Notes under the pieces: generated by a model | Seen by the model: the letters and a program-made list of their open reading frames with translations, nothing else | Databases searched by the model: none | Told to the model about the DNA's origin: nothing | Shown: positions 1 to 47,808 of the stretch, piece by piece | Position numbering within the stretch: the stretch's first letter is position 1 | Layout of the letters: the number at the start of each line of letters is the position of its first letter | NCBI GenBank assembly: GCA_030148905.1 | Contig: JASBSO010000075.1 | Coordinates: forward strand, 1-47,808 | Length of the DNA: 47,808 nucleotides | DNA from: Kordiimonadaceae bacterium | GTDB taxonomy: Bacteria > Pseudomonadota > Alphaproteobacteria > Sphingomonadales > Kordiimonadaceae | Direction: 5' to 3' | Position numbers and translations under genes: made by a program

Positions 1-1
1 C

Positions 2-289
2 GCCGTTTTTCCATCGGAAGAGATCGGTATGAATGCGCTTATCAAGCTCTTTCGTACCAGCACTTATCAAAGGCTGACATTAAACCAAGCATTTGCGCGA
101 TATGCGCCTGACACTGAAAATGATACGGCACGCTATCAACATTTTATGGAGCGCAGAACAGGGATCAGTGGAAGCACAATTTTGTCGACACTTGGTCAAA
201 ATGATATCAGAAAGATCGCTGACGCTGTCCGAATCTTTGAAGGCTGGAAGCAGGGAAACATAAAATGGCGACGGCATTCACCGCAATAG
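2..289 (+). CDS. C-terminal fragment of a phage structural-protein/peptidoglycan-associated type protein (partial, 5' end outside window)
   Basis: The frame is open through the left edge, so the gene begins before the window; the ATG at 29 is internal. The visible 95 residues match, by eye, the C-terminal half of the P5-like virion structural protein family: a phrase like 'S-E-E-I-G-M-N-A-L' (an F.SPE.GIRAL-type motif), then 'FARYAPDTENDTARYQHF' (the RWAPP.ENDT.AY motif), then a TGIS turn and a final helix with 'FEGW'. Such domains occur in phage tails and in proteins that meet peptidoglycan. Base composition is clearly poorer in GC than the housekeeping genes to the right, suggesting an accessory or acquired gene. 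It overlaps the next gene by 25 bases, so the two may be translationally coupled. Function of the full protein cannot be judged. Confidence 0.5.
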   Translation, partial: AVFPSEEIGMNALIKLFRTSTYQRLTLNQAFARYAPDTENDTARYQHFMERRTGISGSTILSTLGQNDIRKIADAVRIFEGWKQGNIKWRRHSPQ

Positions 290-1104
290 TCTTATTGCTG
301 ATTTTACCAGCTTCTGAGGTCTCGGGACTATATGAATGGGATCACCGCTATAGCCTGACCGGAACGCTGAAGCGGGAGGTCCATCTTGGGCCCCCCGGAT
401 ATGGGGAAACACCGAAGCACGACATCAAAGAGACAATCGCCGTTCTAGACCTGCCCGCGAGTATTCATGTGACCGGAGATGCGCTCGGCGGCGCGTATTC
501 TGCAAGCATGCAAAGCATTCAACTCGTGCTACCGGAGAGTCATGCAGACTTTCAGGACGGCACCTGTGTTGACGTCACAGGAGCGCTATTTCCAGCCCAC
601 ACCGGGCATCACCGGCGCCGCGTTGTTATGGACGTGGAGAGCATCACCGACACAGCAGAGGACCAATGTGATGCGTCCGCCCTCAGGACCATCAGTGATG
701 ATGGTCTCGGTGCCTGGCCGCCAGAGCCGGGCGATCCGCTGTGTTATGTGCGTATCCACAGGACATGGGCGGACCGGCCCAAGGATTGGATGACCAGAAT
801 CATCGGTGCGACTGTTGAGACCGTTAACAAAAACTCGGGGGCTTACCGCCTTGGTGGCGGCAGCGAGGACGAGCCTGGATATGCTGTCGTTGCCGTATTT
901 GCGCCGTGTGAACCGGCTCAGGCATTGGCCCTCCGCCTTTACCGCGACATGGCCAAAGGCCATACAGACCTCTTTGGCCCAAGCGGGATCACAGATTACG
1001 ATATTGGTTCAAATGATCTCTGTCCGGCTGTTTACCGACCAGAAGAAAAAGGCGAATTCCCAACGGACCTCAGCCAAATCGATTTTGACAATTGCACGCC
1101 GTGA
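265..1104 (+). CDS. Secreted DUF4431-domain protein of unknown function
   Basis: This is a 279-residue protein. Residues 1-21 look like a Sec signal peptide (hydrophobic FTAIVLLLILPA core, then small residues). Residues about 30-130 resemble the DUF4431 domain: 'LTGTL', a 'GPPGYGE' turn, 'IQLVL', and 'VTGALFPAHTGHHRR', which is the hallmark end of that domain. The C-terminal 150 residues have no family I recognise; they contain several cysteines consistent with export. The ATG at 265 has AGGGA 8 bases upstream, inside the preceding gene, so a shared transcript is likely. DUF4431 proteins are small exported proteins with no assigned biochemical role. An immunity or periplasmic partner function for the upstream gene is possible but is only inference. 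Confidence 0.6.
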   Translation: MATAFTAIVLLLILPASEVSGLYEWDHRYSLTGTLKREVHLGPPGYGETPKHDIKETIAVLDLPASIHVTGDALGGAYSASMQSIQLVLPESHADFQDGTCVDVTGALFPAHTGHHRRRVVMDVESITDTAEDQCDASALRTISDDGLGAWPPEPGDPLCYVRIHRTWADRPKDWMTRIIGATVETVNKNSGAYRLGGGSEDEPGYAVVAVFAPCEPAQALALRLYRDMAKGHTDLFGPSGITDYDIGSNDLCPAVYRPEEKGEFPTDLSQIDFDNCTP

Positions 1105-1256
1105 TTGGCTAAACAGCCGCAGCGCGTCCAATGGCGAGTGGCACTGCGCCGCGTTGATACGCTAGCCCTATTCGTCCACGGGTCTGTGCAACACCGGGTG
1201 GCAGGGTTCAGGGCGCACCCGTCACGTGCCGCACTTTATAGGTCACCCGACAACAC

Positions 1257-4885
<3,629 letters not shown>

Positions 4886-4898
4886 CAGGCCCGCCAGA

Positions 4899-6014
4899 TC
4901 AGACCCGCATCGGCATCAAAACATACAGCGCGCCGGTGTCCATGCTGTCGCGCAAAACGGTGGGCGATGCGGGGTCGGCCAAATGCAGGCTGGCGGTTTC
5001 GCCTTCGATCTGGCCTAAAATATCGAGAAGATATTTGCTGTTGAAGCCGATCTCCATGGCGCCGGCGCTGTAGGCGGCGGCCAGTTCCTCGGTTGCGGTG
5101 CCGCTGTCGGGGCTGGTCACCGACAAGGTCAGCAGGTCATCGTCAAGCGCCAGTTTGACCGAGCGGGTTTTGTCCGACGAAATGGTGGACACACGGTCAA
5201 CCGCCTCGGCAAACAGCTTGCCGTCGATCTGCATTTCCTTGTCATTGCCCTGCGGGATGACGCGGGTGTAATCGGGAAAGGTACCGTCGATCAGCTTAGA
5301 GATCACCACCACGCCGCCAAAACCAAAGCGGATTTTGGTGTCCGACAGGCTGATATCGATGCCGGTGTCCACTTCGTCGATCAGCTTGCGAATTTCCCCC
5401 ACCGTTTTGCGCGGCACGATGATGCCCGGCATGCCGGTGGCACCGTCGGGGACGTCCTGTTCAACCTGGGCCAGGCGGTGGCCGTCGGTTGCTACCGCGC
5501 GCAAGGTGGCAACATCGCCGTCTTCGGCCACATGCAGGTAAATGCCGTTCAGATAATAGCGCGTTTCCTCGGTCGAGATCGCAAAGCGCGCCTTGTCGAT
5601 CAGGCGCTTTAATTCCTCGGCCGCCAGAGTGAAGCGGTAGGGCAGGTCGCCCTCGCTCATGGTTGGGAAGTCCTGCCGGTCAAGCGCGGCGAGGCGAAAG
5701 CGCGACCGGCCCGATTCCACCAGCAGCCGTTCACCGTCCTCAAGCGTCAGGCTGACATCGGCACCGTCGGGCAATTTGCGGACAATATCAAACAGCGTAT
5801 GCGCCGACACGGTGGTGGCACCGTCGGCTTGCACGCTCGCTTCGGTTTCCTCGACGATGGTGATATCGAGGTCGGTCGCGGTCAGGCCCAAACGCCCGCC
5901 GCCGGCCTCCAGCAGCACATTGGACAAGATGGGTATGGTGTTGCGGCGCTCAACCACGGACTGAACATGCCCCAAGGATTTCAGAAGCGCGCTACGTTCG
6001 ATACTGACTTTCAT
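4899..6014 (-). CDS. dnaN: DNA polymerase III beta sliding clamp
   Basis: This is the 371-residue sliding clamp that tethers Pol III to DNA as a dimeric ring; E. coli DnaN is 366 residues. The recognisable N-terminus is 'MKVSIERSALLKSLGHVQ'. The middle domain has 'RRNTIPILSNVLLEA' and 'ATDLDITI', and the C-terminus is the typical 'YVLMPMRV' with the Met-Pro-Met-Arg end. The frame is open 20 codons further upstream to another ATG at 6074, but family alignment puts the start at 6014. A 249-base gap separates it from dnaA, so it probably has its own promoter; that gap holds a perfect 8-bp inverted repeat (6130-6148). The stop is 13 bases before recF. Confidence 0.97.
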   Translation of the reverse strand: MKVSIERSALLKSLGHVQSVVERRNTIPILSNVLLEAGGGRLGLTATDLDITIVEETEASVQADGATTVSAHTLFDIVRKLPDGADVSLTLEDGERLLVESGRSRFRLAALDRQDFPTMSEGDLPYRFTLAAEELKRLIDKARFAISTEETRYYLNGIYLHVAEDGDVATLRAVATDGHRLAQVEQDVPDGATGMPGIIVPRKTVGEIRKLIDEVDTGIDISLSDTKIRFGFGGVVVISKLIDGTFPDYTRVIPQGNDKEMQIDGKLFAEAVDRVSTISSDKTRSVKLALDDDLLTLSVTSPDSGTATEELAAAYSAGAMEIGFNSKYLLDILGQIEGETASLHLADPASPTVLRDSMDTGALYVLMPMRV

Positions 6015-6129
6015 GATGTGCCTGCTGTTTGTTTTGCTGTAACCCTGTCGAAACCAGACGCAAGACGCGGGCAAAACCCACTACATACGCCTGGTGGAGA
6101 CCGAGACATCGCACCTCGACCACCCCCCT

Positions 6130-6148
6130 GTTCGGGCGGTGCCCGAAC
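6130..6148. repeat. Perfect 8-bp inverted repeat in the dnaA-dnaN gap
   Basis: GTTCGGGC (6130-6137), a 3-base spacer, and GCCCGAAC (6141-6148) form a perfect hairpin or a dyad operator. There is no T-run on either side, so it is not a classical intrinsic terminator. It lies about 115 bases upstream of the dnaN start, in what would be the dnaN promoter or leader. The function is unknown; a regulator site or an mRNA leader hairpin are both possible. Confidence 0.45.
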
Positions 6149-6263
6149 GGCTTATGAGCATAGCGAAGCCAGGCGCGCGAGACCAACAAAAAACGCGCGT
6201 TTAGACCAGTTTTTTAAAGGGAAAAAGCCCTGATTTCAGCCGAGTCGGGCGGGGCCTTATCCC

Positions 6264-7625
6264 CTAGCCCTCCAAAAGCCGGGTCAGGCGGGTGATATCG
6301 TCTTCAAGGCTGCTGTCGTCGCGGCGCAGATCGTCGATTTTTTTCACTGCATGCATCACCGTGGTGTGGTCGCGTCCGCCAAAGCGGCGACCAATTTCGG
6401 GCAGGCTGCGCGCGGTCATCCGTTTCGATAGATACATCGCCACCTGGCGCGGGCGGGCGATGTTGCGGGCGCGGCGTTCGGACAGCATTTCAGACAGGCG
6501 AAGGTTGTAATAATCCGCCGTGGTACGCTGGATTTCGTCAATGGTGACCTTGCGGTCGTTGGCGCGGATCAGGTCCTGCAACACGTCGCGGGTCACCTCC
6601 AGCGTGATCGGCCGTCCAACCAGCGTGGCATAGGCCACCACGCGGTTAAAGGCGCCTTCAAGCTCGCGCACATTGCTGGTGATGCGCTTGGCCAGAAATT
6701 CGATCACCTCGGCGGGTACGTCCACGCCGGCTTCCTGCTCGGCCTTGGTTTGCAGAATGCCAAGCCGCAATTCATAGTCGGTGGGGTGAATGTCGGCCAC
6801 CAGGCCCCAGCCCAGGCGGGAAATGATGCGCTCTTCGATGCCCTCCAGGTCGGTGGGTGACCGGTCGGCGGTGATCACCACCTGACAGCGATTGTCAATG
6901 AGCGCATTGAAAGTGTGGAAAAATTCTTCCTGGGTGCTGTTTTTGTTGGCGATGAACTGCACGTCATCGACCATCAGCAGGTCCACATTGCGGTATTTTT
7001 GTTTAAAGGCGTGGGTGTCTTTGAAGCGCAGCGCGGCGATGAATTCAAACATGAATTTTTCAGCCGAAATATAGACCACCCGCCGCGACGGATCCATTTG
7101 CCGGACGCGCCAGGCAATGGCGTGCATCAAATGGGTTTTGCCCAGCCCCACCCCGCCGTGCAAAAACAGCGGATTGAAGGGCACCATGCCGGGCTCGGTT
7201 ATCCGCCGTGCGGCGTGATAGGCCAGTTCGTTCGACTTGCCGACAACAAAGCTTTCAAACGTATAGCGCGGGTCAAGGCCGTCTTGCGCGCCGCCTGCGG
7301 GGCTGACCTCGGGGTCAGCTTCAGGGTCCAGATCTTCACTGGCCTGAGGCTGTGCCGGGCGGGTGTCGAGGCGGATGACGATATCGCGGATATTGCCTTG
7401 CTCGCTGGAAAAGAAATCCTTCAGGCGTGCTTTGTAATGCCGTTCGATCCAGTCGCGGATGAATTTGGTGGGCGCAACCAGCTCGACCACGTTGTTTTCC
7501 ATGCCGACATAGGTCAATTGTCCAACCCATGAACTGAGCGCATGATCACCAAATTCCTGCCTGAAACGCTCGCATACGCGCGCCCACGGATCAACCGACA
7601 CTGCTTTGAGCCCTACCGCCCCCAT
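6264..7625 (-). CDS. dnaA: Chromosomal replication initiator DnaA
   Basis: DnaA is the AAA+ initiator that binds DnaA boxes and opens oriC. Numbered from the chosen start (453 residues), Walker A 'GGVGLGKTHL' is at about 157-166 and Walker B 'MVDDVQF' at about 218-224. The domain IV DNA-binding signature 'DHTTVMHAV' is near 419-427. The frame also allows a GTG at 7634, but that codon overlaps the AGGAG ribosome binding site (7634-7638). The ATG at 7623-7625 lies 8 bases after this AGGAG and is the better start. An acidic linker (domain II, about residues 92-118) joins the N-terminal oligomerisation domain to the ATPase. Upstream is a long untranslated interval running to the rpsT terminator. 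Confidence 0.97.
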   Translation of the reverse strand: MGAVGLKAVSVDPWARVCERFRQEFGDHALSSWVGQLTYVGMENNVVELVAPTKFIRDWIERHYKARLKDFFSSEQGNIRDIVIRLDTRPAQPQASEDLDPEADPEVSPAGGAQDGLDPRYTFESFVVGKSNELAYHAARRITEPGMVPFNPLFLHGGVGLGKTHLMHAIAWRVRQMDPSRRVVYISAEKFMFEFIAALRFKDTHAFKQKYRNVDLLMVDDVQFIANKNSTQEEFFHTFNALIDNRCQVVITADRSPTDLEGIEERIISRLGWGLVADIHPTDYELRLGILQTKAEQEAGVDVPAEVIEFLAKRITSNVRELEGAFNRVVAYATLVGRPITLEVTRDVLQDLIRANDRKVTIDEIQRTTADYYNLRLSEMLSERRARNIARPRQVAMYLSKRMTARSLPEIGRRFGGRDHTTVMHAVKKIDDLRRDDSSLEDDITRLTRLLEG

Positions 7626-8157
7626 TTGCCACACTCCTAAACCGGTGGATCGCCGACCTTGCCCATGGGCAACCCTTGAGCGACCACACCATCCCTCTGT
7701 GCGGACAGCCCTTGCCAGTCAGGCTATCCGATTACCGCCCATACGGGGCGCCTCCCCACTGTGCGACAGCAAACCCCAAGTGCCGCAAACCTCTGTGCTC
7801 TCCCAGTCCCATATGGGCGCGCTTGCGCGCGGTCACAGTGGCTTTCGTCGGACAAATCTGTCCTCTCCGCATTTCGCCACAGCATGTTTAAATCCGGCGG
7901 CGTGACCCCAGCCTGTGTGCCTGAGCCACTTTCGAGCAAATCCCCAAGTGCGGGGTGGTGGTTGCTCGTCCGTCCCACCGTGCGTCTGACATGAAAATAC
8001 TGAGCACCCCCGGCAGCGGCAACCGAATACGTGTCAAGTCTGTTACAGAAATATTTTGGCTTGTGGTGTGCAGGTAGTGAGCCACTAGATGTCGTGATGG
8101 GTAAAGTTTTATCGATGATGCGTTCGCAAAACGTTCATGCCAGACCGATAGGGCCAC
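7626..8157 (-). promoter_or_regulatory. 530-base gene-free dnaA leader/promoter interval
   Basis: No convincing gene is seen here. On the minus strand a good -35 box (TTGACA, 8032-8037) is present but no matching -10 box. The interval holds several structures: a 10-bp direct repeat CCCCAAGTGC at 7774-7783 and 7942-7951, the palindrome CCCATATGGG (7808-7817), a GCGCGC-TT-GCGCGC dyad next to it, and the nested hairpin 7933-7968. I found no perfect TTATCCACA DnaA box. The nearest is TTCGCCACA (7873-7881, 7 of 9 matches). This interval is therefore either a dnaA regulatory region or an atypical origin. Confidence 0.5.
7933..7968. repeat. Nested inverted repeat in the dnaA leader
   Basis: An outer dyad CGAGCAA (7933-7939) / TTGCTCG (7962-7968) encloses an inner CCCC (7942-7945) / GGGG (7952-7955) stem. 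The inner loop contains one copy of the CCCCAAGTGC direct repeat. No T-run follows. It could fold as RNA in the dnaA 5' leader or act as a protein-binding site. Confidence 0.4.
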
Positions 8158-8188
8158 AAAAAAAGCCGCACCAGTCCGGTGCGGCTTT
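8158..8188 (-). terminator. Rho-independent terminator of rpsT
   Basis: Read on the minus strand, a perfect 11-bp stem (8178-8188 pairing with 8162-8172, AAAGCCGCACC type) with a 5-base loop is followed by a run of T (8164 down to 8158). It lies about 40 bases after the rpsT stop and insulates the dnaA region from rpsT. Confidence 0.9.
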
Positions 8189-8227
8189 CCTGATTCTTGA
8201 CGCTGTCAAGATCACGAATCGTGATCT

Positions 8228-8494
8228 TTATGCTCCGAGTGCGTTCACCCGTTTTGCGAGTCGCGAGACCTTGCGCGATGCGGTGCTTTTGTGCAGCACG
8301 CCCTTGGTGACACCGCGCATAATCTCAGGCTCAGCAGCCAGCAGCGCGGTTTTTGCCGTGTCTTGATTGCCGCTTGCGATGGCTTCTTCAACCTTACGGA
8401 TGAAGGTCCGAATGCGGCTTGTGCGCGCGCGGTTAACCTCAGTGCGGCGCGCCGTTTGGCGGATACGCTTGCGTGCCTGGGGCGAATTAGCCAT
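8228..8494 (-). CDS. rpsT: 30S ribosomal protein S20
   Basis: This 88-residue basic protein binds 16S rRNA early in 30S assembly. The N-terminus '[19 protein letters not shown]' and the C-terminal '[19 protein letters not shown]' are typical of bS20, and the length is the family norm. As in many alphaproteobacteria it lies directly upstream of dnaA on the same strand. It is a separate unit closed by a strong intrinsic terminator at 8158-8188. About 210 bases separate it from the upstream crotonase gene, leaving room for its own promoter. Confidence 0.97.
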
Positions 8495-8706
8495 GTGTTT
8501 CTACCACTTTCTTGTCGGGCGGCGCATCGGCGCGGTCCCGTCACTTACCTATGTCTGTCATCAATGGCGGCGATGTCTGTGTCCTGCAATCCTATGCCGG
8601 ACCGGAACCGCCAACCCATCAGGGTGGGTATACAGATATCCACCGCATGAATTCGAGCGCCGCTCTTTACCCATAGATGAAGGACGGGTCAAGGGGTTTT
8701 CAGTGT

Positions 8707-9483
8707 TTACTGGTTCTTGAACTGCGGTTGGCGCTTTTCAATGAAGGCGGCCATGCCCTCTTTCTGGTCGTCGGTGTTAAACAGGCTGTAAAACACCCGG
8801 CGTTCAAACAGCAAACCCTCGGCGAGGCTGACCTCAAGCGCGCGGTTGGTGACCTCTTTGGCCATGGCAACCGATGGCTGCGACAGGCTGGCGATGCCGC
8901 CTGCAATCTCGAGCGCGGCTTCAACCAGGTCATCCACCGGAACGACCCGGCTGGCCAGACCGGCGCGTTCGGCCTCTTCGGCGTCCATCATCCGCCCGGT
9001 CAGCATCATGTCCATGGCCTTGGACTTGCCGACAATGCGGGTCAGGCGCTGCGAGCCGCCAATGCCGGGAATAACGCCGAGCTTGATCTCTGGTTGGCCA
9101 AATTTTGCATTGTCGGCGGCAATGATAAAGTCGCACGCCATGGCAATTTCGCAGCCGCCGCCAAGCGCATAGCCCGCAACGGCCGCAATGACAGGCTTGG
9201 TGGTCTCGGCAAAGGCGCGGTTGATGTGCCCAAAGGTGTCGGCGGCCATCATGTCCTGCATGGACTGCTCCGACATTTCCTTGATGTCGGCACCGGCGGC
9301 AAAGGCCTTTTCGCTGCCAGTGATCACAATCGCGCCGATCTCGTCATCGGCGTCGGCGTCGCGCAGCGCGTGCGCCAGTTCACCGAGCAATTGTGCGTTC
9401 AAAGCATTGAGCGCATCCGTGCGGTTCAGTGTGATCAAGGCTACACCGCCATCGCGGTCCATGATCAGGGTCTCATATGACAT
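8707..9483 (-). CDS. Enoyl-CoA hydratase (crotonase family)
   Basis: This 258-residue crotonase-fold enzyme probably hydrates trans-2-enoyl-CoA to 3-hydroxyacyl-CoA in beta-oxidation. The oxyanion-hole motif 'AGADIKEMS' and the second motif '[12 protein letters not shown]...[19 protein letters not shown]' carry both catalytic glutamates of true enoyl-CoA hydratases. The C-terminus has the usual '[14 protein letters not shown]'. Two in-frame starts exist: ATG at 9498 and ATG at 9483. I choose 9483 because GGGA lies about 9 bases upstream and the family normally starts MSYETL. Its place between mutM and rpsT is a conserved alphaproteobacterial neighbourhood rather than a fatty-acid operon. Confidence 0.92.
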
Positions 9484-9600
9484 AGGGTCGTGTCCCATAT
9501 AGTGCCGACTGTCCGATCAGCGGCGACAGGCCCGACTCCTAACCAACCGCCCCGCCGCTTGCCAAGCCTTTTCTCGCACCCGGGGGTTCACAATTACCGC

Positions 9601-10428
9601 TCAATGCTGGCAGGCCGGGCAGTAAAAGGTCGACCGGCCGGACTGAACAATCCGCGCCACCCTGCCGCCGCATCCGGCACGGTGGCAAGGTGCACCCGTT
9701 CGCCCATACACATCAAAACTGTGTTGAAAATAGCCCAGATCCCCGTTCACCTGCATATGGTCGCGCAGCGACGACCCGCCCGAGGCAATGGCGTCGCGCA
9801 GCACGTCTTTGATCGCCTGGGTCAGCGCTTCCAAATGGCGCGCCGAGATTTTGCCAGACGCGCGGGTGGGATGAAGACCGGCGCGAAACAACGCCTCGGC
9901 CACATAGATATTGCCAAGCCCAGCGACAACGGTCTGATCAAGCAGGGCAGCCTTGATCGGCACCGCGCGGCCCTTCAGCGCGGCCGTCAGAACCTCGCTG
10001 TGAAAGGCGTTGCCCAGCGGTTCGGGACCAAGATTTGCCAAAAGGGGGTGGTCGTCGCTGTCCACCAGCAGCCAGGCCCCAAAGCGCCGCGCGTCGTTAT
10101 AGCGCAGCACAACCCCAGCGCTGGTGACCAGTTCGATATGGTCGTGCTTGGCGCGCGGTGGCGGCTCTGCGCCCGCTTCAAAGACGCTCATGCGGCCCGA
10201 CATACCCAGATGCACCAGCACCGACGGCCGACCCTTGAGGTCGATCAGAATATATTTCGCCCGGCGTCTGAGGCCCAGCACCTCGGCCCCCGTCAGGGTG
10301 GAGGCGAGTGTCTCCGGCACCGGCCAACGCAATTTCGGGGCGTAAACTGCCGCCTTGCGAATCGTTTGGCCGCGAAGCGCCGGTGCGATGCCACGCATCA
10401 CGGTTTCGACCTCGGGTAATTCTGGCAT
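9601..10428 (-). CDS. mutM: Formamidopyrimidine-DNA glycosylase (8-oxoguanine repair)
   Basis: This 275-residue bifunctional glycosylase/AP-lyase removes 8-oxoG and formamidopyrimidines. The invariant N-terminus 'MPELPEVETVMRG' supplies the catalytic Pro2 and Glu3. The helix-two-turn-helix is in the centre ('GLGNIYVAEALFRAG'). The C-terminal zinc finger has C248, C253, C270 and C273 ('CHRAGC', 'YCPAC'). All residues needed for activity are present. It is transcribed divergently from ubiE with about 90 bases between the two starts. Confidence 0.96.
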   Translation of the reverse strand: MPELPEVETVMRGIAPALRGQTIRKAAVYAPKLRWPVPETLASTLTGAEVLGLRRRAKYILIDLKGRPSVLVHLGMSGRMSVFEAGAEPPPRAKHDHIELVTSAGVVLRYNDARRFGAWLLVDSDDHPLLANLGPEPLGNAFHSEVLTAALKGRAVPIKAALLDQTVVAGLGNIYVAEALFRAGLHPTRASGKISARHLEALTQAIKDVLRDAIASGGSSLRDHMQVNGDLGYFQHSFDVYGRTGAPCHRAGCGGRVARIVQSGRSTFYCPACQH

Positions 10429-10517
10429 GATGGTAATCCTTGGCTCTACGCTATAAGCTCGGCTATGGTCGCGCCGACATGTGGGCCCTGTGCGGCCAAT
10501 CTACCGAGATGCGTTCA

Positions 10518-11288
10518 ATGAAAACAATGCCCGATTCCAACGCTGCGTTCGCTGATACAGCCTCCTTCGGCTTTCAGACGGTCGACCGGTCGGCCAAACA
10601 GTCGATGGTACGCGGTGTGTTCGACTCGGTCGCTGACAATTATGACGTGATGAACGACGTGATGAGCGCGGGCGTGCACCGGCTGTGGAAAGACAGCCTC
10701 ATTGACAGCTTGCGCCCGCGGCCCGGCATGCGGCTTCTGGATGTGGCGGGCGGCACCGGCGATATTGCCTTTCGGTTTCTGCGCGCGGCCCCCGGCACCG
10801 AGGTGACGGTCTGCGATATCAACGGCGAAATGCTGCGCGTCGGCAAGGACCGGGCTGAGGCAAAGGGCCTGGCGCGTCGGGCGGGCTTTGTTGGCGGCAA
10901 TGCCGAATGTTTGCCGTTCGAGGACCGCAGCTTTGATGCCTATACCATTGCCTTTGGTATTCGCAATGTCACCCATATCGACCGCGCATTGAAGGATGCC
11001 CTGCGCGTGCTGAAACCCGGCGGGCATTTTCTGTGCCTTGAATTTTCACCCGCCGTTCTGCCCGCCCTGCGGCCGATTTATGACCGGTACAGCTTTGATT
11101 TGATCCCGGGCCTGGGCTCGTTGATTGCGGGTGACCGCGACAGTTACCAATATTTGGTTGAATCGATTCGCCGTTTCCCAACGCCCGAAAGCTTTGCCGC
11201 CATGATTGCCGAGGCAGGCTTTGGCCATGTGCGCTATCGCAGCCTGTCGGCGGGTGTGGTGGCCATTCACAGTGCATGGCGCATTTAG
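10518..11288 (+). CDS. ubiE: Ubiquinone/menaquinone C-methyltransferase UbiE
   Basis: This SAM-dependent C-methyltransferase of quinone synthesis is 256 residues from the chosen ATG. The UbiE signature '[17 protein letters not shown]' is at 42-58 and the SAM-binding '[15 protein letters not shown]' at about 73-87. '[13 protein letters not shown]' and '[10 protein letters not shown]' follow. Several upstream in-frame ATGs exist (from 10440), and 10509 or 10527 cannot be excluded. 10518 is preferred because a GAG lies about 9 bases upstream and family members have only a short stretch before 'FGFQTV'. It is followed 9 bases later by ubiB, the usual partner in quinone synthesis. Confidence 0.94.
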
Positions 11289-11297
11289 GGGCGAGCC

Positions 11298-12797
11298 TTG
11301 CGCGGGATTGTGTATAGTGTTCGTCTGATCGGGCTTGCGGGCAGGCTTCGGCGCTACGGTGCGCTGAGAGCTCTGCGCGATATCGAAATGATCCCGCCGT
11401 GGGTGATTACCGCCCTGCGACTGGTTACTCTGTGGGTGCCGCGGCGCGCGCGGCTGCCGAAGACGCGCGGCGAGCGATTGGCCGCAGCACTGGCCAGCAT
11501 GGGTCCCGCCTATATCAAGCTTGGGCAAACGCTGGCGATGCGGCCCGACCTGGTGGGCAGGCCTCTGGCTGAAGGGTTGATGACGCTTCAGGACCGGCTG
11601 CCAGCTTTTTCCGGCGATCAGGCCGTACGTATTGTCGAAAGCGAACTGGGCGGTGCCATCGGCGATCACTTCCAATCTTTTGACCGCACGGCGGTAGCCG
11701 CTGCCTCGATCGCGCAGGTGCACAAAGCGGTCACCACGGATGGGCGGCAGGTTGCGGTCAAGGTCCTCCGGCCCGGGATCGAAGCGCGTTTTGGCCGCGA
11801 TATTGCCCTGTTTGAAGGGCTGGCGGATATCGCCGAACGGCATTCGGCCGAGGCCCGGCGTCTGCGCCTGTTGGACGTGGCCGCCGAGGTGCGCCGCCTG
11901 ACCGAACGCGAAATGGACCTGCGCATGGAAGCGGCGAGTGCGACCGAGCTTGCGAGCAATATGGCGGGCGAGCTGGGCTACCGCATTCCGTCGGTGGAGT
12001 GGGAGCTGAGCAGCAAGCGCGTGATGACGCTGGAATGGGTTGACGGCATCCGCATCGGCGACCGCGACGCGCTGGTCGCAGCGGGGCACGATGTGGATGC
12101 GCTGGCAGCGCGGATTGTGCAAATTTTTCTCAAACAGGCGATGCGCGACGGCTATTTTCACGCCGACCTGCACCAGGGCAATGTGATTGTGGAACCGGGT
12201 GGCACGTTGGTTGCCATCGATTTTGGCATCATGGGCCGCCTCGGGCGCAAGGAGCGTTATTTCCTGGCGGAAATACTGTTCTGTTTCATCACCGGCAATT
12301 ATGTGCACGCCGCCGAGGTGCATTTTGAGGCGGGCTATGTGCCGCGCGGTCAGGATGTCGGCGCGTTTGCCGAGGCGCTGCGCGCGATTGCCGAACCCAT
12401 TCGCGATGTACCGGTTGAAGAGATTTCCGGCGGCAAGCTGTTGGCGCAGCTTTTTGCCACGACCGAACGGTTTCAGATGCGCGCCCGGCCCGAACTGATC
12501 ATGCTTCAGCGCACCATGGTGATGGCCGAGGGCATGGCCCTGCACCTCAACCCCAAAACCAATATGTGGGAAACCTCGCGGCCGGTGATCGAAGACTGGG
12601 TGAAGGACAATCTCTCGCCCGAGGTGCGGCTTGCCGATATGATCAATCAATTGCCCCGCATCGCATCGCGGCTATGGTATTTTATCAACCGGGACGAACC
12701 GGAGCCCGCACCGCCGCCGCCGGTTATCGTAGCCCGGCACGGGCTGTTTTGGCCGCTGTTGGCCGTGGGGCTTCTTATCACTCTGATCTTGACCTAA
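11298..12797 (+). CDS. ubiB: Ubiquinone biosynthesis protein UbiB (ABC1/AarF atypical kinase)
   Basis: This 499-residue membrane-anchored atypical kinase/ATPase is needed for aerobic ubiquinone synthesis. The ADCK-specific 'KLGQTLAMRPD' (KxGQ motif, 74-77) precedes the nucleotide-binding 'AVKVLRPG' with Lys155. The catalytic 'HADLHQGN' is at 288-295 and the metal-binding DFG at 308-310. The last 20 residues form a membrane helix. The start is TTG, with AGGGG 6 bases upstream overlapping the end of ubiE; the next candidate is a GTG at 11310. It forms a unit with ubiE. Confidence 0.95.
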   Translation: MRGIVYSVRLIGLAGRLRRYGALRALRDIEMIPPWVITALRLVTLWVPRRARLPKTRGERLAAALASMGPAYIKLGQTLAMRPDLVGRPLAEGLMTLQDRLPAFSGDQAVRIVESELGGAIGDHFQSFDRTAVAAASIAQVHKAVTTDGRQVAVKVLRPGIEARFGRDIALFEGLADIAERHSAEARRLRLLDVAAEVRRLTEREMDLRMEAASATELASNMAGELGYRIPSVEWELSSKRVMTLEWVDGIRIGDRDALVAAGHDVDALAARIVQIFLKQAMRDGYFHADLHQGNVIVEPGGTLVAIDFGIMGRLGRKERYFLAEILFCFITGNYVHAAEVHFEAGYVPRGQDVGAFAEALRAIAEPIRDVPVEEISGGKLLAQLFATTERFQMRARPELIMLQRTMVMAEGMALHLNPKTNMWETSRPVIEDWVKDNLSPEVRLADMINQLPRIASRLWYFINRDEPEPAPPPPVIVARHGLFWPLLAVGLLITLILT

Positions 12798-12859
12798 AGC
12801 GGCGCGAGCGATAGGCGAAACGCTTATGCGGACCGACCAAACAGAAAGGGCGCAGCACG

Positions 12860-14071
12860 GTGTCACTGACCGATAAAACCATTTTGCTGATCATTGGCGG
12901 CGGTGTTGCGGCCTATAAGGCCCTGGAGCTTTCGCGCCGGTTGATGGACAAGGGCGCGCGCGTGCGCACGGTCTTAACCAAGGGCGGGGCGGAATTTATC
13001 ACCCCGCTGTCTTGCGCCAGCCTGACCGGCGAGCAGTGCTTTACCGAATTGTTTGACCTCAAAGACGAAGCCGAAATGGGGCATATTCGCCTGTCGCGCG
13101 AGGCCGACCTTGTTCTGGTGGCGCCGGCCACCGCCGACCTGATGGCGAAAATGGCGGCGGGTCTGGCGAATGATTTGGCCAGTACGGTGCTGCTGGCCAC
13201 CGACAAGCCGGTGATGGTCGCGCCCGCCATGAACGCCGAAATGTGGGCGCATCCCGCGACCCAGCGTAATCTCAAAACCCTGGAAGCCGACGGCATCCAC
13301 CGGATCGAGCCGGGTTCGGGCATGCTGGCGTGCGGCGAATTCGGCCCCGGTCGTTTGGCCGAAGTGCCCGATATCGTCGCCGCCGTGGAGGGTTTTTTCA
13401 GCCCCCATGCGCGCCCGCTTGCGGGCAAGCATATCGTGGTCACCGCCGGGCCAACCTATGAGGCGATCGACCCTGTGCGCTATATCGCCAATCGGTCGTC
13501 GGGCCGTCAGGGTTTTGCCATTGCCGGGGCATTGGCGGGGCTGGGCGCGCGCGTGTCGCTGATTGCGGGGCCGGTGGCGCTCGATACTCCGCCGGGGGTG
13601 GAGCGGATCGACGTCGAATCCGCGCGCGATATGGCCGCAGCGGTCGATGCCGCGCTGCCCGCAGACGCGGCCATTTGTGTGGCGGCGGTCGCTGATTGGC
13701 GCACCGACGGCTGCGCCGAGAAAAAACTGAAAAAGTCGGTCGACGGTTTGCCGAACCTGACGCTCACCGAAAATCCGGACATTCTCAAAGGACTCGCGGG
13801 GCGCAAAGACGGACGGCCCACACTGGTGGTCGGTTTTGCCGCCGAGACCAACGACATCGTTGACCACGCCACCGCCAAGCGGGCGCGCAAGGGCTGCGAC
13901 TGGATTGTCGCCAATGATGTGTCGGTCGGCGACGACGGCGCAGGCGTGATGGGCGGCGACGACAACCGCGTGCATATTATCACAGATACCGGCGTTGAAA
14001 GCTGGGAGGCGATGCTCAAAACCCAGGTGGCGGGCCGGTTGGCGGCGCGCATTGCTGAGGCTCTGGCGTGA
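12860..14071 (+). CDS. coaBC: Bifunctional phosphopantothenoylcysteine decarboxylase / phosphopantothenate-cysteine ligase
   Basis: This 403-residue fusion carries out two steps of coenzyme A synthesis. The N-terminal CoaC flavoprotein has the catalytic His75 in 'MGHIRLSR', the PAMN motif (122-125) and the active-site Cys158 in '[12 protein letters not shown]'. The C-terminal CoaB ligase begins near 190 with '[15 protein letters not shown]' and 'NRSSGRQG', and keeps the KKLKK lysines. The start is GTG with AAAGGG upstream. The TGA overlaps the dut GTG (GTGA), so dut is translationally coupled; coaBC-dut is a common bacterial pair. Confidence 0.96.
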
Positions 14072-14532
14072 CCGGGGCGGCGGATATCCGCGTTTCGGTT
14101 AAACGCCTGCCGCACGGTGAGGGGTTGGCGCTTCCGGCTTATGAAACGCCCGACAGCGCCGGGATGGACCTGATGGCCGCGCTGGAAGCAGGCGGTGACA
14201 TGGTGGTTGCGCCGGGGGCGCGGGTGCTGGTGCCCACAGGGTTGGCAATTGCCCTGCCCAGCGGATTTGAAGCACAGATTCGCCCGCGTTCGGGCCTTGC
14301 GGTCAAACACGGTCTGACGGTCTTGAACAGCCCCGGCACCATCGATGCCGATTACCGCGGCGAGGTGAAGGTGGCGCTGATCAACCACGGCGACGCGGAC
14401 TTTGTGATCAGCCGCGGCATGCGGATCGCGCAGATGGTGATCGCGCCGGTGACGCGCGCGGCATTGCAGCCGGTTGACAGTCTGGACGACACGGCGCGCG
14501 GTAGCGGTGGTTTCGGCAGTACGGGCGTATGA
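14068..14532 (+). CDS. dut: Deoxyuridine 5'-triphosphate nucleotidohydrolase
   Basis: This 154-residue trimeric dUTPase hydrolyses dUTP to dUMP and pyrophosphate, keeping uracil out of DNA. The five motifs are in order: 'SAGMDLMA' (30-37), '[11 protein letters not shown]' (72-82), '[11 protein letters not shown]' (90-100) with the catalytic Asp, '[12 protein letters not shown]', and the C-terminal 'GSGGFGSTG' arm. The start is GTG, overlapping the coaBC stop by 4 bases. Its own TGA overlaps the ATG of the next gene by 4 bases. Confidence 0.96.
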
Positions 14533-15311
14533 CCGACCCGATCGCCAGCTTTTCCGACGATCAGCTTGAGCGCTATGCCCGCCATATCATTCTGAAAGAC
14601 CTGGGCGGCGTGGGGCAGGCGCGGCTTCTGGCGGCCAGGGTTTTGATAATTGGGCTTGGCGGGCTGGGTGCTCCGGTGGTGCAATATCTGGCGGCGGGCG
14701 GCGTGGGCGCGCTTGTTCTGGTGGACGGCGACGATGTCGAGCTGAGCAATTTGCAGCGCCAAACGCTTTATGCCACCGCTGACATCGGCACACCCAAGGC
14801 CGAAAGCGCGGCCCGCGTTGCGCGCGCCATCAATCCGGAGATTGCTGTCGATATTCATACCACCCATGCGGCGGCGGATACGATTGACGCCCTGGTGGCG
14901 GACGCCGATGTGGTGATCGACGGAACCGACCAGTTTACAACGCGGCTGATGGTCAGCGATGCCGCCGTGCGCGCGGGCAAGCCGCTTGTTTCGGGGGCGC
15001 TCGGCCCGACCGAAGGGCAGCTTGCGGTGTTCGACCCCGCCTTCGGCGATGACCAGCCCTGTTATCGGTGTTTTTTGCCCGAGGCCCCCGGCGAAGACCA
15101 TCAGCGCACCTGCAATGATGCCGGGGTTGTCGGCGCGCTGGCCGGGGTGATGGGGACGTTGATGGCGCTGGAAGCAACCAAGCTGATCGCCGATATGGGT
15201 GCGCCGCTGCGGGGCAAAATGTTGGTTTTTGATGCTTTGGACGCGCGCCAACGCGTCCTGCGCATCCAGCGCAACCCCGGTTGTGCGGCCTGCGGCGGGG
15301 GTGCGCGGTGA
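14529..15311 (+). CDS. moeB: MoeB/ThiF-family E1-like adenylyltransferase
   Basis: This 260-residue enzyme adenylates the C-terminal Gly-Gly of a small sulfur-carrier protein (MoaD or ThiS type). '[16 protein letters not shown]' (15-30) and the nucleotide loop 'GLGGLGAP' (42-49) are typical of MoeB. The acidic 'DGTDQF' and the two zinc CxxC pairs (CYRC near 172, CAAC near 253) are present. There is no C-terminal rhodanese domain, unlike MoeBR/MOCS3. Without a neighbouring moaD or thiS, the partner protein cannot be fixed. It overlaps dut upstream and the DsrE-like gene downstream by 4 bases each. Confidence 0.85.
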
Positions 15312-15697
15312 ACCGTCGCCCGCCCGCTGTGATTATGGTGGCGTCCAGCGAACCGGAGCGGGTCCATCTGGCGCTGAAAACCGCGATGCTGACCGTCTCT
15401 GCCGGGCGTCCGGTCATGGTCTTTTTCACCAAATTGGCCGTGCTGTCGCTGGTTGCTGGCCGTGAGGACAGCGCGCGCGACGCCATGGACGCGCGACTGG
15501 CTGACCTTGGCCAGGCCGACACGTCAACCCTGCTGGAAGCCCTGAACGCCATGCCGGCGGTGCTTGCGGTCTGCGAAGACAGCCTCGCCGAACATGGCAT
15601 TGATCGCCTGTCGCTGATTTCAGGGCCCGATTTTGACATCACCAGCCTGGCATCCTTTATGGAAAACGCCCGCGGCGGCGATTGGATCACCTTTTAG
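15308..15697 (+). CDS. DsrE-like small protein (putative sulfur-transfer/peroxiredoxin-like)
   Basis: This 129-residue protein starts at a GTG that overlaps the stop of the E1-like gene (GTGA). A longer frame reaching back to 15281 lies inside the preceding gene and is not needed. The pattern 'VHLALKTAMLTVSAGRPVMVFFT' followed by a helix and 'VLAVCEDSLAEHGI' fits the DsrE/DsrF fold. Cys89 is at the position that carries persulfide in active DsrE proteins. Its coupling to an E1-like adenylyltransferase suggests a sulfur-relay role; this is inference. The family assignment is by eye and moderate. Confidence 0.6.
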   Translation: MNRRPPAVIMVASSEPERVHLALKTAMLTVSAGRPVMVFFTKLAVLSLVAGREDSARDAMDARLADLGQADTSTLLEALNAMPAVLAVCEDSLAEHGIDRLSLISGPDFDITSLASFMENARGGDWITF

Positions 15698-15721
15698 GTC
15701 TGGCTCTGCGCCTGCACAGCG

Positions 15722-16594
15722 CTAATCGCTCAGCCCGCGTTTGCGCACCTGCTCAAACGTACCCAGCATCTGCACCTTTTTGGAATGAAAGCGCAGCTCG
15801 TCCATTGCCCGATCAACGGCGGCGTCGCCGGGCTGGCCTTCGATTTCGGCATAAAAGGCCGACGCCGTGAAGGCGAGGCTGTCATAATAGCTCTCCAACT
15901 TGGTCATGTTCACGCCGTTGGTGGCAAAGCCGCCCATGGCCTTGAACAGCGCCGCAGGGATATTGCGCACCTCAAAGGTGAAGGCGGTCATCACCGGGCG
16001 TTCCAGCAAGGCGGTGTCGTTGGGTTCGCGCGCCAGAACAATGAACCGCGTGGTGTTTTCATCGCGGTCTTGCAGGTTGGAGACCAACACCTCAAGGCCG
16101 TATTCCGTGGCCGCCAGTTCGCTGGCGATGGCGGCAAGCGCCTTGGTCTTTTGTTCGGCCACTTGGCGCGCGGCGCCGGCGGTGTCGGTGTTCTGCACCG
16201 TCTCCAGTCCCATGGCATTAAGCCGGACCCGGCATTGATGCAGGGCCTGCACATGGCTTGTCACCTGGCGCAGGTCTGCAAGCGTGGCACCAGGCACCGC
16301 CAACAGCGCGTGCCGAATGGGGCTGAAATGTTCGCCAATGATAAAAAGCCCGCTGCCCGGCAGCAGGTGGTGCATATCGGCCACCCGCCCGGCGGTTGAG
16401 TTTTCAATGGGGATCACGGCCAGTTCGGCGCTGCTGTCGGTGACGGCTTCCAGTGCGCGTTCAAAGGTCGGGCAGGGCAGAACATCCGCACCGGGAAACA
16501 GCGCGTGCGTTGCCTGATGCGAATAGGCACCGCGTTCGCCCTGAAAGGCAATTTTGCCCGATACCGGGCGAGATTTCAAAAAGGCCTGGGTCAT
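15722..16594 (-). CDS. pheA: Prephenate dehydratase
   Basis: This 290-residue monofunctional enzyme converts prephenate to phenylpyruvate in phenylalanine synthesis. The catalytic domain starts at 'KIAFQGERGAYSHQA' (14-28) and includes 'IPIENSTAG' and the essential TRF motif in 'ENTTRFIV' (182-184). A C-terminal ACT domain (about 200-280, with 'GVNMTKLESY') is the phenylalanine feedback site. No chorismate mutase domain is fused. It is divergent from the cytochrome c gene, a neighbour pair also known in other alphaproteobacteria. Confidence 0.95.
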   Translation of the reverse strand: MTQAFLKSRPVSGKIAFQGERGAYSHQATHALFPGADVLPCPTFERALEAVTDSSAELAVIPIENSTAGRVADMHHLLPGSGLFIIGEHFSPIRHALLAVPGATLADLRQVTSHVQALHQCRVRLNAMGLETVQNTDTAGAARQVAEQKTKALAAIASELAATEYGLEVLVSNLQDRDENTTRFIVLAREPNDTALLERPVMTAFTFEVRNIPAALFKAMGGFATNGVNMTKLESYYDSLAFTASAFYAEIEGQPGDAAVDRAMDELRFHSKKVQMLGTFEQVRKRGLSD

Positions 16595-16782
16595 TCAAAA
16601 CGCCTGTTCTGTCATTTCTGTGCCACCGTGCCCGGTGGTTTACACGAAATCAATATCTTGGCCCTAGTCTTGCGCAAAATGTCGGCTTGCATGCGCGCGG
16701 TGCTGTCGCTATTGTCCGGCGCGACCCACTATCCCGGTTGTCCATTTCACGGGGACAGCCTGCAGTAAGAGGGAGATCTACC

Positions 16783-17409
16783 GTGGATTCCTTTGAGTGG
16801 AATAAAGTTTTCATGGCAGTCTTGTCTGCCGCACTGGTTGTTATGGTGATCACGTCGGTGACCCCGGCTTTTTATGATGATGGTACGCACGGCGACGGGC
16901 ACGGCGGCGGCGTTGAGCTGGCGTATAAGGTTGAGATCGCCGAAGCAGAAACGGACGACGCTGCGGAAGCGGATTTGGGCCCAAGTCTTGCCACCCTGCT
17001 CAATAGCGGCGATACCGGCAAAGGCGAACGTCAGTTTGGCAAATGCCGCGCCTGTCATACGCTGGAAGCTGGCGGTCGCAACGGCGTTGGCCCCAACCTT
17101 TATGGGATTGTGGGTGCGCCGGTTGCTGCGCGCGATGGCTATAGTTATTCCTCCGCGCTTGTGGAGTTTGGCGGCGAATGGACCTTTGATCGCCTGGATG
17201 CATGGCTTGCCAATCCCAAGCTGGCGGTGCCGGGCAACAAAATGTCCTTTGCGGGCCTGCGTCGCCCCGATCAGCGCGCCGACCTGATCCTCTATCTGCG
17301 CAGCTTTGCCGACAGTGTGGTGCCGCTGCCAGCGTCCGAAACGCTGGCCGAAGAGGTTGCATCGAATGGTGCGGCCGTTGCGGCTGGTGAGGCCGGACAG
17401 GAAGACTGA
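16783..17409 (+). CDS. Membrane-anchored class I cytochrome c (CycM/cy-like)
   Basis: This 208-residue protein starts at a GTG with GGGAG about 7 bases upstream. The same frame is open far upstream (to 16453), but that part overlaps pheA and is not real. Residues 8-29 form an uncleaved N-terminal membrane anchor, followed by a His/Gly/acid linker. One heme-binding CXXCH (C88, C91, H92) and the distal ligand Met154 in 'PGNKMSFAG' define a class I cytochrome c. Anchored cytochromes of this type carry electrons between the bc1 complex and cytochrome oxidase in the periplasm. The tail after residue 180 is Ala/Glu-rich. A strong terminator follows. Confidence 0.88.
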   Translation: MDSFEWNKVFMAVLSAALVVMVITSVTPAFYDDGTHGDGHGGGVELAYKVEIAEAETDDAAEADLGPSLATLLNSGDTGKGERQFGKCRACHTLEAGGRNGVGPNLYGIVGAPVAARDGYSYSSALVEFGGEWTFDRLDAWLANPKLAVPGNKMSFAGLRRPDQRADLILYLRSFADSVVPLPASETLAEEVASNGAAVAAGEAGQED

Positions 17410-17446
17410 TATCCCGCCCTCGGTTATGGGGGTTTAGACGTCTCTT

Positions 17447-17474
17447 AAAAAGCGCTCTTTGGAGCGCTTTTTTT
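17447..17474. terminator. Bidirectional intrinsic terminator between cytochrome c and NlpC/P60 genes
   Basis: AAAAAGCGCTC (17447-17457), a 4-base loop and GAGCGCTTTTT (17462-17472) form a perfect 11-bp stem flanked by A-run and T-run, so it works in both directions. The T-run on the plus strand overlaps the stop codon of the converging NlpC/P60 gene (17473-17475). Confidence 0.92.
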
Positions 17475-18348
17475 ATGATGCGGTTTGCGATGTGCGCCCA
17501 TAGGCGGCTTCGGGCACACGGTAAAAGCCGTAAAATTCCGAGTCGGCGTCCCTGGAGCGGGCAATCACATCGTCGATATGGTCGTAGCTGGTTGCCATAT
17601 GGGTCTGATTGGAATGCACCATCACTTCCGGGTCGATCATGATCCCCACATGGCCTTTGAAAGCGGCGATATCGCCGCGCTCGGCCTTTACGCCGTCGGG
17701 TTTTTTTTCAAGGCTGTCGATGATCAGGTCCGAATCGCGGTGCAATTGCACGCCCGCCATGAAAAAGGCGATTTGTACAAGCCCGCTGCAATCAATCCCA
17801 AACAGACTGCGCCCGCCCCAGACATAGGGCACACCCAAAAATAATTCTGCCGTACTGACAGGGTCCATCGTGCAGGCCGTCAGCGGCATCAAATGCACAC
17901 GCGGGGCAAAGGTTTTGTCAGACAGCTGGGTGAATCGGTCCCCTTGCTGCAAGACCCGGATTCGCCCGCCCATCGGCACCGGGCGAATCGCGATCGAGCT
18001 CACCTTGGCTGCCATATAGCGGTTGGTCATCAGGCATTTGATGGTATGGCTTGCGGGTTCGCTGTAATCGCTAAGCGCCTGTTTGCTCACCCAGCCGATA
18101 TAGCCGTCGCCCGAACGGGCAAGGCGCACATAGCCTTCATGCTCTTCCATCACATGGCCCGACTCGCCAAAAAGCAAGCTGGATACCTGGGTCGAGGCCA
18201 GATCGGGCTCGGACATCATCGCCGCTGCCGGCACATATCCCATGACATCCGGTTCCTCATAGGGGGCCAGTCTGCGGTCGCTGTCACGCGCGCCTTTTGG
18301 GTCCCACAAGATATGGGTGACGCCGGGCGGTGGGGTATGTTCGGTCAC
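17473..18348 (-). CDS. NlpC/P60 family cell-wall peptidase with N-terminal SH3-type domains
   Basis: This is a 291-residue putative gamma-D-glutamyl-L-diamino acid endopeptidase acting on murein peptides. The catalytic Cys187 is in 'GIDCSGLVQ' and the His233 in 'GHVGIMID', both as expected for NlpC/P60. Two SH3-like segments (about 40-95 and 105-155, 'GYVRLARSGDGYIGWV') precede it. No signal peptide is visible, so it may recycle peptides inside the cell. The start is GTG with AGGA upstream. Genes of this type commonly lie next to a leucyl aminopeptidase in alphaproteobacteria; here a MarR gene lies between them. Confidence 0.88.
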   Translation of the reverse strand: MTEHTPPPGVTHILWDPKGARDSDRRLAPYEEPDVMGYVPAAAMMSEPDLASTQVSSLLFGESGHVMEEHEGYVRLARSGDGYIGWVSKQALSDYSEPASHTIKCLMTNRYMAAKVSSIAIRPVPMGGRIRVLQQGDRFTQLSDKTFAPRVHLMPLTACTMDPVSTAELFLGVPYVWGGRSLFGIDCSGLVQIAFFMAGVQLHRDSDLIIDSLEKKPDGVKAERGDIAAFKGHVGIMIDPEVMVHSNQTHMATSYDHIDDVIARSRDADSEFYGFYRVPEAAYGRTSQTAS

Positions 18349-18369
18349 GTTGCGACTCGTCCTTTGCGC

Positions 18370-18723
18370 TTAGCCTGATTCGCAGGCATTCTTTTCAGCA
18401 CGGACAATTCTATCAGAAAGTTCGCTCAGGAACACGGCCCCTTTCACGGTGCGCTGGACCAGTACATTGCGGCGATCGGCGTCGTCCCGGCGGCGTTTGA
18501 GAAGCCCCAACCGGCCCATGCTGTCGAGTGCGCGGGTAATCACCGGCTTGGCAACACCAAGCTCGGCTGCCAGACCGCGCACCGTGTGCGGCGGATCGGT
18601 CATATAGACGCTCAGCAGCACAGACATTTGGCGCATCGTCAGGTCCGGGTCGTCCGAGCGCACACCATCCAGAAGCGCATTGCGCCACATTTCCAGAAGC
18701 AGTCTGCTTGTTTTTTCGGTCAT
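18370..18723 (-). CDS. MarR-family transcriptional regulator
   Basis: This 117-residue winged-helix regulator includes 'LTMRQMSVLLSVYM', 'TVRGLAAELGVAKPVITRALDSM' as the recognition helix and 'KRRRDDADRRNVLVQRT' as the wing, all typical of MarR. The start chosen at 18723 has GGGA 6 bases upstream; an upstream GTG at 18744 is less likely. It lies 21 bases before the NlpC/P60 gene and 65 bases after the aminopeptidase gene, so it may be co-transcribed. The ligand and targets are unknown. Confidence 0.85.
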   Translation of the reverse strand: MTEKTSRLLLEMWRNALLDGVRSDDPDLTMRQMSVLLSVYMTDPPHTVRGLAAELGVAKPVITRALDSMGRLGLLKRRRDDADRRNVLVQRTVKGAVFLSELSDRIVRAEKNACESG

Positions 18724-18788
18724 AGCACGTCCCAAAACCCCCACTATAAGGTGTCAAACGTGTCTTAAGAAAATGCTAAAACCAGTCG

Positions 18789-20195
18789 CTAAATCAGCGT
18801 TTTAATGGCTTCAAAGCTGGCAAGAAGCCCGTGTGCGGTGCCGCCCTCAGGCTGGCCTGGTCGGCCAGACGGACGCCAGGCGTATATATCGAAATGCGCC
18901 CAGCGGTGGTCGCCGACAAAGCGCTGCAGGAACAGCGCCGCAGTGATCGAGCCCGCCTGCCCGTCGCCGCCGATATTGTTGGTGTCGGCAATCGGGCTCT
19001 CCAACATGGCAGTATAGGGTTCGTATAATGGCATGCGCCACACCGGGTCACCTGATGCCTTGGCGCCTGCCGCAAGCGCCGACCACAGCGCTTCGTCATC
19101 GGTGTAAACGGGGGCCAGATCGGGGCCAAGCGCCACCCGCGCCGCGCCCGTTAGTGTGGCAAAATCCAACAGCAAATCAGGCGCGCCTTCGGTGGCATAG
19201 GTCAGCGCATCGCACAGGATCAGCCGACCCTCGGCGTCAGTGTTGCCCACTTCTATGCTGATCCCGGCGCGGGTAGACAGCACGTCGCCCGGGCGAAATG
19301 CGCCGCCGCTAACGGCGTTTTCCACCGCCGGTACCAAAACCTGCAGGCGGACCGGCAGGCGCGACTGCATAATCAATTGCGCGAGGCCCAAAACATGGGC
19401 AGCACCGCCCATGTCTTTTTTCATCCAGCGCATGGACGCGGCTTGTTTGAGGTTCAGCCCGCCGGTGTCAAAGCACACGCCTTTGCCGACAAGGCTGATT
19501 TTGGGCGCGGTGTCGGGCGTGCCGTCGGCGGCCCAGTTCAACTCGATCAGACGCGGGGCGCGCTCGGGCGTTGCGGCGCGGCCAACCGCATGGATCGCAG
19601 GAAAAACCGCATCCAAGAGCCGGTCGCCGCGGATAACGGTTAGCTCGGCGCCGTGTTCCGCAGCCAGCTGTTCGGCCACCGATTCGAGCGTTGCCGGCCC
19701 CATGTCTTCGGCCGGTGTGTTGACCAGGTCGCGCACCAATGCGACCGCAGCAACCTTGTGCTGAAGCGCGGCGAGTGCACCCTCGGGCACAGCGATTTGT
19801 GCGCCGGTGGTTGGGGGCGTGCTTTTATAGCGGTCAAACCGGTACCCGGCGAGTGCGAAGCCCAGTGCGCCCATGGTTCGGGCGTCTGCGCTGAGCGTAT
19901 CCGACGGCGCGAGGGCATACTGCCCGTCAGGCAAGGCGCTTGCCAGCGGCGCCAACCACCAGGGGTCCACCTCAAGGTTTGAGAGCCGGTCCACGCCGAC
20001 CAGCCCGGCGGTCAGGTGGCCGCTCGAATCAGTGATCAGCAGAGTCTCACCCGCCTTGGCGGTGAACCCATATGTTGCCGCAAATCCCACCCATTCAGGG
20101 GTCGACTCAAGCTGATCAGCGATGACAGGGTGCAGCAAAGTCGCGTCCTTGACCTGCGAGTCAGCGACGAGTCGTTTGGTCAGTGGATGCGACAT
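18789..20195 (-). CDS. M17-family leucyl aminopeptidase
   Basis: This 468-residue cytosolic di-zinc aminopeptidase releases N-terminal residues from peptides. Metal ligands and catalytic residues are in place: Lys238 ('VGKG'), Asp243 ('FDTGG'), Lys250, Asp261 ('KKDMGG') and the hallmark 'NTDAEGR' at 318-324. The N-terminal domain is shorter and more divergent than in E. coli PepA, as in the alphaproteobacterial M17 subgroup. It begins 10 bases after the ferredoxin stop, so the two probably share a transcript. Confidence 0.93.
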   Translation of the reverse strand: MSHPLTKRLVADSQVKDATLLHPVIADQLESTPEWVGFAATYGFTAKAGETLLITDSSGHLTAGLVGVDRLSNLEVDPWWLAPLASALPDGQYALAPSDTLSADARTMGALGFALAGYRFDRYKSTPPTTGAQIAVPEGALAALQHKVAAVALVRDLVNTPAEDMGPATLESVAEQLAAEHGAELTVIRGDRLLDAVFPAIHAVGRAATPERAPRLIELNWAADGTPDTAPKISLVGKGVCFDTGGLNLKQAASMRWMKKDMGGAAHVLGLAQLIMQSRLPVRLQVLVPAVENAVSGGAFRPGDVLSTRAGISIEVGNTDAEGRLILCDALTYATEGAPDLLLDFATLTGAARVALGPDLAPVYTDDEALWSALAAGAKASGDPVWRMPLYEPYTAMLESPIADTNNIGGDGQAGSITAALFLQRFVGDHRWAHFDIYAWRPSGRPGQPEGGTAHGLLASFEAIKTLI

Positions 20196-20205
20196 CAGGC
20201 GGCCC

Positions 20206-20520
20206 TTATTCTGGCGCGATGGTCACGGCAAGGCCGTCAAGCGCATCGCTGACTTCGATCTGGCACGACAGGCGGCTGGTGGCATCGTCAAAATGCTCGC
20301 TGTCTTCCAAAAGATTGGCTTCATCATCCTCGCGAGGGTCCAGCTTGTCCATGCCTTTGGTCACAAACACATGGCAGGTGCAGCAGCTGCAGCATCCCCC
20401 GCACAGGGCCTGCAGGTCGTCAAAATCGTGTTCGCGGATATTTTCCATCAGGGTCAGGCCCACCTCGGCGTCGATGTCGCGTGTCTGGCCTGCGAGATTG
20501 GTTACAGAAATTTTGACCAC
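20206..20520 (-). CDS. [2Fe-2S] ferredoxin, adrenodoxin/ISC type with extra cysteines
   Basis: This 104-residue electron carrier resembles ISC-type or adrenodoxin-type ferredoxins. The cluster ligands should be Cys40, Cys46, Cys49 and Cys86 (C-X5-C-X2-C-Xn-C). The loop 'CGGCCSCCTC' (40-49) holds six cysteines in ten residues; C43, C44 and C47 are extra. 'HVFVTKGMDKLDPREDDE' and the C-terminal 'SRLSCQIEV' follow the family pattern. No isc genes are near. It precedes the aminopeptidase gene by 10 bases, giving no clue to its redox partner. Confidence 0.88.
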   Translation of the reverse strand: MVKISVTNLAGQTRDIDAEVGLTLMENIREHDFDDLQALCGGCCSCCTCHVFVTKGMDKLDPREDDEANLLEDSEHFDDATSRLSCQIEVSDALDGLAVTIAPE

Positions 20521-20619
20521 CGTGTCTCTCCTTCATCAGCGTGCGCCGCAAGATACGCGGTAAGCCTTCGCTGTCCAGTGGCAATTGCCCTAAGGGCTCA
20601 AAACGGGCCGCAAAGTGCC

Positions 20620-20653
20620 AAAAAAGGCCGATGCGCCGTTGGGCGCACCGGCC
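20620..20653 (-). terminator. Rho-independent terminator of aceA
   Basis: On the minus strand a 12-bp stem (20642-20653 with 20626-20637, one G-T wobble) and a 4-base loop are followed by six T residues (20625-20620). It lies about 30 bases after the isocitrate lyase stop. Confidence 0.9.
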
Positions 20654-20684
20654 AGTGCCACTTTCACTCAGAACAGTTGCGTGA

Positions 20685-21965
20685 TTATTCGGCGGCGATG
20701 AATTGCGCGCTTTCGGTCGACTCGCTCATGGCGGTCGTGGATGCCTGCCCACCGGTGATCGCCGTTGTCACCTGGTCGAAATAGCCGGTGCCCACTTCGC
20801 GCTGGTGGCGTGTGGCGGTATAGCCGTGGTCTTCGGCACCGAATTCGGCCTGTTGCAATTCGCTGTAGGCCGCCATGCCGCGGGCCTTGTAGCCGCGCAC
20901 CAGTTCGAACATGCCGTAATTGAGGCTGTGAAAGCCCGCCAGCGTCACAAACTGGAATTTATACCCCATGGCCCCCAGCTCGCGCTGGAACTTGGCGATG
21001 GTGTCGCGGTCCAGATTGGCCTCCCAGTTGAACGACGGCGAACAGTTATACGCCAGCATCTTGTTCGGGAATTCCTTATGGATTGCTTCGGCAAAGCGCT
21101 TGGCATCATCAAGATTGGGGGTTGATGTTTCCCACCACAACAGGTCGGCATAGCGGGCAAAGGCCAAACCGCGCGCAATACAGTGGTCAACCCCGGCATT
21201 GAGGCGGAAATACCCCTCGGGTGTGCGGTCATCGCGGTCGGTGATGAACGCGTGGTCGCGCTCGTCAATGTCCGAGGTCAGCAGCTTGGCCGATTCGGCG
21301 TCGGTGCGCGCCACCACCAGCGACGGCACACCGCACACATCGGCGGCCAGACGGGCTGCGATCAGGTTGCGTTCGTGCTGCGCGGTTGGGATCAGAACCT
21401 TGCCGCCCAAATGACCGCATTTTTTCTCGGCGGCCAGCTGATCTTCATAGTGAACACCGGCAACGCCCGCCTCGATATAGGCCTTCATCAGCTCGAAACT
21501 GTTGAGAACGCCGCCAAAGCCCGCTTCGGCGTCGGCAACAATGGGGGCAAACCAGTCGCGCTTGGCACCACCCTCAGCATGTTCAATCTGGTCGGCGCGC
21601 TGCAGGGCGCGGTTGATCTTTTTGGCAAGTTCGGGCCCGGAATTGGCCGGGTAGAGCGACTGATCAGGATACATGCTGCCGGCGGTGTTATTATCAGCGG
21701 CGACCTGCCAGCCCGACAGGTAAATCGCCTTGAGGCCGGCGCGCACCTGCTGCACCGCCTGGTTGCCGGTCATCGCACCGAGCGAATTGACATAATCCTC
21801 GCTGTGCAACAGCTCCCACAGCCGCCGCGCGCCGCGGTCTGCCAGCGTGTATTGAATCGGCACCGACCCGCGCAGGCGCAACACCTCGTCGGGGCTGTAG
21901 GGGCGCTCGATACCGTCAAAGCGGCCTTCGGGACAATTGGGGATCAGGTCTTCAAATCGGGTCAT
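20685..21965 (-). CDS. aceA: Isocitrate lyase
   Basis: This 426-residue enzyme cleaves isocitrate to succinate and glyoxylate, the entry step of the glyoxylate shunt used for growth on acetate and fatty acids. The catalytic loop KKCGHLGGK is at 181-189 with Cys183. '[20 protein letters not shown]' and '[12 protein letters not shown]' match the family. The frame is open to 22022, but the true start is the ATG at 21965, with GGAG 8 bases upstream and the usual 'MTRFEDLI' N-terminus. It is divergent from a regulator of the short-chain-acyl-CoA type, with an AT-rich operator-like region between. Confidence 0.96.
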
Positions 21966-22054
21966 TGGCTTTACTCCACAAATGCGGCACCACGGGCCGC
22001 GCTGTCTCCATGCCCCAACCATAGGCCGCCTGATGCGGCCAACCTACGACAATA

Positions 22055-22121
22055 TTTACAAAAAACGTCTATATGTACATTATTGTAATTGTAAATTTGT
22101 TTATTTGTAAATTTTGTAAAT
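22055..22121. promoter_or_regulatory. AT-rich operator region with repeated TTGTAAA motifs between aceA and its divergent regulator
   Basis: The region contains TTTACAAA (22055-22062), TTGTAA (22083-22088), TTGTAAAT (22089-22096) and a tandem pair TTTGTAAA (22104-22111 and 22113-22120). Regulators of the ScfR/RamB family are known to bind TTTGCAAA-type sites, so these are good candidates for autoregulation and aceA control. The composition is strikingly AT-rich against the GC-rich flanks. The family link is established knowledge; the assignment of these repeats is inference. Confidence 0.6.
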
Positions 22122-22282
22122 GTGGCTAATATCCCTCAAGGATCACATGGCAGCAGGCTTGTCTCGGGTCTGCTGGCCTTTGCCGCCCGGCTAGGCTGGC
22201 GCATTTTTGGCCTCTATACCCAGAGGCGCCACCGCTTTGCGGTGCAGGCGCTCAAATGGACATGACAGAACAAGGACCACCA

Positions 22283-23734
22283 ATGGCGGCAGACCAGAAT
22301 GACCGCAGCGCATCGAAAAAGCTGTTTGCAGGGCCGCGCATTCGTCGTTTGCGCCGCGAGGCGGGCATGAGCCAGGCTGAAATGGCCACTGCGCTGGGGT
22401 TTTCCGCCAGTTATCTCAATCTGGTTGAGCGCAATCAGCGCCCGGTGTCGGCGCAGCTGTTGCTGCGGCTGGCGGATGTGTTCGATGTCGAGCTGAACGC
22501 CTTTGCCGGCACGGACGAAGCGCGTGCCTTTGCTGACCTCAGCGAGATTTTGGCCGATCCGCTGTTTAAAGGCTTGGCGATCAGCCGCGCCGACATGCAG
22601 GACCTAGTCGATACCGTGCCAAGCGCGGTGGATGCTTTTGCTCGGCTGTACGGCGCGCTGGGGGAGGCGCGGGCGCAAACCAGCGCGATCACCACCCGGC
22701 TTCAGGCGTCCGACGCCCAGCGCGATGATCCCAGCTTCCCGGTGGCCGAGGTGCGCGACTATATCCAAGCACAACGCAATTACTGGCCCGAACTGGACGA
22801 GCGCGCCGAAGCGCTGTCGGTCGAGATGGGCTTGCGGGGTGATGATCCGTTTCTCCTGATGTCGGCCCGCCTTGAAGACCAGCACGGCGTGCGCGTGCGG
22901 GTGATGCCCGCCGAGGTGATGGGCGCGCGTTTACGACACTTTGACCGGCACCGGCGGCAAATCCAGCTGTCGGAACTTTTGGACGCGCGCGGGCGCCAGT
23001 TTCAACTGGCCCAGCAGCTGGCCCAGCTTGAATTTGCCCCGCTGGTCACCCCCCTGATCACCAATCACGATTTCAAGTCTGACGAAGCCCAGCGGCTGGC
23101 GCGCATTACGCTGTTTAATTATGTCGCGGGGGCGGTGCTGATGCCCTATGACCGCTTCCTCGCCGATGCCAAGGCGCTCCATTATGATATCGACCATCTG
23201 GGCCGCCGCTACGGCACCAGTTTCGAGCAGGTCTGCCACCGGCTCACCACGCTGCAGCGCCCCGGCAATAAGGGGGTGCCCTTCTTTTTCCTGCGCGTCG
23301 ACAAGGCGGGCAATGTCTCAAAGCGGTTTTCGGCGGGGCGGTTTCATTTCTCCAAATTTGGCGGCACCTGCCCCTTGTGGAATGTGCATGACAGCTTTGC
23401 CAACCCCGGACGGATCATCACCCAAATCATCCAAATGCCCGACGACACCACCTATTTTTCAGTGGCGCGCACGGTCGACCGCCAGGGCGAAACCTACGGC
23501 GCGGTCGACAACCGCCTTGCCGTTGCACTGGGCTGCGACATCGCCTTTGCGGGTGAGCTGATCTATGCGCGCGGCCGCGACCTGGGGGCACCCGACCCGG
23601 TGCCCGTGGGGCCGACATGCCGGTTGTGCGAACGCCCCGCTTGTGCCGCGCGGGTCACGCCGCCGCTGTCGAAAACCCTGATGGTCGATGAACGCTCACG
23701 TGGTGTCGCATCGGTCGATTTCGCGCAAGAGTAA
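22283..23734 (+). CDS. XRE-family regulator of the short-chain fatty acyl-CoA (ScfR/RamB-like) type
   Basis: This 483-residue regulator has an N-terminal XRE helix-turn-helix (about 18-72, 'GMSQAEMATALGFSASYL'), a large ImmA/IrrE-related middle part in which I see no HEXXH protease motif, and a C-terminal DUF2083 region with the motif 'CRLCERPAC' (Cys446, 449, 454). Relatives (RamB, PccR) sense short-chain acyl-CoAs and control acetate or propionate use. The ATG at 22283 has AGGA 6 bases upstream; the earlier ATGs at 22256 and 22262 lack such a site. Divergence from aceA strongly suggests it controls that gene. Confidence 0.88.
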   Translation: MAADQNDRSASKKLFAGPRIRRLRREAGMSQAEMATALGFSASYLNLVERNQRPVSAQLLLRLADVFDVELNAFAGTDEARAFADLSEILADPLFKGLAISRADMQDLVDTVPSAVDAFARLYGALGEARAQTSAITTRLQASDAQRDDPSFPVAEVRDYIQAQRNYWPELDERAEALSVEMGLRGDDPFLLMSARLEDQHGVRVRVMPAEVMGARLRHFDRHRRQIQLSELLDARGRQFQLAQQLAQLEFAPLVTPLITNHDFKSDEAQRLARITLFNYVAGAVLMPYDRFLADAKALHYDIDHLGRRYGTSFEQVCHRLTTLQRPGNKGVPFFFLRVDKAGNVSKRFSAGRFHFSKFGGTCPLWNVHDSFANPGRIITQIIQMPDDTTYFSVARTVDRQGETYGAVDNRLAVALGCDIAFAGELIYARGRDLGAPDPVPVGPTCRLCERPACAARVTPPLSKTLMVDERSRGVASVDFAQE

Positions 23735-23812
23735 CCACCTCTTTGCTAATGCACCGATTGCGCTTGCGGGGCACGGCGGACTGCGTCACTGTGCCGCGCG
23801 GGAGGTCAGCTA

Positions 23813-25207
23813 ATGCGTATTTCCGTGCTGGATATGTTTTCAATCGGGGTGGGGCCCAGCAGCTCGCACACCGTGGGGCCGATGCGCGCCGCGCGCCGCT
23901 TTGTTCAGCGCTTGGAAGCTGACGGACTGATCGACAGGGTCGCCGAACTGGGCGTTGGGCTGTATGGCTCGCTCGGGGCCACCGGCAAGGGGCACGGCAC
24001 CGACCGCGCCATTTTGCTGGGACTGATGGGCGAAGACCCCGAAACCGTCGATGTCGACAGCATTGAAGCTCGGCTTGAGGCGATTGCCTCGTCGGGGTCG
24101 ATCGACCTGCTGGGCCGTTACAGCCTTGCCTTCAATATCGACCAGCATCTCAAAATGCTGCCGCGCAAACGCTTGCCGCACCATGTCAACGGCATGCATT
24201 TTGCCGCCTTCGATGCCGGTGGTACCGTGCTGTTGGAGCGCCGCTATTACTCGATCGGCGGCGGCTTTGTGGTCACCGAAGATGAAATGGACGCCGACGA
24301 ATTGAAGGCCAAACCGGTCGACGTCCCCTATCCCTTTTCCACCGCGGCAGAGCTGATCGCCCATTCCGAAACCAGCGGCCTGCGCCTCAGCGATATCATG
24401 CTGGCGAACGAGGCCGCGCGCCGACCCGACGCCGAAACCCGCGCCGCGCTGGCCCGCATTTGGGACGTGATGCAGGAAAGCATCGCCCGTGGGTGCCGCG
24501 AAGCGGGGCCGATGCCGGGGCTCAACATCCAGCGCCGAGCGCACAAATTATACAAACGTCTGACCGAAGCCGCCGAAGCCGCGCTGAGCGACCCGCTGAC
24601 GATTATGGATTGGGTCAATCTGTATGCGCTGGCGGTGAACGAGGAAAACGCCGTTGGCGGGCGGGTGGTCACCGCCCCCACCAACGGAGCAGCGGGCATC
24701 GTACCTGCGGTGTTGATGTATTATATGCGCTTTCACCGCCGGGCGAGCGAGGATTGCGTCACCCGGTTTTTGCTGACCGCTGGGGCGGTGGGCATTTTGT
24801 TCAAGGAAAATGCCTCCATCTCGGGGGCCGAGGTTGGATGCCAGGGCGAGGTTGGCAGTGCCTGCTCAATGGCGGCGGCGGGTTTGACCGAGGTGCTGGG
24901 CGGCACGCCTGCGCAGGTGGAAAACGCCGCCGAGATCGCGATGGAGCACAATCTGGGCCTGACCTGCGACCCCATTGGCGGGCTGGTGCAGGTGCCCTGT
25001 ATCGAGCGCAACGCCATGGCGGCGATCAAGGCGATTAATGCCGCGCGCCTTGCGCTGAAGGGCGACGGCACACATTTTGTGTCGCTCGACAAGGTGATCC
25101 GCACCATGCGCATCACCGGCCGCGATATGAAAACCCAATATAAGGAAACCGCAAAAGGCGGTTTGGCGGTAACGGTTCCCATCGACCAGTCGGTGGTGAA
25201 TTGTTAA
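23813..25207 (+). CDS. sdaA: L-serine ammonia-lyase (iron-sulfur type)
   Basis: This 464-residue single-chain enzyme deaminates L-serine to pyruvate and ammonia. The beta domain starts at once: '[21 protein letters not shown]'. The alpha domain holds the Fe-S cluster cysteines Cys343 ('[10 protein letters not shown]', also Cys351), Cys385 ('TCDPIGG') and Cys396 ('VPCIERN'). The length matches E. coli SdaA (454). The start has GGGAGG upstream. The next gene begins 24 bases after the stop and may be co-transcribed. Confidence 0.95.
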
Positions 25208-25231
25208 ACTTGCCCCCAAAGGGAGACGCAT

Positions 25232-25750
25232 ATGTTGATGATCGCCTTTACGCTCGTGCTTGCGGCGGATACCGACCTGATCCCGGCCTTAAAGCCGCTT
25301 GACCCACTGGTGGGGCACTGCTGGGCCGGCACGCCCGAGCGCAGCAAAGACAACCCCGACACGCACTGTTTTTCGTCGGCCTTTGGCGGCAAGGCGGTGG
25401 TAGACCGTCATGTGGTGCAAAATGACCCGCTCTATTGCGGCGAAACCTGGTATGTCGCTGACGGCGACGGTATTCGCTATGTCTATATCAATTCGCTTGG
25501 CGGGATATCCGAAGGCACTGCGACCGCCGTGGAAGACGGGCTTGATTTCGGCGACGAAGTATATGCTGAAGACGGCGGACCCGAGCGGGTGTTCGCGTCC
25601 ACCCTGCGCTTTAACGAACGCGGCGATTATATCACCGAAACGCGCGAAATCACCGGCGGTATGAACAAACGCATGCGCCGCGACCTGTTTGAACGGCAGC
25701 CCGACCTTAGGGTTGACGCCCCCGCCGGGTATAAGACCTGCGCCAAATAA
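25232..25750 (+). CDS. Small exported protein of unknown function with four cysteines
   Basis: This 172-residue protein is not from a family I can name. It begins with a very short hydrophobic stretch ('[12 protein letters not shown]') that could be a minimal signal peptide. Cys30, Cys46, Cys69 and Cys170 suggest disulfides outside the cytoplasm. The body is rich in beta-strand patterns ('[20 protein letters not shown]', '[19 protein letters not shown]'), compatible with a lipocalin-like or similar small barrel. GGGAGA lies 5 bases before the ATG. Its stop overlaps the start of the next gene by 1 base (TAATG), so they are coupled. Confidence 0.65.
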
Positions 25751-26163
25751 TGCCCAACAGTCAGGACAGCGCCCCCGACCGCAATGTGCATCAGGAGATC
25801 ATCCGCCTGGTGCGCGCTGTGCCCGCTGGCCGGGTGGCGAGTTACGGGATGATTGCAAGCCTGGTCAACCGCGCCACCCCGCGCGTTGTGGGCTTTGCCA
25901 TGGCCGGGCTCGAGGCTGACACCAGCGTGCCGTGGCACCGGATCATCAACGCCTCGGGCGGGATCAGCCCGCGTCCCGGCGCCGACCTGCAGCGCGAGCG
26001 GCTGGAGGCCGAGGGCATCACCTTCACCAAGGCGGGTAAGCTGAACTGGGCGCTTTATGCTTGGGAAGGGCCGGACCCGCTGTGGTGCGATGCCGAAGGG
26101 CTGAACTTCGAGGACGTGCTGGAGGCCACGATCAACTGGCCCGCGCGTACGGCGAGCGATTAA
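25750..26163 (+). CDS. Alkyltransferase-like (ATL) protein of the MGMT family
   Basis: This 137-residue protein has the DNA-binding core of O6-alkylguanine-DNA alkyltransferases: 'IIRLVRAVPAGRVASYGMIA', 'RVVGFAMAG' and 'PWHRIINASGGIS'. Trp62 replaces the alkyl-accepting Cys of the PCHR motif, so it cannot accept the alkyl group. ATL proteins bind O6-alkylguanine and hand it to nucleotide excision repair. The start overlaps the stop of the previous gene. The TAA shares the sequence TTAA (26160-26163) with the stop of the converging DUF819 gene. Confidence 0.93.
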   Translation: MPNSQDSAPDRNVHQEIIRLVRAVPAGRVASYGMIASLVNRATPRVVGFAMAGLEADTSVPWHRIINASGGISPRPGADLQRERLEAEGITFTKAGKLNWALYAWEGPDPLWCDAEGLNFEDVLEATINWPARTASD

Positions 26164-27284
26164 GCCAAAACTTCATACAGCGTCACCCCGATAAAGGTCG
26201 CCCCGGCATTGCCCAAGGCCCCCACCAAAATGCCGGGCGTGACCAGATGATGCCAGCCGCGCGCGGCGGCGATTGGCCCCGCCGAGGACGAGCCGCCCAC
26301 AGCGGCGTTTGAGGCGATTAGCAATTCCGGCAGGCTGAGCTTGAGCGCTTTGCCGAGCGCCAGCAAAACCACAAGGTGAATGGCCAGCACCAGTACCGCA
26401 AACACGGCGACGGGGGCGGCCTTGCCCATCATGGCACTGACATCTGCGCCCGAGCCCAGCGTCACCAAAAACAGAAACAGCGCATAAAGGCCAATGGCCT
26501 CGCTTTCCTTCAAGGGGGCGATCATGGGGGCCGCCAGGTTGGCGATGACAAGCGCCACCAGCGTCACGCCGACAATGCTGTATTGCGGCAGGCCGACTGC
26601 GCGCGCGGCCATGTCGCCACCCGCGGCGATCAGCGCGCCAAGGGCAATGATGACCAGTGCCCGGCCAAGGCGCACATCGCCAACGGTGCTGGTGGGTGCG
26701 GAAGCCGGTGCTGCTTGCCCGCCGGTACTGGGCCAGGTGCGGGCAAACCATCCGATGCCCGGCAGCAGCATGGCAATGATGATATAGACATTGGTTGCCA
26801 GCGTATCCGCCGCCACTGCCGCCGGCACAACAGGCGCGCGAGTAAAGTTGGCCACTTCGGCCACCGCATAGAAATTCAGCGAGCCGCCGATATAGCTTCC
26901 GGCGAACATGGCGGCAAGCGCCGGGCCGTCACTGCCAAGGTCAACGACCAGCAGCGCCCCAACGACGCCCGCCAGCGTGGCAACAATCGCCACCAGAAAC
27001 GCCAGCAAAAGCGGCCCCGCTTCGCGGAAAATCTCCACAAGATTGGCGCGCAGCAGCAACAGCGCAATCCCCACCGGCAGCACATAAGCAAATATGGCAT
27101 CGTGCACCGGCCCGTCGGGTGGCAGAACGCCGACATTGCCCATCGCCACAGCCGCAAAGATGGCGATGGCGACGCCCGAGATTTGCCGCCCGATCCAGGT
27201 GGCGCGCCCCAGCCACATCGACAGCCACGCGGTGGCGGCGATGATCACAAGGGTGATGGCAGGATGATTAAGAAGGACGGTCAT
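26160..27284 (-). CDS. DUF819-family integral membrane protein
   Basis: This 374-residue protein has about ten hydrophobic segments throughout. The conserved C-terminal block 'GGSSSAGPIAAARGW' followed by 'HHLVTPGILVGALGNA' and 'TFIGV' is typical of DUF819 (YjcL-like) proteins, which look like transporters but have no proven substrate. The frame is open to 27356, but the ATG at 27284 starts the membrane part and is preferred. It converges on the ATL gene with a 4-base overlap and is divergent from phaB. Confidence 0.87.
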   Translation of the reverse strand: MTVLLNHPAITLVIIAATAWLSMWLGRATWIGRQISGVAIAIFAAVAMGNVGVLPPDGPVHDAIFAYVLPVGIALLLLRANLVEIFREAGPLLLAFLVAIVATLAGVVGALLVVDLGSDGPALAAMFAGSYIGGSLNFYAVAEVANFTRAPVVPAAVAADTLATNVYIIIAMLLPGIGWFARTWPSTGGQAAPASAPTSTVGDVRLGRALVIIALGALIAAGGDMAARAVGLPQYSIVGVTLVALVIANLAAPMIAPLKESEAIGLYALFLFLVTLGSGADVSAMMGKAAPVAVFAVLVLAIHLVVLLALGKALKLSLPELLIASNAAVGGSSSAGPIAAARGWHHLVTPGILVGALGNAGATFIGVTLYEVLA

Positions 27285-27433
27285 AGGCCAAAGCCTAGCG
27301 GCGGCTATGCGCGCTGCCAAGGGGCGGGGAAAATAACGCCGACAAGAATTTGTCACAGCCGCCGATTAGGGTAGACTGCACACAGGGAAATAGGCGGCGC
27401 ACCCCCGCGCCGCATAATGTGAGGGGAGATCAC

Positions 27434-28156
27434 ATGGGACGAATTGCACTGGTAACCGGCGGCACGCGCGGCATCGGCGCTGCGATCAGCACACGGCTGA
27501 AGGCGGACGGTTTTACCGTCATCGCCAATTATGCCGGCAATGTGGAAAAAGCCGAGGCGTTTTCGGCCGACACCGGCATCGAGGTGATGCGCTTTGATGT
27601 GGGCGATTTCGCGGCGGTGCAAACGGCGATTGCCGATATCATCGCCCGGCACGGCAGTTTGGACGTGATTGTCAACAATGCGGGCATCACCCGCGACGCC
27701 ACCATGCTCAAACAAACCCGCGACGAGTGGGACCAGGTGATCGACACCAATCTGGGCAGCTGTTTCAACACCTGCAAGGCGGCCTTTGCGTCGATGAAAG
27801 AGCGCGGCTTTGGCCGCATCATCAATATCGGCTCCATCAACGGGCAGGCGGGGCAGTACGGTCAGGTGAATTATGCCGCCGCCAAGTCGGGCATCCACGG
27901 CTTTACCAAGGCGCTGGCGCAGGAAGGCGCGCGCTTTGGCATTACGGTGAACGCCATTGCCCCCGGTTATATCGACACCGACATGGTGGCCGCTGTGCCC
28001 GAGGCGGTGCTGGAAAAGATCGTCGCCAAAATCCCGGTTGGCCGCTTGGGTCAGGCCGATGAAATCGCGCGCGGGGTGTCGTTTCTGGCGGCTGAAAATG
28101 CTGGCTTTGTTACTGGCTCGACCCTGTCGATCAATGGCGGTCAGCACATGTATTGA
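27434..28156 (+). CDS. phaB: Acetoacetyl-CoA reductase (NADPH-dependent, SDR family)
   Basis: This 240-residue short-chain dehydrogenase probably reduces acetoacetyl-CoA to (R)-3-hydroxybutyryl-CoA for polyhydroxybutyrate. The nucleotide loop 'TGGTRGIG' (8-15), NNAG (81-84) and the catalytic triad Ser134, Tyr147, Lys151 are spaced exactly as in PhaB. Close sequence features ('VNYAAAKSGIHGFTKALAQE') favour PhaB over FabG, but FabG-like activity cannot be excluded. GAGGGGAG precedes the ATG; the open frame further upstream to 27350 is not used. No phaA or phaC is in the window. Confidence 0.88.
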   Translation: MGRIALVTGGTRGIGAAISTRLKADGFTVIANYAGNVEKAEAFSADTGIEVMRFDVGDFAAVQTAIADIIARHGSLDVIVNNAGITRDATMLKQTRDEWDQVIDTNLGSCFNTCKAAFASMKERGFGRIINIGSINGQAGQYGQVNYAAAKSGIHGFTKALAQEGARFGITVNAIAPGYIDTDMVAAVPEAVLEKIVAKIPVGRLGQADEIARGVSFLAAENAGFVTGSTLSINGGQHMY

Positions 28157-28163
28157 GGGCGGT

Positions 28164-28195
28164 GCGCCGGGCGGCGGGGACATTCCGCCCGGCGC
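28164..28195 (+). terminator. Strong hairpin after phaB, terminator-like without a clear U-tract
   Basis: GCGCCGGGCGG (28164-28174) and CCGCCCGGCGC (28185-28195) form a perfect 11-bp GC stem with a 10-base loop, 8 bases after the phaB stop. The following bases (GTCCCTTT) give only a weak T-run, so it may be a Rho-assisted or attenuating terminator, or an mRNA-stabilising hairpin. Confidence 0.6.
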
Positions 28196-28280
28196 GTCCC
28201 TTTGGCGCTTGCACAGGCGGGCCAAACTGCTTAGCGTGGCTCACCCGCTAGACCCCTGCGTCCAGTAAATGAGGTGACCT

Positions 28281-29243
28281 TTGTCCAAGCCCCCGATTTT
28301 TGACACGCTGCGCCTGCCGATGATTGCGGCGCCGATGTTTATCGTCTCCAACCCCAAAATGGTGATTGCCCAGTGCAAGGCGGGCATTGTGGGGTCGTTC
28401 CCGGCGCTCAATGCCCGGCCCGCCGAAATGTTGGAAGCGTGGCTGATCGAAATTACCGAGGAACTGGACCGCCACAATCAGACCAACCCGGACACGCCCG
28501 CGGCCCCCTATGCGGTGAACCAGATCGTGCACAAATCCAATGACCGACTGCAGCATGACATCGACATGTGCGTCAAATACAAGGTGCCGATTACCATCAC
28601 CTCGCTGGGTGCGCGGGTCGAAGTGAACGAAGCGTGCCACAGTTATGGCGGCATCGTGCTGCACGATATCATCAACAATTTCTTTGCAAAAAAAGCGATT
28701 GAAAAAGGCGCCGACGGCCTGATTGCCGTGGCGGCGGGTGCGGGCGGCCATGCAGGTACCATCAGCCCCTTTGCGCTGGTGCAGGAAATTCGCGAATGGT
28801 TCGACGGGCCGATTGCGTTGTCGGGGTCGATCGCGCGCGGCGATGCGGTGCTGGCGGCCGAGGCCATGGGGGCCGATTTCGGCTATGTCGGCTCGGCGCT
28901 GATCGCCACCGAAGAGGCGAATGCCGACCCGGCCTATAAGCAAATGATCGTCGACAGCTTCGCCGACGATATTGTCTACACCAATCTGTTTACCGGTGTG
29001 CACGGTAACTATCTCAAACCGTCGATTGTCAAAGCCGGGATGGACCCCGAAAACCTGCCCGAAAGTGACCCCAGCGCGATGTCCTTTGGTTCAGGCGGAT
29101 CCTCCAAGTCAAAGGCCTGGCGCGACATTTGGGGCTCGGGTCAGGGCATCGGCGCGGTGAAGGCGGTGGAGCCTATGGCCGCGGTGGTCGACCGGTTTGC
29201 ACGTGAATATCAGGCTGCCAAGGCGCGGCTGTGCGGCGCCTGA
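28281..29243 (+). CDS. Nitronate monooxygenase / 2-nitropropane dioxygenase-family FMN enzyme
   Basis: This 320-residue TIM-barrel flavoprotein has 'PMIAAPMFIVSNP' at the N-terminus, 'GAGGHAGT' (154-160) with the conserved His157, and 'GSIARGDAVLAAEAMGADFGYVGS' as the FMN phosphate site. Members oxidise alkyl nitronates, but many are enoyl reductase-like or of unknown substrate. The start is TTG with GAGG 6 bases upstream, the only start compatible with the family N-terminus. It is directly upstream of two acyl-CoA dehydrogenase genes on the same strand (33-base gap), so a role on an acyl-CoA substrate is possible. Confidence 0.85.
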   Translation: MSKPPIFDTLRLPMIAAPMFIVSNPKMVIAQCKAGIVGSFPALNARPAEMLEAWLIEITEELDRHNQTNPDTPAAPYAVNQIVHKSNDRLQHDIDMCVKYKVPITITSLGARVEVNEACHSYGGIVLHDIINNFFAKKAIEKGADGLIAVAAGAGGHAGTISPFALVQEIREWFDGPIALSGSIARGDAVLAAEAMGADFGYVGSALIATEEANADPAYKQMIVDSFADDIVYTNLFTGVHGNYLKPSIVKAGMDPENLPESDPSAMSFGSGGSSKSKAWRDIWGSGQGIGAVKAVEPMAAVVDRFAREYQAAKARLCGA

Positions 29244-29276
29244 TGCGCCAATTTTGTCAATAAGGGAGACGACAGC

Positions 29277-30476
29277 ATGCATCTGGAATATTCCGACGAA
29301 GAAAACGCCTTCCGCGCGGAAGTGCGTCAGTATTTGGCTGATAACCTCGACCCCGAGACCGCCCGCAAGGTCAAGGAAGGGGCCAATCCATCGAAGGACG
29401 AAATTGTCGCCTGGCACAAGGTGCTGGCAGCCAAGGGTTGGTTGGCACACAGCTGGCCCAAGGAATATGGCGGCGCGGCGTTCACCCCCATCGAAAAGCA
29501 TATTTTCGAAGAAGAGCGCGTCGCCGCAGGTGGGCCGGAAATTGTCCCCTTTGGGGTCAATATGCTGGGGCCTGTGCTGCTCGCCTTTGGCTCGGAAGAG
29601 CAGAAACAAACGGTGTTGCCGCGCATTCTCTCTGGCGAGGACTGGTGGTGTCAGGGCTATTCCGAACCCGGCTCGGGATCGGACCTCGCCAGCCTGAAAA
29701 CCACCGCCGTGCGCGACGGCGACCATTATGTGGTCAACGGCCAGAAGACCTGGACGACGCTGGGCCAGTACGCCAACAAAATCTTCTCGCTGGTGCGCAC
29801 GGCAAAAGGCGGAAAGCCACAGGAAGGCATCAGCTTTCTTTTGATGGATATGGACGCGCCCGGCGTGTCGATCCGCCCCATTCGCACGCTGGACGGCGGG
29901 GCCGAGGTGAACGAGGTGTTTTTCGATGATGTGCGTGTGCCGGTGGACAATCTGGTGGGCGAGGAAAACAAAGGTTGGACCTATGCCAAATATTTGTTGA
30001 TGCACGAACGGGTGGGCATTGCCGGGGTGCCGCAGGCCAAGGAAGAGCTGAAAAAGCTGACCAAGGTCGCCAAGGAAACCGTCAATGAAGACGGCGACCT
30101 GCTGATCGACGATCCGTTTTTTGCCGTCAAGCTGGCGCAAACCGAAATCGAATTGATGGCGATGGAGCTAACCAATTTGCGTATTCTTTATGATGCGCAG
30201 GCGGGCGGCGCGCCGGGGGTTGAATCGTCACTTCTCAAGCTGAAGGGCACGCAAATCCGCCAGGAATTGACCGACCTGACGCGGCGTGCCTACGGTCCCT
30301 ATGCGGTGCCCTACACGCCCGAGGTGTTGGAAACCGGTGCCAATGAAGACCCCATCGGCCCACGCGGCGCGGTGATGTCGGCGCCTAAATATTTCAACTA
30401 TCGCAAAATCTCGATTTACGGCGGGTCGAACGAAATTCAGCGCAACATCGTCTCCAAGATGATGCTTGGTCTTTGA
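29277..30476 (+). CDS. Acyl-CoA dehydrogenase, probable catalytic subunit of a pair
   Basis: This 399-residue FAD enzyme probably forms a 2,3-double bond in an acyl-CoA. 'GYSEPGSGSDLASLKT' (127-142) is the FAD/substrate motif and 'YGGSNEIQRNI' the C-terminal signature. Glu244 in 'LMHERVGIAG' sits where isovaleryl-CoA-type dehydrogenases keep the catalytic base. GGGAG lies about 9 bases before the ATG. The next gene, 13 bases downstream, encodes a second, divergent dehydrogenase. Confidence 0.92.
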   Translation: MHLEYSDEENAFRAEVRQYLADNLDPETARKVKEGANPSKDEIVAWHKVLAAKGWLAHSWPKEYGGAAFTPIEKHIFEEERVAAGGPEIVPFGVNMLGPVLLAFGSEEQKQTVLPRILSGEDWWCQGYSEPGSGSDLASLKTTAVRDGDHYVVNGQKTWTTLGQYANKIFSLVRTAKGGKPQEGISFLLMDMDAPGVSIRPIRTLDGGAEVNEVFFDDVRVPVDNLVGEENKGWTYAKYLLMHERVGIAGVPQAKEELKKLTKVAKETVNEDGDLLIDDPFFAVKLAQTEIELMAMELTNLRILYDAQAGGAPGVESSLLKLKGTQIRQELTDLTRRAYGPYAVPYTPEVLETGANEDPIGPRGAVMSAPKYFNYRKISIYGGSNEIQRNIVSKMMLGL

Positions 30477-30489
30477 GGGAGTATGGGTG

Positions 30490-31602
30490 ATGGATTTCAA
30501 TCTTTCTGAAGATCACAAGCTGATCAAAGACACGATCAACCGGTTTGTTCGCGACGAATATGACTTTGAAACCCGGCTGAAAATTGTTGAAGAGGGCCTC
30601 GGCTCGTCCGACAAAATCTGGGGTCAGATTGCCGAACTGGGTCTGGTTGCGGCCGTGCTGCCCGAAGAGGCGGGCGGCCTTGGCGGCACCGGGCTCGATA
30701 TCGCCGTGGTGATGGAGGAATTTGGCCGCGGTATTGTGGTGGAGCCCTATCTGGCGACCGCCGTTTTGGGGGCGGGTGTGCTGGCGACCATTGGCGGGCA
30801 CGATGACCTGCTGGAAAGCGTGATTGCGGGTGAGGTCAAGCTGGCCTTCGCGCATTATGAGCCCGAGGCCCGCTATAACCCCAAGCGCATCGACAGCAAC
30901 GCCTTGAAAGACGGCGACGGCTATACCCTGACCGGGGAAAAATCGGTGGTGGCGCATGCGGGCGAGGCCGACTATCTGATTGTCTCGGCGGTGGCCGACA
31001 GCGAAATTGGCCTGTTTCTGGTGCCTGCCGATGCGGACGGCCTGTCGATCCGGGACTATCCCACGCAGGACGGCGGCCGCGCGGGTGAGGTCAGCCTTGA
31101 CGATGTGACCCTGGGCGAAGGCGCGCTGCTGGCCACCGGAGCGGACGCTCAGGCGGCGATCGACCTGGCGATTGACCGCGGCATCTTGGCGGTGGCGGCC
31201 GAAGCGCTGGGTGCGATGGAAGCGGCACGCGATCTGACGCTGGATTATCTGAAAACCCGCACGCAGTTCGGCGTGCCCATTGGTAAATTTCAGGCGCTGC
31301 AGCACCGCATGGTGGACCTGTGCCTGGAGGTCGAGCAGGTGCGTTCGCTCGTCACGCTGGCGGCGGTGAAGTTCGACGAGCCCGGCCCTGAGCGTGACAA
31401 GGCGCTGAGCGCCGTGAAGGTCAAGGTCGGCCAGGCCGGGCGTTTGGTGTCGGAGGAATCGATCCAGCTGCACGGCGGTATCGGGGTGACCTGGGAATAT
31501 GCGCTTGGGCATATTGCCAAGCGGTTGACGATGATCGACCACAGCTTTGGCGATACGGATTATCACCTCAAGCGGTTCATCAAGCTGAAAAAGGCGGCCT
31601 GA
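30490..31602 (+). CDS. Acyl-CoA dehydrogenase, divergent partner subunit
   Basis: This 370-residue protein has the acyl-CoA dehydrogenase fold ('LPEEAGGLGGTGLDIAVVME' and C-terminal 'QLHGGIGVTWEY'). At the position of the catalytic glutamate the sequence reads 'LAIDRGILAV' (Asp229), so it may lack the usual base. The N-terminal 'FNLSEDHKLIKDTINRFVRDE' is typical. The ATG at 30490 is preferred over the upstream frame opening (30466), which overlaps the previous gene. Spacing to the preceding dehydrogenase is 13 bases. A heterotetramer with it, as for the mycobacterial ChsE-type pairs, is a reasonable inference. Confidence 0.9.
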   Translation: MDFNLSEDHKLIKDTINRFVRDEYDFETRLKIVEEGLGSSDKIWGQIAELGLVAAVLPEEAGGLGGTGLDIAVVMEEFGRGIVVEPYLATAVLGAGVLATIGGHDDLLESVIAGEVKLAFAHYEPEARYNPKRIDSNALKDGDGYTLTGEKSVVAHAGEADYLIVSAVADSEIGLFLVPADADGLSIRDYPTQDGGRAGEVSLDDVTLGEGALLATGADAQAAIDLAIDRGILAVAAEALGAMEAARDLTLDYLKTRTQFGVPIGKFQALQHRMVDLCLEVEQVRSLVTLAAVKFDEPGPERDKALSAVKVKVGQAGRLVSEESIQLHGGIGVTWEYALGHIAKRLTMIDHSFGDTDYHLKRFIKLKKAA

Positions 31603-31628
31603 GCGAACAGGCGACAGGATGCAGGCCC

Positions 31629-32543
31629 ATGATGTCGGTGTTTACCCGCGAGAAATCTTTCGCTGATCCGTGGGTTGGTCATGCCGGATTGAACCGGCTT
31701 GGCCTGCACCGGCACCGAATTGCACTGGCGCGGGCGATGCTGGGTCTGCGCCGGGCCTTGCGCGAGACATTCAGCGGGGGTGCACGCGGTGCTGTGGCGC
31801 AAATGCTCGACACCGACGGCGTCGCGGTTTTGCCGAATTTTCTGGCGGAGGAGGTGTTCGCGCGCACCCAAGGTGAAGCGCGGCAGCTGATGGTGAATGC
31901 CGATCGACTGGAGCCACGACAGACGGGCTCGCGCCCCGGCTTTCAGACCAAAATTAACCGACCGTTCGGGTTCGACCGGCACGACGGCGGCACGCTGAAC
32001 CGGTTCATTCCCATCGACCCGATCGACACGCCGGCCTGTTACGGTGCCACCGATGACAGCCGCCTGAGCGAAGCGGCACTGGCGATCACCGGCGGGCCGT
32101 GGCGCCCGGGCAAATGGTGGGTCTATGAAACGCTGCAGGCGGGCGACGCCGCGCCCAAAGACCCTCAAACCGATCTGCACCGCGACACCTTTTTCCCCGA
32201 TTTGAAATGCTGGCTGTTTCTGGAAGATGTCGGCGAGGAGGACGGCCCCTTTGCCTATGTCGTTGGAAGCCATATGGCGACCCCCGCCCGTCTTGCCTGG
32301 GAACAGGGCGAAGCCAATCGGCTGATCGCCGGGCCTGCGGGCCATGCGCGCGGCGGTTCGCTGCGCTGCGACGCGGACGGGCTTGAACAAATGGGCCTAC
32401 CCGCACCCACGCATTTTCCTGTGGCGGCCAATACGCTGGTGATCGCCAACACCTTTGGGTTTCATAAACGAACGGTCGGCAAAGAAGGGGCGCTGCGCCT
32501 GGCGCTCTACGGCCATTTGCGGCCCGCGCCTTTTGGTCTTTGA
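31629..32543 (+). CDS. Phytanoyl-CoA dioxygenase-family (PhyH) Fe(II)/2-oxoglutarate oxygenase
   Basis: This 304-residue protein has the double-stranded beta-helix pattern of PhyH enzymes. The iron ligands are His184 and Asp186 ('DLHRDTFFPD') and His279 ('TFGFHKRT'); Arg290 ('RLALYG') should bind 2-oxoglutarate. 'GPFAYVVGSH' (207-215) is typical. The substrate is unknown: the family includes hydroxylases of branched fatty acyl-CoA and of many small molecules. It is 26 bases after the dehydrogenase pair and on the same strand, which fits a lipid-catabolic transcript. It ends 13 bases before a converging permease gene. Confidence 0.85.
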   Translation: MMSVFTREKSFADPWVGHAGLNRLGLHRHRIALARAMLGLRRALRETFSGGARGAVAQMLDTDGVAVLPNFLAEEVFARTQGEARQLMVNADRLEPRQTGSRPGFQTKINRPFGFDRHDGGTLNRFIPIDPIDTPACYGATDDSRLSEAALAITGGPWRPGKWWVYETLQAGDAAPKDPQTDLHRDTFFPDLKCWLFLEDVGEEDGPFAYVVGSHMATPARLAWEQGEANRLIAGPAGHARGGSLRCDADGLEQMGLPAPTHFPVAANTLVIANTFGFHKRTVGKEGALRLALYGHLRPAPFGL

Positions 32544-32556
32544 TTTGGGTTGGGCC

Positions 32557-33732
32557 CTACCGTCCAAAGGCGGCGGTCAGCGGCAACCGGCTGGCTCGCC
32601 AGGCGGGGAAGATCCCGCCCACCGCGCCGATCACCAGCGCCAGTACGACCGAGTCCGCCAAAAGCTGCGGTGACAGGTCAAAGGCAAAGACCACCTGGGT
32701 GAAGCTGCCACTGAGTGTCGAGGCGGTGATCCCGTCCAGAAACAAAAAGGCCACCACGCCGCCGATCAGGCCGCCAATGGCGGCAAGCACCAGACTTTCC
32801 ACCACCGTCCCGACAAAGGTGGCAAAGCCGCCAAAACCGAGGGTGCGCAGGGTGGCAATGTCGCGCGTGCGCGCCTGAACCGAGGCATACATCGTATTCA
32901 GCGCCCCCGACAGCGAGCCAAGCGCCATGGCAATGCCAAGCGCCCAACCCAGCGTGACCAGTTGCTGGGTCCCCTGACTTTGGCCGGCAAAATAGGTGCG
33001 CTCGGTTTTGATGTCGGCGTTCAGGCGCGGTTCGTTTTCGATATAGGCTGCGGGTGTGGAAATATCGCCGGGCACGGCCAGTTTGGCGCGCATGGTCTGC
33101 ACGCTGGCACCGCGATTGAACTGCCCCTGCACCACTTTGATATCGGCCCACAGCTCGCTTTCAAACACCGATCCAGGCGCCTCAAACACCCCAACAACAC
33201 GCCAGACGCTGCGGCCAAAGCGGATCTCCTTGCCCATTTCAAAGCCGGCAAATTCGCGCAGCACACCGGCCCCTACCACAAGCTCATTAAGGCCGGCTTC
33301 GAACATGCGCCCCTCGGTCACCCGAACGCCCGAGCGCAGCGCCACGCCTTCGGGGCTCATCCCGCGCAAGGGGATATTGGCCTTTGTGTCGGATGATTTT
33401 TTGATGCCGTCGACAATCACATAGCTTTCCCGGCTAACAAGCGGTCGGCCACCGGGGCCGCGTGCAAAGCCCGGGGCCAGGGCGATCAGATCCTGCTGGT
33501 CTTTGGTCAAGGTACTGTTCAATTCCGATGAGGAATTGGCGCGCAGGATGATGGCAAAATCGTCGCTACCCGAGCCCGATATGGTCTGTTGCAGGCCGTT
33601 CGCCATCGCCAAAAAGCCCAGCAGAACCGCCACAACGGCAGCAATGGCGGCCACGGCTGCCACCGACATATTGGCGCGCCGGGGCAGGCTTTTGACATTC
33701 ATGGCAATGATGGCAGCGATCTGGTTCAGCAT
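32557..33732 (-). CDS. FtsX/MacB-type ABC transporter permease (second of two)
   Basis: This 391-residue permease has one N-terminal membrane helix (about 22-45), a periplasmic domain of about 210 residues, and three C-terminal helices after residue 265, including 'ARTRDIATLRTLGFG' and the cytoplasmic end 'FPAWRASRLPLTAAF' that are typical of FtsX/MacB permeases. It follows the other permease by 10 bases and is the last gene of the exporter operon. Such permeases work by mechanotransmission and do not form a pore for substrate in the inner membrane. Confidence 0.9.
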   Translation of the reverse strand: MLNQIAAIIAMNVKSLPRRANMSVAAVAAIAAVVAVLLGFLAMANGLQQTISGSGSDDFAIILRANSSSELNSTLTKDQQDLIALAPGFARGPGGRPLVSRESYVIVDGIKKSSDTKANIPLRGMSPEGVALRSGVRVTEGRMFEAGLNELVVGAGVLREFAGFEMGKEIRFGRSVWRVVGVFEAPGSVFESELWADIKVVQGQFNRGASVQTMRAKLAVPGDISTPAAYIENEPRLNADIKTERTYFAGQSQGTQQLVTLGWALGIAMALGSLSGALNTMYASVQARTRDIATLRTLGFGGFATFVGTVVESLVLAAIGGLIGGVVAFLFLDGITASTLSGSFTQVVFAFDLSPQLLADSVVLALVIGAVGGIFPAWRASRLPLTAAFGR

Positions 33733-33742
33733 GGGTGCGTCC

Positions 33743-34897
33743 TCAATGCTTCTGGAAGGCGGTGATGATGGTGGTGTTCATGGCGGTCCGCGCCGGGAAA
33801 AACCCGGTCACCACGCCCAAGGCCAGCATCACAGCAAGGGTGACCACCATCACTTCGGTCGAGACCACCATGAATGCCAGCGGCGGTATGGCACTTGCCG
33901 CCACACCCACCAGCACAGCCCCAACCGCCAACCCGGCAAGCCCGCCGATGAGAGACAGCATCAGCGATTCGCCCAGAACCATGGCGAAAATGCGCCCGCT
34001 TCGGAACCCAAGTGCCTTAAAGACCGCGATTTCGCCCGTGCGTTCGCGAATGGCCATCATCATGGCATTGCCGACAATCATCAAAATCACAAACAGCGCA
34101 GCCCCCACCACCGACATGATGATCAGTCCGATATTGCCAATTTGGGCAACAAAGGCGCGCTGAAAGGCTTTTTCGGTCGAGGTCGATGTCTCATTGGGCG
34201 AGTTGGCGAATTGCGCGTCGATCGCTGCCATCACCGCGTCATTGTTCGCGGGGTTATCAGCCTTGATAATGACCCAGCCAACGGTGTCGCGGCCAAAAGT
34301 GCGGCTTTCATTGAAATTGTCGTGGTGAAAAATGATATAGCGCGTGTCGACCGCCGGATCGTCGGCGCGAAAGGTGCCCACCAGGTCCAACTCCCACGTG
34401 TTGCCGCCGTCGCGGTGCTGAAAAATGTTGGACCGCATCGGCACCCGGTCGCCGACCTTGAAGCCATATTCGCGCATCAGCCCCTCGCCCATCACCATGG
34501 CCTGTTTGTTTTGCAGGAAGGCGGCGCGTGCATCGTCGTCCATGATCAGCTCATCATACAGCTCCAAATAGGCCTCGGGCGAGACCGCAAACATCACCAG
34601 CGGTTCGGACGGCTCTTTGAAATAGCCGCCAAACCAGTCGGCATAGGCCACCTGCTCTACATGTTCGGTGGCGCGGATTTTGCTCACATGGCCGATAGGC
34701 AAATTTACGGTGAAGTTGATTTTGGATATCGTAACCAGTCGCTCTTCCGATGTCGCCTCAACGGCTCGGTCAAAGCCAAGCTGAAAGGCGATCAGCACGG
34801 TTAAAATCAAAAACGCCATGAAAATCGCAAACAGCGTCAGGCCCAGCCGCAAGGGCTTGCGTGTCAGATTGCGCAAAACGAGCGAAAAGTCGGTCAT
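33743..34897 (-). CDS. FtsX/MacB-type ABC transporter permease (first of two)
   Basis: This 384-residue permease has the same topology as its neighbour: a helix at about 15-38, an extracytoplasmic domain, then three helices from about 265, with 'IRERTGEIAVFKALGFRSG' and the C-terminal 'GFFPARTAMN' motif. It overlaps the ATPase gene by 4 bases (ATGA), so stoichiometric production is likely. Two distinct permeases imply a heterodimeric transmembrane unit, unlike MacB. Confidence 0.9.
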   Translation of the reverse strand: MTDFSLVLRNLTRKPLRLGLTLFAIFMAFLILTVLIAFQLGFDRAVEATSEERLVTISKINFTVNLPIGHVSKIRATEHVEQVAYADWFGGYFKEPSEPLVMFAVSPEAYLELYDELIMDDDARAAFLQNKQAMVMGEGLMREYGFKVGDRVPMRSNIFQHRDGGNTWELDLVGTFRADDPAVDTRYIIFHHDNFNESRTFGRDTVGWVIIKADNPANNDAVMAAIDAQFANSPNETSTSTEKAFQRAFVAQIGNIGLIIMSVVGAALFVILMIVGNAMMMAIRERTGEIAVFKALGFRSGRIFAMVLGESLMLSLIGGLAGLAVGAVLVGVAASAIPPLAFMVVSTEVMVVTLAVMLALGVVTGFFPARTAMNTTIITAFQKH

Positions 34898-35580
34898 GCC
34901 GCGACCTCTTCGACAAAGGCGCCCTTATCCAGATGCAGTGTCCGTTTGGCGTATTTGGCGGCCTGCGGGTCGTGCGTGACCATCACAATGGTTTTGCCAA
35001 ATTTTTCGTTCAACGATTGAAGGATACCCAAAATTTCATCGGCGGTGGCGCGGTCCAGGTCGCCAGTGGGCTCGTCGCACAACAGCAATTTGGGGTCGGA
35101 GACAATGGCCCGGGCAATCGCCACGCGCTGTTGCTGCCCGCCCGAGAGCTCGTTCGGGCTGTGCTTGGCGCGGTCCGCCAGCCCGACCAGCGCCAGCGCC
35201 GCGTCCACGCGCGCCTTGCGGTCCTTGCCTTTGATGCTGGTCAGCAACAGCGGCAATTCCACATTGCGGGCGGCGTTCAGCATCGGCATCAGATTATAGA
35301 ACTGGAAAATGAAGCCGACATTGTCGGCGCGCCACCGCGACAATTGATTTTCGCTCAACTGGTCAATCCGCGTGCCATCGAAATCGATCTCGCCCGATGT
35401 GGGGCCGTCAACGCCCCCCAGCATATTCAGCAGCGTGGTCTTGCCAGACCCGGACGGTCCCATGATGGCGACAAAGTCGCCCGCCTCGATCTGCATATTC
35501 AGCTTATCGAAAATGGTGATGGTGTCACTGCCCCGCACAAAGGATTTGGACACATCGTTCAAGGTAAATAGTGCGGCCAT
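34894..35580 (-). CDS. ABC transporter ATP-binding protein (MacB/LolD class)
   Basis: This 228-residue ATPase has Walker A '[10 protein letters not shown]' (41-50), the signature '[14 protein letters not shown]' and Walker B '[12 protein letters not shown]'. The class-specific 'GDLD' after Walker B and the short length match the MacB/LolD/FtsE group that drives FtsX-type permeases. GGGGG lies 5 bases before the ATG. The gene is 26 bases after the adaptor gene. Confidence 0.94.
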
Positions 35581-35606
35581 GATATCCCCCTGACCCCCGG
35601 TTGATG

Positions 35607-36686
35607 TTATGACTGCGGCGCCAAAAACGCCACCTTTATCCCCATATCGGGTAAAATGCGAGGGTCGCGGCTTTCCAGCCCGATCCGCACCCGCACGGTG
35701 GCCTTGGTCCGGTCGGCGGTTGGGACAATGGCGATCACATTGGCGGGGATGTCCCAGTCGGGATAAGCATCCAGCGTCGCCCGCACCCTTTGCCTGGCCG
35801 TCACGCGCGAAATAAAGGCCTCATTAACGTCGACCTCCACCTCAAGGCTGGCCATATCGACAATGGTGCAAATGCCTGTGCGGGTGAAACCGCCGCCTGC
35901 CGACACCGGCGAGATGATCTCACCCGGCTGGGCGCTTTTGTCGATGACCACACCGGCAAAGGGCGCGCGGATGATATGGTCGTCCACCGTCTCCCGCTGG
36001 CGTGCGGCCTCAAATTCGGCCACCTTCAAGGTTGCGCGCGCTTCAATCAATTGGGCACTCAGCGATTGCACATCCGCCTGTGCCCGGGTCAGCGCCGCTT
36101 CGGTTGAAAAGTCATTGTCTTTCAGGCGGGCGGTGCGGTCCAGCACGCGCTTGGCCTCGGCAAGTGCGGCTTCGATGCGCTGGATCGTTCCCTTGTTGAC
36201 CTCGGTCTGCGCTTCGGCAAGCGACAGGTTCACCCGCGCCACCGCATCGTCCAGTCGGGCCAGGACCTGACCTTCGGCGACCTCCAGCCCTTCTTCCACC
36301 AAAACCTCGGTAATCAGACCGGTCAGCTGCGCCGATACGGTTGCGATTCGCCGCGCCACCACATAGCCGGAGGCATTCAAAACCGCATCGCTCGGCGGTG
36401 CCTGCGTGGTGGCGGCCACGGTTGCCGGCGGTAGCGGGGCCGGGGCCGCAGTTTGCGGCGTGTCGGCGGCGGCGGTAATGTCGTCGATGCTTTGCGGGCT
36501 ATTTCGGGGGTCATCAGCGCCGGTATTCAACCCCGGCAAAAGCCCCATATAGGCACCAAAGGCGATTAAAATGAGCGCAGCACAGCCAAGAAAAATCCAC
36601 CGCCGCGATGACCCCGGCGTGTCGCCGTGGCGGTCATCCGCGTCGATGCGCAATTGGTCCAAAAGCGCGTCTTTGTCCGAGTTCAT
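35607..36686 (-). CDS. HlyD/MacA-type periplasmic adaptor (membrane fusion protein)
   Basis: This is a 359-residue adaptor. Residues about 29-49 form one membrane anchor ('IFLGCAALILIAFGAYMGL'), followed by a Pro/Ala-rich linker. A biotinyl-lipoyl-like domain ('ASGYVVARRIATVSAQLTG') leads into an alpha-helical hairpin of about 90 residues, then barrel domains ('IRAPFAGVVIDKSAQPGE'). It is the first gene of the exporter operon and would link the inner-membrane ABC unit to an outer-membrane channel; no TolC-type gene is in the window. It is transcribed away from the sensor kinase gene. Confidence 0.92.
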   Translation of the reverse strand: MNSDKDALLDQLRIDADDRHGDTPGSSRRWIFLGCAALILIAFGAYMGLLPGLNTGADDPRNSPQSIDDITAAADTPQTAAPAPLPPATVAATTQAPPSDAVLNASGYVVARRIATVSAQLTGLITEVLVEEGLEVAEGQVLARLDDAVARVNLSLAEAQTEVNKGTIQRIEAALAEAKRVLDRTARLKDNDFSTEAALTRAQADVQSLSAQLIEARATLKVAEFEAARQRETVDDHIIRAPFAGVVIDKSAQPGEIISPVSAGGGFTRTGICTIVDMASLEVEVDVNEAFISRVTARQRVRATLDAYPDWDIPANVIAIVPTADRTKATVRVRIGLESRDPRILPDMGIKVAFLAPQS

Positions 36687-36782
36687 CCTGCCCTCGCATT
36701 GCGTGTTATTCTCATGAACTCTGAACGCGCACCTTCATAGACGGTGAAAAATATCTATCGTCACATCTGAATTTGCCCACAA

Positions 36783-36797
36783 TTAATAAATCTTTAA
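36783..36797. promoter_or_regulatory. CtrA-type box (TTAA-N7-TTAA) between exporter operon and sensor kinase gene
   Basis: TTAA (36783-36786), seven bases, TTAA (36794-36797): a perfect match to the CtrA consensus of alphaproteobacteria. It lies in an AT-rich stretch of the divergent promoter region, about 97 bases upstream of the exporter ATG and 120 bases upstream of the kinase ATG. Whether CtrA binds here is inference; short sites of this kind also occur by chance, though less so in GC-rich DNA. Confidence 0.5.
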
Positions 36798-36916
36798 GTG
36801 CAGTGGGTGCAAGAACGAAGCGGGGGACGACTTAAGCTATGATGCGGTGCAGTTTCACAAAATTTGGCCCGAAGGCCCATGTGACACGCGGTGGCCTTGC
36901 GCGCAGGGGTGCGCGT

Positions 36917-38635
36917 ATGCGCGGACTGTTTCTGTTTGCTGTTGCCGTTTTCATGCCGCTTGCCGTTGGTGCCCAGGGGCAAGACCTGTCGCCGCTGAAG
37001 CCCTATGTTGCGATCCCGGTCCCTGACATTAAGCTTACGGCGACTGAACGCGCCTGGATTGCAGAAAAGCGCCGCCTGACATTTTGGCTACCGAGCTATT
37101 ATGCGCCCATGTCGTCGCGCGACGCCAACGGGGCCTTTTCCGGCATCGCGGTCGAGTATTTTGCGGTCGTCGCCCAGGCGCTGGGGCTTGAAGCGGACTA
37201 TGTTCATTTTGATGTTCTGAACAATACCCCGGCTGCGCTTGTGGCCGGCGAGGTGGACATCTTGCCCTATTTCAGCCGCAACATTTTGGACCAGGACACC
37301 GATTTGCTGTTCTCCGATCATTATTATGAGGCGGTGTCGAGTATCTTTGCCCGCGGCGATTTGGACCGAATCATCCAATCCGAACAAGATCTGAAAGGTC
37401 TTCGCTATCCGTGGGTGCGCGGCGGGTTTGTGTCGGACGATCTGCGCGCGATCGAGCCCATCATTCGACCGGTTATCGTCGAGTCGCAGGAAGAGAGCAT
37501 GCGCGCCATCAACAGCGGCGATGCCGACGCCGTTGTCACCAATCTGGCCACCGGCTTGTATCAGATCGAAAAATTTGGCCTGACAAATGTCAAACTGGCG
37601 TCTCCGTCGGTCCGCGACAGCCGCCTTGTCGCCATGGCAGTGGCACCCGACAATCTGATTTTGCACGGGTTGGTCAACAAGGTTTTGGCGCAGATGGACC
37701 TGGCCACAAGCCTAAGGGTGCGGTCCTTTTGGCTGGACACCGGGCGGTTGAACTCAGCCCGCAATGAAGAACTGTTGCGCATCGCGCAGATCATCATTGT
37801 GGCCACGCTTGTGTGTTTTGCGGTTGCTATGGTGCTGTGGAACCGCCGACTGCAGGCCGAGATCGCCGAGCGCGAGCGGATCGAGATCGAATTGATCAAT
37901 TCCAAAAATATGGCCGAAAGCGCCAGCCGCGCCAAAACCCTGTTTTTGGCTAATTTAAGCCACGAACTGCGCACCCCGCTCAACGCGATCATCGGATTTT
38001 CCGATATGATCCGAAGCCGGGTGTTCGGCAATCAGATCGACCGCTTTGTCGATTATGCCAACGATATCAATCGCAGCGGCCATGACCTGCTGGAATTGAT
38101 CGACGAATTGTTGAACCTGTCGCGCATCGAAGCGCGCACGGTTGAGCTTGAACTTGAAAATGTGAAACTTGAAGAGGTGGTCAACACCGCCATCAAGCAA
38201 TTGCGCCACGGGGCTCTGGACAGTGATGTCGGCTTGTCGGTCGATATCAGCGAAGCCCCCGAGACCATCCATGTGTGCCGCAAGGCCCTGCGGCAAATTT
38301 TGATCAACCTGGTCAGCAATGCGATAAAATTCAGCCGAGCCGGAGGCCAGGTGAAAGTGCGCCTCCGCAGCACGGAGGCTGGCGGGTTTGTTCTGACGGT
38401 CTCCGACGACGGGATCGGTATTCCGGATGACAAGCTGCAGTCTGTGCTCAAACCGTTCGAACAGGTTGCCAATCCCAGTGAGAGAGGCCGCGAAGGCGTT
38501 GGCCTTGGCCTGGCGATTTGTGTGGGGCTGGCGCGCGCGCACGGGGCCGAGCTGGTGATCGACAGCAAGGAAGGCGAGGGCACCACCGGGACGGTTGAAT
38601 TTGGCAGCAATTGTGTGGTGATCCCAGCCGCTTGA
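36917..38635 (+). CDS. Sensor histidine kinase with periplasmic solute-binding (SBP_bac_3) sensor domain
   Basis: From the chosen ATG the protein has 572 residues. Residues 1-19 form a signal peptide. A type 3 solute-binding domain (about 50-270) has motifs such as 'GIAVEYFAVVAQALGLEADY' and 'GEVDILPYFSRN'. One membrane helix at about 288-308 leads to a HisKA domain with His349 in 'SHELRTPLNAIIGFSDM'. The HATPase part has N-box 'LVSNAIKFS', 'DDGIGIP' and 'GVGLGLAI'. AGGGG lies 7 bases before 36917; the frame also opens at 36839, which would put 26 residues before the signal peptide. There is no receiver domain and no response regulator gene nearby, so it is an orphan kinase. Confidence 0.9.
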   Translation: MRGLFLFAVAVFMPLAVGAQGQDLSPLKPYVAIPVPDIKLTATERAWIAEKRRLTFWLPSYYAPMSSRDANGAFSGIAVEYFAVVAQALGLEADYVHFDVLNNTPAALVAGEVDILPYFSRNILDQDTDLLFSDHYYEAVSSIFARGDLDRIIQSEQDLKGLRYPWVRGGFVSDDLRAIEPIIRPVIVESQEESMRAINSGDADAVVTNLATGLYQIEKFGLTNVKLASPSVRDSRLVAMAVAPDNLILHGLVNKVLAQMDLATSLRVRSFWLDTGRLNSARNEELLRIAQIIIVATLVCFAVAMVLWNRRLQAEIAERERIEIELINSKNMAESASRAKTLFLANLSHELRTPLNAIIGFSDMIRSRVFGNQIDRFVDYANDINRSGHDLLELIDELLNLSRIEARTVELELENVKLEEVVNTAIKQLRHGALDSDVGLSVDISEAPETIHVCRKALRQILINLVSNAIKFSRAGGQVKVRLRSTEAGGFVLTVSDDGIGIPDDKLQSVLKPFEQVANPSERGREGVGLGLAICVGLARAHGAELVIDSKEGEGTTGTVEFGSNCVVIPAA

Positions 38636-38703
38636 GGCGGGTTGGGGTTTCCCTTTTTCAAGGCATCGGCCTATGCTGGCGACAAGCAGGATGTGAGGTC
38701 GTC

Positions 38704-39216
38704 ATGGCACAGAAAAAACTACCGGAAATCTTGGAAGAGGCGCGCGCGGCCCTGCTTGGCCGCAAGGCCGGGCATCGGTGGTCCGACAGCGCCAGCGAGG
38801 CCTATTCTGCAACGCTCGAGGGATTGAAGGATTTTTCCGGCGATACGCTCGGCAAGACCGCAGACAGTTTTAATGAAACCCTGCCCTATATTCAGCGCGC
38901 CGGGTACCGGGTGCTGGAGATCGAGGTCGGCCTTGGGCTGTCGCCGAAGCTGACGGCGCATCTGGAACTTGTCGATGTGCTGGAGGCCGAGGAAAGACAA
39001 AGCCTGATGGCCGAGGTAGAGGGCAGAAAGCTGATCAAAACCATTCTGACTGCCCTGTTTCGCGCCGCCGATGCCCGCAAGCGACTGGAGTTTCGCCAGT
39101 TTCATTTTGCCATGCTGGAATTGGAGCTGAGCATTCTGCCGACCGTAACCTTGAAGTTTCGGCCCAATGGTCCGGATGCCTTGGCCCCGCCCCTGGCAGA
39201 GGACAGTACGCCCTGA
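38704..39216 (+). CDS. Conserved-looking cytoplasmic protein of unknown function
   Basis: This 170-residue protein is not recognised. It has no signal peptide or membrane helix. The first 60 residues are helical and charged; then 'GYRVLEIEVGLGLSPKLTAHL' and a long helix ('DARKRLEFRQFHFAMLELEL') end in a beta-like tail 'PTVTLKFRPNG'. GAGG lies 5 bases before the ATG; an upstream ATG at 38611 overlaps the kinase gene and is not used. Its stop overlaps the ATG of the next ABC ATPase by 1 base (TGATG), so it is part of that operon. A role as accessory protein of the ABC system or kinase is only a guess. Confidence 0.75.
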   Translation: MAQKKLPEILEEARAALLGRKAGHRWSDSASEAYSATLEGLKDFSGDTLGKTADSFNETLPYIQRAGYRVLEIEVGLGLSPKLTAHLELVDVLEAEERQSLMAEVEGRKLIKTILTALFRAADARKRLEFRQFHFAMLELELSILPTVTLKFRPNGPDALAPPLAEDSTP

Positions 39217-39881
39217 TGCTTGGCGTTGAGGGGCTGACCAAATCCTACACATCGCCCAGCCGCCGGGTTGCGGTGCTGCGCGGGGTGGAGTTTGCTGTTG
39301 CCGCCGGGGAAGCGGTGGCGCTGGTGGGCGAATCGGGTTGCGGCAAAACCACCTTGCTGCAAATCATCGCCGGGCTCGACAAGCCCGACGACGGCAAGGT
39401 TTGGCTCAATACCCAGGAGATCACCGCACTGGATGACCACGCCGCCGCCGACCTACGCCGTACCGCGCTTGGCCTTGTGTTTCAGCATTATAACCTGATC
39501 GCCAGCCTGACGGTTGCCGACAATGTGGCGTTTCAGGCGCGGCTTTCGGGCCGCGAGGACACGGCCTGGACCGCGTCCTTGATGCGCGCGCTGGGCCTAG
39601 ATGGGTTGGAAGGCCGGTATCCCGAACAGCTTTCGGGTGGCCAGCAGCAGCGCGTCGCCATCGGGCGCACGCTTGCCTACAGGCCGTCGTTGATTTTGGC
39701 GGACGAGCCAACGGGCAATCTGGACGAAGACACCAGCGACGCCGTGCTGGACCTGTGCCTGTCGCTTGTCCGGCAAACCGGCTGCGCCTTTGTGATGGTC
39801 ACGCACGCGCCGCGGCTTGCGGGGCGGCTCGACCGCCGCCTGCGGCTATCAGCAGGGCAGGTGCACAGCGATGCCGACTGA
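39216..39881 (+). CDS. ABC transporter ATP-binding protein (YbbA/AttE-like)
   Basis: This 221-residue ATPase has Walker A 'GESGCGKTTLL' (38-48), signature '[13 protein letters not shown]' and Walker B 'LILADEPTGNLD'. It belongs to the LolD/MacB/YbbA class. It overlaps the 3' end of the 170-residue protein gene and the 5' end of the large permease gene (11 bases). With the permease and lipocalin-like gene it forms an AttEFGH-like set. Confidence 0.93.
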   Translation: MLGVEGLTKSYTSPSRRVAVLRGVEFAVAAGEAVALVGESGCGKTTLLQIIAGLDKPDDGKVWLNTQEITALDDHAAADLRRTALGLVFQHYNLIASLTVADNVAFQARLSGREDTAWTASLMRALGLDGLEGRYPEQLSGGQQQRVAIGRTLAYRPSLILADEPTGNLDEDTSDAVLDLCLSLVRQTGCAFVMVTHAPRLAGRLDRRLRLSAGQVHSDAD

Positions 39882-42309
39882 CCCGATCCACATGCGGTGG
39901 GTGCTGCGCGCCCTTCTCAGCCATTGGGGGCGGCATAAACTGCAATTGGCCGCGCTGATGGTTGGCCTGGCGGCGGCGACGGCGCTGTGGAGCGGCGTGC
40001 AGGCGCTCAATGACCAGGCGCGGCAAAGCTACGACGCTGCGGCGCAGCGCGTTTCGGGGCTGTCGTTTCGCATGCTGGTGCCCACCGATCCGGATGCCCC
40101 CATCAGCGAAGGCGATTTTCGCACCTTGCGCGCCCTGGGCTGGCCGGTGTCACCGATCGTTGACCGGCGCATCCTTATTGACGGCACGTCTTACCGCCTC
40201 ATGGGGATCGAGCCGCTGACCCTGCCGCAGAACAGCGACATGCACTCTGTTGCCCCTGGTGCTGTTGACCTTCTGCCTTTTATCGAGCCGCCTTATCAGG
40301 CGGTGGTGTCGCCACAAACCGCGCGCAGGCTGAGCGGCAATACAGACCTGCCGCCCCGTGTCGAGAGCACCGCCCTCGCTGACCGTTTTATCATTATGGA
40401 CATCGGTGCGGCGCTGGCGATGCCCGATGCGACCGGGCTGACGGGTTTGGTGGTGGCCGCAGATTTCGACGCGAATACCGACAGGCTTCCCCCCAACCTG
40501 CGTGCGCGCATCCAATTGTTGGAACCTTTGCAAAGCGCCGATATCGGGGCCCTGACCGATAGTTTTCATCTTAACCTGACCGCCTTTGGCCTGCTGTCGT
40601 TTCTGGTGGGCTTGTTTATCGTCTACGGGGCCATTGGCCTCAGCTTTGAAGACCGCAAGCCGCTGTTTCGCACCCTGCGACTGTGCGGTGTGTCGGCGCG
40701 CCGGTTGTCGGCGGCGCTGATTATGGAATTGCTGGGTTTTGCCGTGTGCGCGGCGGTGGTGGGTATGCTGGGGGGTGCGCTGATGGCCAGCGTGCTTTTG
40801 CCCGATTTGTCGCTGAGTCTCAGCGGGCTGTACGGCGCCGACATTGGCGACAGCTTGCGGCTGCGCCCCTTATGGTGGGTGGCCGGCGCGGCGATCAGCA
40901 TCTTGGGCGCGCTGGGCGCGGCGGCCACGGCGCTGTGGCGCACCCACAGGATGCCGGTGACGCATTTGCACCAACCGCGCGCGCAGCATGGGGCCTATGC
41001 GCGCCAGTTCCGCTGGCAGGCGGCGGCCGCGAGCGGTATCGCCCTGATCGGCGTGGGCGGATTGACCCTGTGGCCGTCGCTTGCGGGCGGGTTTGCCGCG
41101 ATGGCGGCGCTGCTGGTGGCAAGCGCACTGGTTTTGCCGGCGCTTCTGTGGCCGCTTGTGGGCGGCTTGGCCCGGTTGGCTTCGGGCCCGATTGCGCGCT
41201 GGTTCTGGTCGGATGCGCGCAGCCAAATCGGTGCCATGTCGCTGGCGCTGATGGCGCTCTTGTTGGCGCTGGGGGCCAGCATCGGCGTCGGGGCCATGGT
41301 CAACAGTTTCCGCATCACCTTTGACGGCTTTCTGGACGAGCGCCTCGCCGCCGAGCTGTATTTCATTGCCGCAAGCGACCGCGACGGCGCGCGTTTGGCG
41401 GAAGCACTGCATGCACGCAGCGATGTGCGCGCGGTCTTACCCGACTGGCGGGCGCGCGCGCGCATAGGCGGTTGGCCTGTGGACGTGGTCGCCTTTGCTG
41501 ACCATGCCACCACGCGCGAGACCTGGACCCTGCTGGCCGCGCTTGCGACCCCGTGGGACCGGGTGCAAGCCGGGGCGGTGCTGGTCAACGAACAGCTTGC
41601 ACACCGGTTTTCGCTCGCGCCCGGTGACACCGTCACTCTGGAGACCGAAACCGGCTTGCAGTCTTATACAATAGCCGGTGTTTACGCCGATTACGGCAAC
41701 ACCACCGGACAGATTCGCGGCGATGTTGGCGTGCTGGCCGCGCGCTTTCCGCGCCTCAGCAAGGCGGGCTTTGCCGTGCGCACCGACACGCCTGCGGCTG
41801 TGATGGCCTTTTTGGAACAACAGGGCCTCGATCCGGCGCGGATGATCGACCAGCGCCAGTTGAAAGCCTTTTCAAAGTCGGTGTTCGAGCAAACCTTTGT
41901 GGTGACCACGGCGCTCAATGCGCTGACGCTTTTGGTGGCGGGCACCGCGCTGCTGACCAATTTACTGACCCTGTCGGCGCAGCGGCTGGTCAGCCTGGCG
42001 CCTCTGTGGGCAATGGGGTTGACCCGGCGGCATCTGGCGGTGCTGGACTTGGCGAAAACCGTGTGTTTGGCGCTGCTGACGGCGGTGTTGGCTATCCCAC
42101 TCGGTATCGGGGTGGCCTGGCTGTTGGTGGCGGTTATCAATGTTGAAGCCTTTGGCTGGCGGCTGCCGCTTGGGGTTTATCCTGCCGACTGGGTGCGGCT
42201 GGCGGCGATGGTGCTGATCACCACGCTGGTGGCCGGGCTGTGGCCAGCGTGGAAGCTGGGGCGCGTGACGCCCGCCCGCCTGGCCAAGGTATTTGCCGAT
42301 GCGCGCTAA
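39871..42309 (+). CDS. Large FtsX-type ABC permease (YbbP/AttFG-like)
   Basis: This 812-residue permease contains two FtsX-type membrane units. A helix near the N-terminus precedes a first extracytoplasmic domain. A helix cluster follows around 235-360 and a second around 390-450, then another periplasmic domain and a last helix set near 670-800 ('WPAWKLGRVTPARLAKVF' at the end). The size fits YbbP-type permeases and equals a fusion of AttF and AttG. The ATG at 39871 lies within the end of the ATPase gene; the frame opening at 39817 is too early. The last 11 bases overlap the lipocalin-like gene. Confidence 0.9.
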   Translation: MPTDPIHMRWVLRALLSHWGRHKLQLAALMVGLAAATALWSGVQALNDQARQSYDAAAQRVSGLSFRMLVPTDPDAPISEGDFRTLRALGWPVSPIVDRRILIDGTSYRLMGIEPLTLPQNSDMHSVAPGAVDLLPFIEPPYQAVVSPQTARRLSGNTDLPPRVESTALADRFIIMDIGAALAMPDATGLTGLVVAADFDANTDRLPPNLRARIQLLEPLQSADIGALTDSFHLNLTAFGLLSFLVGLFIVYGAIGLSFEDRKPLFRTLRLCGVSARRLSAALIMELLGFAVCAAVVGMLGGALMASVLLPDLSLSLSGLYGADIGDSLRLRPLWWVAGAAISILGALGAAATALWRTHRMPVTHLHQPRAQHGAYARQFRWQAAAASGIALIGVGGLTLWPSLAGGFAAMAALLVASALVLPALLWPLVGGLARLASGPIARWFWSDARSQIGAMSLALMALLLALGASIGVGAMVNSFRITFDGFLDERLAAELYFIAASDRDGARLAEALHARSDVRAVLPDWRARARIGGWPVDVVAFADHATTRETWTLLAALATPWDRVQAGAVLVNEQLAHRFSLAPGDTVTLETETGLQSYTIAGVYADYGNTTGQIRGDVGVLAARFPRLSKAGFAVRTDTPAAVMAFLEQQGLDPARMIDQRQLKAFSKSVFEQTFVVTTALNALTLLVAGTALLTNLLTLSAQRLVSLAPLWAMGLTRRHLAVLDLAKTVCLALLTAVLAIPLGIGVAWLLVAVINVEAFGWRLPLGVYPADWVRLAAMVLITTLVAGLWPAWKLGRVTPARLAKVFADAR

Positions 42310-43360
42310 CTGGCTTTTGATATGGCTCGCCCTGATCGCACCCGCTGCGGGCGCGCAAAGCTATGCGGGCTTGGGCGATGGGGCCGAGGGCTTTGCCCGT
42401 GTTGTGCGCGGGGTGCCCGTGCGCCTGCCCGCTGATTTTGGCCCGCATCCAGACTTTCAGCTCGAATGGTGGTATGTCACCGCCAATCTGGAGAGCCCCG
42501 ACTTTGGCCCCATGGGGGTGCAGTGGACGCTGTTTCGGCGCGCGGCCAAACCGGCCCCGTTGACAGGCGACTGGTCCAGCCCGCATTTCTGGATGGCGCA
42601 TGCGGCCATCACCCACAGTGCCGACCACCGGGTTGGGGAGACCCTGCTGCGCAGCCCGGCGGTGACGGTCAGTACCGCGCCTTTTGTGCTGGCGGCGGAC
42701 GGTTGGTCGCTGACCGCAAAAACCGGCGACCCGCTCGGTGTGTTGGAAGCCCGCTATACGGGCTCAGATTTCAGTTACCGGCTTGACCTGACCCCTTCGG
42801 CACAGCCGGTGGCGCACGGCGAGGATGGGTTCAGCCAGAAATCCACCAGCGGACAGGCGAGCTATTATTTCAGCCAGCCCTTTTACACGGTGACCGGTAC
42901 GGCTTCCATTGGGGGGGTGACCACAACGCTGGCTGGCAAGGCATGGCTCGACCGCGAATGGTCCAGCCAGCCTCTTGATCAAACCCAAAAAGGCTGTGAC
43001 TGGTTTTCGCTGCACTTACCCTCGGGGGCAAAGGTGATGCTGTTTCGTCTGCGCTCCGACAGCACCGCCCCCTATCTGTCCGGCAGCTGGATTGCCCCGT
43101 CGGGCGATGTCACCCCGCTTGCGCGCGGCGACATTCGTCTGACCCCGCTCAACATGCACAGCGTTGCGGGCCGCACGCTGCCGACCCAGTGGCGCGTAGA
43201 GGTGCCGCGGCGCGGCCTTGATGTGCGCGTCGCCGCTCTCAACCCCGACAGCTATATGACCACGCTTTTCCCGTATTGGGAGGGGCCAATCACTGTGATC
43301 GGACATCTTGGCGCGACACCGGTTGAGGATGTGGGCTATCTGGAAATGACCGGATATTGA
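42299..43360 (+). CDS. Secreted CrtC/AttH lipocalin-like protein
   Basis: This 353-residue protein has a clear signal peptide (residues 1-19, 'LLIWLALIAPAAGAQ'). It carries the family hallmark 'EWWY' (56-59), 'WTLFRRA', the central 'GKAWLDREWSSQPL' and a second beta-barrel in the C-terminal half with 'YWEGPITVIG'. This is the CrtC N-terminal lipocalin / AttH family, often encoded after an FtsX-type ABC transporter. Carotenoid hydratase activity is unlikely here, since no carotenoid genes are near; lipid binding in the periplasm is more plausible. AAGG lies 9 bases before the ATG, inside the permease gene. Confidence 0.87.
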   Translation: MRANWLLIWLALIAPAAGAQSYAGLGDGAEGFARVVRGVPVRLPADFGPHPDFQLEWWYVTANLESPDFGPMGVQWTLFRRAAKPAPLTGDWSSPHFWMAHAAITHSADHRVGETLLRSPAVTVSTAPFVLAADGWSLTAKTGDPLGVLEARYTGSDFSYRLDLTPSAQPVAHGEDGFSQKSTSGQASYYFSQPFYTVTGTASIGGVTTTLAGKAWLDREWSSQPLDQTQKGCDWFSLHLPSGAKVMLFRLRSDSTAPYLSGSWIAPSGDVTPLARGDIRLTPLNMHSVAGRTLPTQWRVEVPRRGLDVRVAALNPDSYMTTLFPYWEGPITVIGHLGATPVEDVGYLEMTGY

Positions 43361-43403
43361 GCGTCCAGTTAAGAACCGCTCGCAATAACCGTGAAAAAAC
43401 AAG

Positions 43404-43419
43404 GACATGTGACCATGTC
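43404..43419. repeat. Inverted repeat GACATG-N4-CATGTC upstream of hemA
   Basis: The 6-bp dyad (43404-43409 and 43414-43419) sits over the ribosome binding site and start codon of a possible 24-codon leader ORF, about 90 bases before the ALAS start. It could be an operator or an RNA hairpin hiding the leader's start. Confidence 0.4.
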
Positions 43420-43489
43420 GCAGTTGACCCGGCGGTTTGATCTGGTAGAGACTTGCCCAAATAGCGCGGGCGCAGACCCTGCGCTCTGA
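43415..43489 (+). CDS. Possible short leader ORF (24 residues) before hemA
   Basis: ATG at 43415 runs 24 codons to TGA at 43487-43489 and encodes '[14 protein letters not shown]' plus ten residues. AAGGA lies 9 bases upstream and overlaps an inverted repeat. It ends 16 bases before the hemA GTG. There is no run of a single amino acid that would make a classical attenuator. Its coding status is uncertain. Confidence 0.3.
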
Positions 43490-43505
43490 CGTCGAGGATG
43501 ACACC

Positions 43506-44729
43506 GTGATTGACTATGATGAGTTTTTCGATACGGCGCTGTCGCGCCTGAAGGAAGAAGGCAACTACCGGGTTTTTGCCGAACTCGAACGTCAGCGCGG
43601 TCATTTTCCAAGCGCGCGCCGCTATGTCGGCGACCGCGTGCAGGATGTCACGGTCTGGTGCTCCAACGATTATCTCGGCATGGGCCAGCATCCCAAGGTG
43701 CTGGCGGCGATGCAGGACGCGGTGGAAACCTACGGCGCCGGTGCAGGCGGCACGCGCAACATTTCGGGCACCACCCACGCGCATGTTCTCTTAGAGCAGG
43801 AACTTGCCGACCTACACGGCAAAGAGGCCGCGCTGCTGTTCACCTCGGGCTATGTGTCGAACTGGGCCACGCTGACAACGCTGGCCAGCCGCTTGCCGAA
43901 CGCGGTGGTGTTTTCGGATGCTGGCAATCATGCCTCGATGATCGAGGGTATCCGCCATTCGGGCGCGGAAAAGCATATCTTCAAGCATAATGACGTGGCC
44001 GATTTGCGCGCCAAGCTGCAAGCCGTTGACCCGAGCCGCCCCAAGATCATCGCCTTTGAAAGTGTCTATTCGATGGACGGCGATATTGCCCCCATCGCGG
44101 CGTTTTGCGACCTGGCCGATGAATTTGGTGCGATGACCTATCTCGACGAAGTGCATGCGGTGGGTCTATACGGCCCACGCGGCGGCGGCATTGCCGAGCG
44201 CGACGGCCTGATGGACCGCCTGACCATCATCGAAGGCACGCTGGGCAAGGCGTACGGTACCGTGGGCGGTTATATTACCGGCTCGGCGGCATTGGTGGAT
44301 TTCATCCGCAGCTTTGCATCGGGCTTTATTTTCACAACGGCGCTGCCGCCGGCGATTGCCGCCGCCGCGCAGGCCAGCATCCAGCATCTGAAAACCAGCG
44401 AGGTTGAACGCGCCCGTCACCGGCAAATGGTGGCCAAGGTGCGCCGCCGCCTTGATGCCATGGGCATCCCGCACCTGAAGAATCACAGCCACATTGTGCC
44501 GGTGATGGTGGGCGACCCGAAAAAGTGCAAAATGATCAGCGACCGCCTGCTGGAAGACAACGGTATTTACGTGCAACCGATCAATTATCCCACCGTTGCC
44601 AAGGGGACCGAGCGGCTGCGCCTGACCCCATCGCCGCTGCACAGCGACGCCGATCTTGACCATCTGATCGACAGTTTGAGCGCGCTGTGGAGCCACTGCG
44701 CCCTTGCGAGGGGCTTCAACGCCGCGTAA
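43506..44729 (+). CDS. hemA: 5-aminolevulinate synthase
   Basis: This 407-residue PLP enzyme condenses glycine and succinyl-CoA to 5-aminolevulinate, the first step of heme synthesis in alphaproteobacteria (C4 pathway). '[17 protein letters not shown]' (77-93), Asp214 in 'YLDEVHAVG' and the PLP-binding Lys248 in 'EGTLGKAYG' are in the usual places; Lys248 is the numbering of the Rhodobacter enzyme. The start is GTG with GAGG 8 bases upstream. Upstream lies a possible leader ORF and a dyad. It is followed by a TonB-dependent receptor gene. Confidence 0.97.
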
Positions 44730-44741
44730 GTAGGTAAGGCG

Positions 44742-44755
44742 TGCACATATGTGCA
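44742..44755. repeat. Perfect 14-bp palindrome between hemA and the TonB receptor gene
   Basis: TGCACATATGTGCA is a perfect palindrome 13 bases after the hemA stop and 66 bases before the receptor start. A half-related CGTGCAC recurs at 44775-44781. There is no T-run, so it looks more like a regulator-binding site for the receptor gene than a terminator. Confidence 0.4.
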
Positions 44756-44820
44756 GGCTGGGAAAGGGACCATGCGTGCACTTCGTGCGGCCCGTCCGGT
44801 GACTGTTGTTTGAGTTCTGA

Positions 44821-46935
44821 TTGGTGGGTCGACTTCTCTTTCTGACGTGCGCATTGATCGCATTTTTTGCTGTATGCTGTGTTGCTGCGCCCTCTGTTGT
44901 TGCGCAGCAGGACGACAACGACGACCAGCAACGCATTCAGGTCGAAGATCAGGGCGACGGTGCCCAGCGGATCATTTTCGATCGCAGCTTTTTCGGCGAA
45001 TTTAATGTTCTGACCGCGCTCGATATCATCGACCGTATTCCGGGCGCGAGCATCAGCGGCACCGGCGGCAACCGCGGCCTGGGGACGCAGGGCAATGTGC
45101 TGGTCAACGGCCAGCGTGTCAGCGGCAAATCAAACGACGCGCGCAGCACGCTGGAGCGGATCCCAGCCGCAACGGTGGAGCGGATCGAACTGATCCGCGG
45201 CATCGTGCCGGGTATCGACGTGCGCGGCGGCGGGCAGTTGATCAATGTCGTACTGGCCGAGGATCGCAGCCGCATCTCCGGCACCTATCAGGCCAATATC
45301 CGCTTTCCGGCCACCGGCGACTTTCGCTTGGGCGGCGAGGCGACGGCCAATTTTGATTTTGATGATTTCAGTGCCCTGATCGGCCTTGAATTCGGCGTAT
45401 TTGAAGAACCGGGCGACGGCCCCGAACTGGTCACCGACGGTCTCGGTCAGTTGGTGGAAACGCGGCTGGAAGAGACCGGCTTTGACCGAAACCGCGGCAC
45501 CTTTACCGGCAATTTCAGCTGGAACTTCAGCGGGCGGCGCAGCCTGGATATCAACACCCGGCTGGAATTTATCGAGGATATCAGCTTTGAAGTGTCCGAT
45601 CGTTTCCTGTCCGACGGCGCGCTGTTGGAAAACCGCTTTTTCGATTCGGATGAAGACGAATGGTCGGGCGAAGTGGGTGTGGACTGGAAACAGCCGATTG
45701 GCGAGGCGCTCAGCTGGCAGTCCATTTTTGTTCAGCGCATGGCCCGCGAGGAAGAATTTACCGTCGACAGCATCGTCCCCGCTGGCGGGGTGACGACGCT
45801 GTCTGAACTGGCGGTGGTGCGCGATACCGGCGAGACGATATTGCGCAACACGCTCGACTGGCGCTTGGGCGGCGGGCATACGCTGCGTTTCGGGCTTGAG
45901 GGCGCGTATAACTTCCTCGACAGCGAATTGTCGATCGCCGCCGATGACGGTGACGGTCTTGGGTTGCAGGAAGTCGAGCTTGCCAATTCCAACACCCGGG
46001 TCGAGGAATGGCGCGGCGAGGCCTTTGTCACCCATACCTGGCAGATCGACCCCACCAGCACGCTCGACACGCTGGTGGCGGTGGAGGCCTCCAACATCAG
46101 CCAAAGCGGCGACACCGAGCTGAGCCGGACCTTTGTGTTTTTGAAACCCGAGATCACCTGGACCAAAAACCTGACCCCGCAAGACCAACTGCGCCTGCAG
46201 GTGCGGCGGCGCGTGGGTCAGCTTGATTTCGATGATTTTGTTTCCACCGTCGATCTGCGCGACGAAACCGAAGCCACCGGCAACCCCGATCTCAGCCCGC
46301 AGCAGCGTACGCGCCTGCAACTGACCTATGAACATCGCTGGCCCAATGATCTGGCACGGGTGCGCCTGCGGCCCTTTTATCTGTTTCTGGATGATGTGAT
46401 CGATCTGGTGCCGGTCAGCCTGACCGACGATGCGCCGGGCAATATCGGCTCGGGCGAGCGCTATGGCTTCGAGATCGAGGCCAATGCACGGCTGGATGGT
46501 TTGGGCCTCAAGGGCGGGTTTATCTCGGGCGAATTTGAGTGGGGCGACAGTTCGGTCACCGATCCGCTGACCGGCGAAAACCGCGAAATTTCAGGCCGCA
46601 GCAATGTGCGCTGGGAAATCGAATACCGCCAGGATTTGACCGATATCGGCGTGGCGTACGGCTTCAGTGTCGAAAACCGGTCCGAGCGGATCGACTTTGA
46701 AACCAACGAGGAAGACCGCACCTTTCAAACACCTTTTGCCCGCGTCTTTGTCGAATGGGCAACGCCGCTGGGCGTGACGCTGGAGGCCGGGGTGCGCAAT
46801 GTGTTCAACCAGCGCGAGCGGCGCGAACGCACGCTGTTTCAAATCAACCGGCTGGACGGGGCGATTAACGTGGTGGAAAACCGCGAACGGCGCTCTGGCC
46901 GCCTGGTGTTTGTCAATGTGCGCGGTACGTTTTAA
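44821..46935 (+). CDS. TonB-dependent outer-membrane receptor
   Basis: This is a 704-residue outer-membrane receptor. Residues 1-28 form a signal peptide ('LLFLTCALIAFFAVCCVAA'). The plug domain (about 55-165) has 'VLTALDIIDRIPGASISG', 'NVLVNGQRVSGKS' and 'VERIELIRG'. The rest alternates like a beta-barrel and ends in Phe ('VNVRGTF'), the usual outer-membrane signal. The start is TTG or the adjacent GTG (44824); an in-frame TGA just upstream excludes an earlier one. The ligand is unknown; the position next to hemA suggests but does not prove an iron or heme link. No clear TonB box was seen. Confidence 0.88.
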   Translation: MVGRLLFLTCALIAFFAVCCVAAPSVVAQQDDNDDQQRIQVEDQGDGAQRIIFDRSFFGEFNVLTALDIIDRIPGASISGTGGNRGLGTQGNVLVNGQRVSGKSNDARSTLERIPAATVERIELIRGIVPGIDVRGGGQLINVVLAEDRSRISGTYQANIRFPATGDFRLGGEATANFDFDDFSALIGLEFGVFEEPGDGPELVTDGLGQLVETRLEETGFDRNRGTFTGNFSWNFSGRRSLDINTRLEFIEDISFEVSDRFLSDGALLENRFFDSDEDEWSGEVGVDWKQPIGEALSWQSIFVQRMAREEEFTVDSIVPAGGVTTLSELAVVRDTGETILRNTLDWRLGGGHTLRFGLEGAYNFLDSELSIAADDGDGLGLQEVELANSNTRVEEWRGEAFVTHTWQIDPTSTLDTLVAVEASNISQSGDTELSRTFVFLKPEITWTKNLTPQDQLRLQVRRRVGQLDFDDFVSTVDLRDETEATGNPDLSPQQRTRLQLTYEHRWPNDLARVRLRPFYLFLDDVIDLVPVSLTDDAPGNIGSGERYGFEIEANARLDGLGLKGGFISGEFEWGDSSVTDPLTGENREISGRSNVRWEIEYRQDLTDIGVAYGFSVENRSERIDFETNEEDRTFQTPFARVFVEWATPLGVTLEAGVRNVFNQRERRERTLFQINRLDGAINVVENRERRSGRLVFVNVRGTF

Positions 46936-46953
46936 TACGAGCGCTTGGCTGCC

Positions 46954-47808
46954 TTAGATAATTTCATCCTCGTCAAACAGCGGGTCGGCTTCCAGTTGGC
47001 TTGTCAGGCTATCGAGCGTGGCCTCGGCATCAACGCTTTTGGCGATTTTGGCGATATGAAACAGGCCGTCACCCTCGTTGATCACCGGCATGTTGGACCG
47101 GCCGATCACCAGGCCCGGCGTGGTGACGGTGATGTCGTGTTCCACCTCGCCGAAGGGGTCTGAAACCGCACCGATCACATCCCCGGCCTCCACCTCGTCG
47201 CCCACCGATTTGAACGGCCGCAACAGGCCGCCCGCGGGCGCGCGCAACCAATAGCTGGATCGTGACTTCAGCGGCGGCGCCTTGGGCTGGCTGATCCCCT
47301 TGCGCGGTACCATGCCCAGGCTGTGCAGCACGCGCAAAATACCGGTCACACCCACACGTACGGCAAATTCGTCAAAGCGCAGGCCTTCGCCCGCTTCAAA
47401 CAGCAAAATATCGACCCCGCGCTTTTGCGCCTCCAGCCGGAGCGAGCCCTCGCGAATGGGCGAGGTGAGGATCAGGGGCGCGCCAAACACCTCGGCCAGT
47501 TCCATACGGCGGCGGCTACCGGGCGAAACGCGGATTTGCGGCAGGTTGGCGCGGTGGATGGCGGCTGAGTGCAGGTCGATCCCGACATCGCTGCGGGTGA
47601 CGACTTCGTCCATCATCAAATGCGCCAGACGCCCGGCGAGCGAACCCTTTGGGCTGCCGGGAAAGCAGCGGTTCAGGTCGCGGCGGTCAGGCAGATAGCG
47701 GCTGTGATTGATAAAGCCAAAGGTATTGACGATCGGAATGGCCAGCAAGGTGCCCTTGATCCGGTCCAGGCCTGGTGTGCGCAGAAGGCGGCGGACAATC
47801 TCCACGCC
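46954..47808 (-). CDS. Succinylglutamate desuccinylase/aspartoacylase-family protein (partial, 5' end outside window)
   Basis: The frame is open to the right edge, so the N-terminus is missing; the GTG at 47805 is internal. The visible part (284 residues) contains 'RYLPDRRDLNRCFPGSPKGS' and 'GIDLHSAAIHRANLPQIR', typical of the AstE/AspA zinc carboxypeptidase-like fold with one zinc-ligand His. The HGDE zinc motif expected upstream is beyond the edge. The C-terminal region ('YWLRAPAGGLLRPFKSVGDEV') is a barrel-like extension seen in the AstE-like subgroup of about 340 residues. The substrate is unknown; such proteins often accompany RimK-type ligases. Confidence 0.85.
   Translation of the reverse strand, partial: GVEIVRRLLRTPGLDRIKGTLLAIPIVNTFGFINHSRYLPDRRDLNRCFPGSPKGSLAGRLAHLMMDEVVTRSDVGIDLHSAAIHRANLPQIRVSPGSRRRMELAEVFGAPLILTSPIREGSLRLEAQKRGVDILLFEAGEGLRFDEFAVRVGVTGILRVLHSLGMVPRKGISQPKAPPLKSRSSYWLRAPAGGLLRPFKSVGDEVEAGDVIGAVSDPFGEVEHDITVTTPGLVIGRSNMPVINEGDGLFHIAKIAKSVDAEATLDSLTSQLEADPLFDEDEII

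Follow-up and report, generated by a model that had tools for sequence, protein, structure and literature searches.

In Paracoccus denitrificans, the operator arrangement of RamB is already worked out, and it is common to many related bacteria. RamB of this organism activates a glyoxylate-cycle operon via two near-identical boxes with an 18-bp spacer (Kremer 2023, PMC10370305). The same study reports that mutating one or both boxes abolished reporter expression, that in vitro binding was abolished when both boxes were mutated, and that acetate-triggered Icl was absent in a ramB deletion mutant (PMC10370305). The P. denitrificans locus was recovered here with a published oligonucleotide and its boxes were taken from oligonucleotides 46 and 48 (Table 3, PMC10370305), the 14-bp box length being our own derivation from the 80-bp fragment. 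On the ramB strand, these boxes read AGTCAGTATTGTCA and TGTAAGGTTTGTCA and consist of TGTMA-type units (M = A or C) that are 9 bp apart. In M. tuberculosis, a 17-bp site with a period of 9, TTTGCAAA-N-TTTGCGAA, has been described for PrpR (and RamB) (PMC6765138).

The locus reported here lies in a 47,808-nucleotide stretch of DNA from a Kordiimonadaceae bacterium (contig JASBSO010000075.1, positions 1 to 47,808), which was analysed as a whole and is referred to below as the window. An AT-rich island in this stretch very probably serves as operator for the neighbouring ScfR regulator, which would be a class 2 RamB of the P. denitrificans kind that activates the isocitrate lyase gene, aceA, and autoregulates its own gene, ramB. 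The evidence read from the sequence consists of the repeat array, its geometry, its conservation, the phylogenetic grouping of the regulator and the rarity of the box in the genome. Binding, aceA activation and an oligomer switch are proposed by analogy with P. denitrificans, and autoregulation is suggested by position, since the distal box overlaps the candidate ramB promoter. An uncharacterised aceA switch can thus be placed in a known regulatory family.

The aceA-ramB locus and its repeat array

The isocitrate lyase encoded by aceA (20685-21965, minus strand) scored 744.5 bits against the NCBIfam isocitrate lyase model, and ramB (22256-23734, plus strand; start ATG at 22256 or 22283) encodes a protein of the ScfR family (PF09856 ScfRs, 1e-63), confirming an earlier sequence-only reading in which aceA was placed beside a divergent ScfR/RamB-like regulator. 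The start codons of the two divergent genes are separated by 290 bp. The sequence itself and the alignment start in a relative (L015) place the aceA start codon at ATG 21965-21963, behind a GGAG ribosome-binding site at 21977-21974 on the minus strand, and the 445-aa aceA ORF beginning at 22022 is probably over-long. An inverted repeat, GGCCGC-CTGAT-GCGGCC (22024-22040), lies in the presumed aceA leader and was kept out of the operator.

Between aceA and ramB, an AT-rich island of 71 bp (22053-22123) has a GC content of 16.9%, and the 100-bp intervals outside it between 21001 and 23200 range from 51 to 75% GC. The regulator strand of the island carries TGTAA at 22084, 22090, 22106 and 22115, as well as TGTAC at 22074 and TGTTTA at 22098, in agreement with the previous count of at least four motifs. 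These motifs had been described as 'TTTGTAAA/TTTACAAA-like'; the repeats do exist, but this wording is slightly misleading, as all units point one way except TTTACA at 22055, the sole unit with the other orientation. The core of the array is a direct repeat with a period of 9, TTTGTAAA-T-TTTGTAAA (22104-22120, plus strand), which represents the proximal candidate RamB box. The distal candidate box, TGTACATTATTGTAA (22074-22088, plus strand), is formed by the half-sites at 22074 and 22084, which are 10 bp apart, and matches the P. denitrificans box AGTCAGTATTGTCA in position. Two extra half-sites, TGTAAA at 22090 and TGTTTA at 22098 (22090-22103, plus strand), lie between the two boxes; units at these places are repeated in close orthologues and absent from P. 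denitrificans.

A scan for four TGTMA units in which the spacing within a box could be 8-10 bp gave the best score at a start-to-start box offset of 32 bp in both the window and P. denitrificans, with 1 of 20 positions mismatched in each; the spacing inside the window boxes is 10 bp for the distal (22074-22088) and 9 bp for the proximal one (22106-22120). The corresponding 48-base stretches are identical at just 19 positions; therefore, the half-site pattern is what the two loci share. The T-for-C change and the 9-base tandem spacing had both been regarded as departures from the described form, a view that the published sites do not bear out: the P. denitrificans RamB boxes are TGTMA-type (PMC10370305), and 9-bp spacing is found in these boxes (PMC10370305) as well as in the PrpR site (PMC6765138), so that both features fall within the described range.

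When the AT-rich segment itself was subjected to 5,000 dinucleotide shuffles, P values of 0.010 for the TGTAA count, 0.007 for the TGTAAA count and 0.004 for a TGTAAA pair at 8 or 9 bp were obtained, and the single TTTACA was not significant (P = 0.11). Since the segment and the motif were picked after being seen, these P values are optimistic and conservation represents the stronger test. In the 2,696,019-base genome, TGTAAANNTTGTAAA was found as one exact match, in the island, and one match with 1 mismatch; a control in which the pattern was reversed likewise gave two genome matches at up to 1 mismatch, indicating that the box is rare rather than enriched. The second TGTAAANNTTGTAAA match falls within an ORF whose product weakly matches sucrose hydrolase.

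A wider regulon with the same box was considered and rejected, given that this other match lies inside an ORF and none was found upstream of aceB. The malate synthase A gene, aceB, is located on another contig of the same genome (L114:4042-10476, contig C75), away from aceA, and directly follows xdhA-xdhB-xdhC of a xanthine dehydrogenase cluster, which suggests that glyoxylate from purine breakdown may feed malate synthase A. No TGTMA unit was found on either strand in the 300 bp upstream of aceB. Judged by the TGTAAANNTTGTAAA box, RamB would control aceA and itself only.

A candidate ramB promoter, TATTTA-N17-TACATT (22053-22081, plus strand), was predicted by alignment with a TTGATA-N17-TATG element of the relatives, which is present just upstream in 15 of 24 close orthologous loci, the last -10 position being T in 9 of the 24. 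The window carries this degenerate version and not TTGATA-N17-TATG itself. It is plausible that TTGATA-N17-TATG represents the ramB promoter of the close loci and is overlapped by the distal box. For aceA, no promoter elements were recognised. The leader from the array to the ramB start in the window (22121-22255) is 135 bp long, its P. denitrificans counterpart being 1 bp, and inspection by eye shows short reading frames within it that end at TAG.

Conservation, grouping and the recognition helix

Among the 98 genomes searched (the window's own and relatives), a regulator match at E 0.001 was found in 76, many of these matches covering the HTH only. The close set comprised 24 loci, the window and its 23 best orthologues (56-66% identical). 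Twenty-one of these loci have malate synthase A as the divergent gene, two (the window and L015) have aceA, and in one the divergent gene matches none of the three query proteins. TGTMA pairs, defined as two units 8 or 9 bp apart on the regulator strand, were found in 20 of the 24 close loci, compared with one on the opposite strand and a mean of 0.28 in 200 shuffles; a reversed-sequence control in these close, AT-rich loci gave 8 of 24. In 72 wider loci, which are mostly the class sample and include MccR- and PccR-type relatives as well as L059 and L060, such pairs were found in 29, with 2 on the opposite strand, a shuffle mean of 0.21 and none in the reversed control. In loci sampled from the window's class (presumably Alphaproteobacteria), the RamB-type repeat thus recurs next to ScfR genes, and the refuting outcome named in the earlier reading, a lack of conservation in relatives, was not observed. 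Together with the likeness to P. denitrificans, this conservation makes it very probable that the array is, as had been proposed, the operator of the adjacent ScfR/RamB regulator. A reading of the repeats as a lone oddity of the window was discarded, as they also occur in the close orthologues and in the class sample.

Most close orthologues were seen by eye to have ..TTGTATG..TTTGTAAATGTCAAAATGTNAANATGTAAANTTTGTAAA in common; in the operator alignment, one locus, L003, is mis-anchored. In 9 of the 24 close loci (L005, L007, L009, L010, L011, L015, L016, L019 and L020), a conserved inverted repeat, GYAAY-N3-RTTRC, lies on the side of the array that faces aceB/aceA, 138-176 bp ahead of the codon that aligns with residue 19 of the window's regulator. 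No copy of this inverted repeat, which may be a binding site for a second regulator, was found in the window.

The window regulator contains an XRE HTH (PF13560/PF01381), an IrrE-like PF06114 and a PF09856 domain, all above cut-off, and four cysteines, C372, C455, C458 and C463, that correspond to PrpR C363 and C-X2-C-X4-C. All 101 aligned ScfR proteins retain these Fe-S cysteines; the cysteines and the domain set both place the window protein in the ScfR family. Its best match in P. denitrificans is RamB (47% identity, 456 bits). The second, L034 (368 bits), is divergent from prpD, which identifies it as MccR. The third, L035 (319 bits), lacks a nameable neighbour in the flanking frames that were tested; the PccR-like Pden_4472 is likewise described without a nameable neighbour in the published account (PMC10370305), and we infer L035 to be PccR-like. 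A further ScfR match in the P. denitrificans genome (G098, C54:224644-225911) is in two pieces (L036 and L038) and adjoins MccR, with part of it seen as a frame in L034; it is perhaps a broken paralogue.

A tree of 101 ScfR proteins, obtained by a quick search with no bootstrap, placed the window regulator and P. denitrificans RamB in one clade of 54 rows (clade B; SH-aLRT 97) and L034 and L035 among the other 47 rows (clade A). L059 and L060, for which the chosen starts gave 11- and 15-aa reads, and L033, a second P. denitrificans RamB copy, were left out of this tree. We infer that clade B corresponds to the published class 2 network cluster. The window regulator groups with P. denitrificans RamB, is divergent from a glyoxylate-cycle gene and has the two-box geometry, as expected for a class 2 RamB. 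Class 1 RamB was rejected as an assignment, with a score of 445.1 bits against the NCBIfam equivalog NF038139, which has a 700-bit cut-off. At the position of PrpR F155, where bulky aromatic residues are reported to retain upregulation (PMC6765138), both the window protein and P. denitrificans RamB have Val, as do 38 of the 54 clade B and 13 of the 47 clade A proteins.

The 32-bp box offset was found in 17 of the 24 close loci, but their dense arrays score at many other offsets too. Among the remaining clade B loci, with up to 3 mismatches accepted, 32 bp is not a peak (2 of 30 loci, with 9 of 30 at 31 bp), and in clade A it is a peak (15 of 47 loci). TGTMA pairs are present in 39 of 54 clade B and 15 of 47 clade A loci, and TTTGCAAA-like sites in none of the 54 clade B and 13 of the 47 clade A loci, clade A being mixed.

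The set was extended to 154 ScfR loci by adding 53, including beta-proteobacterial and actinomycete plasmid loci, to the 101; L128, L129, L131 and L138 were left out as repeats of genes already included. In the predicted recognition helix, the residue preceding [ILMV]E was read as Leu in 109 of these loci, Gln in 37, His in 5 and Met in 1; it was not read in 2. Among the 109 Leu loci, 71 have TGTMA pairs only, none has TGCRA pairs only, 2 have both and 36 neither; among the 37 Gln loci, none has TGTMA only, 19 have TGCRA only, none has both and 18 have neither. The 8 loci with another or an unread residue comprise 7 with neither pair type and 1 with the C type only. All 90 scorable loci, i.e., those with Leu or Gln and one half-site type, therefore combine either Leu with TGTMA or Gln with TGCRA. 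When the first 80 residues were excluded from tree building, each trait, helix residue and half-site, changed a single time; with one evolutionary switch, the association of Leu/Gln with T/C is a lead and not proof of causality. It provides a one-residue hypothesis for the change of DNA code in the ScfR family, in which, if true, TTTGC-type sites would be read by Gln and TTTGT-type sites by Leu, following one ancient switch. In related repressors such as 434, this helix position contacts bases. Searches of the open-licence literature found no paper pairing ScfR with the recognition helix and none joining TTTGTAAA with isocitrate lyase.

One locus, L075 (G361), contains two adjacent convergent ScfR genes, of which one combines Leu with TGTMA pairs and its neighbour Gln with a TGCRA pair. 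The five loci with His at the helix position (L070, L081, L126, L127 and L132) are RamB-like and have neither half-site pair type; two of them, L070 and L081, show TGTGAC-like repeats upstream on inspection by eye.

Mode of action and candidate signal

In the proposed mechanism, RamB, probably acting as CoA-ester-dependent dimers or tetramers, would bind the boxes at 22074-22088 and 22106-22120, which start 32 bp apart and flank the two further half-sites. A short acyl-CoA that accumulates in cells growing on acetate or fatty acids may provide the signal, upon which RamB would switch on aceA, transcribed away from the array, and would limit its own gene, with the candidate ramB promoter overlapping the distal box.

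RamB of C. glutamicum represses, and the array could be a RamB operator from which aceA is repressed until a CoA ester relieves repression. Consistent with this, M. tuberculosis RamB has been termed more likely a repressor (PMC6765138), the corresponding P. denitrificans section is headed 'activator and repressor' and proposes a repressing tetramer (PMC10370305), and the extra half-sites in the window could hold a larger bound complex. The tested class 2 RamB, however, activates, as seen from the loss of acetate-triggered Icl in the deletion mutant (PMC10370305), and the window protein, at 445 bits, is below the 700-bit cut-off of the RamB equivalog. Activation of aceA is therefore clearly favoured, and repression is unlikely, if still to be reckoned with.

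AT-rich islands are common at divergent promoters. The repeats could thus be the site of another transcription factor or an AT-rich promoter element, with ramB lying next to them incidentally, all the more as the RamB site here is a prediction. This is improbable, however: the repeats are strand-specific, regularly spaced and kept beside the regulator with differing divergent genes, no TGTMA unit occurs in the 300 bp upstream of aceB, a gene that lies apart from ramB, and the half-site type tracks the recognition helix in all 90 scorable loci. That chance produced the array, through the base composition of an AT-rich spacer with many TTTG and TAAA words, is scarcely credible, because even though the 71-bp segment is 17% GC and the reversed control pattern matches the genome as often as the box does, P is 0.004-0.010 against the segment's own dinucleotide shuffles (post hoc) and the strand-specific repeats are conserved in relatives and across the class sample.

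In vitro, P. denitrificans RamB is reported to respond to ethylmalonyl-CoA-pathway esters, and most to beta-methylmalyl-CoA (PMC10370305). The reported ratio of dimers to tetramers was 9:1 with beta-methylmalyl-CoA, 3:1 with crotonyl- and mesaconyl-CoA and 1:1 with free CoA (PMC10370305). Crotonyl-CoA carboxylase/reductase (Ccr) was found above the family cut-off in 21 of the 98 genomes searched, but in none of the 29 genomes of the window's family, its own genome (a 93.5% complete draft) included, and in none of the 24 genomes with a close RamB orthologue. At 1e-20, PF19315 (mesaconyl-CoA hydratase) was found neither in the window's own genome nor in 7 of the 21 Ccr genomes, which makes it a poor marker that adds little; within the window's family, a partial match was seen in G001 alone. 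Ccr is present in 5 of 18 clade B genomes of the class sample, so RamB does not exclude Ccr in general.

The pathway that supplies the published RamB ligand thus appears to be missing in the window's organism, and the signal here is probably another CoA ester and not an ethylmalonyl-CoA-pathway intermediate, since Ccr was found neither in the genome nor in the family; crotonyl-CoA, or another CoA ester linked to beta-oxidation or PHB, would be a guess. Our tentative suggestion, put forward as somewhat short of an even chance, is that RamB works without the ethylmalonyl-CoA pathway by sensing a common CoA ester (e.g., crotonyl-CoA), that is, one made by any beta-oxidising or PHB-making cell; the two DNA codes of the ScfR family are a separate and weaker lead. 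If this suggestion is true, the link of RamB to ethylmalonyl-CoA-pathway intermediates would be a special case for a regulator type whose residues at two pocket positions and whose two-box operator are shared here. The apparent absence of the pathway makes the question of the RamB signal testable in a simpler background.

Comparison with known ScfR systems

By comparison with actinomycete RamB of the C. glutamicum type (class 1), the window shares the arrangement in which an ScfR gene adjoins isocitrate lyase, as seen in Tsukamurella and Streptomyces plasmid loci; these loci, however, have Gln in the recognition helix, where the window has Leu, and neither half-site pair type upstream. M. tuberculosis PrpR belongs to the same family by sequence (294 bits) and its described site likewise consists of tandem 8-mers with 1 bp between them, but the PrpR half-site has C in place of the window's T and its pocket has F155 where the window protein has Val (PMC6765138).

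The closest described system is P. denitrificans RamB (Pden_1365, class 2). The window differs from it in having two added half-sites between the boxes and a 10-bp distal spacing, in a longer ramB leader, with the array 135 bp and not 1 bp from the start, and in a divergent gene that is aceA and not aceB-icl; moreover, Ccr was not found in the window's genome, so an ethylmalonyl-CoA-pathway ligand is probably not used. The two systems nevertheless have in common a divergent glyoxylate-cycle gene and two TGTMA direct-repeat boxes 32 bp apart, and their regulators fall in the same clade, carry V and L at the pocket positions of PrpR F155 and K217 and possess the same Fe-S cysteines.
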